A stretch of DNA of 64,000 nt, taken from positions 558,001 to 622,000 of the forward strand of contig NZ_JACHMF010000001.1 of NCBI RefSeq assembly GCF_014204895.1, in the 5' to 3' direction. This document shows positions 1 through 64,000 of the stretch, piece after piece (positions within the stretch are counted from its first letter, which is position 1; every line of letters begins with the position of its first letter). A program made the translations under genes and the position numbers. The notes beneath the pieces were generated by a model. It made no database searches. It was not told where the DNA came from and saw only the letters and a list, made by a program, of their open reading frames with translations. Source of the stretch: Paractinoplanes abujensis (GTDB lineage Bacteria; Actinomycetota; Actinomycetes; Mycobacteriales; Micromonosporaceae).

Positions 1-2
1 GC

Positions 3-761
3 TCCGAGCTGGAGGAGACCGGCACGCGGATGCGCCGCCCCGAGCTGGAGGACACGAACACCCGCATGCGCCGGGTCGAGATGGACGGCTTCGAGGACAC
101 CGGCACCCGGATGCGCCGGCCCGACTTCGAGGACACGCAGACCCGGATGCGCCGGGTCGAGATGGAGGACACCGGCACCCGGATGCGCCGGCCCGACTTC
201 GAGGACACGCAGACCCGGATGCGGCGCGTCGAGATGGACGGCTACGCGGAACCCGGCTACGACGAGCCCGCTCCCCGCCGCCGCCGTTACGCCGACGACG
301 ATGACGAGCCGCCGCGCTCGCGCCGCCGCGGTGACATGCCGTTCTACGAGGAGCCGCCGCGCTCCAGCCGCCACGCCGACTCCTACGACGAGGTGCCCCG
401 CCAGCGCGGCCGCTACGACGACGACGCCCCGCCGCCCCGGCGGTCGCGCTCGGAGTCCCGCTACGACCGGGAGACCGAGGATGCGCCCCGGGCTCGGCGC
501 GACCGGGGCGCAGACATCTCAGGCGCCGATTCAGGGCGGCACAGCCGCAGCGGGTTCGTCGATCTCGCCGACGACCCGACGTACATGGAGCCCGACGAGA
601 CGCCGACCCTGGTCGACATGGCGTCCCGGCGAGCCCGGCGGGAGCAGCAGGATTCCGGACGCGTCCAGGCGGGCAGGGGAGCCCGCCGCGGTGGGCGCGG
701 CCGGGTGGAGGACGAGGCTGACGACGGTTACTGGTCGCAGCTGCGAGGGGAAGCGAATTGA
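3..761 (+). CDS. C-terminal part of an arginine/aspartate-rich repeat protein (start lies upstream of the window)
   Basis: The reading frame is open from the first base, so the N-terminus is missing. The visible part opens with short imperfect repeats of about 11-13 residues built on a pattern like EDTxTRMRRP/V, about six copies. A long hydrophilic, disordered-looking tail rich in Arg, Asp, Pro and Tyr follows. There is no recognisable domain and no membrane segment in the visible part. The stop codon overlaps the TTG start of the next gene (TTGA), so the two are translationally coupled, which suggests a role linked to the NuoF-like flavoprotein, possibly as the cytosolic tail of a membrane redox protein. 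That role is a guess; I do not recognise the family. Confidence 0.7.
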   Translation, partial: SELEETGTRMRRPELEDTNTRMRRVEMDGFEDTGTRMRRPDFEDTQTRMRRVEMEDTGTRMRRPDFEDTQTRMRRVEMDGYAEPGYDEPAPRRRRYADDDDEPPRSRRRGDMPFYEEPPRSSRHADSYDEVPRQRGRYDDDAPPPRRSRSESRYDRETEDAPRARRDRGADISGADSGRHSRSGFVDLADDPTYMEPDETPTLVDMASRRARREQQDSGRVQAGRGARRGGRGRVEDEADDGYWSQLRGEAN

Positions 762-2227
762 GCGCGTCGCAGGTTCCGCCGGTCACCTCGATCGGCACGC
801 CGCGGATCACCGCGGGCTTCGACGAGTACGGCCGTCTCGACCTGCTCGCGCACCAGGAGGTGCACGGCGGGTTCGCGGCCCTGTCCTCCGGTGAGCTGAT
901 CGGTCTGGCCGACCGGATCGAGCTGCGCGGACGCGGCGGTGCGGGTTTCCCGTTCGCCCGGAAGGTGCGCGCGGTGCTCGACTCGTGCCGCCGGCAGGAG
1001 CTGCCGCCGGTGATCGTGGTCAACGCGACCGAGGGTGAGCCCCCGTCCTGGAAGGACAAGGCGGTGCTGACCCGGGCCCCGCACCTGATCCTGGACGGGG
1101 CCGCGCTGGCCGCGGCCGCCCTCGACGCCGAGGAGATCGTCATCGGCATCGCCGACGACGGCATCGGTCAGAGCTCACTCACCGCGGCCCTGGCCGAGCG
1201 GCGCATGCCCTGCCCGACCCGCATCGTCACGGTGCCGCACCGGTTCATCTCCGGTGAGGGTGGCGCGCTGGTGCGCGGCATCAACGGCGAGGCGCACATC
1301 CCGCCCGGCCGCAAGGTGCGCTCCAGCGACAACGGCGTCATGGGTCTGCCCACCCTGCTCTCCAACGCCGAGACGTATTCGCAGCTGGCGATCGCGGCCC
1401 GGCTCGGCCCGTGGGAGTACAACGCGGTCGGCATCCCCGAGGAGCCGGGCACGGTCATGCTGACCGTGGGCGGCTCGGCCACCAACCCGGCAGTGGTCGA
1501 GGCGCCGACCGGCACCCCGCTCATGGACGTGCTCAACATGTGCGGCGCCGACATCGGCCCGGGCCTGCTGGTCGGCGGCTACCACGGCAAGTGGATCACC
1601 GCCGAGGCCGCGCAGACCGTCACGATCTCCCGCAAGGGGTTCGCCGGCGTGGGCGGCACGCTGGGCGCCGGCATGCTGATCCCGATCGGCTCCAAGACCT
1701 GCCCGCTGGGCGAGGTCTCTCAGGTCGTGCAATACCTGGCGGGCGAGTCGGCCGGTCAGTGCGGCCCCTGCCGGCTGGGCCTGCCCGACCTGGCCCGCGC
1801 GGTCACGCTGGTCTCGCTGGGCGGCAACGCGGTGGAGAACGTGCGCCAGGCGGCCGGTGTGGTCAAGGGCCGCGGCGCGTGCAGCCACCCCGACGGCACG
1901 GCCCGGTTCGCGCTGTCCGCGCTCGAAGTGTTCGCCAAGGACGTGGAGGCGCACACCAACGGCGAGGGCTGCGGCAAGAGCGTACGGGGAATTCTGCCCC
2001 TGCCTTACACGGCGGAGCAGGGCGCGCGGCGGCTCGCGGTGGACTGGTCGCGGTGCGACGGGCACGGGCTCTGCTCGGCCGTGGCCCCCGAGATCATCCG
2101 GCTCGACGCCAACGGCTTCCCGGCGTTCCCGCAGACGCCGCTGCCGCCGTGGCTCGAGAACGGCGCCCGTAAGGCCGTCAACGTCTGCCCGGCGCTGGCC
2201 CTGCGACTCACGGAGGCGGCCAAGTGA
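758..2227 (+). CDS. NuoF-like flavoprotein with SLBB, Fe-S and ferredoxin-like domains
   Basis: 489 residues. The N-terminal part has GRGGAGFPFARK, the glycine-rich FMN/NADH-binding signature of the NuoF/HoxF 51-kDa family. An SLBB-like segment follows (around GTPLMDVLNMCGAD), then the NuoF Fe-S region (GESAGQCGPCRLG and a later GACSHPDG). The usual first cysteine of ESCGxCxPC is Ala here, leaving three of the four normal N3-cluster ligands. The C-terminus carries a small ferredoxin-like module (CDGHGLC and a distal VCPALAL). No NuoE or NuoG is nearby, so this is not part of respiratory complex I; it is probably an electron-transfer subunit for a membrane or thiol redox partner. The TTG start overlaps the previous stop and has GAGGGGAA as a ribosome site. 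It overlaps the next gene by GTGA. Confidence 0.85.
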   Translation: MSASQVPPVTSIGTPRITAGFDEYGRLDLLAHQEVHGGFAALSSGELIGLADRIELRGRGGAGFPFARKVRAVLDSCRRQELPPVIVVNATEGEPPSWKDKAVLTRAPHLILDGAALAAAALDAEEIVIGIADDGIGQSSLTAALAERRMPCPTRIVTVPHRFISGEGGALVRGINGEAHIPPGRKVRSSDNGVMGLPTLLSNAETYSQLAIAARLGPWEYNAVGIPEEPGTVMLTVGGSATNPAVVEAPTGTPLMDVLNMCGADIGPGLLVGGYHGKWITAEAAQTVTISRKGFAGVGGTLGAGMLIPIGSKTCPLGEVSQVVQYLAGESAGQCGPCRLGLPDLARAVTLVSLGGNAVENVRQAAGVVKGRGACSHPDGTARFALSALEVFAKDVEAHTNGEGCGKSVRGILPLPYTAEQGARRLAVDWSRCDGHGLCSAVAPEIIRLDANGFPAFPQTPLPPWLENGARKAVNVCPALALRLTEAAK

Positions 2228-2778
2228 AGCGGCGCGCTGTTCTGTTCTCGGCGGCGACCGTGCTGCTCGCCGCCGGGTGCAGCAGCGCGCCCTCTTCGCC
2301 GCCGGCTTTCGTGGAGCCGGCAGCAGTCCCCACCCCCGTGGCTTCGGCGGACCGGACGGACGTCCCGGTCGTTGTCCCCGCGGCGCTCAAGTTCAGCGGC
2401 AAGACCCTCGACGGCCAGGCTTTCGACGCGACTACCCTGGCCGGCAAGCCCACCATCCTGTGGTTCTGGGCGCCCTGGTGCGCGACCTGCGCCAGCGAGG
2501 CCCAGAGCGTCCGCGACCTGCAGGAGGAGTACGGCGACAAGCTGTCGTTCCTGGGCATCGCGGGCATGGGCGGCAACAAGGACATGCACCAGTTCGTCAA
2601 GGATCTTGAGGTCGGCAACGTGACCCACCTCGACGACGGCGCCGGCAAGATCTGGAAGAAATTCAAGATCACCGAGCAGAGCCTGTACGTCGTGCTCGAC
2701 CGCGACGGCGAGGTCCGGCACACGGGTTATCTGGACGACCTGCAGCTGACCGGCCAGGTGAAGGCGCTGACCGCCTGA
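2224..2778 (+). CDS. TlpA/ResA-like thioredoxin-fold lipoprotein
   Basis: 184 residues. The N-terminus is a lipoprotein signal peptide with the lipobox LLAAGCSS, cleaved before Cys 19. A Ser/Pro/Val-rich linker follows, then a thioredoxin fold with the redox motif WAPWCATC, in which Cys-x-x-Cys is WCATC. Members of this family reduce or oxidise disulfides of exported proteins on the outer face of the membrane and receive electrons from CcdA/DsbD-type proteins. The GTG start lies in the GTGA overlap with the NuoF-like gene, and the CcdA-like gene begins 1 nt after its stop. The three genes therefore look like one redox operon. Confidence 0.88.
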   Translation: MKRRAVLFSAATVLLAAGCSSAPSSPPAFVEPAAVPTPVASADRTDVPVVVPAALKFSGKTLDGQAFDATTLAGKPTILWFWAPWCATCASEAQSVRDLQEEYGDKLSFLGIAGMGGNKDMHQFVKDLEVGNVTHLDDGAGKIWKKFKITEQSLYVVLDRDGEVRHTGYLDDLQLTGQVKALTA

Positions 2779-2779
2779 C

Positions 2780-3676
2780 ATGGCCGGGCAGCTGCTGCTC
2801 GCGTTGACCGCCGGCATGCTCGGTGCGGTCAACCCGTGCGGCTTCGCGCTCCTGCCGGCGTATCTCTCGGTGCTCGTCGCGGCCGAACCGGGCCGTCCCG
2901 TCCGGGCCGTCGGGCGCGCGCTCCAGGCGGGCGCGGCCCTGGCGCTCGGCTACGCGGTCGTGTTCGGCGCGTTCGGCCTGGTGCTCACCCCGATCGCCGG
3001 CGCGCTGCAACCCCGCCTGCCCTGGCTGACCGTGGTGCTCGGCCTGGGGCTGGCTGCGCTCGGCGGGTGGCTGCTGGCCGGGCGCTCGTTACCGTCGGTC
3101 ACCGTCCGCGCGCCGGTGCTGACCGGTTCGACCGGCTCGACCGTGCTCTTCGGGATGGCGTACGCGGTGGCCTCGCTGGGCTGCGCGGTCGGCCCGTTCC
3201 TGGCCCTCGTGGTGTCGAGCCTGCGGGCGGGTTCGATCGGCTCCGGCGTCGCGCTCTTTTTCGCGTACGCCGGAGGAATGGCCCTGGTGGTGAGCGCCAC
3301 CGCGGTGGCCGTGGCGCTCGTACGGGTCTCGCTGCTCACCCGGATCCGGGGCCTGCTCGGGCTGGTGCCGCGCGTGGGCGGCGCGATCCTGGTCGTGTGC
3401 GGGCTCTACGTGGCCTACTACGGCTGGTACGAGTTGCGCCTGGCCGGCGATCTGCGGCTGGCCGGCACCGACCCGGTGATCAACGCGGCGGCCGTCGTGC
3501 AGCGGTGGCTCAGCTCGGTCGTCGCCGCCCTGGGCGCGTGGCCGTTCGTGGTCGTCGTCGCGATCGCGCTGCTCGCCCTGGTGGTGCTGACGAAGAAACG
3601 GCCCGCACGAGGCGGGCCGTTCTCCAGCGAAAGGGTTACGGATCAGGAGGTCAGGCGGCCGGCGGGTACGCGCTGA
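2780..3676 (+). CDS. CcdA/DsbD-type transmembrane thiol-redox protein
   Basis: 298 residues, mostly hydrophobic with about seven membrane helices. Two conserved cysteines sit in NPCGFALLPAYL near the N-terminus and ASLGCAVGPFLA in the middle. This is the Cys pair that CcdA/DsbD-type proteins use to pass reducing power across the membrane, here most likely to the TlpA-like lipoprotein encoded just upstream. The last about 26 codons after the final helix contain a 10-bp hairpin and run 26 nt into the convergent pspC gene. The true C-terminus could be shorter in function, but no earlier in-frame stop exists. Confidence 0.88.
   Translation: MAGQLLLALTAGMLGAVNPCGFALLPAYLSVLVAAEPGRPVRAVGRALQAGAALALGYAVVFGAFGLVLTPIAGALQPRLPWLTVVLGLGLAALGGWLLAGRSLPSVTVRAPVLTGSTGSTVLFGMAYAVASLGCAVGPFLALVVSSLRAGSIGSGVALFFAYAGGMALVVSATAVAVALVRVSLLTRIRGLLGLVPRVGGAILVVCGLYVAYYGWYELRLAGDLRLAGTDPVINAAAVVQRWLSSVVAALGAWPFVVVVAIALLALVVLTKKRPARGGPFSSERVTDQEVRRPAGTR
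3597..3621. terminator. Bidirectional hairpin inside the 3' end of the CcdA-like gene
   Basis: Perfect 10-bp stem AACGGCCCGC/GCGGGCCGTT with a 5-nt loop. It lies between two convergent genes and inside the coding end of the plus-strand one. No long T-tract follows on the plus strand, so the hairpin itself is the evidence. Confidence 0.55.
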
Positions 3677-3896
3677 CGAACTCGTTCTTCTCGGACGGCA
3701 TCACGATCCACAGGATCGGGTAGACCAGGATCTGGCTGCCCGGGATGGCCAGCAGGACCACCACGAAGAGCAGGCGGGCCAGCCACGGGTCGATACCGAA
3801 GCGGCGGGCCAGTCCAGCGACGACACCGGCGAGGAGCCGGCCCTCGCGCGGCCGGGAAAGGCCCTGGCGGGACATGCTGTCGTGCACGGCGTTCAT
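3651..3896 (-). CDS. PspC domain small membrane protein
   Basis: 81 residues. Contains the PspC signature GRLLAGVVAGLARRFGID followed by a long hydrophobic segment and WIVMPSE. PspC proteins are small inner-membrane proteins linked to envelope stress. The start at MNAVHDSMSRQ is chosen because GGAGAGAGA lies just upstream; an ATG 15 codons earlier has no such site. Single gene, convergent with the CcdA-like gene, with a 26-nt 3' overlap. Confidence 0.88.
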   Translation of the reverse strand: MNAVHDSMSRQGLSRPREGRLLAGVVAGLARRFGIDPWLARLLFVVVLLAIPGSQILVYPILWIVMPSEKNEFVSAYPPAA

Positions 3897-4020
3897 GAGG
3901 TCTCTCTCTCCATCTGCGGCTCGTTCGGCCTGATACATCAATGGTGGGCTGCGGCCGCGCCGATCGACATCCGGAACTGCCCTGGCTCGACCCTGAGCCG
4001 GAAACCCTGATAACCACTTG

Positions 4021-4050
4021 CTAGAGAACTCTTTCTAAAGAATCCTCTAG
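4021..4050 (+). promoter_or_regulatory. Inverted-repeat operator candidate of the ArsR-like repressor
   Basis: A 30-bp dyad starts with CTAGAG and ends with CTCTAG, with an inner CTTTctAAAG. It is AT-rich against a very GC-rich background and ends 2 bp before the repressor's start codon. This position is typical for an autoregulatory operator of an HTH repressor. The transcript would have a very short leader or none. Confidence 0.6.
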
Positions 4051-4052
4051 GA

Positions 4053-4625
4053 ATGAGCGATGATTTCAAGGTCACCGATCCGCGCACGCTCCGGGCCTAC
4101 GCGCACCCGTTACGCGTACGGCTGATCGGTCTCCTACGCTCCGACGGGCCCATGACCGCGACCCGGGCCGCGGCCGAGCTCGACGACAACGTGCCCAACT
4201 GCTCGTTCCACCTGCGGCAACTGGCCAAATACGGGTTCGCCGAGCGGGTGCCGGGGGCCGACGGGCGCGAGCGGCCGTGGCGGGCCACCGCGCACACGAC
4301 CTCGTGGGACGACGACACCGACGACCCGGCCATGCGGGCGGCCACCGACCAGCTCAACAGCGTGCTGCTCGGCATCTTCACGCAACGCGCGCAGGACTAT
4401 CTGGCCAGCCGGGCCGACGAGCCGGCCGAGTGGCGGGCCGCGGCCGGGTTCGGCGACCTCCTGATCCACGTCACACCCGACGAACTGCGCGAGCTCGACG
4501 AGCAGATCCAGGAACTGGCGGCCCGCTTCCACCACCGGGCCACCGACCCCGCGGCCCGGCCCGCCGGATCCCGCCCGATCCAGATCATCCAGATGGCGAT
4601 CCCGCGCGGGCCGGTGCCCCGATGA
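4053..4625 (+). CDS. ArsR-like winged-helix transcriptional regulator
   Basis: 190 residues. Starts with TDPRTLRAYAHPLRVRLIGLL, typical of ArsR-type helix-turn-helix (HTH_20) regulators, followed by the recognition region ATRAAAELDDNVPNCSFHLRQLAKYGF. The second half is helical (dimer or effector part). There is no obvious metal-binding Cys cluster. The gene overlaps the MFS gene by ATGA, so this is a regulator-exporter pair in which the repressor most likely controls its own operon through the dyad at its start. Confidence 0.85.
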   Translation: MSDDFKVTDPRTLRAYAHPLRVRLIGLLRSDGPMTATRAAAELDDNVPNCSFHLRQLAKYGFAERVPGADGRERPWRATAHTTSWDDDTDDPAMRAATDQLNSVLLGIFTQRAQDYLASRADEPAEWRAAAGFGDLLIHVTPDELRELDEQIQELAARFHHRATDPAARPAGSRPIQIIQMAIPRGPVPR

Positions 4626-5875
4626 CCGTCACCGCCGAGACCCCGCTCCGGCTGCTGCGGGCGGCCGCGTTCCGCCGCTACTGGTCGGCGCAGACCGTCT
4701 CGCTCATCGGCGACCAGATCACCCTCATCGCCGTGCCGCTGCTCGCGGTCCTGGCCGTCGGGGCCGGCCCCGAGCAGATGGGCTACCTGACCGCGGCCGC
4801 GCTGCTGCCCAACCTGTTCCTCTCGCTGCCCGCCGGGGCCTGGGCCGACCGCCGCCACGACAAACGCAAGATCATGGTGGTGGCCGACGTCAGCCGCGCC
4901 GCCCTGCTGCTCTGCGTGCCCGTGCTGTGGTGGGCCGGCCAGCTCACGCTGCCCCTGCTCTACGCGGTGACGTTCCTGGCCGGCGTGTTCTCGCTGCTGT
5001 TCGAGGTCGCGCACGCCAGCCTGTTCGCCACGCTCGTGCGCCGCGACGACTACGTGGACGCCAACACGCTGCTCAACGGCAGCCGGGCGGCGTCGTTCGT
5101 GGCCGGCCCCAGCCTGGGCGGCCTGCTCGTGCAGACGCTGACCGCCCCGGTCGCGCTGATCGCCGACGTGCTGACCTACCTGCTGTCGGCCGTCTTCCTG
5201 ACCCGGGTGCGGGTCGACGAGCCGCCCGCCGCGTCCGGCGCGGAGGTCAAAGGCATGCTTGCGGGCGTACGGTTCGTGCTCCGCTCGGCCGTGCTGCGGG
5301 CGCTGCTGCTCGGCGCGACCACGCTCAACCTCTTCAACTACATCTTCGCCGCCCTGTTCGTCCTCTACGTGACCACCGAACTGCACGTCTCGCCGGGCGC
5401 CCTCGGCGTGATCATCGGCCTGGGCTCGATCGGCGGTCTGCTCGGGGCCGCGATCGCCGGACCGCTCAGCCGCCGGATCGGGCTCGGACCGGCCGTGCTC
5501 CTGGGCTATCTGCTCTTCCCGGCCCCGCTGATCCTGGTGCCGGCGGCCGCGGGCCCGCGCTGGGTGATCTTCGCGGCCCTGTTCGTGGCCGAGTTCCTGG
5601 CCGCCCTGGGCGTCATGGTCCTCGACATCACCGGCGGCTCCGCGCAGACGGCGGCCACCCCGCACACGATGCTGGCCGTCGTGTCCGGCTTCAAACGCAC
5701 CGTCAACTACGGCATCCGGCCGATCGGCGCGCTCATCGGCGGAGGACTGGGCGCGGCCCTCGGCGTACGGGAATCGCTATGGATCGCCACCGTGGGCGCG
5801 CTGCTCGGAGCATTGTGGATCTATTTCTCGCCGCTGCGGACGATGCACGACCTGCCCACCACCGGCGCGGACTGA
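4622..5875 (+). CDS. MFS efflux transporter
   Basis: 417 residues with about 12 hydrophobic segments. The loop after helix 2 has GAWADRRHDKRKIM, a form of the MFS motif A (GxLaDrxgrkr). It resembles enterobactin-exporter-like (EntS/MefA-type) MFS proteins. It is coupled to the upstream ArsR-like regulator by an ATGA overlap, so it is likely an inducible drug or metabolite exporter; the substrate cannot be told from sequence. Confidence 0.88.
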   Translation: MTVTAETPLRLLRAAAFRRYWSAQTVSLIGDQITLIAVPLLAVLAVGAGPEQMGYLTAAALLPNLFLSLPAGAWADRRHDKRKIMVVADVSRAALLLCVPVLWWAGQLTLPLLYAVTFLAGVFSLLFEVAHASLFATLVRRDDYVDANTLLNGSRAASFVAGPSLGGLLVQTLTAPVALIADVLTYLLSAVFLTRVRVDEPPAASGAEVKGMLAGVRFVLRSAVLRALLLGATTLNLFNYIFAALFVLYVTTELHVSPGALGVIIGLGSIGGLLGAAIAGPLSRRIGLGPAVLLGYLLFPAPLILVPAAAGPRWVIFAALFVAEFLAALGVMVLDITGGSAQTAATPHTMLAVVSGFKRTVNYGIRPIGALIGGGLGAALGVRESLWIATVGALLGALWIYFSPLRTMHDLPTTGAD

Positions 5876-5890
5876 TCCACCCATCAACCG

Positions 5891-6054
5891 ATGAACGACA
5901 CCCTGCGCACGATCAGCGACCTCACCCCGCTCGGCGCCGGCGTCCAGGCTTTACAGGACGCCACCGGCGGTTCCTGCCCGTCGCTGCTGCACCTGACCGT
6001 ACTGGCCGGCTGGACTGTCGCGGCGGGGCGTTGGCCGCCCGCTACTTCCGCTGA
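5891..6054 (+). pseudogene. 3' relic of an ABC-2 type permease gene, frameshifted
   Basis: The translation MNDTLRTISDLTPLGAGVQ then ALQDATGGSCPSLLHLTV and LAGWTVAAG reads like the C-terminal end of an ABC-2 transporter permease. After WTVAAG the frame breaks, and the family's usual ending (ALAARYFR then stop at 6054) continues in the next frame. One missing G near 6027 explains it. Everything upstream of this tail is absent: the MFS stop is only 15 bp away. The family assignment is from memory of such endings. Confidence 0.6.
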
Positions 6055-6072
6055 TCGTGACAGCCGTTCCCC

Positions 6073-6106
6073 GAACGGCCCACCGGTTTCCGCCGGTGGG
6101 CCGTTC
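6073..6106 (+). terminator. Strong hairpin terminator
   Basis: Perfect 14-bp stem GAACGGCCCACCGG/CCGGTGGGCCGTTC with a 6-nt loop, directly after the permease relic. It would end transcription from the regulator/MFS operon. Confidence 0.75.
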
Positions 6107-6335
6107 GTTGCGGGCCGCGCTGGGTCGACTTCCTGGGACACCTGGCGAGGCGGCCCAACCTCGACCTTGCCGTTGGTCGTGATCCGCCTCGAACAGCCTG
6201 TCGGTAGTCGCTCGCAGGACACCACTGCCTCATCGCCGGAGCGCATCGGCCGTAGCCGCAGGTCGCTCACGAACGACGCTGCACACCGGTTCGGCGTCGA
6301 GACTCCGGCGACGCCCGATCCACAGCGCACGGTTC

Positions 6336-6480
6336 GGTAGTGCTCGGCTCGGCAGCGCCCGCTTGGTAGTGCTCGGCTCGGCAGCGCCCGCTTGGTAGTG
6401 CTCGGCTCGGCAGCGCCCGCTTGGTAGTGCTCGGCTCGGCAGCGCCCGCTTGGTAGTGCTCGGCTCGGCAGCGCCCGCTC
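6336..6480. repeat. Tandem array of five 29-bp repeats
   Basis: Five head-to-tail copies of a 29-bp unit beginning GGTAGTGCTCGGCTCGGCAG, at 6336, 6365, 6394, 6423 and 6452. They are identical except for the last base of copy 5. There are no spacers, so this is a minisatellite and not a CRISPR. On the minus strand the array reads as Arg-Ala-Leu-Pro-Ser-type peptides in several frames, but no frame has codon bias or a ribosome site that supports a gene. Confidence 0.9.
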
Positions 6481-6912
6481 GGTAGTGCTCGGCTTGGTAG
6501 TGCTCGGTTCGGCAGCGCCGGCCGGGTAGTGCTCGGCGGGGTCCGGCTCTGCAGCGCCCGCCTTGACGGCGCCTGGTTTCGCAGCACCTGCCGCAGTAAC
6601 GCCCAGCTCGACAGTGGCTTGTTCGGCAGCCACCGCCTCGGGGACGCCTGGCTCGGTAGTGCCCGCCTCGGTAGTGGCCGTTTCGGCAGCAGCCGCTCGG
6701 CAGCCATCGCCTCGACGTCGTCTGGCTCGTTAGTGCTCGCCTCGTTTGCGTCTGGCTCGGTAGTGCTCGCCTCGACGGCGCCCGGTTCAACAGCTCCCGC
6801 CTTGGTGGCGCCCGATTCGGTAGCGGCCCGGTTCGGCAGCGCCTGGCTCGTAACGTCCGGTTCGGCAGTAACCGCCGCGACGGCGCCTGGCTCGATAGCG
6901 CCTGGCTTGACC
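6481..6912. repeat. Degenerate continuation of the repeat array, no gene seen
   Basis: The core words GGTAGTGCTCGG, GGCAGC and GCCCGC recur irregularly across this stretch and fade toward the right (variants such as GGTAGTGCCCGCC and GGCAGCAGCCG). It looks like an older, mutated part of the same array. Open frames on both strands give low-complexity Arg/Leu/Pro/Ser or Ala/Ser/Gly products and are taken as by-products of the repeats. Confidence 0.65.
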
Positions 6913-7017
6913 GCAACCGCCGCAACAGCAACCGCTGCGACAGCAACCGCCGCAACAGCAACCGCAGCGACAGCAACCGCAGCGACAGCAACCGCAGCGA
7001 CAGCAACCGCCGCGACG
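6913..7017. repeat. Tandem array of seven 15-bp repeats
   Basis: Seven consecutive units of the form GCAACCGC-N-GC-R-ACA, starting every 15 bp from 6913, with variation at only a few positions. A few further GCGACAGTC units follow to about 7065. On the plus strand the array would encode a Thr-Ala repeat. It lies about 190 bp before the dinB start. Confidence 0.85.
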
Positions 7018-7206
7018 GCGACGGCTCGACGGTGACAGTCAGCGACAGTCCGCGACAGTCCGCGACGGCCCGTCGGCAGCCTGGTGACCGCAGTTGCCTA
7101 GCCTCCTAGGATGCCCAAGCGGCTGTGATCGAGCACTCGGGCTGGGGGCGGGGCTGAGGCAGCGGTGGGTGGCGTTCTTGTCGTACCCCCGGACCACACT
7201 GGAAGC

Positions 7207-8628
7207 GTGGCTGGGTTGAGGCGTGAGGCGAGCATTGCGCATGTTGACCTTGACGCCATGTTCGCCGCCGTGGAGCAGCGGGACAAGGTTTCGCTGCGGG
7301 GGCGGCCGGTCATCGTGGGTGGGGTGGCTGGGCGCGGCGTGGTGTCGACGGCGTCGTACGAAGCTCGGCGGTTCGGGGCGCGGTCGGCGATGTCCACCGC
7401 TGAGGCTCGGCGGCGGTGTCCGCCGGGGACGGCCTTTCTTTCGCCGCGGTTTGCTGCCTATCGGCGCACCAGTGAAGTGGTCATGGCCTTGCTGGCGGAA
7501 GTGTCGCCGCTGGTTGAGCAAGTTTCGATCGACGAGGCGTATGTCGACCTGGCAGCGGGTGAGCACGACCTGTCCGTCGCGGGTGTCACCGCGCTGGCCG
7601 AGCGGATTCGGGCCTCGATCGCGGCGGCCACCGGTGGGGTGACGGCGTCCGTCGGGGTCGGCACCTCCAAGCTCGTGGCGAAGATCGGATCCGACCTGCA
7701 CAAGCCGGACGGGTTGACGGTGGCCGCGCCGGGGCAGGAGCAGGCCTTGCTGCATCCGTTGCCGGTGACGCGGCTGCCGGGGGTGGGGCCGGCGACCATG
7801 GAGCGGCTGCGCCGCGGACGGGTGCACACCATCGGTGACCTGGCCGGTGTCGCGTTGCCGGAGCTGGTCGACTGGCTGGGGCAGGCGCACGGCACGAGCC
7901 TGTATCGGCTGGCCCGGGCCGACGACGACCGGCCGATCGTGGGGGAGCGCGAGGCCAAGTCGGTGTCCGCGGAGGAGACGTTCGACGTCGACCTCACCGA
8001 CCGGGGGCGGCTGAACGCCGAGCTCGACCTGCTCGCGGGCCGGGTCGGGGGGCGGCTGCGCACCGGGGGGCTGTCGGCCCGGACGATCACCATCAAGGTC
8101 CGCCACTACGACTTCACCACGATCACCCGGTCCGCCACGCGGGCTCAGCCCACCGACGACCCGCGGACTGTCGCGCAGCTGGCCCGGCGTCTGCTGGCCG
8201 AGGTCGACACGTCAGCGGGCATCCGGTTGCTGGGGGTGGGGGCGAGCACGCTGGCCGATTTCGTGCAGGACGACCTGTTCGGCGACGAGCCGGGCGACCT
8301 GTTCAGCGCGGTGGCCGGGGCCGGCGACGGGGCCGAGGACGGCCACGAGGCCACCGATCCGCGCCCGATCGTCGCGCCGGAATATCGGGAACCGGAGCCG
8401 GAGCGGGGGTCGGGGCTGGAGCCGCGCAAGGGAGCGGACTGGCGTCCGGGCCAGGACGTGTGGCACGAGCAGCACGGGGCCGGCTGGGTGTGGGGCAGCG
8501 GCCGGGGCCGGGTCACCGTTCGCTTCGAGGGGCCGAACACGCCGCCGGGGCCGGTGCGGGACTTCGCCGCCGACGATCCGGAGCTGCGGGCGGCCGACCC
8601 GCCCGACTGGCGGATTCCGGAGTCATGA
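7207..8628 (+). CDS. dinB: DNA polymerase IV (Y-family translesion polymerase)
   Basis: 473 residues from the chosen GTG. Catalytic acidic residues are in HVDLDAMFAAVEQ near the N-terminus and SIDEAYVDL around residue 110, the two carboxylate motifs of Y-family polymerases. A helix-hairpin-helix follows (LPGVGPATMERLRRG), then the little-finger domain (RTITIKVRHYDF). The protein has a long acidic linker and a small C-terminal domain (HEQHGAGWVWGSGRGRVTV) common in actinobacterial DinB. It copies past DNA lesions with low fidelity. The GTG at 7207 fits family length; an upstream GTG at 7165 is possible. The stop codon is the first base of a 43-bp repeat array. Confidence 0.93.
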   Translation: MAGLRREASIAHVDLDAMFAAVEQRDKVSLRGRPVIVGGVAGRGVVSTASYEARRFGARSAMSTAEARRRCPPGTAFLSPRFAAYRRTSEVVMALLAEVSPLVEQVSIDEAYVDLAAGEHDLSVAGVTALAERIRASIAAATGGVTASVGVGTSKLVAKIGSDLHKPDGLTVAAPGQEQALLHPLPVTRLPGVGPATMERLRRGRVHTIGDLAGVALPELVDWLGQAHGTSLYRLARADDDRPIVGEREAKSVSAEETFDVDLTDRGRLNAELDLLAGRVGGRLRTGGLSARTITIKVRHYDFTTITRSATRAQPTDDPRTVAQLARRLLAEVDTSAGIRLLGVGASTLADFVQDDLFGDEPGDLFSAVAGAGDGAEDGHEATDPRPIVAPEYREPEPERGSGLEPRKGADWRPGQDVWHEQHGAGWVWGSGRGRVTVRFEGPNTPPGPVRDFAADDPELRAADPPDWRIPES

Positions 8629-8970
8629 TCAGGGGGCGTGGGCCGGCGGTCCGCGCGGGTTCGGGGCGCGATCAGGGGGCGTGGGCCGGCGGTCCGCGCG
8701 GGTTCGGGGCGCGATCAGGGGGCGTGGGCCGGCGGTCCGCGCGGGTTCGGGGCGCGATCAGGGGGCGTGGGCCGGCGGTCCGCGCGGGTTCGGGGCGCAA
8801 TCAGGAGGCGTGGACCGGCGGCCCGCGCAGGCCCCGGGGCCACGATCGCGAGGCGTGAGGGGCCGTGATGGGGAGGCGTGGGCCGGCGGTCCACCCGGGT
8901 CCCGGGGCCTCGATCGCGAGGCGTGAGGCGGCGGTCCACGCGGGTCCGGGGCCGTGAGAGGCGTGAGCCG
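8628..8970. repeat. 43-bp tandem repeats immediately after dinB
   Basis: Four near-identical 43-bp units start at 8628, 8671, 8714 and 8757, each beginning ATCAGGGGGCGTGGGCCGGC. A fifth unit at 8800 starts ATCAGGAGGCGTGG. Diverged copies follow to about 8970 (recurring AGGCGTG and CCGGCGGTCC). The first unit starts on the last base of the dinB stop codon. The 470 bp between dinB and the phosphatase gene otherwise hold nothing gene-like. Confidence 0.9.
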
Positions 8971-9100
8971 GCAGCCGGGGGGGTGACCAAGATGCATGAG
9001 CCGGCGGCTCGCGACGGCCGCAAGGGTCGCCTGGCCGGCCGCCCACGACGGCCGGTGGCCGGGGCTGGTGCGGTTGCGGGAGGGGACGAGTCGTACGGGA

Positions 9101-9817
9101 TTATTGGGTTATGTCGGCCACGATGACGGTGACGTTGTCGGGGGCGCCGTTCTCGAGGGTGCGGTGGACCAGCTCGGCGGCGGCCGTTTTGCGGTCGGGG
9201 TTGGTCAGCAGGGTCTCGGCGATCACGCTGTCTTCCACGTAATCGGACAGTCCGTCGCTGCACAGCAGGAAACGGTCGCCCTCCTGGATCGAGATCATGC
9301 GGCCCGCGGGACGGTACGGCCCGCCCTGCACGGCCTGCGTGACCAGGGCCCGCTGGGGGTGCCGGCGGGCGTCGGCGGGGGTGAGCACGCCCTGGTCGAC
9401 CAGCGCCTGCACGTAGGTGTCGTCGCGGGTCAGCTGGGTCATCTCGCCGTCGCGGACCAGGTAGCAGCGGGAGTCGCCGACGTTGAGCGCGGCCACGCGA
9501 TCGCCCGACAGCATGATCGCGGTGACCGTCGTGCCCATGCCGTCGCGGGCGTCGTCGTCGGCCACCGCGGCCTCGATGCGGCCGTTGGCGGTCTCCAGCG
9601 CGGCGATCAGGTCCTGCAGCGGCTCGCCGGTGTCGGGGTTCCCGTCGACGACGCTGAGCGCCTGCACCAGGATGTCGCTGGCCAGTTCGCCGGCGGGCAG
9701 GCCGCCCATGCCGTCCGCCACCACCAGCAACCGGTTGCCGACGAAGACCGAGTCCTCGTTGTTGGACCGCACCAGGCCCTGATCGGTGGCGGCGACCGCC
9801 CGGACAACAAGCGTCAT
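9101..9817 (-). CDS. PP2C-family serine/threonine protein phosphatase
   Basis: 238 residues, a complete bacterial PP2C (PstP-like) catalytic domain without a membrane anchor. Metal-binding and catalytic motifs are visible in order: RSNNEDSVF, VADGMGGLPAGE, DSRCYLVRDG, LLCSDGLSDYV and DNVTVIVAD. It removes phosphate from Ser/Thr of target proteins and is the natural counterpart of the Ser/Thr kinase encoded about 3 kb away. No Shine-Dalgarno site is evident upstream of the ATG, so it may be leaderless. Confidence 0.92.
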   Translation of the reverse strand: MTLVVRAVAATDQGLVRSNNEDSVFVGNRLLVVADGMGGLPAGELASDILVQALSVVDGNPDTGEPLQDLIAALETANGRIEAAVADDDARDGMGTTVTAIMLSGDRVAALNVGDSRCYLVRDGEMTQLTRDDTYVQALVDQGVLTPADARRHPQRALVTQAVQGGPYRPAGRMISIQEGDRFLLCSDGLSDYVEDSVIAETLLTNPDRKTAAAELVHRTLENGAPDNVTVIVADITQ

Positions 9818-10002
9818 GTGACAAGACTGCCAAAGCCCCGATCAGATGTCTCTAGTACCTCCTAGGTAGTGCGGGGACGAGTTTGTGTTAAGGGCGGACG
9901 TAACGCGATGAACTGGGCGTCGCGGCAGCTCAACCACACCGGAGGACTACCTCGCGCGGGGCGGCGGGACAACAGGTGCGGCCGTGGTTGACAATCGTCG
10001 TC

Positions 10003-12363
10003 GTGACGACAGCCATCCATCAGCGCATTGCCACCGAACTCGGCGTCCGTGAGGGCCAGGTCACCGCGGCGGTCGATCTGCTCGACGGCGGGGCCACGGT
10101 CCCGTTCATCGCCCGCTACCGCAAGGAGGTGACCGGCGCCCTCGACGACACCCAGCTCCGCACGCTCGACGAGCGGCTGGGCTACCTGCGGGAGCTGGAG
10201 GACCGGCGCGCCGCGGTGCTGGAGTCGATCCGCTCCCAGGGCAAGCTGGACGACGCCTTGGAGCAGGCGATCCTGGCCGCCGACTCGAAGGCCCGGCTCG
10301 AGGACATCTACCTGCCTTACAAGCCCAAGCGCCGGACGCGGGCCCAGGCCGCCCGTGAGGCGGGCCTGGAGCCGCTGGCCGATCAGCTCCTCGGCGACCC
10401 CAACCTCGACCCGCGCACCACCGCGGCCGCGTTCGTGACCGAAGAGGTCAAGGATGAGCAGGCCGCCCTGGACGGGGCGCGGGCCATCCTGATCGAGCGG
10501 TTCGCTGAGGACGCCGACCTGATCGGTGAGCTGCGCGAGCGGATGTGGACGCGGGGCCGCCTGGTCGCCAAGGTGCGCGAGGGCAAGGAGAACGAAGGCG
10601 CCAAGTTCGCCGACTACTTCGACTTCGCCGAGCCGTACGCGAAGCTGCCCTCGCACCGCATCCTGGCCCTGTTCCGTGGTGAGAAGGAGGAGGTCCTCGA
10701 CCTCACCATGGAGCCCGAGCCGGCGGACGAGTCGACGTTCGAGCCGCGCATCGCCGCCCGGTTCGGCGTCGTCGACCAGGGCCGCCCCGGCGACAAGTGG
10801 ATGGCCGACACCGTGCGCTGGACGTGGCGCACCCGGGTGCTGATCCACTTGGGCGCCGACACGCGGGTGCGGCTGTGGCAGGCCGCCGAGGACGAGGCGG
10901 TGCGGGTCTTCGCGGCCAACCTGCGGGATCTGCTGCTCGCGGCCCCCGCGGGCACACGCGCGACGATGGGTCTCGACCCCGGTTTCCGTACGGGCGTGAA
11001 GGTCGCCGTGGTCGATGCGACCGGCAAGGTGGTGGCCACCGACGTGATCTACCCGCACGTGCCGCAGAACAAGTGGGACGAGTCCATCCACCGGCTGGCC
11101 GCGCTGGCCAGCAAGCACAGCGTGGACCTGATCGCGATCGGCAACGGCACCGCCTCGCGGGAGACCGACAAGCTCGCGGGCGACCTGATCAAGCGGCACC
11201 CCGAGGCCAAGCTGACCAAGGTCATGGTGAGCGAGGCCGGGGCGTCGGTCTACTCCGCTTCCGCGTACGCCGCCCAGGAGCTGCCGGGCATGGACGTCTC
11301 GCTGCGCGGGGCCGTCTCGATCGCCCGCCGCCTGCAGGACCCCCTGGCCGAGCTGGTGAAGATCGACCCGCGTTCGATCGGTGTCGGGCAGTATCAGCAC
11401 GACCTGTCCGAGTCGAAGCTGTCCAAGTCGCTCGACGCGGTCGTCGAGGACTGTGTGAACGCGGTCGGCGTCGACATCAACACCGCGTCGGCGCCGCTGC
11501 TGTCCCGGGTCTCCGGCATCACGACCGGCCTGGCCGAGAACATCGTGCTGCACCGGGACTCCAACGGGCCGTTCAAGAACCGCAACGAGATCAAGAAGGT
11601 GGCCCGGCTCGGCCCCAAGGCGTTCGAGCAGTGCGCCGGCTTCCTGCGCATCCCCGACGGCGACGACCCGCTCGACTCCTCGGCCGTGCACCCCGAGTCG
11701 TACCCGGTGGTCCGCACGATCCTGGCCTCGGCCCAGACCGACATCAAGTCGCTGATCGGCAACAGCCCGCTGCTGCGCGCCCTCAAGCCTGAGCAGTTCA
11801 TCACCGACACCGTCGGCGTGCTCACCGTGACCGACATTCTGCGCGAGCTCGACAAGCCGGGCCGGGACCCGCGGCCCGGGTTCACGACGGCCACGTTCGC
11901 CGAGGGCGTCGAGAAGATCGCCGACCTCAAGCCGGGCATGGTGCTCGAGGGCGTCGTGACCAACGTGGCCGCGTTCGGCGCGTTCGTCGACATCGGCGTC
12001 CACCAGGACGGGCTGGTGCACGTGTCGGCGCTGTCCAACACGTTCGTCAAGGACCCCCGCGAGGTCGTCAAGTCGGGCGACGTCGTGAAGGTGCGGGTCG
12101 TCGAGGTGGACGAGCAGCGCAAGCGGATCTCGCTGACGATGCGGCTGCAGGACGAGCCCGTACGCAAGCCGCGCGAGCCGCGGGAGGACAAGCCGCGGCA
12201 GGGCGGCGGTCAGCCGCGTCAGGGTGGCCAGCAGCGGCAGGGTGGCCAGCGGCAGGGCGGCCAGCAGCGGCAGGGCGGCCAGCGGCAGCAGCAGCCGCAG
12301 ACCAGCTTCAACGGCGGGGCGATGGCCGACGCGCTGCGCCGGGCCGGGCTGACGAAGGACTAG
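10003..12363 (+). CDS. tex: Tex-family S1 RNA-binding transcription accessory protein
   Basis: 786 residues from a GTG. The N-terminal Tex helical region ([20 protein letters not shown]) is followed by a YqgF/RNase-H-like domain ([16 protein letters not shown]), helix-hairpin-helix motifs, and an S1 domain near the C-terminus ([26 protein letters not shown]). The last about 60 residues are a Gln/Gly/Arg-rich repeat tail (RQGGQ units) that probably adds nucleic-acid affinity. Tex proteins bind nucleic acids and affect transcription; the exact function is poorly defined. The GTG at 10003 gives the family's usual N-terminus. Confidence 0.92.
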
Positions 12364-12370
12364 CCGGGGC

Positions 12371-12401
12371 GGGGCCGGGCGCTTACCGGGCGCTCGGCCC
12401 C
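12371..12401. terminator. Bidirectional terminator between tex and the kinase gene
   Basis: 12-bp stem GGGGCCGGGCGC/GCGCTCGGCCCC (one G-T pair) with a 7-nt loop. It lies between the two convergent stop codons and includes the end of the kinase gene. Confidence 0.6.
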
Positions 12402-14095
12402 CGCACCTCGATCTGGTCGAAGCCCACCTGGGCCGCCCCCGCCTCGGGCACGTCGCGGTCGAGGATGATGCCGAGCAGCACCCGATTTCCCTTGATGTCG
12501 GCCGCACTCAGCGGGGCGTCTCCGAGCTCCACGCCGTCGCGTGTCACGGTCACGGTGTCACCGGAGACCCGCAGGCCGATCCGGGTGACCGGGCCGCCCA
12601 CCGCGACCGGCTGATCGAGCGGCAGCGTCCGCGAGACGGTGACGGCGGTGCTCTGATGCGCGCCGACGTAGATGTTGTTCTGGCAGACCCGTACGAGATG
12701 GCCGCCGCTCGGCACCTTGAAGTGGAACCACACCGCCGCGCACGCGTTGGGGGTCAGCAGCCGCACACCGACGTCGATGGTCATGTCGTCGGGCAGCGTG
12801 TCCTGCGGGCCGCGGCACTTGTAGAGCGACGTGTCGGCGATGCGCACCCGCAGCTCGCCCCCGGCAAAGGCGCAGGACGACTTGCCGTCGGGCTCGGTCT
12901 TGGCCAGCCACAGCCGTTGATTGTCGAGATCGTCGGCGATCAGCACCGGCCCGGGCGGTGGCGTCGGTGAGGACGAGACGACCACCGGGCTGGGCTCGTC
13001 CGCGCCGGCCACCGGGCCGGTGCGGGGGCTGAACACCACCAGCATCGCGCCCGCGATCACGGCGAACACCAGCATCGCGATCGCCACCGGCAGGAACCAG
13101 CGGCGCATGCGGACGGGATCGTCGGCGATCGGCTCGCCCAGGCCGGGCACGGCCGGGACGAGCGCGTTCGGTTCCGCCGCCGGCGGCTGGGGCATCAGGC
13201 CGGTCACCGACTGCGCCTGATTGGCCGCCGCCCGCAGGTCGGGCTGGCCTTCCAGGGCCGACACGGTGGGCCGCGACGGGCTGGAGACCAGCAGGTCGAG
13301 CAGCTCGCGGGCCGACGGGCGGTCGGCCGGATCCTTCGCCAGGGCCCGCGCGACCAGCTCCCGCAGCGGGCCGCTGAGCCCGGACAGGTCGGGTTCGCGG
13401 GTCAGGATGCGCCCCGCCGTGGCCGGGGCCGACTCGCCGCCGAACGGGGTGCGGCCGGTGCCCGCGTACGTCACCACGCCGCCCCACGCGAACACGTCGG
13501 CCGCGGCGGTCAGCGGCACGTCGTCGTCGCCGAACCGCTCGGGCGCCATGTACGCCACCGTGCCCATCATGAACTCGGGCGACGTGTTGGCGGTGTGGGC
13601 GCCGTCGATGTCACGCGCGATCCCGAAGTCGATCACTTTGGGAGTGCCGGGGGCCAGCAGCACATTGCGCGGCTTGAGATCGCGGTGGATGATGCCGGCG
13701 CCGTGGATGGCGGTGAGCGCCGTGGCCACCCCGATCGCGACACTGTGGAGATTCGCCGCGGTCAGCGGACCCTTCCCGTCGACGACCTGCTGCAGGGTCG
13801 GGCCCTCGACGTACTCGACGACGAGATAGGGGTGCTCGGCGTCGGGGTCGGCGTCGATGACCTCGGCCGTGCAGAACGGCGGCACCTGCCGGGCCCGGGC
13901 CACCTCGCTGCGGAAACGGCGGCGGAACTCGTCGTCGGGGGCCAGATCGGCGCGCACCACCTTGACCGCCACCTGCGTGCCCGCCGGTGTCGTCGCCAAG
14001 TAGACGGTGCCCATGCCGCCCTCGCCGAGCCGGCCGACCAGCTCGTACGAGCCCAGCCGGACCGGATCAGTCGGACGCAACGGCTCCGGACGCAT
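12383..14095 (-). CDS. Membrane-anchored Ser/Thr protein kinase (PknB-like)
   Basis: 570 residues. The N-terminal kinase domain shows the glycine loop GRLGEGGMGTVY, the lysine in VAVKVV, the catalytic loop HRDLKPRNV, DFG in VIDFGIAR and the APE-like motif MAPERFG. A Pro/Ala linker and one membrane segment (LPVAIAMLVFAVIAGAMLV) follow around residue 335. The extracellular C-terminal half, about 200 residues, looks like a beta-sandwich (concanavalin/LamG-like) sensor, not PASTA repeats. The ligand is unknown. Single gene, convergent with tex. Confidence 0.92.
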   Translation of the reverse strand: MRPEPLRPTDPVRLGSYELVGRLGEGGMGTVYLATTPAGTQVAVKVVRADLAPDDEFRRRFRSEVARARQVPPFCTAEVIDADPDAEHPYLVVEYVEGPTLQQVVDGKGPLTAANLHSVAIGVATALTAIHGAGIIHRDLKPRNVLLAPGTPKVIDFGIARDIDGAHTANTSPEFMMGTVAYMAPERFGDDDVPLTAAADVFAWGGVVTYAGTGRTPFGGESAPATAGRILTREPDLSGLSGPLRELVARALAKDPADRPSARELLDLLVSSPSRPTVSALEGQPDLRAAANQAQSVTGLMPQPPAAEPNALVPAVPGLGEPIADDPVRMRRWFLPVAIAMLVFAVIAGAMLVVFSPRTGPVAGADEPSPVVVSSSPTPPPGPVLIADDLDNQRLWLAKTEPDGKSSCAFAGGELRVRIADTSLYKCRGPQDTLPDDMTIDVGVRLLTPNACAAVWFHFKVPSGGHLVRVCQNNIYVGAHQSTAVTVSRTLPLDQPVAVGGPVTRIGLRVSGDTVTVTRDGVELGDAPLSAADIKGNRVLLGIILDRDVPEAGAAQVGFDQIEVRGPSAR

Positions 14096-14212
14096 GACCG
14101 CCCCCAGTCCCGGAGAAAATCAGAAGGTGTCACTGTAACGGGTGACGTCAGCCTCCTGCTGTCGGCCGCGCGGCACGGCACGGACCCGGGAGCAAAGCTC
14201 TATCCTCGGCAA

Positions 14213-14749
14213 ATGCTGATCGCGACCGAACGGCTCATCCTGCGGCGCTTCCGGAAGGACGACGCGCCGGTGCTCGCCGCATACCGGTCGGATCCGGACG
14301 TTGCGCGCTACCAGTCGTGGGACTCGCCGTTCTCGTTGCTGCGGGCCGAGACCGCGGTGGCCAATTTCATCGCCTCCGATCCCGACAAGCCGGGCTGGTT
14401 CCAGTACGCGGTGGAGCGCACCGCCGACCGCGAGCTCGTCGGCGACGTGGCGGTGCACCTGCACGACAACCTGAAACAGGCCGAGATCGGCTTCACCGTG
14501 GCCAGGGAGCACCAGCGGCACGGGTACGCCCGGGAGGCCGTGACCGCCGTGCTCGACCGGCTGTTCCGGCTGCAGGGGCTGCACAAGGTGACCGGGGAGT
14601 GCGACTCGCGCAACGTGGCGTCGGCGGGGCTGATGGAACGGCTCGGGTTCACGCGCGAGGGGCTGCTGCGCCAGCAGACCTACATCAAGGGCGAGTGGAC
14701 CGACGACCTGCTCTACGGGCTGCTCTCGACGGAGTGGCTGATCCGGTGA
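14213..14749 (+). CDS. GNAT acetyltransferase (RimJ/RimL type)
   Basis: 178 residues. ATERLILRRF at the N-terminus and the acetyl-CoA loop REHQRHGYAREAV are hallmarks of the RimJ/RimL branch of GNAT N-acetyltransferases, as is the ending (SAGLMERLGFTREG). The substrate is an amine on a protein N-terminus or a small molecule; it cannot be told from sequence. Divergent from the kinase gene with about 117 bp between the starts. Confidence 0.88.
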   Translation: MLIATERLILRRFRKDDAPVLAAYRSDPDVARYQSWDSPFSLLRAETAVANFIASDPDKPGWFQYAVERTADRELVGDVAVHLHDNLKQAEIGFTVAREHQRHGYAREAVTAVLDRLFRLQGLHKVTGECDSRNVASAGLMERLGFTREGLLRQQTYIKGEWTDDLLYGLLSTEWLIR

Positions 14750-14783
14750 ATCGTTGTCGCACCCGTGTGGTTAGGTTCCGGGC

Positions 14784-15359
14784 GTGGATCTCGATGGGTT
14801 CTGGGCGCTGATCGAGCGCAGCGCGCGCAAGAAGAAGGATCAGGACGAGCGGGCCGACTGGCTGACCGGCGAGCTGGCCAAGCTGCCACCCGCCGAGATC
14901 GAGTCGTTCGAGATCCTTTACTACGGCCTGCGCGACCGCGTTGACACGTGGCACATGTGGGGGGCGGCGGTGCTGGTCTGCAGCGGCGCCTCCGACGACG
15001 GGTTCTGGTATTTCCAGGCGTGGCTGATCGGGCAGGGCCGCGAGGTCTTCGAGGCAGCCGTGGCCGATCCCGACTCGCTGGCCGACGTGCCCGCCGTCCG
15101 CGCGCTGGCCGGGCGTGACTGCGACGACTGGTCGGAGGACGAGTGGCCCGACTGGGAGCTTCTCGACTACGTCGCCTCCGAGGCGTACGAGGAGGTGACC
15201 GACGGCGACGACCTCGACGACGCGCTGGAGGACCGCGGGCTGATCTTCCGGTCCTCGCCCGAGCCGTCCGACCCCCGGTTCGACCTCGACGACCTGGCCG
15301 AGCGGCGGCGGCGTTACCCGCGGCTGAGCGCGCTTTTCGACCCCGTCCCGTCACTGTAG
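14784..15359 (+). CDS. DUF4240 domain protein
   Basis: 191 residues, acidic. It begins MDLDGFWALIERS and has the DUF4240 core features LYYGLRDRVDTWHMWGAA and DGFWYFQAWLIGQG. Function unknown; these proteins are cytoplasmic and common in Streptomyces and relatives, and some are linked to SMI1/KNR4-like immunity proteins. GTG start 34 nt after the acetyltransferase stop; the VOC gene starts 9 nt after its own stop, so the three genes are probably cotranscribed. Confidence 0.85.
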   Translation: MDLDGFWALIERSARKKKDQDERADWLTGELAKLPPAEIESFEILYYGLRDRVDTWHMWGAAVLVCSGASDDGFWYFQAWLIGQGREVFEAAVADPDSLADVPAVRALAGRDCDDWSEDEWPDWELLDYVASEAYEEVTDGDDLDDALEDRGLIFRSSPEPSDPRFDLDDLAERRRRYPRLSALFDPVPSL

Positions 15360-15368
15360 GGAGATGTC

Positions 15369-15752
15369 ATGGCCCACCGCAGCCGGCTGTCCACCATCCT
15401 GATCGACGTGCCCGCCGGCCGGACCGCGTCCGCTGTCGCGTTCTGGTCGCAGGCCCTCGGCGTCGACACCCGTCAGCCTCCGGGCGAGCCGCAGTTCACC
15501 GGGCTGATCGACGCGCTGCCCGGGCTGACGCTGGCGATCCAGGCGATCGACGGCGACGCTCGCTATCACGTCGACTTCGAGACCGACGACGTCGAGGCGG
15601 AGACCGCGCGGCTGGTCGCCTTGGGGGCCGAGCAGATCGACCAGTGGCTGGAGTGCCGGATCCTGCGGATCCCGGGTGGGCAGCTGGCCTGCGTCATCCC
15701 GCGGCACAGCGACGACGAGACGTTCGCCCGGCTGTCGACGCTCTGGCAGTGA
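15369..15752 (+). CDS. VOC-superfamily (glyoxalase-like) protein
   Basis: 127 residues. Shows the paired beta-alpha-beta pattern of vicinal-oxygen-chelate proteins: STILIDVPAG at the start, AVAFWSQALGV, then RYHVDFETDDVEAE and a terminal PGGQLACVIP. The usual metal-binding His/Glu residues are only partly visible, so enzymatic activity is uncertain. It ends just before a strong terminator. Confidence 0.82.
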   Translation: MAHRSRLSTILIDVPAGRTASAVAFWSQALGVDTRQPPGEPQFTGLIDALPGLTLAIQAIDGDARYHVDFETDDVEAETARLVALGAEQIDQWLECRILRIPGGQLACVIPRHSDDETFARLSTLWQ

Positions 15753-15758
15753 ACGGAA

Positions 15759-15784
15759 AAGGCCCCGCCGACCGGCGGGGCCTT
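15759..15784 (+). terminator. Hairpin terminator after the VOC gene
   Basis: 12-bp perfect arms AAGGCCCCGCCG/CGGCGGGGCCTT, separated by 2 nt, 7 nt after the stop. It can serve the convergent FBP-type gene too. Confidence 0.75.
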
Positions 15785-15824
15785 GATCTTGTACGGGGCG
15801 TTCGCGAACGGCGCGGCGCGGCCA

Positions 15825-16322
15825 TCAGCCCGCCTTGACCCGGTCGGTGAAGGCGCTCAGGTTCGTCAGCGCACGGTCGATCCGCTCGTCCAGGGTGAGC
15901 GTCTCCTCCCGGCTGACCAGGCGCGCCTTCGGTTTGCGCTTGCCCCGCAGATAGAGCGAGCAGGCCAGATCGGAGCAGATGTACTGCCCGACCGTGTTGC
16001 CGTTGCGACCGGAGGCGCCGGCCAGCGGGGCCACGAAAAGTGCCACCCCCGACGACGTGTGCTCGGTCAGGCAGACCTGACACATGCTCGACCGGAGCGC
16101 GCTCGCCTTGCCCGGTGCGGGGCGGCGCAACACGATGCCGGCCGGACCGTCCGGGCCCGGCACGACCAGCGCCGCGCGTAACGGCGCGGCCGGGTCGGTC
16201 CAGCCCAGGAAGTCGAGGTCGGGCCAGGGGACGGGGCCGGCCGGCAGCTTGATCCGCGCGGCCTCGCCCTTGCTGCAGTTGACGAAGGAGCCCCGGATCT
16301 CCTTCTCGTCGAGTGGTTCCAT
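15825..16322 (-). CDS. FBP-type treble-clef zinc-finger protein
   Basis: 165 residues. MEPLDEKEIRGSFVNCSKGE is the typical opening of the actinobacterial FBP (fibronectin-binding-protein-like) C-terminal zinc-finger family, related to FusB-type elongation factor G-binding proteins. The four likely zinc ligands are in MCQVC and ICSDLAC. LDFLGWTDP in the middle is also typical. By homology it may bind the ribosome or EF-G, but that is inference. In-frame ATGs 10 and 12 codons earlier exist; neither has a clear ribosome site. Confidence 0.8.
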   Translation of the reverse strand: MEPLDEKEIRGSFVNCSKGEAARIKLPAGPVPWPDLDFLGWTDPAAPLRAALVVPGPDGPAGIVLRRPAPGKASALRSSMCQVCLTEHTSSGVALFVAPLAGASGRNGNTVGQYICSDLACSLYLRGKRKPKARLVSREETLTLDERIDRALTNLSAFTDRVKAG

Positions 16323-16425
16323 GGTCGCGAAGCTAACCGACTCCGCGGTCATGGTCATCCGTTTTACGTCTTCGCAGGTAATAGACGATCGGCAGGCTCC
16401 CCATCCCTCGATGCTCCCGCACGAG

Positions 16426-17379
16426 TCAGCCCAGGTCGCGCGAACCCAGCCACCGCATGTCGGGGGCCACGCAGACGAGTTCGTCGAGCACGCGGACAGC
16501 TTCGGCGCGCGTCGGGGAGTCCAGCGGCGCGGAGCCGACCCTGCCCCGGGGCGTCGCGGGGACCGACAACCAGACGCCGTCGGGGCGCCGGATCTCGTGC
16601 AGGGCCCGCTCGGGCACCTTCTCGGTGGCGGCGACGACGCGCAGGATCCCGGTGGAACCGAGCGGTGTGAAGGTGAGCTGTTGCAGCCAGCCCCCGCCGG
16701 GCAACGGACGCAGAATTGCGGCTGTCGTGCCCCGGAAACGTCCGGGCACCCACGGCGCGCGGATCCACACGGGCATCGTCGAGGTGGTCGGGTGTACCGA
16801 GCGGGCCGTCCGCAGGGCGACTGCAGTGCTGTCGGGCAGCCCGTACGCGGCGACGACGAGAGGGGGGCCGCCGCGCGGGGTCCACTCGACGAACGACGCA
16901 TCGGTCACCCGCAGCCGCCCGGTGACGTCGCCGATCGTGACCGGTAACCCCGAGTCGTCGTCGATGCGCTCGCCGACCATGAGGGTCACACCCTTGCCGA
17001 TGCTGCCGTCGGTGGGTTGGCCGGCCCCGTCCAGTGTCCAGGTACGCGTACCGCCGCCGGTCGTGGCTTCCCGGTAACGCTCGCCCACGCCGGCCGGGAG
17101 CCAGCCGGGGGTATAACGCAGAGCAGCAGTGGCCGGTGGCTCGGGTGACGGCCTGGCCGGGGTCGCGCCGGGTGGCGCGACGGGGGCGGGGACGCGCCGG
17201 ACAGCGTGGACGAACGGGATCGTCACGGCGGTCGCGGCCAGCGCCCCGGCCCCGGCCAGCACGGCGCGGCGCTGCCGATGGGAACGGGAACGGGCGAGCA
17301 GCCGGGCCCGGATCCGCTCGGGCGGCGGAGCCGTGGCGGCGATCTTCTCGAACGCGGCCTGAATCAACTCGTCAGTCAT
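16426..17379 (-). CDS. Membrane-anchored anti-sigma-like protein of the SigE-family pair
   Basis: 317 residues. The N-terminal cytoplasmic part is short (about 38 residues, basic), followed by one membrane segment (AVLAGAGALAATAVTIPFV), a Pro/Ala linker and a roughly 230-residue extracellular domain. The start overlaps the end of the sigma factor gene by 8 nt with GGAGG inside it, so the two are translationally coupled. Position and topology suggest it controls or senses for that sigma factor; there is no zinc-binding anti-sigma motif, so direct binding is inference. Confidence 0.75.
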   Translation of the reverse strand: MTDELIQAAFEKIAATAPPPERIRARLLARSRSHRQRRAVLAGAGALAATAVTIPFVHAVRRVPAPVAPPGATPARPSPEPPATAALRYTPGWLPAGVGERYREATTGGGTRTWTLDGAGQPTDGSIGKGVTLMVGERIDDDSGLPVTIGDVTGRLRVTDASFVEWTPRGGPPLVVAAYGLPDSTAVALRTARSVHPTTSTMPVWIRAPWVPGRFRGTTAAILRPLPGGGWLQQLTFTPLGSTGILRVVAATEKVPERALHEIRRPDGVWLSVPATPRGRVGSAPLDSPTRAEAVRVLDELVCVAPDMRWLGSRDLG

Positions 17380-17881
17380 GGCGTCCTCCCAGCGGGACTG
17401 TGGGCGCGGGAAATTGTTTGCGAAGGGTGGCCAGCGCCCGTGAGGCGTGGCTGCGCACGGTGACCGGACGGCAGCCCATCTGCTCGGCGATCTCGTCGTC
17501 GGACAGTCGTTCGTAGAACCGCAGCGCCACGACGATGCGCTGCTTCAGCGGCAGCCCGGCGATCCGGCGGATCATCGCGTCGCGCTCGTCGAGCTGGGCC
17601 ACCGCATCGTCGGCGGTCCCGCCCGCCGCCTCGAGGGCGGACAGCGACATCGGCACCACCTTCGCCGCCCGGCGCCGCCGCCACGAGGCCAGCTCATTGA
17701 TGATCATCCGCTTCACGTAGGCCTCGGGCACGTCGGCCCGGGCGATGCGTTCCCACCGCGGCTGCGCGCGGGCCAGCACCTCCTGGACGATGTCCTCACC
17801 CAGGTGCGGATCGCAGGCGAGCACGGTCGCGTAGCGCAGCAGCGCCGCCAACCGGGCGGAGAGAAAGTCCTCGAAGGTCAC
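17372..17881 (-). CDS. SigE-family ECF RNA polymerase sigma factor
   Basis: 169 residues with sigma region 2 (EDIVQEVLARAQPRWERI) and region 4 (LSDDEIAEQMGCRPVTVRSHASRALATL). It belongs to the actinobacterial SigE family of ECF factors typically found beside a membrane protein, as here. The GTG start at 17881 is preceded by AAAGGGGG at good spacing, and no ATG nearby fits better. It directs RNA polymerase to an unknown stress regulon. Confidence 0.88.
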   Translation of the reverse strand: MTFEDFLSARLAALLRYATVLACDPHLGEDIVQEVLARAQPRWERIARADVPEAYVKRMIINELASWRRRRAAKVVPMSLSALEAAGGTADDAVAQLDERDAMIRRIAGLPLKQRIVVALRFYERLSDDEIAEQMGCRPVTVRSHASRALATLRKQFPAPTVPLGGRHD

Positions 17882-17951
17882 CAGCCGACCCCCTTTCCGC
17901 CCCTTGTGACGCCGGCTCACCCCGGATTTGTTGCGGCCGCCGACCGGGTTT

Positions 17952-18713
17952 CTAGAGTCGGGCCGACTGCTCCGGGGACAGCCGCAGCGACTCAGCCGCC
18001 ACGTTCTCGGCGAGGTGCGTGAGCGAGGCCGTGCCCGGAATCGGCAGCATGACCGGTGATCGCGCCAGCAGCCACGCCAGCGCCACTTGAGCTGGGGACG
18101 CACCGCTCTGCGCGGCCACCTCGGACACCGCGCCGCCGTCGTGAGCGAGCGGCCGCCACGGCAGGAACATGATCCCGGCCCGCTCGCACTCCCTGAGCAC
18201 CGGCTCGTGCGTACGGTCGACCAGGTTGTAGCGATTCTGCACACTGGCGATCTCGGTGATCGCACGCGCGGCCGCCAGCTCCGCCACCGTCACCTCGGAC
18301 AACCCGAGCCGCTCGGCTTTGCCCCCGTCGCGCAGCTCCGCCAGCGTGCCGACCTGATCGTCCGCGGGCACGTCCGGATCGATCCGGTGCAGCTGCAGCA
18401 GCGCGATCCGCTCGACCCGCAGCCGCCGCAGACACCCGTCCACCTGCCGCCGCAGCGATTCCGGGCGCCCGTCCAGCCGCCACTCACTCAGCGGTCCCGA
18501 CCCGCTCACGCCGACCTTCGTGGTGACAACCGTTTCCCCGTACGGGTGCAGCGCCGCAGCAACCAGCTCCTCGTTGGCGCCCCCGCCGTACAGGTAAGCC
18601 GTGTCGACCAGCGGCACCCCCAACTCGACGGCCCGCCGCAACACCGCCACCGATGATTCCCGACGCTCCACTCCGGTCGGGAGCTGCATGGCCCCGAACC
18701 CGATCCGCCCCAT
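17952..18713 (-). CDS. Aldo/keto reductase
   Basis: 253 residues, somewhat short for the family but with all core motifs: GFGAMQLP at the start, the catalytic region PLVDTAYLYGGGANEE (Asp and Tyr), the lysine in VVTTKVGVSG, LLQLHRIDP (His) and the NADPH-binding end SPVMLPIPGTASL. It reduces a carbonyl with NADPH; the substrate is unknown. Starts at MGRIGFGAM. An N-terminal strand seen in many relatives is missing, as in the YdbC-like subgroup. Confidence 0.87.
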   Translation of the reverse strand: MGRIGFGAMQLPTGVERRESSVAVLRRAVELGVPLVDTAYLYGGGANEELVAAALHPYGETVVTTKVGVSGSGPLSEWRLDGRPESLRRQVDGCLRRLRVERIALLQLHRIDPDVPADDQVGTLAELRDGGKAERLGLSEVTVAELAAARAITEIASVQNRYNLVDRTHEPVLRECERAGIMFLPWRPLAHDGGAVSEVAAQSGASPAQVALAWLLARSPVMLPIPGTASLTHLAENVAAESLRLSPEQSARL

Positions 18714-18968
18714 GACCGCCCCTCGCGTCCGGCCGAGCATACGTCGCGGGCATCCGAGGACTCCCGTCACCGATCGGCGGCGGCGACGTTGTGCACGCCG
18801 AAGGCTTTCCTCGCTTGTTGCTGCGGCGAACCGTTTGCCCCGCTCTGAGACGTATGCTAACTTTTCCCCGCCGCGGGCAGCGAGGGCCGTCGTCCTTCCG
18901 AACCGCGGTCTCTCCACGCGACTATCTTGCACCGCACCCGTATGCGCACTACATCTGTATACGCACCA
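18714..18968. other. Non-coding leader/promoter region
   Basis: The 308 bp between the aldo/keto reductase start and the next gene hold no gene I can support. A relatively AT-rich stretch (TTGCAC near 18928 and TACATCTGTATAC near 18947-18960) is the most promoter-like segment for the plus-strand gene at 19022. Confidence 0.35.
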
Positions 18969-18998
18969 GGCCCTGGCTTCCGAGCCGGGGCCATTTTT
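18969..18998 (+). terminator. Intrinsic terminator in the leader of the 19022 gene (attenuator candidate)
   Basis: 10-bp stem GGCCCTGGCT/AGCCGGGGCC (one G-T pair), TCCG loop, followed by ATTTTTATT. It ends 23 nt before the ATG at 19022, with GGGGAG between. A terminator directly before a gene on the same strand suggests conditional read-through. Confidence 0.65.
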
Positions 18999-19021
18999 AT
19001 TGGAATGGGGAGCCCTGCGCC

Positions 19022-19501
19022 ATGGCCACATTACTGACCGAGCAGGAGAAGGAGCAGTTCCGGGGCAATGTGTATGTTGCCGTCAGCGCGGAGTTCAGGT
19101 CTCGGATGCCGCCGAGATTCGACCCTTCGGAACTGCTCATCAGATTGTACGAAGCATTTCAACCGCCGGACTTCGCCGAGGAGCGTGGCACCGCGATGAA
19201 GGGTGCGCTCGCCTGGGCCGAGGAATGCCTGGTTCCTCCGTGGAGGGACACCTACGCCGACGAGGAGTTGCGCCAGGAGGCTTTGACTGTCCTCATGGGA
19301 AGTCATCGGCGGATGTGCCCGCAGATCCACCCGGCGGTGATTGCTCTCCCCACGGACCGGCACCGATGGGTTTACCTGCTGTTCCGCTTCCGGAGGTTCA
19401 AGGAGTCGGGCGCCCTGGAGGTGATCGGGATGAGCCGGGACGACTTCCGGCGCCACCATGCGGAGGCGAGGGAGATCATCAGGTCGCACCTCAAGCGTTG
19501 A
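19022..19501 (+). CDS. Hypothetical protein, 159 residues
   Basis: I do not recognise this protein. It is soluble, mixed helical, with aromatic and Arg-rich segments (SELLIRLYEAFQPPDF, RWVYLLFRFRRF) and no membrane segment or signal peptide. Base composition is lower in GC than the neighbours, and codon choice is less extreme, which hints at horizontal transfer. The ATG at 19022 has GGGGAG 8-9 nt upstream. A long plus-strand open frame continues further 5' but runs through the terminator hairpin, so the short form is preferred. Confidence 0.65.
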   Translation: MATLLTEQEKEQFRGNVYVAVSAEFRSRMPPRFDPSELLIRLYEAFQPPDFAEERGTAMKGALAWAEECLVPPWRDTYADEELRQEALTVLMGSHRRMCPQIHPAVIALPTDRHRWVYLLFRFRRFKESGALEVIGMSRDDFRRHHAEAREIIRSHLKR

Positions 19502-19548
19502 GCGATATCAGGAGAGGGGCAGCAAAGTGCTGACCCCCCTTCTATCGC
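19502..19548 (+). promoter_or_regulatory. Two-tier hairpin in the spacer before the DUF397 gene
   Basis: Starting on the base after the stop of the 19022 gene, GCGATA pairs with TATCGC. Inside it GGGGCAGCA pairs with TGCTG-A-CCCC around an AAG loop. The structure lies just upstream of an intrinsic terminator, so together they look like a regulated leader. Confidence 0.5.
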
Positions 19549-19570
19549 ATGGGTTCACACCACCTTATCG

Positions 19571-19610
19571 GGCGGTGTCCGGAGTTTCGAGATCCGGGCG
19601 CCGCCTTTTT
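19571..19610 (+). terminator. Intrinsic terminator in the leader of the DUF397 gene (attenuator candidate)
   Basis: 13-bp stem GGCGGTGTCCGGA/TCCGGGCGCCGCC (two G-T pairs) with a 9-nt loop, followed by TTTTT. The DUF397 start codon comes 21 nt later with GGGAAAGGA between. Confidence 0.75.
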
Positions 19611-19631
19611 CCTGGGAAAGGACGTATCTCG

Positions 19632-19838
19632 ATGTCGCATTCGTTCGTAGATCCTCCGCTCTGGCGGCGTGGCTCTCGTTGCGTCGGTGACCACCATTGC
19701 GTCGAGGTCGCCGCCGCCGACGACGGGGGTGTACTGATGCGAAACTCGCAAAGGCCGGACGACGTGCTTCGACTGACCGCGGATCAGTGGCGTGATTTCC
19801 TGCGCATGGTGCGGTCGATTCCCGGCCCGGACGGGTAA
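19632..19838 (+). CDS. DUF397 domain protein
   Basis: 68 residues. Core pattern of DUF397: WRRGSRCVGDHHCVEVA, then GVLMRNSQRPDDVLRLTADQWRDFL. Such small proteins are abundant in Streptomyces and relatives and usually sit beside an XRE-type regulator with which they form a pair. No XRE gene is adjacent here, so this copy is an orphan. Its last 55 nt overlap the end of the convergent DUF6082-like gene. Confidence 0.82.
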   Translation: MSHSFVDPPLWRRGSRCVGDHHCVEVAAADDGGVLMRNSQRPDDVLRLTADQWRDFLRMVRSIPGPDG

Positions 19839-20527
19839 GGCCGGAGTCCTCGGCGCCGGCAACAGGGTGCCGGGCAGCCGGAGCCGCCGTCGGGCCGTTC
19901 CACGGCCCGCGACGGTGGCCCGGTCGCCTCCGCCGCCTTGAACTCGGCATCCACCATGCTGAGGAACCGGCGCCGAGGGCCGTGGGCGGCCAGCAGCCGC
20001 CACGCGCCGTACTGCTTCCAGTACGCACGGGGGATCTCGCTTTCCGCCATGGCCCGTACATATGCACGAACGGCGTTGTCGCTGAGTTCGCCGCACTCCC
20101 ACGCATAAAGCCACGTGGAGATGACCATGTTGGTGTAGTAGTAGAGCTTTTCGTCCACGTCGTCGGGCGTCACGCGCGCTCCCCAGCACTGCCCGTAGAC
20201 GGGGTCGTCCATGGCGGTCCGCAAGGCGTTGACGTGCATTTCCCGGGCCATCCGAACGCGTTCCTGGCGAATCTGCCGCCGTTGGACCAGCACCGCCACG
20301 CACAGGGCCAGGGCCGAGAGAAGAGCCGCCACCGGTCCGTACGACTGTCCGATGTCGCTCAGGCGGTTCCAGTCCGCCCCGTCGTCGTCGACGAGTCGCA
20401 GCAGTGCGGGTGAGAACAGGACGGCTGCGGCGAGCACGCCGATGAGAACGACCCAGCCGAGTGCCCGCGCCGTGCGGCCGAGCAGCCCAGTTGTCCTGCG
20501 TCCTACGGCGAGGGTCGGTAGCGGCAT
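19784..20527 (-). CDS. DUF6082-like membrane protein
   Basis: 247 residues. Two hydrophobic helices at the N-terminal side (LGWVVLIGVLAAAVLFSPALL and YGPVAALLSALALCVAVLV) are followed by RRQIRQERVRMAREMHVNAL and a cytoplasmic helical domain with WKQYGAWRLLAA. This layout matches the actinobacterial DUF6082 family, an assignment from memory. Function unknown. The Arg/Pro/Cys-rich last 40 residues overlap the DUF397 gene and look less protein-like. Confidence 0.7.
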   Translation of the reverse strand: MPLPTLAVGRRTTGLLGRTARALGWVVLIGVLAAAVLFSPALLRLVDDDGADWNRLSDIGQSYGPVAALLSALALCVAVLVQRRQIRQERVRMAREMHVNALRTAMDDPVYGQCWGARVTPDDVDEKLYYYTNMVISTWLYAWECGELSDNAVRAYVRAMAESEIPRAYWKQYGAWRLLAAHGPRRRFLSMVDAEFKAAEATGPPSRAVERPDGGSGCPAPCCRRRGLRPYPSGPGIDRTMRRKSRH

Positions 20528-20594
20528 GGCGCCTCCTCAAGGTATTCGCTTAGATACCCAGAGTGTCGGTGGTGGGTGCCACCGGCCGTTGCGT

Positions 20595-21620
20595 TCAACG
20601 GCAGCACTGGTCCATGCGGGACTGTGCATAGCGTGTGTACGGGGCGCCCAGGCCGGCCGCGGTGGCGTAGGCGTCGTAGGCCTCGCCCCTGCGGCCCTCG
20701 CGGAGCAGGTGGTCGGCCAGGGTGACGTGGGTCTGCGGGTCGTCGGGGTCGAGGTCGACTGCCCGGCGGTAGTGGCGTTCGGCCGTGGACGGGTCGCGGG
20801 CCGCGCGGCCGCGGGTCTGGTGCAGAACGCGGAGGTTCTCCACGGCTGTCAAGTGGTCGCCGGTCTCCAGGGCGGTCAGGGCGAGGCGTTCGGCCTCGTC
20901 CAGCATGGCCGTGACGGCCGCGTGGTCGTTGCGGTAGTACGGCAGGAAGCAGATCGCCCGCCACGCCGCGCTGGCCAGCACGGGGCCGGGGGAGCCGGAT
21001 TCGAGCAGGCGCATCGCCAGGGCGGCCCACGGGGCGATGTCGTCGGGGGTGCGGTCGTGCCGGCCGTGCTGGGCGGCCAGGTTGACCGCGGCGCTGATCC
21101 GCTCCTCGGGCGGGGCGCCGGGGTGGCGGGCGACGTGGGCGTAGGTCTCGTACATGTCGGGCGGGATCGGAAAGTCGTCCTCGCCCCGCGCCTTGAGGGC
21201 GGCCAGGTGGCGGAGCCTGGTGAGGGTCCGACGCGCGGTGTCGTCGGCGCGCGGCGGTGGGGTGAGCCTGAGCAGGGCGCCCCAGAGGCCGAGTTTGTGC
21301 AGCACCCGGGCGACGCGCAGGCGGTCGGGCACGGTCAGCGCGTCCCAGTTCTCGACGAGTCGGCACAGGTGGGTCCACTCGGGGGACCGCCGGGCGGCCG
21401 GCAGGGCCCGGGGATCGTCGATCACCGGCAGGTCCGGCGCGTCCTGCGCGATCGCGTAGCGCAGGACGCTGGGCGTGACCGTCTGGCAGGCGGGGATCGG
21501 CCGGCCCTGCGTGAGGCGGCGGCCCATCAGGCCGACGATCCGTGCGTGCACCGGCCCGCGATCGCTGCGCAGATCGAAATAGGCGGCAAGCATTTCCCCC
21601 GTACGGGTGGGGGCGGTCAT
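20595..21620 (-). CDS. TPR-like protein at the end of the RiPP operon
   Basis: 341 residues, mostly alpha-helical. The last about 120 residues contain helix pairs with tetratricopeptide character (AERLALTALETGDHLTAVENL, HYRRAVDLDPDDPQTHVTLA, EGRRGEAYDAYATAAGLG). The N-terminal half has a variable helical domain (AAYFDLRSDRGPVHARIVGL). It starts in an ATGA overlap with the MFS gene, so it is translated together with the RiPP genes. TPR proteins are common companions of FxSxx-type RiPP loci; the role here may be scaffolding or regulation. No enzymatic motif is visible. Confidence 0.75.
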   Translation of the reverse strand: MTAPTRTGEMLAAYFDLRSDRGPVHARIVGLMGRRLTQGRPIPACQTVTPSVLRYAIAQDAPDLPVIDDPRALPAARRSPEWTHLCRLVENWDALTVPDRLRVARVLHKLGLWGALLRLTPPPRADDTARRTLTRLRHLAALKARGEDDFPIPPDMYETYAHVARHPGAPPEERISAAVNLAAQHGRHDRTPDDIAPWAALAMRLLESGSPGPVLASAAWRAICFLPYYRNDHAAVTAMLDEAERLALTALETGDHLTAVENLRVLHQTRGRAARDPSTAERHYRRAVDLDPDDPQTHVTLADHLLREGRRGEAYDAYATAAGLGAPYTRYAQSRMDQCCR

Positions 21621-22858
21621 TCGGTGATCGACGGGCTCAGGCGGGACGTCCGGTCGATCGGGGCCGGGCGCAGCAGGCGGGTGCAGACCAGGGCCGCGGC
21701 CAGCATGGCGATCAGCAGGATCCACGCGGTGGTCTCGGGGCCCGCCGAGGCCAGCAGGTAGCCGCCCAGGACGGCGCCGATCGGGACCGCGCCGTCGGTG
21801 ATGACGGAGGCCGCGCTGACGATGCGGCCCAGAGCCGAGTCGGGGACGGCCCGGGCCCGGGTCACGGTGAGGGTCACGGCGACCACCGTGCCGACCGCGC
21901 CGACGCCGGCCCAGGCGATCACGAGCACGAACGGGTGGGTGCTGACCGCGATCATCGCCAGCATCACCGTCCACGCCCACACGCAGCCCAGGAACAGCGC
22001 GCGCGGGGAGAAACGGCGTTCCAGGCGGGGGGCCGCGAATGAACCGAGGATGCCGCCCACGCCGGCCGCGGCCAGGATCGCGCCGACCGTCCAGGCCGGG
22101 CGGTCCTCGCGGGTGCCGACGACCAGGATCATCAGGATCACGCACTGGAACAGGACGTTGGTGAAACCGGTGACGATCGTGGTCAGGCGCAGGTACGGGA
22201 TCCGCCACATCCAGACCAGCCCTTCGCCCATCCGCCGCCAGAAACGGGCCACGTCGTCGGAGGCAGGCGTGGAGGCGGGCCGCGGGTCGAACAGCTTCTT
22301 GGGCATGGCGGCGAGCGTCCACAGGCAGAAGACGTACGAGAAGGCGTTGAAAAGGAACGGCGCCCAGCGGGAGAGGTCGAACAGGGCGCCGCCGACGGCA
22401 CGGCCGGCCAGGTTGGCGATGGGCTGTTCGGCCTCGAGGAACGAGAAGGCGACCGTGCGTTCCCGCTCGTCGACCACGTCGCGGACCGCGCCCACCTCGG
22501 CGATGCCGAAGACGACGAACGCGGATCCCTCGATCACCGCGGCGGCCATCAGGATGACAGCCAGGCCGCGCAGGTCGAGGGCCGAGGCGAGCAGCACGGC
22601 GGCCGTGGCGGCCAGGCCGACCGCCTGCGCGACGAGCATCAGCAGGCGCCGGTTGACCGTGTCGGCGATCAGCCCGGCCGGCACCTGCAGGATCAACGTG
22701 GGGATGGTGGCCGCGAACGCTGTCCAGCCGGCCAGCGCGGGCGAGTCGAACAGGGCCAGCGCGAGCAGCGGGTAGGCGATGCGCACGCCTGCGGTGCCTA
22801 CCAGCGACAGCGCGTTGCCACTCCACAGCGCCAGGAACCGCCGGTTGTGCAGGATCAC
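21617..22858 (-). CDS. MFS exporter of the RiPP operon
   Basis: 413 residues, about 12 membrane helices. Opening NRRFLALWSGNALSLVGTAG and the loop GLIADTVNRRLLMLVAQ are typical of EntS/MefA-type MFS exporters. The GTG start lies in a GTGA overlap with the HExxH gene, and its stop overlaps the next start. Its position between modification enzymes and the TPR gene suggests it exports the mature peptide or gives self-protection. Confidence 0.87.
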   Translation of the reverse strand: MILHNRRFLALWSGNALSLVGTAGVRIAYPLLALALFDSPALAGWTAFAATIPTLILQVPAGLIADTVNRRLLMLVAQAVGLAATAAVLLASALDLRGLAVILMAAAVIEGSAFVVFGIAEVGAVRDVVDERERTVAFSFLEAEQPIANLAGRAVGGALFDLSRWAPFLFNAFSYVFCLWTLAAMPKKLFDPRPASTPASDDVARFWRRMGEGLVWMWRIPYLRLTTIVTGFTNVLFQCVILMILVVGTREDRPAWTVGAILAAAGVGGILGSFAAPRLERRFSPRALFLGCVWAWTVMLAMIAVSTHPFVLVIAWAGVGAVGTVVAVTLTVTRARAVPDSALGRIVSAASVITDGAVPIGAVLGGYLLASAGPETTAWILLIAMLAAALVCTRLLRPAPIDRTSRLSPSITE

Positions 22859-24510
22859 GACGACAGCCACGCGGTGAGCTGAACGATGTCGGAAGCAGGG
22901 CAAGCGGTGAAGACCGCCACGACCACCTCGGGCCGCCGGAACAGCGCCGACACCGACGCCTCCTCGGTCAGGTGCCGCAGGCTGAGCGCGATCCCGGCCC
23001 ACGACTCGGGGCTGCCGATCTCGGCCGTGTACAGGGCCAAGGCCCGCTCGTAGTCGCCCTCCACATAGGCGCGGTCGGACTCCGGCACGTCGCCGGTGGA
23101 GATCCCCATCTTGACCAGGCCGACCGGCCGCCGGGACCGCGCCGGCACGGCGGGAGCAGCGACAACGCTTGACACCGGCAGCTCCCCCGGAGCCACCCCC
23201 GCCCGCCACCGCTCGACCAGGTCGGTGACGTCGACGGTCATGTTGCGCACCCGCCACGCGACCAGGTGCCCGGCCGACGCCTCGCGGGCCATCGACTCCA
23301 GCCGGGCGGGCACGGTCTCGCCCGACCAGCGGGCCACCGACGCGCTCATCTCCTCCACGAACGCTGTGCCGGCCTCGGTCAGCAGCGGCGAAGCGCCCGC
23401 GACGAGCAGCGCCTGCCGAACCTGGGTCCGCCACCGCGCGAACTCGACCTCGGCCTTGGCCGACGACGACCGGTAGACCCGCCAGAAGTCCGTCACCCCC
23501 AGATGCGCGTAGATTCCCTGCAGCAGTCCCGAGAGCGGCCGCGGGTCGTCGCGCCACGGCGCGTACAGGTCTTTGACCACCGACGGCTTCTGCAGCTCGA
23601 CCTGGTCGGTCAGCGCGGCCAGCTTGGCGTGCTGGCATTCGTGGATCAGGGTCAGCGCGAACTGGTGCGGGCCGCCCGCGGCGCTCATGTTGACACCCCC
23701 GTACGCGTGCAGGGAGGTGTTGCTGACCCCGTTGGTGACCGGTTCCGCGGTCAGCGGCACGACCGACCGCAGCACCTCGTCGATCCCGGTCGAATACCCC
23801 TCGTACTGTTGCCGCAGGATCTCCAGCGCGCCGTGGAAGGACCGGGACCACGCCGCCGCCTGGGCCGCCGTCAGCCGCGGGGGTGGTTCGGTCAGCTGTG
23901 CCTTCGTGTAAGGGTCGGACAGGTCGCGGAACGGGTCGAGGTCGTCGAGGTACACCGTGCGGAGCGTGGAGTACGTCGCTCCCAGCTTGCGCAGCGGCAG
24001 CCACCGCTCGTCACCCTCGCCGCCCAGGTCGCGCAGCTCGATCCGGGTTCCCTCGCGGGTGATCTCGACCCGGCCGGGCGTCACCGTCACCACCGCGTGC
24101 CCGTGCGTGCCGGGCGGGGCGAGCCGGGCCAGCCCGAGCCCGGGCAGCATGATCGCTCCGTCCCGCACGACGACCTCGTGGCGGCCCGCCTGGCGGGTCG
24201 TGATCGCGTGCGCGGCGGCCAGCCAGCCCAGATAGCCCAGGTCGGCCCAGAGCGGCACCTCGTCGTCGGTCCGGTGGGCCAGCCGCCGGATGCAGTGGAC
24301 CAGCCAGACACCGACATTCGGGTAGTCGAGGAGTTCGTCGGAGATGGTCGAGGTGAGCGCAGGCAGGCCGGACTTGGCGACGTCGTTGCGCAGCATTCGC
24401 AGCAGCACCGTGCGCTTGCGCCGCTGCCCGGTGATCAGCGCGGCCAGGCTGTCCGGCGTGCCGAAGCCCGTGCCGATGTCGCGGGCCAGGGTCTCGGGGT
24501 CAATGTCCAC
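22855..24510 (-). CDS. HExxH-motif peptide-modifying protein (RiPP tailoring enzyme)
   Basis: 551 residues. The key motif is LIHECQHAKLAAL near residue 288, an HExxH signature of the domain that repeatedly accompanies FxsB radical SAM enzymes and FxSxx precursor peptides. Members of this family have been described as 2-oxoglutarate-dependent peptide beta-hydroxylases; I recall this and cannot check it here. The N-terminal 200 residues are mixed alpha/beta (YLGWLAAAHAITTRQAGRHE) and the C-terminal 150 mostly helical. It overlaps fxsB by 11 nt and the MFS gene by GTGA. Confidence 0.85.
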   Translation of the reverse strand: MDIDPETLARDIGTGFGTPDSLAALITGQRRKRTVLLRMLRNDVAKSGLPALTSTISDELLDYPNVGVWLVHCIRRLAHRTDDEVPLWADLGYLGWLAAAHAITTRQAGRHEVVVRDGAIMLPGLGLARLAPPGTHGHAVVTVTPGRVEITREGTRIELRDLGGEGDERWLPLRKLGATYSTLRTVYLDDLDPFRDLSDPYTKAQLTEPPPRLTAAQAAAWSRSFHGALEILRQQYEGYSTGIDEVLRSVVPLTAEPVTNGVSNTSLHAYGGVNMSAAGGPHQFALTLIHECQHAKLAALTDQVELQKPSVVKDLYAPWRDDPRPLSGLLQGIYAHLGVTDFWRVYRSSSAKAEVEFARWRTQVRQALLVAGASPLLTEAGTAFVEEMSASVARWSGETVPARLESMAREASAGHLVAWRVRNMTVDVTDLVERWRAGVAPGELPVSSVVAAPAVPARSRRPVGLVKMGISTGDVPESDRAYVEGDYERALALYTAEIGSPESWAGIALSLRHLTEEASVSALFRRPEVVVAVFTACPASDIVQLTAWLSS

Positions 24511-25750
24511 CGGTCGGCCTCCTGGCGCGAATCTGGTCGGAGCGAGGATGCGGGTCGGTCTGGTCGGGGCGGCGACGCGGGTCGATCTTGGCCAGCTCGC
24601 CGGACACCCGCGCCCGGACGTGGTTGATCAGGTACATCAGGTCGGGGCAGTAGACGGACGGGTTGAGGAAGCCGGAGCCCGCCCGGAACCGGTGCGTGTA
24701 GTTGCCGCCGCCGCAGATCTCGTGGATCGAGCAGGCCCGGCACGTCGCGCAGAGGGCCTCCTTACCGAGCTGACGGGCCACGATCTGCGGTTCCAGCAGC
24801 GCGGCGTCGAACGGATTGCCACCGGCCGCGGGGCGCACCCGGGTGGCCCCCGCGAAGGCGGTCTTCAACGTGTCGACCTGCTCGATCGTGCCGTCGGTCT
24901 CGATCACGGCGACCCGGATGGGCAGCAGCCCGACCGATTCCGACGTTCCGCGGCCGCCCAGGATCAGCGCGAGGATGTCGTCGAACAGGCGCACGCCCGT
25001 CTCGCGGACCGGCGCGCCGAACCAGCGGTCGAAGATCAACGACAACCACTCCCCGTACGCCGGAGGTCCGCCCGGAACGCGCCCGGGCGGGGGTGTGGTC
25101 CAGTTGCCGTGCGGCAGCAGGAAGTCCATGGTGGGCGGGCCGAGCGCGACCAGCGCCTCGTACGTGGTGATCGGATCGTTCCGCAGGTCCACGGTGCACA
25201 GCAGGCCGGCGTACAGGTGCCGGTGTTGTTGCAGGACGTGCAGGCCACGCAGGACCTCGGCGTGACTGCCGCGGCCGTCGCGGAACTGCCGGTGCCGGTC
25301 GTGCCCGGCCTCGTCACCGTCGACGCTCACGGCGACCCGGATCCGCCACCGGTCGCAGACCTCGGCCACCCGCTCGTCGAACAGCAGCCCGTTGGTCTGC
25401 ATGCCCAGACGCAGCCGGCGGCCGGGCCCGACGATGCTGGTGGCCAGCGCGGCCAGCCGATCGAGGTGCTCGGCCCCGGCCAGCAAGGGCTCGCCGCCGT
25501 GGAAGACCAGGCTCACCGACTCACCGGCGTGCTCGGCGATCCGGCGGCAGGCCGTGGTGAACACGGCCTCGCTCATCACCCGCGGCTGGTCGCGCCAGCT
25601 CTGGTCGGCCGACTCGTAGACGTAGCAGTAGCCGCAGGCCAGGTTGCACCGGCTGTGAATCTTGACGATGAACTGGTTGAAGTTCTCCGGCGCCCAGCCG
25701 CGGGCGGTCAGGGCCGTCACGTCGAGGTCGTCGGGCCAGGACACATTCAT
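24500..25750 (-). CDS. FxsB-family radical SAM/SPASM RiPP maturase
   Basis: 416 residues. The radical SAM motif CxxxCxxC is Cys35, Cys39 and Cys42 in SRCNLACGYCYVYE. Next come VFHGGEPLL (the GGE motif that binds SAM) and VSVDGDEAGHDRHRQFRDGRG. The C-terminal SPASM region has CATCRACSIHEICGGGNYTH and a last Cys around residue 368 (VYCPDL), binding auxiliary 4Fe-4S clusters. FxsB enzymes form C-C cyclophane crosslinks in short aromatic-x-x motifs of the precursor. The start MNVSWPDD follows the precursor stop by 31 nt; the frame is open further upstream but overlaps the precursor gene, so the shorter form is right. Confidence 0.92.
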   Translation of the reverse strand: MNVSWPDDLDVTALTARGWAPENFNQFIVKIHSRCNLACGYCYVYESADQSWRDQPRVMSEAVFTTACRRIAEHAGESVSLVFHGGEPLLAGAEHLDRLAALATSIVGPGRRLRLGMQTNGLLFDERVAEVCDRWRIRVAVSVDGDEAGHDRHRQFRDGRGSHAEVLRGLHVLQQHRHLYAGLLCTVDLRNDPITTYEALVALGPPTMDFLLPHGNWTTPPPGRVPGGPPAYGEWLSLIFDRWFGAPVRETGVRLFDDILALILGGRGTSESVGLLPIRVAVIETDGTIEQVDTLKTAFAGATRVRPAAGGNPFDAALLEPQIVARQLGKEALCATCRACSIHEICGGGNYTHRFRAGSGFLNPSVYCPDLMYLINHVRARVSGELAKIDPRRRPDQTDPHPRSDQIRARRPTGGH

Positions 25751-25781
25751 CAGCCGGCCCCCTGAGCCGCCGCGCGGATGA

Positions 25782-25943
25782 TTACAGGTCGGCGTCCACG
25801 AACGAGTTGAACCCGCCCGGGCCCTCGAGCGCATCAGGGGAGTACACGCGGTCGATCGCCGCGCGCAGGGCGGGATTGAGCTCGGCCAGCAGGTCGTCGT
25901 CGACGTCCCGCAGGTCGATGGCCTCGGGTTCCTGAGCTTCCAT
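25782..25943 (-). CDS. FxsA-like RiPP precursor peptide, 53 residues
   Basis: A small gene read in a different frame from the overlapping 5' extension of fxsB. The leader is acidic and helical (AIDLRDVDDDLLAELNPAL, then RAAIDRVYSPDALEG). The C-terminus is PGGFNSFVDADL. FNS matches the FxS core motif, and FVD directly after it is a second aromatic-x-x triplet. The classical family ends two residues after the Ser; here six residues follow. Ribosome site GGAGG lies 6 nt before the ATG. The next gene is the matching radical SAM enzyme, which makes the assignment secure although the core is atypical. Confidence 0.9.
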   Translation of the reverse strand: MEAQEPEAIDLRDVDDDLLAELNPALRAAIDRVYSPDALEGPGGFNSFVDADL

Positions 25944-26127
25944 GATCTGCCTCCGATCGCCCCGGACCCGCCGGCCGGGGGAAACCGCCCCGGCGGGCCG
26001 AAAGGAGTTTCCTCGAACCTATTGACCAACTTCTCGGCGTTGAACCCGCCTGTCCGATTCGTGACACACGAACGGCAGCAACCCTCGACTCCGGTACCCT
26101 GTGGCGCCCGTACGACGATGCCGCGTG
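25944..26127 (-). promoter_or_regulatory. Leader and probable promoter of the RiPP operon
   Basis: The GGAGG of the precursor gene is at 25950-25954. Upstream on the minus strand a less GC-rich stretch (around 26000-26050, including GTTGGTCAATAGGTT) is the only promoter-like part before the operon. The exact -35/-10 boxes cannot be fixed from one sequence. Confidence 0.35.
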
Positions 26128-26430
26128 TCAGTCAGTTTCAGCGCCACCCGCGGTGATCGGCCTGCGCTGGGACGCGAGCCACGCTGTCCAGTGGAGTAGC
26201 TGGTCTCGTTCCCGGCGTAAGGACTCGAAGTCGGTCAGGGCGATGTCGAGACGGCCGAAGGCAATTGTGGGCCGAGTGCCGGCACGTAGTGGCTCGGCGA
26301 AACAGGCGCTGATGCACTCAGCCGGCCAGGCATCCGGGGAGCCCGAGAAGGGCGGATCGGCTGGTTGCGGCCGAACCGGACGCCGGACAACGCGCGCCCG
26401 GCGGCGGTGAGTGGCAGCTCCGGCGTGCCT
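26128..26430 (-). pseudogene. Start-less open frame, possible gene relic upstream of the RiPP operon
   Basis: A minus-strand frame of 100 codons bounded by stops, with no ATG or GTG start. Its second half looks like genuine protein (PTIAFGRLDIALTDFESL, then RRERDQLLHWTAWLASQRRP), with helical periodicity and normal amino-acid mix. The first half is Arg/Pro-rich and not protein-like. This could be the 3' end of a lost gene, or chance. No family recognised. The rest of the 559 bp between the precursor and glgB shows no gene. Confidence 0.3.
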
Positions 26431-26502
26431 TCAGATGGATTGAGTGCGACACATCGATCACCCTCCGGTGAGGATGAGCGATGCGCCGCACTCTACGAGG
26501 CG

Positions 26503-28653
26503 TCAGGACTCCAGGCGGAGCCAGATCGCGCCGAGCGGGGGCACCCGCAGCGACACGGAGTAGTCGAAGCCGTGCCACGGCTGGGCGTCTGTGTCGACGC
26601 CGCCCAGGTTGCCGACGCCCGAGCCGCCGTAGAGCTCGCTGTCGGTGTTGATCACCTCGGTCCAGCGGCCTGCTCGGGGCAGGCCGATGCGGTACTGCTC
26701 GTGCGGCACGGCGGCGAAGTTCACGATGCACGCCAGTGGGGCGCCGTCGGGGGCGAACCGCACGAACGAGAACGTGTTGTGCTGCGAGTCCTCGCTGGTG
26801 ATCCACCGGAAGCCGCTGGCCTCGGTGTCCTGCGACCAGATCGCCGGTGTCTCCTTGTAGACCCGGTTCAGGTCCTTGACCAGCGACTGCACGCCGCCGA
26901 ACTGCGGGTCCTCGATCAGCTGCCAGTCGAGGCCGCGTTCCTCGCTCCACTCGCGCAGGTCGCCCAGCTCGGCTCCCATGAAGAGCAGCTGCTTGCCGGT
27001 GAAGGCCCACATGAACCCGAGCAGGGCCCGCGTGTTGGCCAGCTTCTGCCACAGGTCGCCGGGCATCTTGCCGGTCAGCGAGCCCTTGCCGTGCACGACC
27101 TCGTCGTGGCTGATCGGCAGGATGTAGTTCTCGCTCCAGGCGTACACCGTCGCGAACGTCATCTGGTGGTGGTGCCACTGGCGGTAGATGGGCTCCTTCT
27201 CGATGTACGACAGGGTGTCGTTCATCCAGCCCATGTTCCACTTGAAGCCGAACCCGAGGCCGCCCAGGTGGGTGGGGCGGGTGACGCCGGGCCACGCGGT
27301 CGACTCCTCGGCCACCGTGACGACGCCGGGGTAGTTCTTGTAGACCGTCGCGTTCATCTCCTGCAGGAAGCTGATCGCGTCGAGGTTCTCCCGGCCGCCG
27401 TACTGGTTGGGGGTCCACTCGCCGTCCTTGCGCGAGTAGTCCAGGTAGAGCATCGAGGCCACCGCGTCGACCCGCAGGCCGTCGGCGTGGAACTCCTCGC
27501 ACCAGTAGAGCGCGTTGGCCACCAGGAAGTTGCGCACCTCCTTGCGGCCGAAGTCGAAGACGTACGTGCCCCAGTCCGGGTGCTCGCCGCGACGCCAGTC
27601 GCCGTGCTCGTAGAGCGGGGTGCCGTCGAACCGGGCCAGCGCCCACTCGTCCTTGGGGAAGTGGGCCGGCACCCAGTCCAGGATCACGCCGATGCCGGCC
27701 TGGTGCAGCTTGTCGACCAGGTAGCGGAACTCGTCGGGGGTGCCGAAACGCGACGTCGGGGCGTAGTAGCCGGTGACCTGATAGCCCCAGGAGCCGCCGA
27801 ACGGGTGCTCCATCACGGGCATCAGCTCGACGTGCGTGAAGCCGGTCTCGGTGACGTACTGGACCAGCTGCTCGGCCAGCTCGGTGTAGGACAGGCCGGG
27901 GCGCCACGAGCCGAGATGCACCTCGTACGCACTCATCGGCTCCTGATGCCACTGCTTCGTGGCACGCTGGGTCATCCAGTCGTTGTCGGCCCACTCGTAC
28001 GCGCTCTCGTAGACCACGGAGGCCGTGGCCGGCGGCACCTCGGTGTGCTGGGCCAGCGGGTCGGCGTGCTCACGCCACTGCCCGTCCCGCCCGAGGATCT
28101 TGAACTTGTACTTGTTGCCGGCGTGCGCGTCGGGCAGGTAGATCTCCCACACGCCGCTGGAGCCGAGCGAACGCATCGGCCACCCGTCGAACGGGCCCCA
28201 GCCGGTGAAGTCGCCGATCACCTGCACACCGCGGGCGCCCGGGGCCCAGACCGCGAAGCCGACACCGGACTCGCGCGGCTGCGCGCCGAGCACCTTCCAC
28301 AGCTTCTCGTGGCGGCCCTCGCCGATCAGGTGCAGGTCGAGTTCGCCCAGCGTGGGCAGGTGCCGGTACGGGTCGTCGACCACGTCGCCGTCGACGTCGA
28401 GCCGGTAGTCGAGCACCAGCCCGGGCACCTCGGCCGCGAAGACGCCGTCGGGGTGGACCTGGGTCATCTCGACGCGCTCGCCCTCGTGGACGAGCGTGAC
28501 CGCCTTGGCGCCCTTGCGCAGCGTGCGGATCACCGTGTTGCCGCCGCCCGGGTGGGCGCCGAGCACCGAGTGCGGGTCGTGGGTGTCACCGGCCACCACG
28601 CTGTTCAGGGCGCGCTGGTCGGCGGCGAGCGAGGAGTCGGAGTGGCCGATCAC
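26503..28653 (-). CDS. glgB: 1,4-alpha-glucan branching enzyme
   Basis: 716 residues. An N-terminal extension and CBM48 domain ([20 protein letters not shown]) precede a GH13 barrel. Catalytic Asp nucleophile in [15 protein letters not shown], acid/base Glu in [12 protein letters not shown], and the third carboxylate region in [15 protein letters not shown]. It transfers chains to alpha-1,6 positions, branching the glucan built by GlgE. The GTG start at 28653 has GAAGGAG upstream; the ORF continues 5' into the maltokinase region but without support. Last gene of the glgE-treS-pep2-glgB operon. Confidence 0.95.
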
Positions 28654-28681
28654 GAGGGGGAATCTCCTTCGTTGTGGTGGG

Positions 28682-29992
28682 TCAGCCGACGAGCCGGGCG
28701 ATGGATCGCAGCGGGATCCGCAGCCATCCGGGCCGGTGCCGGGATTCGTACGCGGCCTCGTAGACCGCCTTGTCCAGCTCGTACGCCGCCAGCAGCGCGC
28801 CCTGCTCCCGCGGGTCGCGGCCGGAGACGTTGGCGTAGCCGTCGCAGAACGCCGACCGGTTGCGGTCGACCCATTCGCGGGCCCGCGCCGCCAGGTGCTC
28901 GTCGTCGTCCTGGTCGACCAGCAGCTGGTAGGCCGCGTACTCGTAGGACCGGAGCACACCGGCCACGTCGCGCAGCGGCGAGTCGGGCAGCCGGCGTTCG
29001 TCGAGCGGGGCCCCCGGCTCGCCCTCGAAGTCGATCAGCAGCCACGCCTCGGGCACCCGCAGCACCTGGCCCAGGTGCAGGTCGCCGTGCACCCGCTGCA
29101 CCTCGACCGGCTCGCCGGTCAGGGCCCGGAACTGGGCCTCGATCGTCGGCACGTACTGCTGGATCTCGGCCACGGCCTGGGCCGCCTCGCGCAGCCGGGC
29201 CAGCATGACGTCGACCGGGAACGCGGACGGGCCCGAACCGAGCGCCTCGGCCAGGTCGGCGTGCACCGACGCGACCGCCTCGCCCAGCCGGTAGGACTCG
29301 CCCTGGAAGTCACCGCCCACCTCGTCGGCGCCCATCTCGGCGTCGGCGAACAGGTCACGGGCCGAGGCCGTGGCCATCGCCCACCCCTCGGCCGAGTTCG
29401 CCGCGTACTGCGTCACCATGCCCAGCGGGCACGGCTCACCGCTCTCGGTGGTCTCGAACGACCCCAGCAGCCGCGCCACGTGCGGGTTGTTGCGCCGGCC
29501 GAGCACCCGGTTGAGCTCGATGTCGGGGTTGATCCCGGCCGACACGCGGCGGAACACCTTGAGGATGGCGTCCTGCTCGAAGATCACGCTGGTGTTGCTC
29601 TGCTCGGCGTCGAACACCCGCGGCCACAGCTCGACCGGGAACTCCGCGCCCGGTTCGGGCTCGAAGATGACGTCACCGACCGTGCCCCCGGCCGCGATCA
29701 GGGCCAGGAGCTTACGGGCGGCGGCGGTGTCGTAGAGCGCGTCGTAGCCGATGCGCTCGCCGTCGGTGCCTATCGTCGCGACCTCGCTGTACTCCACGAT
29801 CGGGCCGGAACCCCAGGCCACGACGATCTGGTACCGCTCGGAGCTGCCGTCGGTGTACTCGACGTCGACCAGCACCAGGTCGAGGTTCTCGGCCAGCGTC
29901 GTGCTCGACGCCTCCTTGACCGACGACAGGGTGCGGGAACGTCCGGCGTACCACCGCTGCTGCGGCAGCCATTCGGCGAAAGGCAACGTCAT
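28682..29992 (-). CDS. pep2: Maltokinase (ATP: maltose 1-phosphotransferase)
   Basis: 436 residues. It opens with the maltokinase cap [17 protein letters not shown]. The kinase-like lobe has [13 protein letters not shown] (catalytic Asp, APH-like fold) and LIDFEGEPG (metal-binding Asp). It makes maltose-1-phosphate, the substrate of GlgE, from maltose supplied by TreS. It starts in an ATGA overlap with treS, with GAGGAGAAG as ribosome site; in many actinobacteria the two proteins form a complex. Confidence 0.95.
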
Positions 29993-31782
29993 TGCTTCTC
30001 CTCGGACCCACACAGCTGGAACCAGTAGAAGCCGTGCCCGGGGAGGGTCAGAAGGTACGGCAGCTGGCCGATGCGCGGGAAGTTCACGTGCCCGGTCAGT
30101 TCGACGGGGGTGTACCCGTTCCAGTGCTGCAGGTTCAGCTCGATCGGTTGCGGGAAGCGCGACAGGTTGTTGACGCAGAGCACGACGTCGTCGCCGTCCT
30201 CACGCAGGTACGCCAGCACCGACGGGTTCGATCCGCCCAGTTCGCGGAAGGTTCCGACGGCGAACGCTTCGTGGCGGCGTCGCACCGCAAGCATGGTACG
30301 CGTCCAGTTGAGCAGGGACGTGGAACTGTCCCGCTGGGCCTCGACGTTGACGGCCTGGTAGCCGTACACCGGGTCCTGGTTGGCCGGCAGGTAGAGCCGG
30401 CCCGGATGGGCCGTGGAGAACCCGGCGTTGCGGTCGGGAGTCCACTGCATCGGTGTGCGCACACCGTCGCGGTCACCGAGCCAGATGTTGTCGCCCATGC
30501 CGATCTCGTCGCCGTAATACAGCACCGGCGAGCCGGGCAGTGACAGCAGCATGGCCGTGAACAGCTCGATCTGGTTGCGGTCGTTCTCCAGCAGCGGAGC
30601 CAGCCGGCGCCGGATGCCCACGTTCGCCTTCATCCGCGGGTCCTTGGCGTACTCCGAATACATGTAGTCGCGCTCTTCGTCGGTGACCATTTCGAGCGTG
30701 AGCTCGTCGTGGTTGCGCAGGAAGATGCCCCACTGGCAGTTGTCGGGGATGGCCGGCGTCTGCGCCATGATCTCGGAGATCGGGAAGCGGGACTCGCGCC
30801 GGACCGCCATGAAGATGCGCGGCATCAGCGGGAAGTGGAACGCCATGTGGCACTCGTCGCCGCCCGCCTTGGGGTCGCCGAAGTACTCCACCACGTCGGC
30901 CGGCCACTGGTTGGCCTCGGCCAGCAGCACCCGGCCCGGGAACTCGTCGTCGATCACCTTGCGGCAGTGCTTGAGGAAGGCGTGCGTCTCGGGCAGGTTC
31001 TCGCCGTTGGTGCCCTCCCGCTCGTACAGGTAGGGCACGGCGTCCAGCCGGAAACCGTCGATGCCCAGGTCGAGCCAGAAGCGCAGGACGTCGAGCATCG
31101 CCTCCTGCACAGCCGGGTTGTCGTAGTTGAGATCGGGCTGGTGCGAGAAGAACCGGTGCCAGAAGAACTGCCGGCGCACCGGGTCGAACGTCCAGTTGGA
31201 CTCCTCGGTGTCGACGAAGATGACCCGCGCGTCCTGGTACTTCTCGCTGGTGTCGCTCCAGACGTAGAAGTCGCCGTACGGCCCGTCGGGGTCGCGCCGC
31301 GACTCCTGGAACCACATGTGCTGGTCGGAGGTGTGGTTCATGACCAGGTCGGTGATGACGCGGATGCCCCGCTTGTGCGCCGCGTCGAGCAGCGCCACGA
31401 AGTCCTCGACCGTGCCGAACTCGGGCAGCACGCGGTAGAAGTCGCTGATGTCGTAACCGCCGTCGCGCAGCGGCGACTGGTAGAACGGCGGCAGCCACAG
31501 GCAGTCGACGCCGAGCCACTGCAGGTAGTCAAGGCGCTCGATCAGGCCGCGCAGGTCGCCCGAGCCGTCGGTGCCGGAGTCGTAGAACGCCCGGACCAGC
31601 ACCTCGTAGAAGACGGCGCGCTGGAACCACGTGCGGTCGGCCGGCAGCGCCCGGGCGTGCTCGAAGTCGTCGGCGCTGGGGTGTTCCACCACCCCGTCCT
31701 CGACGTGGCTGCCCTCGGCCGGGTCGTGCTCGTCAGCGCCGAGGCCGGCCGCCTCGAGGTCGAGATCGTCTTTCTGGTCCAT
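29989..31782 (-). CDS. treS: Trehalose synthase (maltose alpha-D-glucosyltransferase)
   Basis: 597 residues. A GH13 enzyme with an acidic N-terminal extension, then [20 protein letters not shown]. Key motifs: [37 protein letters not shown] (nucleophile Asp), [17 protein letters not shown] (acid/base Glu), [13 protein letters not shown]. It interconverts trehalose and maltose. The start MDQKDDLD is preferred because GTGGGGAA lies upstream; a GTG four codons earlier is possible. It follows glgE by 38 nt and is coupled to pep2. Confidence 0.95.
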
Positions 31783-31820
31783 CAGGTTCCCCACCTACCC
31801 ACCCGCAGGTACTTGAATCT

Positions 31821-33785
31821 TTACTTCGGCTCAATCACGAAGATGTGCGCCGGCTCGACGTACGGATCGATCCGCACGGCGTTGTGCTGTCCCCACTCGT
31901 ACGTGGCCCCGGTGATCTGGTCGGTCACCGTGAACCGGTCGTGCCAGTCCAAACCGAGTGCCGGCATGTCCAGCACCGTGTTGCCCCACTGCACCGTCGT
32001 CGAGTCGAAGGTGACCACCACGAGAACCGTGTTTCCGGTGTCGGGGTCACGCTTGGAGAAACAGAGCAGCGCGCCGTTGTCGATCTCGTGGAACTTCAGG
32101 TTGCGCAGCCAGTGCAGGGCGGGGTTGTCGTCGCGGATGCGGTTGAGCCGGGTGATGTACGGGGCCAGCGACCGGCCGGACCGCTCGGCGGCCGCCCAGT
32201 CCCGCGGCTTGAGCTCGAACTTCTCGTTGTCGATGTACTCTTCGGCGCCCGGCCGCGGCACGTGCTCGAACAGCTCGTACCCGGAGTACATGCCCCATGA
32301 CGGCGTGAGCATGCTGGCCAGGACGGCCCGAATCTTGAACATCGGCGGGCCGCCGTGCTGCAGCGACTCGTGCAGGATGTCGGGGGTGTTGGGCCAGAAG
32401 TTGGGGCGCATCCAGTCGATCGTGGTGAGCAGCGTCTCCATGTACTGCCGCATCTCCCACGCCGTCGTGCGCCAGGTGAAATACGTGTACGACTGGGTGA
32501 AGCCGACCTTGCCGAGCCCGTTCATCATCGCGGGCCTGGTGAACGCCTCGGCCAGGAACAGCACCTCGGGGTTCGTCTCCTTGACCTTGGCGATCAGCCA
32601 CTGCCAGAAGTTGAGCGCCTTGGTGTGCGGGTTGTCGACGCGGAAGACCTTCACGCCGGTGTGCACCCAGTGCATGACGACGCGATAGACCTCCTCGCGC
32701 AGCGTCTTGTAGTCGTTGTCCCAGTTGATCGGGTAGATGTCCTGGTATTTCTTGGGCGGGTTCTCCGCGTAGGCGATCGTGCCGTCGGCCCGCCGGGTGA
32801 AGAACTCGGGGTTGCTCTTGACCCAGGGGTGGTCGGGGGCGGCCTGCAGCGCCAGGTCCATGGCGATCTCGAGGCCGTGCTCCTCCGCCTTGGCGATGAA
32901 CGCCTTGAAGTCCTCCAGCGTGCCCAGTTCGGGGTGGATCGCGTCGTGGCCGCCCTCGTCGGAGCCGATGGCCCACGGCGAGCCCACGTCCTGCGGGCGG
33001 GCCACGAGCGTGTTGTTGCGGCCCTTGCGGTTGACCTTGCCGATCGGGTGGATCGGGGGCAGGTAGAGGATGTTGAAGCCCATGGCGGCGACGGCCGGGA
33101 TGCGCTCGGCCGCGGTGACGAACGTGCCGTGCTTGATCGGCGTCGACTCGGGGCCGATCTCGGCGCCCTCGGAGCGGGGGAAGAACTCGTACCAAGCGGA
33201 GTAGAGCGCGCGCTTGCGGTCGACCCAGATCGCGTACGACCGGGTGGTGGTGACCAGCTGCCGCACCGGGTGGTGCCAGAGCAGCTCCTCCAGGTCGAGC
33301 GCGGGGGAGACCCGGGCGAACAGCGAGCGCTGGTCGTCGCGCAGGGCTGCGGCCGCGTCGCGCACCCGCTCCTCGTCGTGCGCCGGCACGATCTTGGTGG
33401 CCAGGTCGAGCACGTCGGCGCCCTCGGCCAGGTCGTTCGCGAGATCCTCCAGGCCCTGCCCGGCGCCGATCTTCTTCACGACGGCGTCGCGCCACGTCCG
33501 GTACGGGTCGTCGAAGGCCTCGACGGTGAACGTCCAGCGGCCGACCCGGTCGGGCCGGATCACGCCGTGCCACTGGTCCAGACCAGGCTCGCCGGGGCGC
33601 ATGCGGGTGAACGGCTCCGACTCGCCGTCGGGGCCACGCCATACCACGTTGACCCCGAGCGCGTTATGACCTTCGCGATAGGACACGGCGGAAACCGGCA
33701 CGATTTCGCCGACGACGGCCTTGGCCGGGTAACGGCCACAGGACACCGAGGGCGTCACGTCTTCGATGGGAAAGCGACCGGTCAT
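31821..33785 (-). CDS. glgE: Alpha-1,4-glucan:maltose-1-phosphate maltosyltransferase
   Basis: 654 residues. Opens with TGRFPIEDVTPSVSCGRYPAKA without the first few codons of the longer frame; GGTGGAG precedes this ATG. GlgE landmarks: FNILYLPPIHPIGKVNRKG, catalytic Asp in VKVFRVDNPHTKAL, Glu in VLFLAEAFTRPAMM, and YTYFTWRT. It extends alpha-glucans with maltosyl units from maltose-1-phosphate. First gene of a four-gene operon that covers the whole route from trehalose to branched glucan. Confidence 0.96.
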   Translation of the reverse strand: MTGRFPIEDVTPSVSCGRYPAKAVVGEIVPVSAVSYREGHNALGVNVVWRGPDGESEPFTRMRPGEPGLDQWHGVIRPDRVGRWTFTVEAFDDPYRTWRDAVVKKIGAGQGLEDLANDLAEGADVLDLATKIVPAHDEERVRDAAAALRDDQRSLFARVSPALDLEELLWHHPVRQLVTTTRSYAIWVDRKRALYSAWYEFFPRSEGAEIGPESTPIKHGTFVTAAERIPAVAAMGFNILYLPPIHPIGKVNRKGRNNTLVARPQDVGSPWAIGSDEGGHDAIHPELGTLEDFKAFIAKAEEHGLEIAMDLALQAAPDHPWVKSNPEFFTRRADGTIAYAENPPKKYQDIYPINWDNDYKTLREEVYRVVMHWVHTGVKVFRVDNPHTKALNFWQWLIAKVKETNPEVLFLAEAFTRPAMMNGLGKVGFTQSYTYFTWRTTAWEMRQYMETLLTTIDWMRPNFWPNTPDILHESLQHGGPPMFKIRAVLASMLTPSWGMYSGYELFEHVPRPGAEEYIDNEKFELKPRDWAAAERSGRSLAPYITRLNRIRDDNPALHWLRNLKFHEIDNGALLCFSKRDPDTGNTVLVVVTFDSTTVQWGNTVLDMPALGLDWHDRFTVTDQITGATYEWGQHNAVRIDPYVEPAHIFVIEPK

Positions 33786-34164
33786 GATCTCCACCGTAAT
33801 CTTCAAGGGCGCGGGCGGGGGCGGCTAATCCAGACCGCCGTCAGGGCATACTTCTCCGCTGTGGAGGCGCCGCAAACGGCAGCGTGCCGATGCGCTCAAC
33901 CTACCGGAGTCCGCTCGGTCCGGCGCATCCAGGCGCGGCCTGTCGCCACCGATGAAATCAGCCATTTCCCCGGCGCTTGATGCCTGCCGAATTTGATCAT
34001 CGGAACGTTACCGGCAGTTTTCCGCCCGTCGGCCCGGCCGACGGGAGCGCCTTGGTTGCCGCGCGGTCCCAACCCGGTGACCCCCCTCAGATCCCCCTCC
34101 GCCGCGACCGAGAGGTATCCCGTGACGCGGACCGACCGGGCCGCGCCGGAACGGAGGAGACCTC
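33786..34164. other. Divergent intergenic region upstream of glgE
   Basis: About 380 bp without a gene. It must hold the glgE operon promoter (minus strand) and the promoter of the 34165 gene (plus strand). A 9-bp hairpin CCCGTCGGC/GCCGACGGG lies at about 34025-34045. An AT-richer stretch near 33985-34020 (GAATTTGATCATCGGAACG) is the most promoter-like segment. Confidence 0.35.
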
Positions 34165-34737
34165 GTGGCTGGACCGTCTGTCGAGCTGTCGCCCGTCATC
34201 GCGGCGAGCACGCACTGGCTCTCGCGTGCCTACCCGGCGGGTAGCCCCGACACGATCGCCCACACCCTGTCGGAGCTGCAGGCCCGGCAGGCCGTGACGG
34301 TCGCCGCGTGGCTGCGCTACCCGACGGAGGTCGACGCCGCGCTGGTGGCGATCGCCGGGCCCGGCGGCTCGGCCGTGCTCGACTGGCGCGCCGGCAGCGA
34401 GCCCGAGGACGAGGAGGCCGAGGAGGAGGGCTGGCGCACCTGGGTCGACGAGGTCGTGGTCAGCTGGGCCGCCTGCCTGCTGGCCGACCCCGAGCTGGCC
34501 CGCCGCGGGGTCGACGCGGTCATCGCCGCGATGCCGTCCGCCGACGACCGGCCGCTGCCCTACCCGCGCAAGAACGGCGCCGCGCCGGCCGAGTTCCGCC
34601 GCCTGCTCGAGCCCGACCTGCGCGACCGCGACGCCGCCGTCCTGCTCCGCCACCCCGACCTGCTCGAGCCGGTCGCCGAGATGCACCGCGACACCCTGCT
34701 GTATCTGCTCGACGTCGAGCAGCCGCTGGTCGCCTGA
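34165..34737 (+). CDS. Hypothetical protein, 190 residues
   Basis: Not recognised. Soluble, Ala- and acid-rich, helical, with WRTWVDEVVVSWAACLLADP and a distal LLRHPDLLEPVAEMHRDTLL. GTG start with GGAGGAG at good spacing. Single gene followed by a strong terminator, placed between the divergent glgE operon and the sigma factor gene. Confidence 0.75.
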   Translation: MAGPSVELSPVIAASTHWLSRAYPAGSPDTIAHTLSELQARQAVTVAAWLRYPTEVDAALVAIAGPGGSAVLDWRAGSEPEDEEAEEEGWRTWVDEVVVSWAACLLADPELARRGVDAVIAAMPSADDRPLPYPRKNGAAPAEFRRLLEPDLRDRDAAVLLRHPDLLEPVAEMHRDTLLYLLDVEQPLVA

Positions 34738-34746
34738 AACCGCCGG

Positions 34747-34786
34747 AACCGGCACCCCCACGTACGGGGGTGCCGGTTTTGCTTTT
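34747..34786 (+). terminator. Strong rho-independent terminator
   Basis: 13-bp perfect stem AACCGGCACCCCC/GGGGGTGCCGGTT with a 6-nt loop, followed by TTGCTTTT. It closes the 34165 gene and also lies just beyond structured element A on the other strand. Confidence 0.9.
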
Positions 34787-34907
34787 GGGCGCAACCACTC
34801 ACTCACGTCGCCGCGGCACGGCGAGCGTTCTGGACGCGTCAGCGGCCAGCTCGTCGTGTCGTGGCCCCCGCGGGAGCGACGGCCGGCACCCACCACCCCG
34901 CCGGGAC
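34787..34907 (-). ncRNA. Structured 121-bp element, copy A (ncRNA or repeat candidate)
   Basis: On the minus strand this aligns without gaps over 121 bases with the plus strand at 38701-38821, at 99 identical positions. The first 45 and last 26 positions are almost unchanged; differences cluster in a central hairpin where paired bases change together. Predicted helices (element numbering): 17-22/116-121, 27-32/97-102, 46-59/82-95, 60-66/71-77 with a TGAC loop. It begins 12 nt after the stop of the SigB-like gene on the same strand, so it may be its 3' UTR or a separate small RNA. The strand is inferred. Confidence 0.55.
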
Positions 34908-34919
34908 ATCCGGTTCTTC

Positions 34920-35675
34920 TCACAGTCCTTCTCGTAGTTCGCCGCGCAGCTTGGTCAAGGCGCGGGTCAGCAGGCGCGACACGTGCATCTGGGAGATGCC
35001 GATGTGGTCGGCGATCTGCGACTGGGTCAGGTTGCCGTAGAAGCGCAGCGTCAGGATCTTCTGCTCGCGCTCGTCGAGCGTGGCCAGCGCCGGCCCGAGC
35101 GCGACCCGGGTCTCGGCCAGCTCGAACTCCGCGTCCTCACCGCCGATCGTGTCGCCGAGCGACGTGGTGCCATCGGCGCTGACGGGGGTGGAGAGGGAGG
35201 CGGTGTTGTAGGCCCGCGCGCCTTCCAGGCCTTCCAGCACGTCCTCCTCGGTGACGCCCAGGTGGGCGGCGACGTCGGCCACGGTGGGCGAGCGGCCCAG
35301 AGTGGTGGTGAGGGTCGCGTTGGCCTCGGTGATCGCCAGGCGCAACTCCTGCAGGCGCCGCGGCACCCGGACCGACCAGGTGCGGTCGCGGAAGTGGCGT
35401 TTGATCTCGCCGATGATGGTGGGGATGGCGTAGCCGGCGAAGTCGACGCCGCGTGCCGGGTCGAACTTGTCGACCGCCTTGATCAGGCCGATCGTGGCCG
35501 TCTGGACCAGGTCGTCGGTGGGTTCGCCGCGGCCCGCGTAGCGGTGGGCCAAGTGGCGGGCCAGGGGCAACCAGGCCTCGATGGCCTCCTCCCGCAGCCG
35601 GGGCCGGTCGGGGTGCTGCGAGAGCGTGACCAGCAGTTCAGAGGCGGTTTCGGGCACCTTCGTACGCACTGTCAT
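34920..35675 (-). CDS. SigB/SigF-type general stress RNA polymerase sigma factor
   Basis: 251 residues. Region 2 (DDLVQTATIGLIKAVDKFDPARG), region 3 (GRSPTVADVAAHLGVTEEDV) and region 4 (TLRFYGNLTQSQIADHIGISQMHVSRLLTRAL) are complete, and IPTIIGEIKRHFRDRTWSVRVPRR is characteristic of the SigB/SigF/SigG group. No anti-sigma RsbW or RsbV gene is adjacent. The ATG at 35675 follows GGAGG; the open frame upstream lacks support. Divergent from ppgK. Confidence 0.9.
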   Translation of the reverse strand: MTVRTKVPETASELLVTLSQHPDRPRLREEAIEAWLPLARHLAHRYAGRGEPTDDLVQTATIGLIKAVDKFDPARGVDFAGYAIPTIIGEIKRHFRDRTWSVRVPRRLQELRLAITEANATLTTTLGRSPTVADVAAHLGVTEEDVLEGLEGARAYNTASLSTPVSADGTTSLGDTIGGEDAEFELAETRVALGPALATLDEREQKILTLRFYGNLTQSQIADHIGISQMHVSRLLTRALTKLRGELREGL

Positions 35676-35888
35676 GGTCGGGTCCTCCAGAGAGCGGGCA
35701 GAGAGCCGTGTCCGCTTGCGGCGACCGTTCAGATGGTTTAACGCTAACTGAGAAGATGAGGCTTGCCCAGCCGAAAGTACGAGGGTCACCCGACAACCCC
35801 TCCGACCGGCTCGTGGCGAGGGGATTTAATGTCGGGGCTCCGTGGTAAACAGCGGATGCACACCTGGCACCTCAAGACGGGAAACAAG

Positions 35889-36686
35889 ATGGCCATTCTC
35901 GGCATCGACATCGGCGGCTCGGGCGTCAAGGGCGCCCCGGTCGACACGGCCGCGGGCGAGCTGCTCGCCGAGCGGCACCGGGTGCCCACGCCCCAGCCGT
36001 CCGACGTCACCAGCGTGGTCGAGGCCGTGGCCGAGGTGGCGGCCCAGTTCGATGGCGGCTTCGACCGGGTCGGCATCACCTTCCCCGGCGTGGTGGTCGA
36101 CGGCGTCACCCGCTCGGCGGCCAACGTCGACAAGTCCTGGCTCGACGCGCCGGCCGCGCGGCTGTTCAGCGACCGGCTGGGCAAGCCGGTGTCGGTGCTC
36201 AACGACGCCGACGCGGCGGGTGTGGCCGAAGTGGCCTACGGTGCCGGCCGCGACCAGTCCGGCCTGATCATGATGCTCACGTTCGGCACCGGTATCGGCA
36301 GCGCGCTGTTCCTCGACGGCACGCTGATCCCGAACACCGAGTTCGGCCACCTCGAGCTGGACGGCCACGACGCCGAGTCCAAGGCGGCCGACCGGGCCCG
36401 CGAGCAGGAGGATCTGAGCTGGGAGAAGTGGGCGCACCGGGTCCGCAACTACCTGGCCCACGTCGAGATGCTGCTCTCGCCCCGGCTGTTCATCATCGGC
36501 GGCGGTGTCAGCAAGAAGGCCGACCGCTGGCTCCCGCTGATCGACATCCGCACCCCGATGGTGCCGGCCACGCTGCTCAACAACGCGGGCATCATCGGCG
36601 CCGCGCGGATCGCCGAGATCGACGGCCGGGCGCCCGACCGCGACGGCGTCGCCCCGCACGAGGCCGGCGAGCGGGTGGCCGGCTGA
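35889..36686 (+). CDS. ppgK: Polyphosphate glucokinase
   Basis: 265 residues, ROK fold. Motifs: [18 protein letters not shown] (phosphate binding), [24 protein letters not shown] (catalytic Asp) and [15 protein letters not shown]. It phosphorylates glucose with polyphosphate or ATP. The GEFGHLEL-type sequence ([16 protein letters not shown]) is typical of the actinobacterial PpgK group. ATG 35889 gives the standard N-terminus. The next gene starts on the last base of its stop codon. Confidence 0.93.
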
Positions 36687-37147
36687 TGCCGCGCACGATC
36701 GCCACCAACACCGACGTCGAGCGCGAGGCCCTGCTCGAGTTCCTGCGCCCGCGGCACAAGGCCGTCCTGATGACCACCCGCCGCGACGGCCGCCCGCAGG
36801 CCTCGCCCAACACGTGCGGCGTCGACACCGAGGGCCGCATCGTCATCTCGACCTACCCCGAGCGGGCCAAGGTCTACAACCTGCGGCGCAACCCGCAGGT
36901 CTCGGTGTGCGTGCTCTCCGACGACTTCGGCGGCCCCTGGGTGCAGGTCGACGGCACGGCCGAGGTGCTCGACCTGCCCGAGGCCCTCGAGCCCCTGGTG
37001 GAGTATTTCCGCGTCATCTCGGGCGAACACTCCGACTGGGACGAGTATCGCCAGGCCATGCGCGACCAGGGCAAGTCCCTGATCCGCATCACGATCGAGC
37101 GCTGGGGCCCGATCGCGACCGGCGGCTTCCCGGCCCGCCTGGCCTGA
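36686..37147 (+). CDS. PPOX-class F420-dependent flavin/deazaflavin protein
   Basis: 153 residues, split beta-barrel. FLRPRHKAVLMTTRRDGRPQ and VYNLRRNPQVSVCVLSDD, then VQVDGTAEVLDLPEAL are typical of actinobacterial PPOX-class proteins that use F420. The reaction is probably reduction of an unknown substrate. TGATG overlap with ppgK means cotranslation. Confidence 0.87.
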   Translation: MPRTIATNTDVEREALLEFLRPRHKAVLMTTRRDGRPQASPNTCGVDTEGRIVISTYPERAKVYNLRRNPQVSVCVLSDDFGGPWVQVDGTAEVLDLPEALEPLVEYFRVISGEHSDWDEYRQAMRDQGKSLIRITIERWGPIATGGFPARLA

Positions 37148-37171
37148 GCCGTCCTGCGTCCGACGAACCGC

Positions 37172-38092
37172 CTAGCGCCACTCCGCCAGGCGGTTCGTCG
37201 CGATCTTGGCCATGGCCTCGACGTTCTTGCGCTGCGACGACGCGCTCTCGTAGCCGCGCGTGTCGATCAGCGTGACCGCGTCGCCGACCCGCACGGCCGC
37301 GATGAAGGTGTGCTGCCGGGAGCCGTTGTTCGAGGGTTCGCCGTCGTCACCGGTCGACGCGTACGAACGGTCGATCAGGATCGACGAATCGCCCAGGCCC
37401 AGCGAACCCAGCGAGTCGAACTCGGCTTCCAGGTCACCCAGCTTGCCGGTGGGGCAGTTCTGCACGGCCCGGGCCAGCTCGCTCATGAAGTCCTCGGCGC
37501 CCTCACCGCGATAGACGGTCACGGTGTTGAAGAGCGTGTCGTCGGCGATGTAGTCGGCCGGGGTGCCCGGCCCGCGGTAGAACATGCGCACCGACGCGCT
37601 GACCCCGACGTCGTCCTGGCTCGGGAACTTGGCCTTGCCGCAGAACTCCGGCCGCGGCTCGGGCTCGTCGTAGCGGTGGAAGTCGCTGACACCCTTGTCG
37701 TCCGGGCTGATCAGGGCCCGGGCCGGGATCGACTTCGGGATGGCCGGGGCGTTGCTGGTCGGCGGGGACGAAGGTGGCTTCGTGGTCGCCGGGGCCGAGG
37801 TGACCGGCGGGGGCACGACGGACGGGGCGGTGCTCGGCGCGGCGGAGCTCACGGTCGGGCCGGCGCTCGCGGCGGGCGGCAGGGCGGATTTCTGCTGGTT
37901 GTCGCCGGCCAGCGCCCAACCCGCGCCGATCGCGGCCACGGCGAGCACCGCGGCGGTGCCGGTCGTCAGGGCGATGCCCCGGTTGTGCCGCCGGCCCGCC
38001 TGCCGGCGCAGTTCGGGCCCGGAAAGCAGCAGCCCGCGCTCGGCGTCCGAGGAGAGCGCGGCGAAAGCGTCGTCGACTTCAGCGTTCGGCAT
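37172..38092 (-). CDS. Membrane-anchored partner protein of the adjacent sigma factor
   Basis: 306 residues. A short cytoplasmic N-terminus (VDDAFAALSSDAERGLLLSG, then PELRRQAGRRHNRG) precedes one membrane helix (TTGTAAVLAVAAIGAGWALA), a long Pro/Ser/Thr/Ala linker and an extracellular domain of about 190 residues with two or more cysteines. The layout is the same as the other sigma-associated protein at 16426-17379. The start overlaps the sigma gene by 14 nt. Anti-sigma or sensor role is inferred from position. Confidence 0.72.
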   Translation of the reverse strand: MPNAEVDDAFAALSSDAERGLLLSGPELRRQAGRRHNRGIALTTGTAAVLAVAAIGAGWALAGDNQQKSALPPAASAGPTVSSAAPSTAPSVVPPPVTSAPATTKPPSSPPTSNAPAIPKSIPARALISPDDKGVSDFHRYDEPEPRPEFCGKAKFPSQDDVGVSASVRMFYRGPGTPADYIADDTLFNTVTVYRGEGAEDFMSELARAVQNCPTGKLGDLEAEFDSLGSLGLGDSSILIDRSYASTGDDGEPSNNGSRQHTFIAAVRVGDAVTLIDTRGYESASSQRKNVEAMAKIATNRLAEWR

Positions 38093-38585
38093 CGGTGACC
38101 TCCGGGGTCCGGGTGGGGGCGAGGAGCTCGGCCAGCTCGGCCCGGCCACGGCTCAGCCGTGACGTCACCGTGCCGACCGGCGCGCCGATCTCGGCGGCGA
38201 TGTCGGCCACCGACAGGTCGAAGAGGTAGTGCAGGGCCACCGCCTGCCGCATGGGCACCGCCAGTTTGCGCAGCGCCGCCGTCACCAGCACGGCGTCCTC
38301 GCTGGGCGGCGCGACCGGTTCGGGCGGCCCGGCCCGGCGCACCGCGGCCCGCCAGCCGCTGAGCCGCCGCCACCGGTCGGTCGACAGCCGGCCCACGGTC
38401 AGCCGCAGCCAGCCCTCCGGCGCCGGGTGCGCGGAGACCGTCCCCCAGCGGCGCCACGCCCGCGTGTACGCCTCCTGCACCACATCCTGAGCCTCGGCGA
38501 GATCCCCGGTCAGCGCGTACCCGTAGCGCAACATGCGCGCGGACGTCTCCCGGTAGAACTCGTCGAAGCCGTCCGCATCCCGCAT
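38079..38585 (-). CDS. SigE-family ECF RNA polymerase sigma factor
   Basis: 168 residues. Region 2 (LTGDLAEAQDVVQEAYTRAW) and region 4 (FDLSVADIAAEIGAPVGTVTSRLSRGRAEL) are clear. The start MRDADGFDEFY has AAGGAGCGGGG upstream; an ATG seven codons earlier has not. Paired with the membrane protein that follows. This is the second sigma/membrane-protein pair in the window. Confidence 0.88.
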   Translation of the reverse strand: MRDADGFDEFYRETSARMLRYGYALTGDLAEAQDVVQEAYTRAWRRWGTVSAHPAPEGWLRLTVGRLSTDRWRRLSGWRAAVRRAGPPEPVAPPSEDAVLVTAALRKLAVPMRQAVALHYLFDLSVADIAAEIGAPVGTVTSRLSRGRAELAELLAPTRTPEVTDAER

Positions 38586-38700
38586 CCCCGCTCCTTGTTT
38601 GTGCACCGAAAACGCCCGGCGTAAGGAGAATGCTGCATCCTTTCGAAAGTTTCTTCCCGGATTCGCGCCAGGGCGGCGCCATCAAGATCAAGAGCCTTGT

Positions 38701-38821
38701 GTCCCAGCGAGGTGGTGGGTGCCGGCCGTCGCTCCCGCGGGGACCCGGCCGGCCCGAGCAGGGCGCTGGCGCGCCCTGAACGCTCGGACCGGCCGGGCGA
38801 CGTGAGTGAGTGGTTGCGCCC
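38701..38821 (+). ncRNA. Structured 121-bp element, copy B (ncRNA or repeat candidate)
   Basis: Plus-strand copy of the element at 34787-34907. Central helix: positions 46-59 pair with 82-95 except one C-A mismatch, then AGGGCGC/GCGCCCT closes a TGGC loop. Compared with copy A, four base pairs (47/94, 51/90, 52/89, 60/77) are exchanged on both sides. It lies in a 323-bp gap, divergent from the sigma factor gene and 43 bp before a terminator, so it could be an independent transcript. A short ORF starting GTG TCC CAG also overlaps it but ends at different points in the two copies. Confidence 0.55.
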
Positions 38822-38864
38822 CTCAAAACCCGGGGACAGCGGTGCGGGGTGACGCCCAAAGCAG

Positions 38865-38895
38865 AGGCCCGGCCTCCACGCGGGGGACCGGGCCT
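38865..38895. terminator. Bidirectional hairpin terminator
   Basis: AGGCCCGG pairs with CCGGGCCT, with an inner CCTCC/GGGGG helix and a 4-nt loop. It lies between structured element B (plus) and the end of the minus-strand GSP17M gene. Confidence 0.6.
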
Positions 38896-38908
38896 GATGC
38901 GGCAGCGC

Positions 38909-39475
38909 TTACTGGGCGCCGCTGGCTTGCCAGTTGAGCTGGACCAGGAGCTGACGGGCCTGCTCGGCGACCTCGGCGTCGGTGACGACCGCGTACTGGC
39001 CGGCCTGGATCGACGAGCGGGAGGCGAAGTCGCGGCGGCCGCCGGTCGCGGCGTGGGCGATCGCACCGAAGACCGCGCCCCAGGCCGCGCCGATCAGCAG
39101 GCAGACCAGGATCACGGCGAACCAGCCGGAGTCGCTGAACAGGCCGAACAGCAGGCCCACGAAGAGACCGAACCAGGCCCCGCTGGCCGCGCCGGCCAAC
39201 GCCGCCCGGCCCGTGGTGAGCCGGCCCAGCACGTTCTCGATCAGGCGCAGGTCGGTGCCGATGATGGCCGTGCGCTCGACCGGGAACTTGTTGTCGGAGA
39301 GGGTGTCGACGGCCTTCTGGGCCTGCGCGTAGTCGGGGTAGGTGCCGACCACGACGGTCGGCGCGCCCCCCGCGGCCTGGGTCTGCGCGGGCAGGCTGGG
39401 CACGCCGGCCGGACCGGGCGGGATGCCACCGGCGGCGGTCGACGGGTTATCGGCAGGGGTGTTGGGCGTGGTCAT
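38909..39475 (-). CDS. General stress protein 17M-like membrane protein
   Basis: 188 residues. A Pro/Ala-rich start, then VVVGTYPDYAQAQKAVDTL, which is the opening of the GSP17M (YflT-like) domain, ERTAIIGTDLRLIENV, two membrane segments (SGAWFGLFVGLLFGLF and FAVILVCLLIGAAWGAVFG), and AGQYAVVTDAEVAEQA. Likely a stress-induced membrane protein, fitting the nearby SigB-like factor. It starts in an ATGA overlap with the PAP2 gene, with GGGAGG upstream. Confidence 0.85.
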   Translation of the reverse strand: MTTPNTPADNPSTAAGGIPPGPAGVPSLPAQTQAAGGAPTVVVGTYPDYAQAQKAVDTLSDNKFPVERTAIIGTDLRLIENVLGRLTTGRAALAGAASGAWFGLFVGLLFGLFSDSGWFAVILVCLLIGAAWGAVFGAIAHAATGGRRDFASRSSIQAGQYAVVTDAEVAEQARQLLVQLNWQASGAQ

Positions 39476-40446
39476 TTCGTGCCTCCCTTGACTCGGCGGC
39501 CGGCGGGTGCCGGAACGCCGGACTTCTGCAGAGCGGGTTTGGCCGGCTCCAGCGGGGTCTCGGTGACCAGCCGGTCGCCGGCGGCCAGCCGCACCCACAC
39601 CAGGAAGACGGCGGCCGTGGCGGCGGCGATCGCAGCCGAGCCGGTCAGGAACGCGAACCGGCCCGAGACGAGGTCGGGCATCGAGCGTTCGGACATGGTC
39701 ACCGCGGCCAGGCCGACCAGCCCGGCCGCGCCGGTCACGGCGCCGATCGTGAGCAGCGGCAGCGTGACCAGGCGGCTGGGCGGCTGGGTGCCGCCGGGGG
39801 CGTTCCACCGGCGTACGCGAATGAGGAACACGGCCACGGCGCCCCACGCCGCCGTCACCGCGAGTGCGGCCACCGTGTCGCTGGGCCGGTGCCATTCGGC
39901 CCAGACCGTGGCGATCGCGATCACCGAGACGTACGCGAAACCGACGAGGGCCACCATGCCGCGCAGGGCCTGCGGCAGCACGAGGACGACCGCGAACGCC
40001 ACCGAGGCGGCGGCCGTGGTGTGACCGGACGGGAACGAGTTGGGCATCGCGAAGCCGTCCAGGTCGGGCCGGCCGAGCTGGGTCTTCATCAGCTGCGTGG
40101 TCACGTTGGCCCCGACCACCAGCAGCGCCGCGCCCAGGGCGAGGTCGAGCCGGCGGCGCAGCATTCCGAAGACCGCGGCGAACAGGCAGACGAGCACCAT
40201 GCTGGCCAGGCTGGTGCCGTTGAGCGTGCGCTCCAGCACCTCGACGACCCTCGGATGGTGCACGTCGGCCCCCCGCATGGCGACCGTGTCGACCCGCTGG
40301 CCGAGCGTGGTGCCCACGAAGACCTGATAGAGCGCGCCGGCCGCGACCGCGGCGAGCAGCGCGACCCCGATCGGCGCCAGCAGGTGCCGGGCGCCGCGGG
40401 GGCGCGCGGGGGTCGCCTGCTGGGGGGACGCCAGGACCGTCGTCAT
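39472..40446 (-). CDS. PAP2-superfamily membrane phosphatase
   Basis: 324 residues, about eight membrane segments. The three phosphatase motifs are KTQLGRPDL (KxxxxxxRP type), FPSGHTTAAAS (PSGH) and VWAEWHRPSD (the SRxxxxxHxxxD region). Such enzymes dephosphorylate lipid phosphates such as phosphatidate or undecaprenyl diphosphate on the outer face of the membrane. Promoter gene of the pair with the GSP17M protein; AAGGA ribosome site. Confidence 0.88.
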   Translation of the reverse strand: MTTVLASPQQATPARPRGARHLLAPIGVALLAAVAAGALYQVFVGTTLGQRVDTVAMRGADVHHPRVVEVLERTLNGTSLASMVLVCLFAAVFGMLRRRLDLALGAALLVVGANVTTQLMKTQLGRPDLDGFAMPNSFPSGHTTAAASVAFAVVLVLPQALRGMVALVGFAYVSVIAIATVWAEWHRPSDTVAALAVTAAWGAVAVFLIRVRRWNAPGGTQPPSRLVTLPLLTIGAVTGAAGLVGLAAVTMSERSMPDLVSGRFAFLTGSAAIAAATAAVFLVWVRLAAGDRLVTETPLEPAKPALQKSGVPAPAGRRVKGGTK

Positions 40447-40671
40447 GGGCGGTTCCTTCTGCTGCGGAGGCGGGACAAGGCGCCAAGCGGATTGCCCAGC
40501 CGGTCGCTTTTCTAAGCGCGAGAAATCATAAGTCCCACCGGACGCCGCACGACACGTGCGTCACGGGTGGGCCTCGTCGCAACGATTCCGCACCCGAACG
40601 CTTCCCCGCCCGGCAACGGCCCCGAACGACCTTCTTTACGACGCCGCCCGTGATGAAGGAGACGTTTTCAG
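40447..40671. other. Divergent intergenic region
   Basis: 225 bp between divergent PAP2 and cell-wall hydrolase genes. It should hold both promoters. AAGGAG lies 10 nt before the ATG at 40672. I looked for a c-di-AMP (ydaO) riboswitch, common before such hydrolases, and did not see its conserved words. Confidence 0.4.
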
Positions 40672-41823
40672 ATGAGGCAGTACGCCCGCCGCTTTGCCGG
40701 CCCCCTGCTCGTGTTCGCCGTCGGCGCCGGTCTCGTGGCCGCGCCCTCCGCGGCGTTCGCGGCCGGGGCCACGGTCACGGTCGACGTGCGCAGCACGCTC
40801 AAGGTGCGTTCCGCGCCGTCGCTGGCCGCCAAGGTCGTGGGTTCGCTGCGCGACAACCAGCGGGTCACCGCGGTCTGCGCGATCACCGGGCAGAACGTGC
40901 GGGGCTCGGTGCGCACCACCGCCCAGTGGGACAAGCTCAGCACCGGCGGGTACATCACTCACGCCTACGTGAGTGTCAACTCCGGCGACCTGCCGCGCTG
41001 CGTGACCGCGTCGCCGCAGGCCGCGGCGGTGAAGGCCAAGCCGGGCACGAAGCCCGCGACCTCGAAGTTCAGGACGGGCACGGTCAAGAGCGCCGACGGC
41101 AAGGTCAACATCCGGACCGGCCCGTCGACCGCCGCGCCGGTCAAGCGCGTGGTCACCACGGGCGCCAAGGTCAACGGGGTCTGCTACGTGCAGGGCACCA
41201 AGGTCGTGGGCACGGTCCGCTCCACGACCCAGTGGAACCGCCTCTCCGACGGCACGTACATCTCGCACGCGTACGTCGTGACGCCCGCCCTGTCGGTCTG
41301 CCCGGGCGCCCCGGCCACCACGCCGTCCACCCCGGGTGTCGCGCTGACGCCGGAGCAGTTCATCAAGGCGGCAGTGCCCGGCGCCCAGCAGGGCTGGCGT
41401 GAGTACGGCGTGCCCGCGTCGGTCACCATCGCCCAGGCGATCCTGGAGTCGGGCTGGGGCCGCAGCGGCCTGTCGACCGTCGACCGCAACTACTTCGGCA
41501 TCAAGTGTCAGAGCGGCCGGTTCGGCACGCTGGCCAGCGGCTGCCACGACTACCGCACCCAGGAGTGCACCAAGGCCGGCGAGTGCTTCTCGACGGTGGC
41601 CAGCTTCCGCACGTACGCCTCGATGGGGCACTCGTTCCGCGACCACGGCAACTTCCTGCGGGTGAACCCCCGCTACGCCGGCGCCTTCAACTACACGACG
41701 CAGGCCAACAGCTTCATCTGGAAGGTGTGGAAGGCCGGCTACGCCACCGACCCGAACTACTACACCAAGGTCACCACCCTGATGGCGTCGCAGAACCTCT
41801 ACCAGTACGACATCTGGAAGTAA
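40672..41823 (+). CDS. Secreted peptidoglycan hydrolase: two SH3-like domains plus glucosaminidase
   Basis: 383 residues. Signal peptide ending SAAFAAGA. Two bacterial SH3 domains follow: STLKVRSAPSLAAKVVGSL to ITHAYVSV and KVNIRTGPSTAAPVKRV to SHAYVVTP, each with a Cys pair. The C-terminal domain from about residue 225 is a flagellar FlgJ-like N-acetylglucosaminidase: VPASVTIAQAILESGWGRSG (catalytic Glu) and NYFGIKC. It cleaves glycan strands outside the cell. Single gene with a strong terminator. Confidence 0.9.
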   Translation: MRQYARRFAGPLLVFAVGAGLVAAPSAAFAAGATVTVDVRSTLKVRSAPSLAAKVVGSLRDNQRVTAVCAITGQNVRGSVRTTAQWDKLSTGGYITHAYVSVNSGDLPRCVTASPQAAAVKAKPGTKPATSKFRTGTVKSADGKVNIRTGPSTAAPVKRVVTTGAKVNGVCYVQGTKVVGTVRSTTQWNRLSDGTYISHAYVVTPALSVCPGAPATTPSTPGVALTPEQFIKAAVPGAQQGWREYGVPASVTIAQAILESGWGRSGLSTVDRNYFGIKCQSGRFGTLASGCHDYRTQECTKAGECFSTVASFRTYASMGHSFRDHGNFLRVNPRYAGAFNYTTQANSFIWKVWKAGYATDPNYYTKVTTLMASQNLYQYDIWK

Positions 41824-41835
41824 GCGGGTTTCGCT

Positions 41836-41873
41836 CGCCCCCGTCGGCCGAACCGGGCCGACGGGGGCGTTTT
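41836..41873 (+). terminator. Strong intrinsic terminator
   Basis: 14-bp perfect stem CGCCCCCGTCGGCC/GGCCGACGGGGGCG with a 6-nt loop, followed by TTTT. It ends the hydrolase gene and lies only 8 bp before the ATG of the histidine kinase. Confidence 0.9.
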
Positions 41874-41880
41874 GCGTCTT

Positions 41881-44214
41881 ATGCTCATTTCGGTGAAGCG
41901 ACGGGAGCACTCTGCCGGTCCGGTGTTCTCCGGTGTCGTGCTCGTCGTCGGCCTCTCCGTCGTGGTCTCGGTCTACGCCGGGCTGCGGTCGACGCAGCGC
42001 GAGAACGCCGAGCGCGTGATGGATCAGCGCACCGCCGTGGCCGCGGCCGCCGTGCGCACCGAGACCGAGCGCTACCGGTCGCTGGTCGAGACCACGGCTG
42101 CCGGGTTCCGCACCAACGACGCGCTGACCTGGGAGGACTTCGACACCGCGACCGCGCCGCTGGCCTCGGCCGACCTGATCGGCGCGGCTTACCTGGCGTT
42201 CGTCGTGCCGGCCACCCAGGCGCAGATCCCCGCGCTGGAAGGGGTGTGGCGCGCGCGTGGGGCCGACGGGCTGCGGCTGCGGCCGGTGGGCGCGGGCGAG
42301 GAGCACTACTTCACGATCTTCACCCGTACGCTCAACTCCGCCGGACGTCCGATGGACGGGCTCGACCTGGCGGCCGCGCCCGAGGCGGCCTCGGCCCTGA
42401 CCGACTCGCGGCGGGTCGGGCAGCCCAGCGTCTCCGACACGTACGTGTTGCTGCGCGACCGCAACCTGCCGGCCGCCCAGCAGCAGCGCTCCTTCGTCTT
42501 CGCCGCGCCGATCTGGAGCCAGGCCAACCACCCCGAGTTCCGCGGCTGGATCGTGCTCGGCCTGCGCGGCCAGGACTTCCTCTCCGGCGTGCTGGCCACC
42601 GTCAGCCAGGGCCAGCTCGACGGCGAGCTGCTGGCCACCGGCCGCGACGGCGCCCGGCCGGTGGTCGCCCAGTACACCGTGCCGGGCTCGCCCGACCTGC
42701 GCCGGACCGCCGACCTCGTGGTGGCCGACCGGGGGTGGACGCTGATCACCCGGGCCGACGCCTCGCACCTGCCCGGCGCGTCCAGCACCCTCCCGCTGAC
42801 CCTGCTGCTCACCGGCTGCGCCATGGTCGTGCTGCTCGCCGGCCTGGTCTACGTGCTGGCCACCGGGCGCGCGCGGGCGCTGGCCGGGGTGCATGCGGCC
42901 ACCGCCGAGCTGCGCGCGGCCGAGGCCGAGAGCCGCCGCCAGGCCGGGCTGCTCGGCGCGATCATGGCCAGCATCAGCGACCCCGTCGGCGTGGTCGACG
43001 CGAACGGCGCCTTCCTGCTGCACAACCCGGCCGCGCGGGCCATGCTCGGGGTGGCCGCCGACGAGGACGACCCGCAGGCCTGGCAACGTCATTACGGCCT
43101 GTATCGGCCGGACGGGCGCACCCCGTTCCCGGTCGACGAGATGCCGCTGATCCGCGCCCTGCGCGGCGAACCGTGCGACGGCGTCGAGATGATCGTGCGC
43201 AACGAGCGCAGGCCCGAGGGCATCCTGGTCAGCGTCGACGGCCGCCCGCTGGACCCGAGCGCCGGGCAGCCGGGCGCGGTTGCCGTCTTCCACGACATCA
43301 CCGACCTGCGCCGTTACGAGAACGACCTGGCCGTGTTCGCGGGCGTGGTCGCGCATGACCTCAAGGCCCCGCTGACCGTGATCCGCGGGCACTGCGAGGT
43401 CGCCCGCGAGGACCTCGACGAGGCCCCGGACGAGGTGCGCGGCAGCCTGGACCGGATCATCCTGGCCGTCGACCGGATGGCCACCCTGATCGACACGTTG
43501 CTGGCCTACACGACCGCTCGCGACGCGCCGCTGCGCACCCGCCGGGTCGACCTGGGCGCGCTGGTGGCCGAGGTGGTGCACGACCGTACGGCCCACCTGC
43601 GCGAGAACGACCGGCCGCGGATCAACGTCGGCCCGCTGCCCGCGGTCACCGCCGACCCGGCGATGCTGCGCCACGTGCTGGACAACCTGATCGGCAACGC
43701 CCTGAAGTACGTGCGCCCGGGCTCCGCCCCGCACGTCGACGTCACCGGCGACGTCACCGGCGACGTGCCCGGCGAGCAGTGGGCGCGGGTCGAGGTGGCC
43801 GACCGGGGGATCGGCATCCCCGACGCCGACAAGTCCGACATCTTCGACAGCTTCCACCGGGCGCACGCCGAGGCCGGGTACGCCGGGACCGGCCTGGGTC
43901 TGGCCATCTGCAAACGCATCGTGGACCGCCACGGCGGCGAGATCGGCGTGACCGACAACCCCGGCGGTGGCACCCGCTTCAGCTTCACCCTGCCCGCATC
44001 CGAGGAGGAGACGACCATGAAGAAGACCGACGAGGCCGCCGCCCAGGCGGCCCTGGAGCGGGCGCTGGCCGAGCGCGCCGCCATCGAGAACTCGCGGTTG
44101 CCGGGCCTGAGCGCCCTGCCCGCGGCCGAGCCCTCGTCGCACGACCCGGCCTCGGCCCGCCTGCGCGCTCCCGTGCCCGACCACCACCCGGCGTCGCCCG
44201 CCGGAGCGGAGTGA
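41881..44214 (+). CDS. CHASE-domain sensor histidine kinase
   Basis: 777 residues. N-terminal helix, extracellular CHASE domain (YRSLVETTAAGFRTNDALTW to GWIVLGLRGQDF), second helix (LPLTLLLTGCAMVVLLAGLV), PAS domain (ISDPVGVVDANGAFLLHNPA), then HisKA with VVAHDLKAPLTVIRGH and an ATPase domain (DNLIGNALKYV, DRGIGIPD, GTGLGLAICKRI). No response regulator gene is near. A 65-residue tail after the kinase begins MKKTDEAAAQAAL and has AGGAGGAG upstream of that Met (44017), so it could also be made alone. The start codon is uncertain: ATG 41881, GTG 41890, or TTG 41872 inside the terminator. Confidence 0.9.
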   Translation: MLISVKRREHSAGPVFSGVVLVVGLSVVVSVYAGLRSTQRENAERVMDQRTAVAAAAVRTETERYRSLVETTAAGFRTNDALTWEDFDTATAPLASADLIGAAYLAFVVPATQAQIPALEGVWRARGADGLRLRPVGAGEEHYFTIFTRTLNSAGRPMDGLDLAAAPEAASALTDSRRVGQPSVSDTYVLLRDRNLPAAQQQRSFVFAAPIWSQANHPEFRGWIVLGLRGQDFLSGVLATVSQGQLDGELLATGRDGARPVVAQYTVPGSPDLRRTADLVVADRGWTLITRADASHLPGASSTLPLTLLLTGCAMVVLLAGLVYVLATGRARALAGVHAATAELRAAEAESRRQAGLLGAIMASISDPVGVVDANGAFLLHNPAARAMLGVAADEDDPQAWQRHYGLYRPDGRTPFPVDEMPLIRALRGEPCDGVEMIVRNERRPEGILVSVDGRPLDPSAGQPGAVAVFHDITDLRRYENDLAVFAGVVAHDLKAPLTVIRGHCEVAREDLDEAPDEVRGSLDRIILAVDRMATLIDTLLAYTTARDAPLRTRRVDLGALVAEVVHDRTAHLRENDRPRINVGPLPAVTADPAMLRHVLDNLIGNALKYVRPGSAPHVDVTGDVTGDVPGEQWARVEVADRGIGIPDADKSDIFDSFHRAHAEAGYAGTGLGLAICKRIVDRHGGEIGVTDNPGGGTRFSFTLPASEEETTMKKTDEAAAQAALERALAERAAIENSRLPGLSALPAAEPSSHDPASARLRAPVPDHHPASPAGAE

Positions 44215-44236
44215 GAGCGGTGGCAGGATGGGAGTC

Positions 44237-45016
44237 ATGACGATTCCCGCCCTGCCGCTGGCCGGCTCCTCCGTCTCGATGCCGCTGCTCGGCTTCGGCA
44301 CCTGGCAGCTGCGCGGCGACTCCGCCTACCAGGCGGTCCGGGACGCGCTCGAGGCCGGCTACCGCCACCTCGACACCGCGACCATGTACGGCAACGAGGC
44401 CGAGGTCGGCCGGGCCCTGCGCGATTCCGGCGTGCCCCGCGACGAGGTCTTCGTGACCACCAAGCTGCCGCCCGAGCGGGCCGGTGACGAGCGCGCCACG
44501 ATCGACGCCTCGCTGCGCGACCTGGGTCTCGACGCGATCGACCTGTGGCTGATCCACTGGCCGCCGTCGCGGGGCCGCTCGGTGAAGACGTGGCGCGAGT
44601 TCGTCAAGGCCCGCGACGAGGGCCTGACCCGGGCGATCGGCGTCAGCAACTACGGCCCCGACGAGATCGACCAGCTGTCCGACGAGACCGGTGAGCGGCC
44701 CGCGGTCAACCAGATCCGCTTCGGCCCGGCCCTCTACGACGCGGGCCTCGTCGCCGCCCACCGCGAGCGTGGCGTGGTGCTCGAGGGCTACTCGCCGTTC
44801 AAGACCACCAACCTGCACGACCCGGCCCTGACCGGGATCGCCTCGGCCCACGGCGTCGACCCGGCCCGCGTGGTCCTGCGCTGGCACATCCAGCACGAGA
44901 TCGTCGTCATCCCCAAGTCGGCCACCCCGGAACGCATCGCCCGCAACGCCGACCTCGACGGCTTCGAGCTCACCCCCGACGAGATGACCACGATCGACGC
45001 CCTGGGGCGGCGTTAA
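44237..45016 (+). CDS. Aldo/keto reductase
   Basis: 259 residues. Motifs in order: LLGFGTWQL, GYRHLDTATMYGNEAEVG (catalytic Asp, Tyr), VFVTTKLPPE (Lys), IDLWLIHWPP (His), and VVIPKSATPERIARN (NADPH). Belongs to the 2,5-diketo-gluconate reductase-like (AKR5) branch. An ATG three codons upstream (44228) is equally possible. Confidence 0.9.
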   Translation: MTIPALPLAGSSVSMPLLGFGTWQLRGDSAYQAVRDALEAGYRHLDTATMYGNEAEVGRALRDSGVPRDEVFVTTKLPPERAGDERATIDASLRDLGLDAIDLWLIHWPPSRGRSVKTWREFVKARDEGLTRAIGVSNYGPDEIDQLSDETGERPAVNQIRFGPALYDAGLVAAHRERGVVLEGYSPFKTTNLHDPALTGIASAHGVDPARVVLRWHIQHEIVVIPKSATPERIARNADLDGFELTPDEMTTIDALGRR

Positions 45017-45059
45017 TCACCAGGCGTTTGCGGCGTGATCCGCCTATTCTTGCTGCGCG

Positions 45060-48000
45060 ATGTCGACAACACCCGAACTCCGTAAACGCCTGGCCGACCT
45101 GCTTCCCCGTGACAGTCACCGCCTCGGGCGGCGGCTCGAGGGCACCCGCCGCATCAAGGACGAGGCCGCCCGGGCGGCCGCGCTCGCCGAGATCGAAGCC
45201 GAGATGGACCGGGCCGCCGAGCGGTTCGCCGCGCGCCTGGCCGGTGTCCCGGCCATCAGCTATCCGGAGTCGTTGCCGGTCAGCCAGCGCAAGGACGACA
45301 TCGCCGCGGCCATTCGCGACCATCAGGTGGTCGTCGTGGCGGGCGAGACCGGGTCGGGCAAGACGACCCAGATCCCCAAGATCTGCATGGAGCTGGGGCG
45401 GGGCGTCCGGGGGCAGATCGGCCACACCCAGCCCCGCCGGATCGCCGCCCGCACGGTCGCCGAGCGCATCGCCGAGGAGGTCGGGCGCCCGCTGGGCACG
45501 ACTGTCGGTTACAAGGTGCGCTTCACCGACCAGGCCGGCGACGACACCATGGTCAAGGTGATGACGGACGGCATCCTGCTGGCCGAGATCCAGACCGACC
45601 GCAACCTGCTCCGGTACGACACGCTGATCATCGACGAGGCCCACGAGCGCAGCCTCAACATCGACTTCATCCTGGGCTATCTGCGCGAACTGCTGCCGCG
45701 CCGCCCCGACCTCAAGCTGATCATCACCTCGGCCACGATCGAGACCGAGCGCTTCGCGTCGCACTTCGCCGACCAGGCAGGCAAGCCCGCGCCGGTGATC
45801 GAGGTGTCCGGCCGGACGTTCCCGGTGGAGACCCGATATCGGCCGCTCGTCACCCAGGCCGAGGACGACACCGAGGAGCCGATGGACCAGGTCGACGGCA
45901 TCGCCGAGGCGGTCGACGAGCTGGGCCGCGAGGGCGACGGCGACATCCTCGTGTTCCTCTCCGGCGAGCGCGAGATCCGCGACACCGCCGACGCGCTGGC
46001 CAAACGCAACCTCAGAAACACCGACATCGTCCCCTTGTACGGCCGGCTCTCCGCGGCCGAGCAGCACAAGGTGTTCGAGCGGCACTCGCAGCGCCGGGTC
46101 GTGCTGGCCACCAACGTGGCCGAGACCTCGCTGACCGTGCCCGGCATCCGTTACGTCATCGACCCCGGCACGGCCCGGATCAGCCGCTACTCCCACCGGC
46201 TCAAGGTGCAGCGGCTGCCCATCGAGCCGGTCTCGCAGGCCAGCGCCAACCAGCGCAAGGGCCGCTGCGGCCGGGTCGCCGACGGCATCTGCATCCGGCT
46301 CTACTCGGAGGAGGACTTCGAGGGCCGCCCCGAGTTCACCGAGCCCGAGATCCTGCGCACCAACCTGGCCAGCGTCATCCTGCAGATGACCAACCTGGGC
46401 CTGGGCGACCTGGCGAAGTTCCCGTTCATCGACCCGCCGGACCGCCGCAACATCACCGACGGCGTGAAGCTCCTGGAGGAGCTGGGCGCGCTCGACACCC
46501 GCAAGCTCACCCCGCTCGGCCGTCAGCTGGCCCAGCTTCCGGTCGACCCGCGGCTGGCCCGCATGGTCATCGAGGCCGACCGGCAGGAGTGCGTGGCCGA
46601 GGTGATGGTGATCGCGGCCGCGCTGTCCATCCAGGATCCGCGCGAACGTCCGACCGAGAAGCAGCAGCAGGCCGACGAGAAGCACGCCCGGTTCACCGAC
46701 AAGGAATCGGACTTCTTCAGCTACCTCAACCTGTGGCGCTATCTGCGCGAGAAGCAGCAGGAGCTGTCGGGCAACCAGTTCCGCCGCCTGTGCCGCAACG
46801 AATTCCTCAACTACCTGCGCGTACGGGAATGGCAGGACATCTACGCGCAGCTGCGCCAGGTCGCCCGGACGCTCAATCTCTCCGTCACCGAGGATCGTGA
46901 GGAGGTCGCGGCCGGGCCGAACGTGCACACCGCGCTGCTCTCCGGCCTGCTTTCGCACATCGGGCTCAAAGAAGGCGACAAGCGCGAATACCTGGGCGCC
47001 CGCGGGGCCAAGTTCGCGATCTTCCCGGGCTCGGCGTTGTTCAAGAAGCAGCCGCGCTGGGTGATGTCGGCCGAGCTCGTCGAGACCAGCCGCCTGTGGG
47101 GCCGGGTCAACGCCCGCATCGAGCCCGAGTGGGCCGAGAAACTCGCGCCGCACCTGGTGAAACGCTCCTACTCGGAGCCGCACTGGGAGAAGAAGCAGGG
47201 CGCCGTCATGGCGTACGAGAAGGTGACCCTCTACGGCCTGCCGATCGTGCCCCGCCGCAAGGTGCTCTACTCCAAGGTCGACCCGGTGGTGTCGCGCGAG
47301 CTGTTCATCAGGCACGCGCTCGTCGAGGGCGACTGGGACACCCACCACAAGTTCTGGGCCGACAACGCCAAGCTGCTGGCCCAGATCGAGGAGATCGAGA
47401 ACCGGGCCCGCCGGCGCGACATCGCGGTCGACGACGAGACCGTGTACGCGCTCTACGACGCGCGCATCCCGGCCGACGTGGTGTCGCAACGCCACTTCGA
47501 CGCCTGGTGGAAGAAGGCCCGGCGCGACGATCCGGAGCTGCTCACCTTCACGCGCGAGCTGCTGGTCAACTCCGGGCGCGACTCGGTCGACCCCAACGCC
47601 TACCCGGACGCCTGGCTCGCGGGTGGGGTCCGGCTTTCCCTCTCGTACGAGTTCGAGCCGAACACCCAGGCCGACGGTGTCACCGTGACCGTGCCGCTGC
47701 CGCTGCTCAACAAGCTCGACCCGGAGGACTTCGTCTGGTCGGTGCCCGGCTTCCGCAAGGACGTCGTGATCGCGCTGATCCGGGCCCTGCCCAAGGCCTT
47801 GCGCACCAACTTCGTGCCCGTGCCGGACTGGGCCGAGGCCGTGCTGGACCGGGTGCCGGCTCGGCGCGGCCCGCTGCCCGACGCGATCGGCAACGAGCTG
47901 CGCCGGCTCACCGGCACGATCGTCCCGCGCGACGCCTGGCGACCCGACCAGGTGCCCGACCACCTGCGGGTCAACTTCCGCGTCGTCGACGAGAACGAGA

Positions 48001-48953
48001 AGGTGCTGGGGGAGGGGCGCGACCTCGAGGTGCTGCGCCGCTCGCTCGCGCCCAAGGTGCAGCAGACGATCTCCAAGGCCGCCGGCGACATCGAGCGCCG
48101 CGGCATCACCACCAACGACTTCGGGCAGCTGCCGCGCCGGGTCCGCCAGATGCGCGGCGGCTACGAGGTCAACGTCTTCCCGGCGCTGGTCGACGAGGGT
48201 GAGAGCGTCGCGATCAAGGTCTTCGAGTCCGAGGCCGAGCAGCGGACGGCCATGGTCGCGGGCACGCGCAAGCTGCTCCTGCTGACCCTGCCGCCGGCCG
48301 CGCGCTACCTGCAGGGCCGGCTCGACAACAAGGCCAAACTCGAGCTCTCACGCGGCAACCCGTATCGGTCGATCGCGGATCTGCTCGACGACTGTGCCGG
48401 CGCGGCGGTCGACAAGCTGGTCACCGACGCGGGCGGCCCGGTGTGGTCGTCGATCGAGTTCGCCTCGCTGCGTGACGCCGTACGGCAGGATCTGGTCGAC
48501 GCCGTGGCGAACGTGGTCACGCAGGTGCGGCAGGTGCTGGCGACCGCGTACGACATCGACCAGCGGCTCGGCTCGACCCGCAACCCGGCCCTGGTGGCCG
48601 CCCTGGCCGACATCCGGCAGCAGCTCAAGGGTCTGGTGCACGCCGGGTTCGTGACCGAGACGGGCTGGCGGCAGCTGCACCACCTGCCCCGCTACCTGCG
48701 CGGCATCGTCTACCGGCTCGACCGGCTGGGTGGCAACCTGGCCCGCGACCGGCAGCTGATGGCCCAGCTCCACGAGATCGAGACGGAGTATCGGGAGCTC
48801 AGGTCGGAGCTGCCGGCCGGCACGGAAGGCCTGAGCGAGATCCGGTGGATGATCGAGGAATTGCGGATCAACCTCTTCGCCCAATCGTTGGGTACCGCCT
48901 ATCCGATATCGGACAAACGGATCTTCAAGGCGATGGACCAGCTCCCGGCGTAG
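45060..48953 (+). CDS. hrpA: ATP-dependent RNA helicase HrpA
   Basis: 1297 residues, full length for the actinobacterial HrpA family. Walker A in VVVAGETGSGKTTQIPK, DEAH box in LIIDEAHERSLNIDF, SAT in LIITSATIETERF, motif V/VI in ATNVAETSLTVPGIRYVID and NQRKGRCGRVADG. The C-terminal 550 residues form the HrpA-specific DUF3418 region (HLPRYLRGIVYRLDRLGGNL). It unwinds RNA and has been linked to mRNA processing and ribosome rescue. It starts 43 nt after the aldo/keto reductase. Confidence 0.95.
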   Translation: MSTTPELRKRLADLLPRDSHRLGRRLEGTRRIKDEAARAAALAEIEAEMDRAAERFAARLAGVPAISYPESLPVSQRKDDIAAAIRDHQVVVVAGETGSGKTTQIPKICMELGRGVRGQIGHTQPRRIAARTVAERIAEEVGRPLGTTVGYKVRFTDQAGDDTMVKVMTDGILLAEIQTDRNLLRYDTLIIDEAHERSLNIDFILGYLRELLPRRPDLKLIITSATIETERFASHFADQAGKPAPVIEVSGRTFPVETRYRPLVTQAEDDTEEPMDQVDGIAEAVDELGREGDGDILVFLSGEREIRDTADALAKRNLRNTDIVPLYGRLSAAEQHKVFERHSQRRVVLATNVAETSLTVPGIRYVIDPGTARISRYSHRLKVQRLPIEPVSQASANQRKGRCGRVADGICIRLYSEEDFEGRPEFTEPEILRTNLASVILQMTNLGLGDLAKFPFIDPPDRRNITDGVKLLEELGALDTRKLTPLGRQLAQLPVDPRLARMVIEADRQECVAEVMVIAAALSIQDPRERPTEKQQQADEKHARFTDKESDFFSYLNLWRYLREKQQELSGNQFRRLCRNEFLNYLRVREWQDIYAQLRQVARTLNLSVTEDREEVAAGPNVHTALLSGLLSHIGLKEGDKREYLGARGAKFAIFPGSALFKKQPRWVMSAELVETSRLWGRVNARIEPEWAEKLAPHLVKRSYSEPHWEKKQGAVMAYEKVTLYGLPIVPRRKVLYSKVDPVVSRELFIRHALVEGDWDTHHKFWADNAKLLAQIEEIENRARRRDIAVDDETVYALYDARIPADVVSQRHFDAWWKKARRDDPELLTFTRELLVNSGRDSVDPNAYPDAWLAGGVRLSLSYEFEPNTQADGVTVTVPLPLLNKLDPEDFVWSVPGFRKDVVIALIRALPKALRTNFVPVPDWAEAVLDRVPARRGPLPDAIGNELRRLTGTIVPRDAWRPDQVPDHLRVNFRVVDENEKVLGEGRDLEVLRRSLAPKVQQTISKAAGDIERRGITTNDFGQLPRRVRQMRGGYEVNVFPALVDEGESVAIKVFESEAEQRTAMVAGTRKLLLLTLPPAARYLQGRLDNKAKLELSRGNPYRSIADLLDDCAGAAVDKLVTDAGGPVWSSIEFASLRDAVRQDLVDAVANVVTQVRQVLATAYDIDQRLGSTRNPALVAALADIRQQLKGLVHAGFVTETGWRQLHHLPRYLRGIVYRLDRLGGNLARDRQLMAQLHEIETEYRELRSELPAGTEGLSEIRWMIEELRINLFAQSLGTAYPISDKRIFKAMDQLPA

Positions 48954-49028
48954 CACGCTCGTTGAGGCTCGGGTGCCGTTCGGTTACCCCCCTCGCGTGG
49001 GGCTCCGGCAGGCCCTAGCGTTCTCGCC

Positions 49029-49409
49029 ATGACGAACGAATTCCTCGCCTTCGCCCCGATTTCTCCGCTCGTTCCGGCCTCCCCGGCGACCGGCCTGCTG
49101 GACGAGATGATGGCGCGTGTGGGCGTCGACGGAATCGTCGCCGCGCTCGCCGACCCGGGGCTGCTGGCCCTGGTCGACCAGCACACCGCCGCGGTCCGCG
49201 ACGCCCTCGAGTCGGCCGGCCGCGACGCCGACGCCGAGGGCCTGGCCGGCTACGCCCGCGCGATCGTGGCCGGCGCCCGCCGGATGGGCGTCACGCTGCC
49301 GTCGCCGGGCGAGGCGCCCGCGGCGCCGGCCGAGTGGCAGGCCGCCGACTGGCACCTGCTGCGCCTGGTCGCGGTGTGCGCGATCGCCGAGGAGAATGCC
49401 GTTCTCTGA
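49029..49409 (+). CDS. DUF6401-like small protein
   Basis: 126 residues. Features LVDQHTAAVRDALESAGRD, LAGYARAIVAGARRMG and WHLLRLVAVCAIAEE resemble the actinobacterial DUF6401 family (annotated as natural-product-associated), from memory. Function unknown. Single gene ended by a UUCG-type hairpin. Confidence 0.65.
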   Translation: MTNEFLAFAPISPLVPASPATGLLDEMMARVGVDGIVAALADPGLLALVDQHTAAVRDALESAGRDADAEGLAGYARAIVAGARRMGVTLPSPGEAPAAPAEWQAADWHLLRLVAVCAIAEENAVL

Positions 49410-49423
49410 CCTGGCTCGAGCTG

Positions 49424-49445
49424 ACGGCCCGCTTCGGCGGGCCGT
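49424..49445 (+). terminator. TTCG-loop terminator
   Basis: Perfect 9-bp stem ACGGCCCGC/GCGGGCCGT with a TTCG tetraloop, 14 nt after the stop of the preceding gene, then TTTCTC. Confidence 0.85.
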
Positions 49446-49690
49446 TTCTCGTCGGTGCCCCGCGGTGCGTGCCCCGCCCGTGCGTGCCGCCGCCGAGCGT
49501 CCGTCGCCCGCTCTGGCCCACGCCCATTCCGGCCCACGCTCGCTCTGGCCCACGCCTGTTCTGGCCCGCGCCCGTTCCCGCCCTGTCGTTCGTGTCCTTC
49601 GTCCGGGCTCGGTCGTTCGTCTCGGGGAACGCCCCGAAACGCCGATACGGTAGATTTGCCGCAAAACGGTCGATACGGGATGGTGGGCTG
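49446..49690. other. Non-coding region with short degenerate repeats
   Basis: Recurring TCTGGCCCACGC/GTTCTGGCCCGCGC words at about 49500-49580, probably a decayed short repeat. CGATACGG occurs twice (near 49641 and 49671), before the LamG-like gene, and may be a regulator site. No gene seen. Confidence 0.35.
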
Positions 49691-50677
<987 letters not shown>

Positions 50678-50749
50678 TTACCTCCAGGTGCCCTGGGCTC
50701 GGAAAAGTGCATTCTTCCGGGTCCGGGGCATCGCCCGTACGGTCGTCGT

Positions 50750-51136
50750 ATGACAGTCACGTTGATCGACCCGCCGGGCCTGCCGCAGATCCCGATCTAC
50801 CGTCAGGTCTCGGTGGCCACCGGCACCCGCCTGATCCACGTCGCCGGTCAGGTCGCGTGGGACGGCGGGGATTTCGCCACGCAGGTCGAGCAGGCCTACC
50901 TCAATGTCGGCACCGCTCTGGCCGCCGCCGGGGCCACCTTCGACGACGTGGTGAAGCTGACCGCCCATGTCGTCGACTGGAAGCCCGGCCTGATGCCGGA
51001 ACTGCTCGACGGCATCGCCCGCGCCTCGGCCCGGCTGGGCGTCACGATCGCCGCGCCCGCGTCGCTGTTCGGCATCGTGGCCCTCGACGTGCCCGAGCAC
51101 CTGGTCGAGGTCGAAGCGGTGGCCGTGCTCGACTAG
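50750..51136 (+). CDS. RidA-family enamine/imine deaminase
   Basis: 128 residues. YjgF/RidA core: HVAGQVAWDGGDFATQVEQA, TFDDVVKLTAHVVDW and IAAPASLFGIVALDVPEHLVEVEAVAV. The Arg that binds the substrate carboxylate in true RidA is replaced (SLFGI instead of the R-containing motif), so this is likely another Rid subgroup. Convergent with the HxlR gene; both stop codons share one CTAG. Confidence 0.87.
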   Translation: MTVTLIDPPGLPQIPIYRQVSVATGTRLIHVAGQVAWDGGDFATQVEQAYLNVGTALAAAGATFDDVVKLTAHVVDWKPGLMPELLDGIARASARLGVTIAAPASLFGIVALDVPEHLVEVEAVAVLD

Positions 51137-51510
51137 AACCTCTTGCGGGCGGCCTCGATGTGGCCCAGGTAGGTCTGGGTCCAGTCGCACATCCCGTCGA
51201 CCACCTTGCGCAGGGCCTGGCCGGCCTCGGTGAGCGAGTAGTCGACGCTGGGCGGGACCGTGGGGTGCACGGTCCGCTCGACCAGTCCGTTGCGTTCCAG
51301 CGTCCGCAGATTCTGGGTCAGCACCTTGTGGCTGATCCCGCCGACCTCGCGGCGCAGTTCGTTGAAGCGCATCGTGCGCAGCCCGAGAAACTCGATGATC
51401 AGCAGCGACCACTTGTTGGCCACGTCGGAGAAGATCTCCCGCGCCAGCGAGTCGGCCCGCGCCAGGTCGGCCTCGGGTGGCAGCGCACCGATCTCGTCCC
51501 TGGTCCCCAC
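51133..51510 (-). CDS. HxlR-family transcriptional regulator
   Basis: 125 residues. Winged helix with ANKWSLLIIEFLGLRTMRFNEL, then ISHKVLTQNLRTLERNGLVERT and PPSVDYSLTEAGQAL, all typical of HxlR. One Cys (GMCDW) might serve redox sensing, as in some HxlR proteins. Likely controls the neighbouring RidA-like gene or a distant target. Confidence 0.9.
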   Translation of the reverse strand: MGTRDEIGALPPEADLARADSLAREIFSDVANKWSLLIIEFLGLRTMRFNELRREVGGISHKVLTQNLRTLERNGLVERTVHPTVPPSVDYSLTEAGQALRKVVDGMCDWTQTYLGHIEAARKRF

Positions 51511-51537
51511 GGGGTCGATCTTCTCCTACCGGTGCGG

Positions 51538-51591
51538 GCCGCCCCGACGGAGGGCGGCTTTCTGGTGGCCGCCGCCCCGACGGAGGGCGGC
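51538..51591. repeat. Two identical 21-bp hairpin repeats
   Basis: GCCGCCC-CGACGGA-GGGCGGC occurs at 51538-51558 and again at 51571-51591, upstream of the HxlR gene. Each copy can form a 7-bp hairpin. Tandem dyads before a regulator gene could be operators or a small repeat element. Confidence 0.6.
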
Positions 51592-51652
51592 TTCCGCCGG
51601 TCGTCTGAGCCCCACCCGACGAGGGCCTGAGACTTTGCGGCGGACGGCAAAG

Positions 51653-51685
51653 GGAAAGGGCGCCCGGTAGCCGGGCGCCCTTTCC
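51653..51685. terminator. Strong hairpin terminator
   Basis: 15-bp perfect stem starting GGAAAGGGCGCC, with a 3-nt loop TAG, 15 bp beyond the end of the small minus-strand gene at 51700. Confidence 0.75.
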
Positions 51686-51699
51686 GTGCTGATGGTGGC

Positions 51700-51924
51700 C
51701 TAGCTGCGGCGGAACGCGTAGGAGCGACCGCCCCCGGCGCCGGCGGCGCGGCCCGCGTGGGCCCGCTCGGAGCGTTGCCGGGCTGCCTGCCGCTCGTCGG
51801 TGGCGCCGTGGTGCTTGGCGCCGGCGGCGGGCTTGCGGTTGGCCTCGGCGGAGTCGCCCGCCAGGCCGGGGAGCGACGGCATGTCGTCCGGGGTGAGCTG
51901 AACCTTGAAACGTTGACCAGGCAT
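51700..51924 (-). CDS. Small basic hypothetical protein, 74 residues
   Basis: Starts MPGQRFKVQLTPDDMPSLPG with GGAGG 5-7 nt upstream, then an Ala/Arg/Gly-rich disordered tail ending AGGGRSYAFRRS. No known domain, no membrane segment. A longer open frame upstream has no ribosome site. Confidence 0.65.
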   Translation of the reverse strand: MPGQRFKVQLTPDDMPSLPGLAGDSAEANRKPAAGAKHHGATDERQAARQRSERAHAGRAAGAGGGRSYAFRRS

Positions 51925-52127
51925 ACGGACCTCCTGCGGTGGAGCCGGCCGATGATCGGGGTGCGGGTGTGCTCCGGGTGGCCGGCACGATGGTGGCTCC
52001 ACGACGGACGGATCACGCCGGAGCACCCGGAACCGAGCACAGAAACGGGCCGGATCATCAAGGGATGATGCGGGCCGGAGCATCAGGAGATCATGCGGAC
52101 GAGGCTAATCGGGCCCCGCCCGCGGCG

Positions 52128-53162
52128 CTACTGATTTAAAAGCCGCATCCCGGCCGTCAGCATCGCCGTGGCCCTGGGGTAGTCGCGCAGCTGGGCCTGA
52201 ACCGTCTCCAGGCCGACGCGCAGCGCCACCGTGGGCACGCCCCGGGCCTGCAGCACCTGATGGGTCCAGGTCACGAAGTCGGTGAAGATCGCGGTCTCGC
52301 TCACGTAGAGCGCCGCCGCCAGGAAGTCGACGATGTGCGCCATGTCCTCGGCCGTCGAGTCGAGCTGGCGCTGGTTGTAGGTGCGCATCGCGGGATACGC
52401 GTCGGTGAGCCGCTGTATGGCCGTGTCGATCAGCTGGGGGCGGTGCCGCACCACGTACGTGTATTCGTCGTCGCCCAGGAACGCCGAGAGCTGCGGGTCC
52501 TGGTTGTGCGGGGGCCAGTTGCGGGCCAGCCGCCGTACGGCCTCCTCGGCGCCCGCGGCCCACGCGTCGGCGCCCAGGTGCTGCGCGTACCGCCCGCCGG
52601 GCCCGAAACCCCGCCCGCCCGCGATGACCGGGATGCCGGCCGCCTTGCAGGCAGTGATGGCGGCGTGCGCCCGCGGCAGCCGGGTCGCGATCATGCAGCT
52701 CAGCGCGACCACGTCGGGCCCGGTCTGGTGCAGGTGGCTGATCAGGTGCGGCCCGGGCACGTTGGCGCCCAGGAAGTCGACCCGCCAGCCGTCCAGCCGC
52801 AGCATCTCGGCCAGCATGCGGGTCGGCAGCGCGTGCCATTCGCCGTCGACGCAGGCGATCGTCACCCGGCCGCGGGTGGGGCGCACGTTCGTGCGGGCGG
52901 CCAGCGCGGCGAGGGCCCGGTCGCTGATCGCGGTGGCCGCGTGTTCGCGCGCGACGGTCCATTCGTTGACCGCCCACAGCTCACCGACCCGGATCTGGGC
53001 GGCGCCGATCAGGTCGACGATGACGCGCTGGGGAGCGGCGCCGCCGTCGAGCAGCTCGTTGACGATCTCGACGGCACCGTATTCGTCGCCCTGGCCGATC
53101 AGGTCGAGGAACTCGTCGTGCAGGCCGGGGTCGTCGAGCGAGCGGCGCGAGGCAACGCTCAC
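52128..53162 (-). CDS. Cobalamin-binding protein with CarH-like photoreceptor motif
   Basis: 344 residues. Residues 1-90 are a four-helix cap like that of CarH/MetH (AVEIVNELLDGGAAPQRVIV), with W63-x9-E73-H74 (LWAVNEWTVAREHAAT), the motif CarH uses to place adenosylcobalamin for light sensing. A B12-binding Rossmann domain follows with DGEWH110ALPTRM (His ligand; the usual last Gly is Pro), VDFLGANVPG and VIAGGRGFG. The C-terminal 100 residues are a helical domain found in some sensors. There is no MerR DNA-binding domain. The GTG start overlaps the stop of the SpoIIE-type phosphatase gene, so the pair probably acts together. Confidence 0.85.
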   Translation of the reverse strand: MSVASRRSLDDPGLHDEFLDLIGQGDEYGAVEIVNELLDGGAAPQRVIVDLIGAAQIRVGELWAVNEWTVAREHAATAISDRALAALAARTNVRPTRGRVTIACVDGEWHALPTRMLAEMLRLDGWRVDFLGANVPGPHLISHLHQTGPDVVALSCMIATRLPRAHAAITACKAAGIPVIAGGRGFGPGGRYAQHLGADAWAAGAEEAVRRLARNWPPHNQDPQLSAFLGDDEYTYVVRHRPQLIDTAIQRLTDAYPAMRTYNQRQLDSTAEDMAHIVDFLAAALYVSETAIFTDFVTWTHQVLQARGVPTVALRVGLETVQAQLRDYPRATAMLTAGMRLLNQ

Positions 53163-54859
53163 GACCGGGCCCGCGCGCGCCGCTCGGTGCGGCGGGCGTC
53201 GATCGCGAACGGCGACGCGTTGCGGGCGCCGTTGCGCAGGCTGAGCTGGGTGCGGGCGGGGGCGCGGACGGCCAGCATGGCGATGTCGTCCCGGGTGCCG
53301 CCGTGCACCCAGTCGCTGACCAGCTGCCGGACGCGTTCGACGGTGGCCACGGCGGGCAGCCCGCGGCACTCGGCCAGCGCCTCGCGCAACCGGGCCTCGC
53401 CGAACTGCTCGTTCCCGCCCGGGCCGCCCCGGGCCTCGGTCAGGCCGTCGCTGTAGAGCAGGCACAACTCGCCCGCCGCAAGCTCGACGTCGGCCGGATT
53501 GACCACCGTACGCGGGACCGCGCCGATCAGAGTGCCGCTGACCGGCACCTCCTCGACGCTGCCGTCGCTGCGCAGCACGAGCGGCGGCGGATGCCCGCCC
53601 GTGGCCAGCGAGAGCTTGACCCGGCCGTGCTCGGCCCGGCTGACCGAGCCCACGACCAGGGTGACGAACCGGTGCTGGCGGCCGGAGTCGAGCAGCGCCT
53701 TGTTGAGCACGCGCAGCATCTCGACCGGCGGCGCCTCGACCAGGCGCAACGCGCGCAGCGTCTGGCGCACCTTGCCGGTCAGCACGGCCGCCTCGGGGCC
53801 CTTGCCGCACACGTCGCCGAGCGCGATCACCGTGTCGGGGCTCTTGTCGGTCGGGCCGAACACGTCGTAGAAGTCGCCGCCGATGCGCAGCGCCTCACGG
53901 GCCGCCTGGTAGGAGCCGACCAGCTCGATGCCCTCGGGCTGCACCAGCTCGGGCGGCAGCAGGTCGGCCTGCAGCACCGCGGTGGTGTCGACCTGCTCGC
54001 GGTAGAGCAGCGCGGCCGAGATGGCGGCGCCGGCCCGGGCCGCGAAGATGCGGGCCAGGATCTCGTCCTCGGGGCTGAACGTGGCGTCGTCGCCCCGGCG
54101 GGCCAGGATCAGCGCGCCGGCCGGCTCGGCGTTGCCGGGCAGGGGAGTGACCAGCAGCGCCCCGATCGGGCCGAAGCTGCCGGGCAGCAGCCACTCGGGC
54201 GCCTGGGACGCGTCGAGCCATTTGCTGGGGATGGGCGGGAACCCGCCGAGCGCCTCGATCAGGCCGGGCACCTGGCTCAGTGACTGCTCGCGGAGCGTGC
54301 CCTCCTCCATCATGCCGCCTGCTACGAGCCGCACCCACTGGGACTGGCGGCGGTCGATCGGCAGCACCACCATGGCCGCGTCGGCCAGGTGCGCCACCGC
54401 CAGCTCGGCGGTGATCCGCTGGCAGCGGCCCTGGTGCAGCGACGACGACAGGCGGCGGCCGGCCTCGGCCAGGAACGCCGTGCGGGCGCGCTCGGCCCGC
54501 AACGCGTCGGCCCGGGCCACCTCGTCGGAGCGATCGCGCAGATACCACCCGTAGTGGGCGGGGCCCAGCGGGCGCCGCTGGCCCTGCAAGTGGCGGCCGT
54601 CGTGGACGTCGGTGAAGGAGTCGTCACCGGCGGCCAGGGCGGCGGCCAGGCCGGGCAGCGGCCCGGCCAGCGGGGACATGCCCGCGGTGAGGGCCGGAAC
54701 CAGGGCCTGGGCCGCGGCGTTGACCATCAGGACGGTGTCGTCGGCGGAGTCGCACAGCAGCACCGCCTCGCTGGCGGCGTCGAGTGCGGCGCGGAGCAGA
54801 GCGGGCGCGGGCCCGCCGGTCAGCCTTTCGCCGGCTGCTGCCGACGATTGCGCTGTCAT
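53159..54859 (-). CDS. PAS-GAF-SpoIIE (PP2C-type) protein phosphatase
   Basis: 566 residues. PAS-like N-terminus (LRAALDAASEAVLLCDSADD), GAF domain around residues 130-290 (AELAVAHLADAAMVVLPIDR, LLVTPLPGNAEPAGALILAR), then a SpoIIE phosphatase: GSYQAAREALRIGGDFYDVF, VIALGDVCGKGPEAA, SLATGGHPPPLVLR and LLYSDGLTEARGG. Such phosphatases typically act on anti-sigma-factor antagonists of the RsbV type. It is coupled to the B12-binding protein, suggesting a light or cobalamin input. AGGAGG ribosome site before the ATG. Confidence 0.9.
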   Translation of the reverse strand: MTAQSSAAAGERLTGGPAPALLRAALDAASEAVLLCDSADDTVLMVNAAAQALVPALTAGMSPLAGPLPGLAAALAAGDDSFTDVHDGRHLQGQRRPLGPAHYGWYLRDRSDEVARADALRAERARTAFLAEAGRRLSSSLHQGRCQRITAELAVAHLADAAMVVLPIDRRQSQWVRLVAGGMMEEGTLREQSLSQVPGLIEALGGFPPIPSKWLDASQAPEWLLPGSFGPIGALLVTPLPGNAEPAGALILARRGDDATFSPEDEILARIFAARAGAAISAALLYREQVDTTAVLQADLLPPELVQPEGIELVGSYQAAREALRIGGDFYDVFGPTDKSPDTVIALGDVCGKGPEAAVLTGKVRQTLRALRLVEAPPVEMLRVLNKALLDSGRQHRFVTLVVGSVSRAEHGRVKLSLATGGHPPPLVLRSDGSVEEVPVSGTLIGAVPRTVVNPADVELAAGELCLLYSDGLTEARGGPGGNEQFGEARLREALAECRGLPAVATVERVRQLVSDWVHGGTRDDIAMLAVRAPARTQLSLRNGARNASPFAIDARRTERRARARS

Positions 54860-54952
54860 GGTCCCTCCTGACTCTCCCCGCCGAATACGATCTATGCACA
54901 GCCTACGTGCATATTGGCGCCGCGGCCGTGCCGAGGTCCGGGCGCGGACGTC

Positions 54953-55726
54953 TCAGCCGGCCAGGTCGACCACGATCGGGGCGTGATCGCTGGGGCCTTT
55001 GCCCTTGCGCGCCTCGCGGTCCACCACCGCGTCTGTCACCCGGTCGGCCACGGCCCCCGAGGCGTACACGAGGTCGATGCGCATCCCCAGGTTCTTGTGA
55101 AACATGCCGGCCCGGTAATCCCAATAGGTGAACGGGCGGTCACCCTTGAGAGGCCGGGCCACGATGTCGCGCAGCCCGACGCCGCGTAATCCGGACAGGG
55201 CCTCCCGCTCGGGCGCAGTCACGTGGGTGGAGCCGACGAAGACTTTCGGGTCCCAGACGTCGTCATCAGTGGGCGCGACGTTGAAATCGCCGGCCACCAC
55301 GAGCGGCGCGGCGTCGATGTCGGCGGCGAGAGCACCGCGCAATGCGGACAGCCAGGAAAGCTTGTACGTGTAGTGCGGGTCGTCGGGGGTGCGGCCGTTC
55401 GGCACGTAGATCGAATAGAACCGGATACCGCCGGCCAGGGCGCTGATCGCGCGTGCTTCCGGGTCGGGAAAGCCGGGCTCGCCCGCGAAACCCTTGCGCA
55501 CGTCGTCGAGCCCCACTCGCGAGAGCAGGGCGACCCCGTTCCAACGGCCCTGTCCGTACGCGGCCACGTCGTACCCGAGATCGGCGACCTCAGCGGTGGG
55601 GAAGCCGTCCTCGGCGACCTTGGTCTCCTGCAGGCACAGCAGGTCGGGCTGGGTGGTGTCGAGCCACTCCAGAAGGCGCGGCAGGCGGGCCTTGACCGAG
55701 TTGACGTTCCACGTGGCGAAGCGCAT
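54953..55726 (-). CDS. xthA: Exodeoxyribonuclease III (AP endonuclease)
   Basis: 257 residues, complete. MRFATWNVNSVKARLPRLLE, the metal-binding Glu in LCLQETKVAED, GDFNVAPTDDDVWDP, and the catalytic GPSDHAPIVVDL are all present. It repairs abasic sites and removes 3'-blocked ends in DNA. Confidence 0.94.
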   Translation of the reverse strand: MRFATWNVNSVKARLPRLLEWLDTTQPDLLCLQETKVAEDGFPTAEVADLGYDVAAYGQGRWNGVALLSRVGLDDVRKGFAGEPGFPDPEARAISALAGGIRFYSIYVPNGRTPDDPHYTYKLSWLSALRGALAADIDAAPLVVAGDFNVAPTDDDVWDPKVFVGSTHVTAPEREALSGLRGVGLRDIVARPLKGDRPFTYWDYRAGMFHKNLGMRIDLVYASGAVADRVTDAVVDREARKGKGPSDHAPIVVDLAG

Positions 55727-55774
55727 CCTCCCAGCCTGCTACATCGGGCCTCGGTGCGCTGCCTGCGAGCCCGC

Positions 55775-55894
55775 TCAGAAACGGCGCGTCGCGCGGGTGG
55801 CGGCCAGCAGGGCCAGGCCCAGGCCCGCCATGAGGACGAGAAGCACCGCGACCAGCCAGACCACAGCTCCGTCGGAGCCGACCAGCGTCGCCAT
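55775..55894 (-). CDS. 39-residue single-helix membrane protein
   Basis: Starts MATLVGSDGAVVWLVAVLL and continues through LVLMAGLGLALLAATRATRR, one clear membrane helix with a positively charged cytoplasmic end. AAGGGAGCGAGC precedes the ATG. Unknown function. Lies between xthA and a divergent gene; small size and strong ribosome site are the evidence. Confidence 0.6.
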   Translation of the reverse strand: MATLVGSDGAVVWLVAVLLVLMAGLGLALLAATRATRRF

Positions 55895-56013
55895 GCTCGC
55901 TCCCTTCCATCTGACAGAATAAACCGAGTGTGATCCGCGTTACCGCCGGACCCGTCAGCGAATAATGCCCGAGTCACGCACGCGATGCCAGTCGTGGTGG
56001 CAGGTTTGTCAGC

Positions 56014-56568
56014 ATGCGAGTGGACGTGACGCCGGCCCTGCCCGACAGCCTCCTCGACGCGGCCTGGGAGTTCTACCGTGACACGTTCGACGAGCTGCGG
56101 GTCCTCGCGGTCAACCGGCACATGCTCTACCGCCACGAGTTCGACGAGCTCATGGCGGACAAGCGCAACGACAAGTTCTTCGTACGGGATGACGAAGGCG
56201 TCACCGGGCTCGCCGTGATGACCAGCGACCTGCACGCCGCCCCGTTGATCTCACCCGACTACTTCCGGCACCACTGGCCCGACCTGTACGCCGAGAACCG
56301 CCTGTTCTTCGTGCACTTCGTGGGTGTCCGTCCCGGCGGCCGGGGCCGCGGCGTCTTCATCAAGCTGCTGCGGGAGATGTACAAACCGATCGAGGCGGCC
56401 GACGGCCTGGTCTTCATCGACGTCTGCACCTACAACGAGGACGTGCACCAGCTGCCCGAAATGATCGGCAAGGTCCTCGACCGGATCGCCGGTTACGCCG
56501 TTTCCACCCGCATCGATTCCCAGTCCTTCTGGATGTACGAGTTCCCGAAGGCCCGCGCCGACGCCTGA
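56014..56568 (+). CDS. GNAT-like hypothetical protein
   Basis: 184 residues. The fold looks like a GNAT acetyltransferase: DEGVTGLAVMTSDL (strands 2-3), FVHFVGVRPGGRGRGVFIKLL (acetyl-CoA loop of RxxGxG type), then a C-terminal FWMYEFPKA. The similarity is weak and the substrate unknown. Divergent from the small membrane protein gene. Confidence 0.7.
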   Translation: MRVDVTPALPDSLLDAAWEFYRDTFDELRVLAVNRHMLYRHEFDELMADKRNDKFFVRDDEGVTGLAVMTSDLHAAPLISPDYFRHHWPDLYAENRLFFVHFVGVRPGGRGRGVFIKLLREMYKPIEAADGLVFIDVCTYNEDVHQLPEMIGKVLDRIAGYAVSTRIDSQSFWMYEFPKARADA

Positions 56569-56570
56569 GG

Positions 56571-57584
56571 TCAGTCGCGGCGGTTGCGGCCGGCCAGGGC
56601 GACGGCCGGCCCGGTGGCGTGCCAGTGCCGCGCGAATTCGGCCGGTGGCACCGCCGGCCCCCACAGCCATCCCTGCCCCCGCGTCACGCCGACCGCGGCC
56701 AGGGCGTCCCGCTGCAGCCGGGTCTCCACCCCCTCGGCGATCACCGTGTGCCCCAGCGCGCGGCTCATCGCGACCACGGCCCGCACGATCTCGTCGTCCT
56801 CGCGGCTCGACCCCAGGCCGGCCACGAACGAGCGGTCGATCTTGATGCCGGTGACCGGGAACCGGCGCAGGTGACCCAGCGGCGAGTACCCGGTGCCGAA
56901 GTCGTCGATCAGCACGTGGCAGCCCAGTTCGCGCAGCTCGAAGAGGACCCGGCCGGCCGCGTCGACCGGCACCGGCTCGCTGATCTCGAACGCCACGCAG
57001 CGCGCCGGCACCCCGTACCGGAGCAACTCGGCCGAGACCGTCGAGGGCAGGTGCGGGTCGGTGAGCTGATGGCCGGAAACGTTGATCGACAGGTGGAAGG
57101 CGTCGTCCACGGTGCCGTCGGCCCGCCACGTGCCGAGCATGCGCAAAGCCTCCTGGCGTACCCGGTCGCCGACCGCCCCGATCAGCCCGGCCTCCTCGGC
57201 GATCGGGATGAACGTGGCCGGCGGGATCGGCCCGCGCTCGGGATGCACCCAGCGTGCCAGTGCCTCGGCGCCCACCGGCACGCCCGTCGCCAGGTCGACG
57301 ACCGGCTGGTAGGCCACGTTGAGCTGCCCGTCGCCGAGGGCCCGGCGCAGCGCCTCTTCGAGGTCGATCCGTTCGGGGGCGACAGTGCGGTCCGGGTCTT
57401 CGGCCGCGTCATGCCTCAGCGCGGCCGTCACCGCGCGGATCAGGAGCGGCACGACGATCACCGCCCCGGCCACCGCTGTCTCCCGCTGCGCCCAGGTCAC
57501 CTCGCCGAGCACCAGCAGCACGCCGGTCAGCAACGTCGGCGTGGCCGCGAGACCCGCCAACGCGAACGGTTTCCACTCGGTCAT
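56571..57584 (-). CDS. Membrane-bound EAL-domain c-di-GMP phosphodiesterase
   Basis: 337 residues. Two N-terminal membrane helices (FALAGLAATPTLLTGVLLVL and TAVAGAVIVVPLLIRAVTAAL) precede a complete EAL domain: VPVGAEALARW (E-A-L), LSINVSGHQL, FEISEPVPV, LIDDFGTGYSPLGHL, IKIDRSFV, VIAEGVET and QGWLWGPAVPP. All main metal and catalytic residues are present, so it should hydrolyse c-di-GMP. No GGDEF domain. The ATG is preferred over a GTG one codon before. Confidence 0.9.
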   Translation of the reverse strand: MTEWKPFALAGLAATPTLLTGVLLVLGEVTWAQRETAVAGAVIVVPLLIRAVTAALRHDAAEDPDRTVAPERIDLEEALRRALGDGQLNVAYQPVVDLATGVPVGAEALARWVHPERGPIPPATFIPIAEEAGLIGAVGDRVRQEALRMLGTWRADGTVDDAFHLSINVSGHQLTDPHLPSTVSAELLRYGVPARCVAFEISEPVPVDAAGRVLFELRELGCHVLIDDFGTGYSPLGHLRRFPVTGIKIDRSFVAGLGSSREDDEIVRAVVAMSRALGHTVIAEGVETRLQRDALAAVGVTRGQGWLWGPAVPPAEFARHWHATGPAVALAGRNRRD

Positions 57585-57632
57585 CACTGCTCAGTTCGGT
57601 GTTTACCGCCCGCGACTGAGCGACAGCCGCCC

Positions 57633-58469
57633 CTACGGGATGAGCACCCGGCTCGGCTCTCTTTCCCGGTCGGGCGCCGGGCGTTGACCGGGCACCGGGC
57701 TGCCGTGGGCGAACAGCGTCGGGCTGGCGGCGCGCCGCAGCACGGTCCGCGCGACCGAGCCCAGCAGGCCCGCGTGATGGGCGCCGCGTGGCCCGAGCAC
57801 GGTGACCCGGGCCCGGCTCGAGGCGCGGACCAGGGTGGGGCCGGCGGCGCCGGTGAGCAGCTTCGTCGTGAAATCGGTGAGTTCGGGAACGGCGGCCACC
57901 GCGCGGGCCAGGACCTCGCGGCCGGCGTCCTCGCCGCCGGGCCGCTCGACCACGTGGGCCACCAGCACCGGCACGTTGCGGCGGGCGCCCTCGCCGGCCG
58001 CTGTGCGCAGGCCCAGCAGGGAGCACTCGGACCCGTCGACCGCGGCCAGGATCGGACCGGCCTGCGGGCGCGGCCCGCGCGCGACCAGCACCGGGCACCA
58101 GGCCCGGGCCACCGTCTGCACCAGCACTGAGCCGGAGGGCAGCCACGGCGTGGTGGCCAGGTCGTCGTCGCCCAGCACGAGCATCTCGGCGGTGCGGCCC
58201 AGGCGCAGCAGCACCCGGTCGGGCACGCCGTCGACGAGTTGTCCCGTCACCCGCACCCCGGGTGTGGAACGCTGGGCAGTGGCCACCGCCTCGTCCACGA
58301 TCTGCGTCGCAGCCCCGCGGGCCCGGGCGTGTGACCAGGTGAAGACGTGCACGATTCGTAGCTCACGGTCACGCGAGACGGCTTCGCGGGCGGCGAGCCG
58401 CACCGCGGCGAGCCCCGCCGCCGTGCCGGTCACACCTACGACAACTGGAGACGGACTCGGATCGGGCAT
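57633..58469 (-). CDS. Universal stress protein, two tandem USP domains
   Basis: 278 residues. Each half has the USP fold: PVVVGVTGTAAGLAAVRLAA with LVLGDDDLATTPWLPSGSV, and PILAAVDGSECSLLGLRTAA with VTVLGPRGAHHAGLLGSVA. The second carries a G-x2-G-x9-G(S/T)-like ATP-binding end (GLLGSVARTVLRRA). ATG at 58469 with GGAGG upstream; a GTG three codons before is weaker. Stress-related, matching the SigB and GSP17M context. Confidence 0.88.
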   Translation of the reverse strand: MPDPSPSPVVVGVTGTAAGLAAVRLAAREAVSRDRELRIVHVFTWSHARARGAATQIVDEAVATAQRSTPGVRVTGQLVDGVPDRVLLRLGRTAEMLVLGDDDLATTPWLPSGSVLVQTVARAWCPVLVARGPRPQAGPILAAVDGSECSLLGLRTAAGEGARRNVPVLVAHVVERPGGEDAGREVLARAVAAVPELTDFTTKLLTGAAGPTLVRASSRARVTVLGPRGAHHAGLLGSVARTVLRRAASPTLFAHGSPVPGQRPAPDREREPSRVLIP

Positions 58470-58631
58470 CGTTGGCACCTCCGCGTTCGACTACAACCAT
58501 TATCTATACAAGTCCGCCACTCTTCGTGATCAATCCCTCAGCCGGGAGCCGCCTGATGACCCATTCAGGTTGAGGGTTTACGGTGAACTACACAATTTTT
58601 GAGACATCTGCCGGTGAAGTGAGGGAAATAC

Positions 58632-59915
<1,284 letters not shown>

Positions 59916-59935
59916 CCGTACGGAATCTTGATGTG

Positions 59936-59963
59936 ACGCCCCGCCGGATATCCGGCGGGGCGT
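59936..59963 (+). terminator. Strong intrinsic terminator after gltA
   Basis: 12-bp perfect stem ACGCCCCGCCGG/CCGGCGGGGCGT with an ATAT loop and TTTT following. It lies 20 nt after the gltA stop and 17 nt before htpG. Confidence 0.9.
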
Positions 59964-59980
59964 TTTCGTAACATCGGGGC

Positions 59981-61810
59981 ATGGAGACGTTGGAGTTTCA
60001 GGCCGAAGCCCGGCAGCTGCTGCAGTTGATGGTCCACTCGATCTACTCGAACAAGGACATCTTCCTCCGCGAGCTGATCTCGAACGCCTCGGACGCGCTG
60101 GACAAGCTGCGCCTGGCCACCCTGCAGGACGGGCTCGAGGCCGACGCCACCGACCTGCACATCGAGCTGGCCGCCGACAAGGAGGCGCGCACGCTGACGG
60201 TGCGCGACAACGGCATCGGCATGACCCGCGACGAGGTCGTCGAGCTGATCGGCACGATCGCCAAGTCGGGCACGGCCGAGCTGCTGGCCAAGCTGCGTGA
60301 GGCGAAGGAGAGCCCGGAGCTGATCGGGCAGTTCGGTGTCGGGTTCTACTCGACGTTCATGGTGGCCGAGAAGGTCGAGCTGGTGACGCGCAAGGCCGGC
60401 ACCGAGGGGCACGGCACCCGCTGGGAGTCCGGCGGCGAGGGCACGTTCACGATCGACGACGCCCCGGACGCGCCGGTCGGCACGACCGTCACCGTCCACC
60501 TGCGTCCCTCCGACGAGGAGGACGCGCTCTACGACTACACCGACGACTGGAAGATCCGGGAGATCGTCAAGAAGTACTCGGACTTCATCGCGTTCCCCAT
60601 CAAGATGGGCGACGACACGCTCAACTCGATGAAGGCGCTGTGGGCGCGGCCCCGGTCCGAGGTGTCCGACGAGGAATACCACGAGTTCTACAAGCACATC
60701 AGCCACGACTGGTCCGAGCCGCTCGAGATCATCAACATGAAGGCCGAGGGCACGTTCGAGTACGAGGCGCTGCTCTTCCTGCCGTCGCGGGCCCCGCACG
60801 ACCTGTTCCAGCGCGACTCCCGGCACGGCCTGCAGCTCTACGTCAAGCGTGTCTTCATCATGGACGACAGCCGCGAGCTGATCCCCGACTACCTGCGCTT
60901 CGTCAAGGGCGTGGTCGACGCGGCCGACCTGTCGCTGAACATCTCGCGCGAGATCCTGCAGCAGGACAGGCACATCCAGATGATCCGCCGCCGGCTGGTC
61001 AAGAAGGTGCTGTCGACCATCAAGGACCTGCTCAACAACAACCCGGAGAAGTACGCGACGTTCTGGCGCGAGTTCGGCCGGGCGGTCAAGGAGGGTCTGC
61101 TCAACGACCAGGACAACCAGAAGGCGATCCTGGACGTGGCCACGTTCTCGTCCACGGCGGGCACCGAGCCGACCACCCTCGCCGCCTACATCGAGCGGAT
61201 GAAGGAGGGCCAGGAGGAGATCTACTTCCTGACCGGTGACAGCCGCTCCCAGGTGGAGAACTCGCCCCACATGGAGGCCTTCCAGCAGCAGGGGTATGAA
61301 GTTCTCATCCTCACCGACCCGGTCGACGAGATCTGGGTCGAGGCCGTCCCCGACTACGACGGCAAGAAGCTGCAGTCCATCGCGCGCGGCTCGGTCGACC
61401 TGCCCAAGGACAAGGAGGAGCCGGAGCCCGAAGGCGACTTCGCGCCGCTGCTGACCTTCCTCAAGGACCAGCTGACCGAGCAGATCAAGGACGTCCGCCT
61501 CTCGCACCGCCTCATCAGCTCGCCCGCGTGCCTGGTCAGCGACACCGACGACATCACGCCCGCGCTCGAGAAGATGTATCGCGCGATGGGGCAGGAGGGC
61601 CCGCGGGTCAAGCGGATCCTCGAGCTCAACCCGGGCCACCCGCTGGTCAGCGGTCTGCGTACGGCGTTCGAGGAGCGGGCCGACGACCCGGCGCTGCCGG
61701 AGACGGCCGAGCTGCTCTACGGCACGGCCCTGCTGGCCGAGGGCGGCGACCTGGAGGACCCGGCGCGCTTCGCCAAACTGCTGGCCGAGCGCCTGGCCAA
61801 GACGGTCTAG
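59981..61810 (+). CDS. htpG: Molecular chaperone HtpG (Hsp90)
   Basis: 609 residues. Opens METLEFQAEARQLLQLMVHS with the Hsp90 ATPase motifs FLRELISNASDALDKLR, VRDNGIGMTRDEV, GQFGVGFYSTFMV and GTTVTVHLRP. Middle and C-terminal domains are complete. It binds ATP and helps fold stress-denatured proteins. Its TAG stop shares CTAG with the convergent PfkB gene. Confidence 0.97.
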   Translation: METLEFQAEARQLLQLMVHSIYSNKDIFLRELISNASDALDKLRLATLQDGLEADATDLHIELAADKEARTLTVRDNGIGMTRDEVVELIGTIAKSGTAELLAKLREAKESPELIGQFGVGFYSTFMVAEKVELVTRKAGTEGHGTRWESGGEGTFTIDDAPDAPVGTTVTVHLRPSDEEDALYDYTDDWKIREIVKKYSDFIAFPIKMGDDTLNSMKALWARPRSEVSDEEYHEFYKHISHDWSEPLEIINMKAEGTFEYEALLFLPSRAPHDLFQRDSRHGLQLYVKRVFIMDDSRELIPDYLRFVKGVVDAADLSLNISREILQQDRHIQMIRRRLVKKVLSTIKDLLNNNPEKYATFWREFGRAVKEGLLNDQDNQKAILDVATFSSTAGTEPTTLAAYIERMKEGQEEIYFLTGDSRSQVENSPHMEAFQQQGYEVLILTDPVDEIWVEAVPDYDGKKLQSIARGSVDLPKDKEEPEPEGDFAPLLTFLKDQLTEQIKDVRLSHRLISSPACLVSDTDDITPALEKMYRAMGQEGPRVKRILELNPGHPLVSGLRTAFEERADDPALPETAELLYGTALLAEGGDLEDPARFAKLLAERLAKTV

Positions 61811-62604
61811 AGCTCGTTCAACCAGCTGCGAGGGCCGGGGTGCCGCACGCGCACCCCGGCCACCCGGATCGCCTCGGTGATCGCGTCGCGCACGGGCTGG
61901 CCGGCGTGCAACGAGAACGCCAGGGCGCCGTGGAAGGCGTCGCCGGCGCCCGCGGTGTCGGCCGCCTCGACGGGCGGGACTTCGATCCGGTCGGTGCGGC
62001 CGCCGCGGGTCCAGAGCACCGGGCCCGGGCCGTGGGTGACGATCACGTCGGGGGCGGTGAGAGCCGCGGGGGATCGGAAGGCGGCCGAGCAGGCGACCAC
62101 GTCGGCGTGCGGCAGGATGTCGGCGAAGACGGGCCGCCATGTCCCGGCGTCGACCACCAGCCGTCGCGCGGCCCGGGCGGCGGCCACGGCGAGCCCGGGA
62201 TGATGCCCGTCGACGAGGGTCAGCTCCGCCTCGGGCAGACCTTCCTCCGGTACGGGGAACGACCGGTCACCGGCGTTGCGGCTGACGATCGTGCGCTCGC
62301 CCGTGCCGTCGGCCACGATCACGGTCGAGACCGGCGGCAACTCCTCCGAACCGTGGGCCGCGTCGACGAGCCGTACAGCATGGGCCTCCAGGTCTTTGCG
62401 GATGAGGTCGCCCAGCGGATGCGCGCCGATCGCCGTGACCAGGGTGACGGGCGCGCCCAGGGCAGCCGCCGTGATCGCGGCATTCAGGGCCGGCCCGCCC
62501 GCGGCGACCTCGGCCGACCGGGCCTGCGCCTTCTCGTCCACGCCGGGCACCCGCTCGACCCGATAGACGAGGTCGACGGTGGCCAGTCCGACGCAGAGGA
62601 TCAT
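61807..62604 (-). CDS. PfkB-family carbohydrate kinase
   Basis: 265 residues, ribokinase fold. Start MILCVGLATVDLVYRVERVP; sugar-binding AAGGPALNAAITAAALGA; the anion-hole and catalytic site DTAGAGDAFHGALAFSLH. It phosphorylates a sugar or nucleoside; the substrate is not clear (a ketohexokinase-like subgroup is possible). ATG lies in an overlap with the EVE gene. Confidence 0.9.
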   Translation of the reverse strand: MILCVGLATVDLVYRVERVPGVDEKAQARSAEVAAGGPALNAAITAAALGAPVTLVTAIGAHPLGDLIRKDLEAHAVRLVDAAHGSEELPPVSTVIVADGTGERTIVSRNAGDRSFPVPEEGLPEAELTLVDGHHPGLAVAAARAARRLVVDAGTWRPVFADILPHADVVACSAAFRSPAALTAPDVIVTHGPGPVLWTRGGRTDRIEVPPVEAADTAGAGDAFHGALAFSLHAGQPVRDAITEAIRVAGVRVRHPGPRSWLNEL

Positions 62605-63047
62605 TGCGCGACCGAGCGTACCGCCTCCCGGATCGCGGTCGCCCCGGCCACCGCGAGCGCCGCGGCGCCCCGGACCGTCGCCGCGACCAACTGGTGCTCG
62701 GGTGGCACGCGCTCGATGATGGCCTGCCACTGCGCGGGGGTCAGCGGGAACGGGTTGCTGCCGCCGGCCATGCGCAGGATGAGCGCGTCGCGGAAACGCT
62801 CGTCGTTCTTGAGCGTTTCGCGCGTGATCGGCCGGCTCGCGAACTCGCGCGTGAAGTGGACACCGATCACCGAGTCGTGCGGGGCGTCGACGATCGTGCC
62901 GACCGCGGCCACGCCCCCGCCGCGGCCGCTGTGCCACAGGGCTACGTCGTCGCCGGCCGTGATCAGCTCGCGGTAGCGGCGAACCGTCCAGTCGCCACTG
63001 CCGCACACGCCGCGGGCCGGATTGTGCTGGAGAAGCCAGTGCGCCAT
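62601..63047 (-). CDS. EVE-domain (PUA-like) protein
   Basis: 148 residues. WLLQHNPARG, GDWTVRRYRELITAGDDVAL, WHSGRGGGVAAVGTIVDAP match the EVE domain, which binds modified bases in RNA or DNA. The last 25 residues are Ala-rich. It overlaps the kinase gene by 4 nt. Confidence 0.85.
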   Translation of the reverse strand: MAHWLLQHNPARGVCGSGDWTVRRYRELITAGDDVALWHSGRGGGVAAVGTIVDAPHDSVIGVHFTREFASRPITRETLKNDERFRDALILRMAGGSNPFPLTPAQWQAIIERVPPEHQLVAATVRGAAALAVAGATAIREAVRSVAQ

Positions 63048-63074
63048 CTGATCAGTCTCGTCAGCCGGGGGCGG

Positions 63075-63230
63075 TCAGGTCGCCAGTTCGCGCACGAATA
63101 CCCCGATGTTGCGGAAGACCTCGGCGATGCCGTCGCCGATGCCTTGCGCGATCTCCGAGGCCGGGCCGGGGTTCGTGCCGATGTAGAAGATGATGAGAAC
63201 GAGCACGATCCAGCCGAGGGCTTTCTTCAT
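63075..63230 (-). CDS. 51-residue small membrane protein
   Basis: MKKALGWIVLVLIIFYIGTN is one membrane helix with a charged start, followed by an amphipathic stretch (GIGDGIAEVFRNIGVFVREL). AAGGAG lies 8-9 nt before the ATG. Unknown function; small proteins of this shape are conserved in Micromonosporaceae and Streptomyces in my memory. Confidence 0.7.
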   Translation of the reverse strand: MKKALGWIVLVLIIFYIGTNPGPASEIAQGIGDGIAEVFRNIGVFVRELAT

Positions 63231-63304
63231 CAGATCGGCTCCTTCCGCGACCGGGCGTGTGCCTACATGATCGTGGCACGTCGGCGCACGCGTTTCGCGC
63301 ACCT

Positions 63305-64000
63305 TCACCCGCGCGGCGCGAACAACGCTTGCGCATTCGACCAGCAGACGGCATTCAGCCACTCATCGCCCAGGTCCAACCGGACCAGCGCATCGATCTG
63401 GTGCTCGTACGGATACGGAATGTTGGGGAAGTCGCTGCCCAGCAGCACCTTGCCGGCCAGCCCCAGATCGCGCAGCCGCGGTCTCAGATCGCGCGGGAAC
63501 GGCGCCATCTGCTCGAAGAAGTCGGTGAAGGCCATCGTGGTGTCCAGCCGGACCTGCTCGTAACGCTCGGCCAGGTCGAGAAAACCCGCATATTCGGGCG
63601 CCCCGGCGTGCGCGATGATGACCGGCAGCCGCGGATGCCTGCGCAGCACGTCGCCGATCGGGCCGGGCCCGGTGAACCCGGCGGCCACCGGCCCCGACCC
63701 GGCGTGCACGACCACCGGCGCGCCCGCCTCGGCCAGCAGCCCCCACACCTCGTCGAGCTCGGGCAGCCGGGGGTCGAACCCGCCGACCTGCAGATGCACC
63801 TTCCAGATGCGCGCCCCACGATCAAGAGCCTCCTGCGCGTACGCCGTAGCGCCCGGCTCCGGGAAGAAGGTGGCACTGGGCAGGCAGCCCGGGGTGCGCG
63901 CGGCGAACGCGAGCGTCCAGTCGTTGAGGTCGGCCGCCATGTCCGGCCGATGCGCGTAGGCGAGCGCACTGAACATCCGGACGTTCAACTTCCTGAGCGT
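63305..64000 (-). CDS. Amidohydrolase family (TIM-barrel metal-dependent hydrolase), N-terminus outside window
   Basis: About 231 residues are visible; the frame stays open to the window end, so the N-terminal metal-binding HxH part is missing. Seen here: SALAYAHRPDMAADLNDW, KVHLQVGGFDP, APVVVHAGSGP (His), VIIAHAGAPEY (His), and LLGSDFPNIPYPYEHQID (Asp). It matches amidohydrolase-2 (ACMSD/LigI-like) proteins. Confidence 0.88.
   Translation of the reverse strand, partial: TLRKLNVRMFSALAYAHRPDMAADLNDWTLAFAARTPGCLPSATFFPEPGATAYAQEALDRGARIWKVHLQVGGFDPRLPELDEVWGLLAEAGAPVVVHAGSGPVAAGFTGPGPIGDVLRRHPRLPVIIAHAGAPEYAGFLDLAERYEQVRLDTTMAFTDFFEQMAPFPRDLRPRLRDLGLAGKVLLGSDFPNIPYPYEHQIDALVRLDLGDEWLNAVCWSNAQALFAPRG

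Follow-up and report, generated by a model that had tools for sequence, protein, structure and literature searches.

A genus-specific family of intergenic hairpin repeats in Actinoplanes, ERIC/REP-like and probably a substrate for recombination

REPIN/RAYT repeats are extragenic, palindromic and multi-copy, with paired copies, and ERIC elements are used in either orientation. Integron attC sites are hairpin sites that adjoin exchanged genes. To our knowledge, small structured repeats have been little described in actinomycetes outside the mycobacteria; Actinoplanes is a genus known for its natural products. According to PMC2267715, ERIC is 127 bp long in E. coli and is predicted to fold into one long stem-loop, and NEMIS measures 106–158 bp. 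Here, we analyse a 64,000-nt stretch of Paractinoplanes abujensis (GCF_014204895.1, NZ_JACHMF010000001.1, 558,001–622,000), referred to as the window; the same genome is labelled G000 among the compared genomes.

The window carries two inverted copies of one element, copy A (34787–34907, minus strand) and copy B (38701–38821, plus strand), which align without gaps at 99 of 121 positions with 22 differences, as the sequence-only reading had described. Their longest stretch of identity spans 32 nt. The four base pairs named in that reading are indeed compensatory between A and B (47/94, CG versus GC; 51/90, AT versus GC; 52/89, CG versus GC; 60/77, TA versus AT), and both copies lie close to sigma-factor genes with Pfam sigma-70 domains (Table 1). 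A whole-genome search with copy B recovered copy A at E = 6.6e-30, a similarity far beyond chance, together with 24 other places at E <= 0.001, four of which are partial or short. Copies A and B are members of a genus-specific repeat family and not a private pair. In the alignment as read, the heptamer GCCGGCC at the H1 loop is confined to these two among 22 aligned copies.

Table 1. Features of the A/B locus, in window coordinates.
Feature	Position	Strand	Remarks
g1, left flank gene, convergent with copy A	34165..34737	+	no Pfam match
Terminator-like hairpin between copy A and the 34165–34737 gene	34748..34779	.	-29.3 kcal/mol
A-rich 3' tail of copy A	34776..34785	-	in 125 copies, A = 58–68% at the first three post-match positions
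Copy A, full CM match	34786..34910	-	125.1 bits; H1 = 34864–34907, H2 = 34812–34863, H3 = 34789–34811
Gene block enclosed by the inverted copies	34911..38697	.	orientation opposite in G033, G035, G003 and most compared relatives
Sigma-70 family factor, SigB type (label assigned here)	34920..35669	-	stop codon to copy A match, 9 nt
ROK-family gene, in block	35856..36686	+	Pfam
Pyridoxamine 5'-phosphate oxidase-like gene, in block	36686..37147	+	Pfam
Block gene	37172..38092	-	no Pfam match
Sigma-70 family factor, ECF type (label assigned here), right end of block	38079..38585	-	Pfam
5' leader of copy B	38681..38697	+	similar to a TCAAGATCAAGAgC leader that other copies conserve loosely
Copy B, full CM match	38698..38822	+	113.5 bits; H1 = 38701–38744, H2 = 38745–38796, H3 = 38797–38819
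Right-flank YflT-domain gene, convergent with copy B	38909..39475	-	Pfam

The element is about 125 nt long and consists of three adjacent hairpins (H1, H2 and H3). The P. abujensis genome has 25 matches, 22 of them strong. Among 60 sampled genomes of broad-sense Actinoplanes, 47 have matches; in the model search of the family Micromonosporaceae, one of 44 sampled genera does. Numbers per genome are in the tens, ranging from 0 to at least 58 (G016) among the 60 sampled relatives. Within the family, this model search, run with stricter filters, found nothing outside the genus. A scan for one exact pattern of the element, run on 84,980 species with a single genome per species, returned 89 stretches; the 80 listed all belong to Actinoplanes, Paractinoplanes or Symbioplanes and not to the enterobacteria and vibrios of the ERIC family. 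Copy B had weak DNA matches in 9 of 24 genomes from other families of the order (E from 4.7e-6 to 7.7e-4), which we think arise by chance in GC-rich DNA. Plasmids, phages and viral contigs contained no match to one copy or one pattern. No Rfam family reached its gathering score within the 64-kb window, in agreement with the earlier failure to recognise one, and membership of a known Rfam RNA was rejected on this basis; at E <= 5, four weak Rfam matches were obtained across five element loci, all outside the element.

The copies are arranged in a characteristic manner. Among listed neighbours within 6 kb, 21 pairs are inverted and none is direct, compared with 2.85 pairs of any kind expected when each genome is counted as a single contig; the 21 pairs represent about 12 loci. 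Within 30 kb, 37 inverted and 15 direct pairs were counted against 14.26 expected. Direct neighbours do occur as weak partial copies adjoining full ones (L040, L059 and L141). Partners lie 0.2–5.5 kb apart and are only sometimes mutually the most similar copies, ranking 9th to 13th of 13 in G003. The A/B block is inverted in P. abujensis and G064 and not in the nearest tree relatives, G033 and G003, and its orientation changed at least twice among pair-carrying species; both orientations were found between species only. In G074, sigB adjoins g1 with no element match there, so the same gene order also arises without elements. Loci II and III show no difference in block orientation, and the block of locus IV is inverted between G011 and G034. 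At three loci, the gene content within inverted pairs differs between species. At one locus, both G034 and G011 have a glycosyltransferase gene framed by an inverted pair; this gene lies elsewhere in the other compared species. In G033, the pdxS and VOC genes of locus IV are on different contigs. An origin of A and B as an inverted duplication at inversion breakpoints is unsupported, since block order in G033 matches that in the element-free G004.

Species largely share the sites of the element, but mostly not the sequences found there. G033 is also occupied at 18 of 22 sites when either flank is counted, and at eight with both flanks; these comparisons drew on loci carrying elements and leave empty sites in relatives uncounted. 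Same-site identity exceeds the background by just 0.009 in H1+H3 and 0.012 in H2 (46 comparisons), and some sites, such as II-panB, do retain sequence. Shared sites with barely elevated same-site identity suggest concerted evolution, and we infer from the same pattern that copies within a genome exchange sequence. On loci likewise chosen for carrying elements, synteny is mainly preserved on the 5' side of the element (42:7), a polarity that is not expected from simple repeat recombination and that is partly due to the longer 3' spacer.

These observations are best explained by a non-coding, intergenic, ERIC/REP-like hairpin repeat, specific to the genus and with about 25 copies in this genome, that serves as a recombination substrate (probability roughly 0.6). 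The element would have dispersed early in the history of broad-sense Actinoplanes, through a mechanism acting in trans. Within the sample, copies now mostly stay at their sites, usually gene 3' ends, and copies of one genome may exchange sequence through recombination or gene conversion. Recombination between neighbouring inverted copies, presumably dependent on RecA, would then flip the enclosed block; for A and B, this flipping is suggested by gene order across species together with exchange between the 5' flank and H2. The inverted pairs that frame species-variable gene content at three loci may reflect the same kind of process. The stem is probably maintained by selection, by the exchange process, or by both.

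An unlikely alternative is that the copies are a putative structured RNA element under selection, acting as a 3' UTR stabiliser, a terminator or a small RNA. Structure and gene position were analysed in 94 matches (E <= 0.1), which include weak, partial and orthologous copies from several genomes; the search took in the whole window plus 77 of 97 loci. Loci that duplicated a place already covered were omitted, as were L024, L031, L032 and L033, which duplicated none. The alignment kept 130 of 140 rows, after removal of two same-place duplicates and eight rows in place-less loci (L101–L105, L114 and L117); length and flank limits left 126 for folding, 125 for tails and terminators and 122 for synteny polarity. 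The secondary structure is common to most copies, with 93.2% of pair cells standard in the 94 matches. The covariation score of 0.203 compares with 0.097 for shuffled alignments and a maximum of 0.083 among slid pairings, exceeding all 500 shuffles and every slide. Both-sided changes occur in 11 of the 12 pairs of the H2 basal helix, and 53 distinct basal arm pairs are present in 94 rows, gapped rows counted. The conserved, covarying structure claimed by the sequence-only reading is supported; its attribution to one selected RNA is not. On the element-sense strand, the wobbles comprise 254 GU and 19 AC in H1 compared with 9 GU and 65 AC in H2. H1 therefore keeps G.U on this strand, and H2 keeps C.A, which is U.G on the opposite strand. 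No one strand keeps wobble pairs consistently, and the opposite preferences of H1 and H2 do not point to a single selected RNA strand. The sense strand has the lower folding energy in 107 of 126 copies, yet in 102 of 126 it is the minus strand whose z-score is lower (30 shuffles each). The covariation controls ignore relatedness among copies and, since the copies seem to exchange sequence, overstate covariation. Compensatory changes can arise within a recombining repeat family and alone are no proof of a non-coding RNA. A long-range pairing of H1 GTCGC with H3 GCGAC was disfavoured (17 C.A at columns 33/128 and 5 A.C at columns 35/126), and the H1 pairs were kept.

Gene position bears on the same RNA alternative. 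With genes called by a custom gene-finder script, none of the 94 matches overlaps a gene by more than 40 nt and nine overlap by 2–39 nt, placing the family outside coding sequence. At least one stop codon faces the element in 88 of 94 matches. A same-strand stop codon precedes 63, in 41 of these within 45 nt, and copies remain with the 5'-side gene, both in favour of the RNA alternative. The adjoining genes, however, belong to many families, with copies in either orientation. The 110 non-redundant neighbour genes include four members of sigma-70 region 2, more than of any other family, and two of the four lie in the window; a list of 25 families for 136 non-neighbour genes lacks it, so it has at most two members there. 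A sigma-factor regulon is not supported by these counts, which test it weakly. Targeting of terminators is weak as a general rule, with a strong hairpin (-20 kcal/mol or lower) downstream in 18 of 125 copies compared with 3 shuffled, and upstream in 7 compared with 3. Closeness to stop codons is real, but short convergent spacers could yield it, and stop-codon targeting was set aside.

It is improbable that the elements are transposon ends or relics, of a MITE or a composite transposon, that can still carry genes lying within inverted pairs. The dispersal of copies, the glycosyltransferase gene framed in just two of the compared species, G034 and G011, and the unusual likeness of G034 copies (mean identity 0.899, versus 0.784–0.843 in six other genomes) are consistent with mobility. 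Against it, most compared sites are common to several species, and the scanned block genes gave no transposase match. The Y1 transposase domain Y1_Tnp (PF01797), the single family of mobilising enzymes searched for, had no match in P. abujensis and was detected in 15 of 60 genomes, including just two (G002 and G014) of the ten with at least 20 element matches. Mobilisation of the RAYT/REP type was rejected because this genome lacks the domain, as do eight of those ten in all. Hundreds of copies flanked by target duplications, the sign of a mobile repeat in the sequence-only reading, were not encountered: copies number in the tens per genome, and inspection by eye of one site, locus IV, revealed no target duplication.

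We regard as comparably doubtful a model in which the elements are polar boundaries for gene docking. The 5' side would be tied to a resident gene, moved or foreign genes would be inserted 3', and an inward-facing pair would form an exchange site taking cargo in either orientation, through a genus factor that recognises the hairpins of folded H1–H3 DNA. A dedicated site-specific recombinase acting on inverted elements, by programmed inversion or cassette exchange, is very improbable: the inverted pairs, the repeated orientation changes of the A/B block, the inversion at locus IV, the variable gene content and the 5'-side polarity fit such a system, but ordinary recombination of repeats longer than 100 bp would suffice, the flipped order also occurs in G074 without elements, no promoter switching is obvious, and no recombinase match was obtained among 18 scanned proteins, four of which lack any Pfam match.

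Through this repeat family, a connection of hairpin repeats with local inversions and gene turnover becomes testable. Compared with known systems, the family resembles MITEs such as NEMIS (PMC2267715) in being short, non-coding, dispersed and structured; no terminal inverted repeat is evident in the element alignment, and most compared sites are common to species. As with integron attC sites, the hairpins adjoin exchanged genes, but the copies are inverted where attC sites are directly repeated, no integrase was identified, and two species have the cargo in opposite orientations. With REP, PU-BIME and REPIN repeats, the element shares an extragenic position, palindromic structure, multiple copies and pairing; it is about three times the 40-bp PU of PMC2267715, and it differs from REP/RAYT in the missing Y1 transposase gene of P. 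abujensis and in partners spaced 0.2–5.5 kb apart. It is like ERIC/IRU, as outlined there (PMC2267715), in its length of about 125 bp, intergenic position, tens of copies and hairpin formation, a likeness of description and not of aligned sequence. Three adjacent hairpins replace the one long stem-loop of ERIC in that account (PMC2267715), and the element is found only in Actinoplanes, in the broad sense, with an excess of inverted neighbours. Overall, this is a dispersed family, linked to rearrangement, that has more in common with the ERIC/REP repeats than with a single non-coding RNA gene.

The element forms three adjacent hairpins in the fold of a 22-copy alignment (A3): H1 (columns 26–70), H2 (71–122) and H3 (123–145). 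Copies A and B align without gaps at 99 of 121 identical positions with 22 differences, and direct comparison confirmed that pairs 47/94, 51/90, 52/89 and 60/77 are changed on both sides with pairing kept, as the sequence-only reading had described. The longest run common to both copies is 32 nt, and GCCGGCC at the H1 loop occurs only in these two among 22 aligned copies. Across 94 matches, both-side changes are found in 18 of 39 pairs, compared with 11.8 by shuffling, and the covariation score is 0.203, compared with 0.097 for shuffled and at most 0.083 for slid pairings. In basal H2, 11 of the 12 pairs carry both-side changes in these matches, and its arms occur in 53 combinations (gapped rows counted). 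The structure of the element is real. Many copies are preceded by a purine-rich leader resembling TCAAGATCAAGAgC, and A accounts for 58–68% at the first three bases 3´ of the match (125 copies). The leader with part of H1 also forms partial copies, directly upstream of full elements (L052, L059, L063, L065, L093, L136 and L147) or standing alone in the genome of the window (G000).

Coordinates of the element copies, neighboring genes and related features
Feature	Sequence	Position	Strand
g1, left flank of copy A	window	34165–34737	
Copy A	window	34786–34910	-
A-B block	window	34911–38697	
sigB-type gene	window	34920–35669	
ECF sigma factor gene	window	38079–38585	
Copy B	window	38698–38822	+
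Lone partial leader and H1 copy	G000	777562–777622	
Lone partial leader and H1 copy	G000	6363368–6363420	
Gene read as one of four sigma-70 neighbors	L016	551–1417	
Inverted element pair around a terminator-like hairpin	L139 (G034)	3297–3621	

H1 and H2 disagree on the strand. In the element-sense strand, which reads H1-H2-H3, the wobble cells of H1 comprise 254 G·U and 19 A·C, whereas those of H2 comprise 9 G·U and 65 A·C. Individual column pairs agree with this contrast: 18/33 is GU in 75 copies and GC in 19, and 57/119 is CA in 48, CG in 35 and TA in 6. The folding energy is lower for the sense strand in 107 of 126 copies; the z-score is lower for the minus strand in 102 of 126. One selected RNA strand does not account for both the G·U excess of H1 and the A·C excess of H2. 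Of the selected RNA (or protein-bound DNA) structure proposed earlier, the structure and covariation are supported and a single RNA strand is not. Folded DNA, or the use of both strands, is a possible alternative.

Searched as DNA, copy B gave 26 matches in the 9.33-Mb genome, and a covariance model made from 22 of them gave 25 matches there at E ≤ 1, 22 strong (113–143 bits) and three weak (39–62 bits). Matches to the model at E ≤ 0.001 were observed in 47 of 60 genomes of the genus, G000 included. In the family sample, 10 of 150 genomes carry matches at E ≤ 1e-4, all in this one genus of the 44 sampled; in other families of the order, copy B has weak DNA matches in 9 of 24 genomes (E 4.7e-6 to 7.7e-4). 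When one genome per species was scanned with a pattern of the element, the 84,980 species gave 89 stretches, and the 80 listed all belong to Actinoplanes, Paractinoplanes or Symbioplanes. No copy was found in the viral contigs, plasmids and phages searched, and an Rfam search of the window gave no match, in agreement with the earlier impression of an unrecognized family. G016, which has at least 58 element matches, carries a divergent subfamily (L047, L090–L092) in which the 5´ arm of H1 differs and the H2 tip is similar.

The element lies between genes. With genes called by our own script, none of the 94 matches overlaps a gene by more than 40 nt and nine overlap by 2–39 nt. On their 5´ side, 63 matches have a stop codon of the same strand; on their 3´ side, 69 have one of the opposite strand; six have neither. 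Apparent neighbors in G000 include genes for a ribosomal protein, sigma factors, a sensor kinase, PanB and dCTP deaminase, with no clear theme. The proximity to sigma factor genes noted earlier is seen at A and B; the wider link is too slight to judge. Sigma-70 region 2 is the commonest Pfam family among 110 non-redundant neighbor genes with four members, of which the window contributes two, and has at most two among 136 non-neighbor genes, because it falls outside the 25 families listed there. Directly 3´ of the g1 ortholog lies another palindromic repeat, centered around GGCTTCGCC and containing GGGCGC close to its end. Its form varies among the several species that have it at this gene end (L099, L101, L102, L116, L125 and L127), and in L099 and L102 it shares TTGCGCCC with the element 3´ end.

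Sites are shared more than sequences. Nineteen of 22 G000 sites are occupied in at least one relative, either flank counted; in G033, 18 are occupied by either flank and 8 by both. Relative to the full set of copies in the two genomes concerned, same-site copies across species show a mean identity excess of only 0.009 (H1 and H3) and 0.012 (H2) in 46 comparisons. Single sites differ, and some, such as II-panB, keep their sequence alike. We read these shared sites with unshared sequence as probable concerted evolution; the alternative is repeated replacement at the same sites. Flank sharing is polar. For the 122 elements whose flanks are long, pairs from different species share the 5´ flank only in 42 cases, the 3´ flank only in 7 and both in 88; of 27 site clusters, 14 favor the 5´ side, 13 are tied and none favors the 3´ side. 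The longer 3´ spacer (median 120 nt, compared with 54.5 nt for 5´) explains part of this bias. At three 5´-shared sites, the 3´-side genes of a relative match TetR, AHSA1, MarR, and LRV or HEAT families, and two have no match.

Closely neighboring copies are mostly inverted. Among the 159 matches of five fully listed genomes, neighbors within 6 kb comprise 21 inverted and no direct pairs, against an expectation of 2.85 pairs in either orientation; within 12 kb, there are 22 inverted and 6 direct (5.71 expected). The 21 pairs represent approximately 12 loci, since many are common to several genomes. These counts do not include the weak partial copies that lie next to full elements in direct orientation (L040, L059 and L141). 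Partners are mutually closest at some loci, not in G003. The A-B block of the window, from sigB to the ECF sigma factor gene, is inverted relative to G033, G035, G003, G034, G002, G027 and others, and has the same order in G064. In a 27-genome tree of three block genes, G000 and G033 form one group (support 100) and G064 and G003 another (86); together with the block orders, this indicates at least two orientation changes among pair-carrying species. The left H2 type is the same in G000 and G033, as is the right; H2 types thus remain with the outer side, implying exchange between the 5´ flank and H2. In G074, sigB adjoins g1 with no element match there, which argues against the elements being necessary for block inversion. 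In G035 (L101), both elements of the A/B locus lack most of H2 and carry the same kind of short replacement, as if altered together. In the sigB-YflT intergenic region, L104 (G002) and L105 (G027) carry at the same site an element opposite to that of G033 and G034, either a separate insertion or an in-place flip. L139 has a single terminator-like hairpin and no called gene between two inverted elements.

Gene content between paired elements also varies. At locus IV, next to pdxS, both G034 and G011 have a glycosyltransferase gene (Pfam) between inverted elements, and the gene points in opposite directions in the two genomes. This gene has no match in 27 pdxS loci of other genomes, one of which ends at pdxS; among these, only G083 has elements, two abutting inverted copies, one weak. 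In G033, pdxS and VOC are on different contigs. The gene is located elsewhere in G000, G002, G003, G033 and G064, with no element match within ~1.5 kb. The four genomes G000, G003, G033 and G064 resemble one another at that place, and only short pieces of it are present in G002; in G011 the place lacks the gene, with flanks 48 bp apart, and in G034 one flank only was found. Between the locus VI pair, no genes are called in G033 or G064, compared with four in G034, among them PadR- and AraC-type regulators. The locus III block of G034 is longer by two genes, which encode a dehydrogenase and a TetR regulator; block orientation at loci II and III is unchanged among the genomes compared. Both an RNA function and a mobilizing factor are putative. 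Overall, the element represents a family of ERIC-like structured repeats that is specific to the genus and is associated with gene turnover and local inversion.
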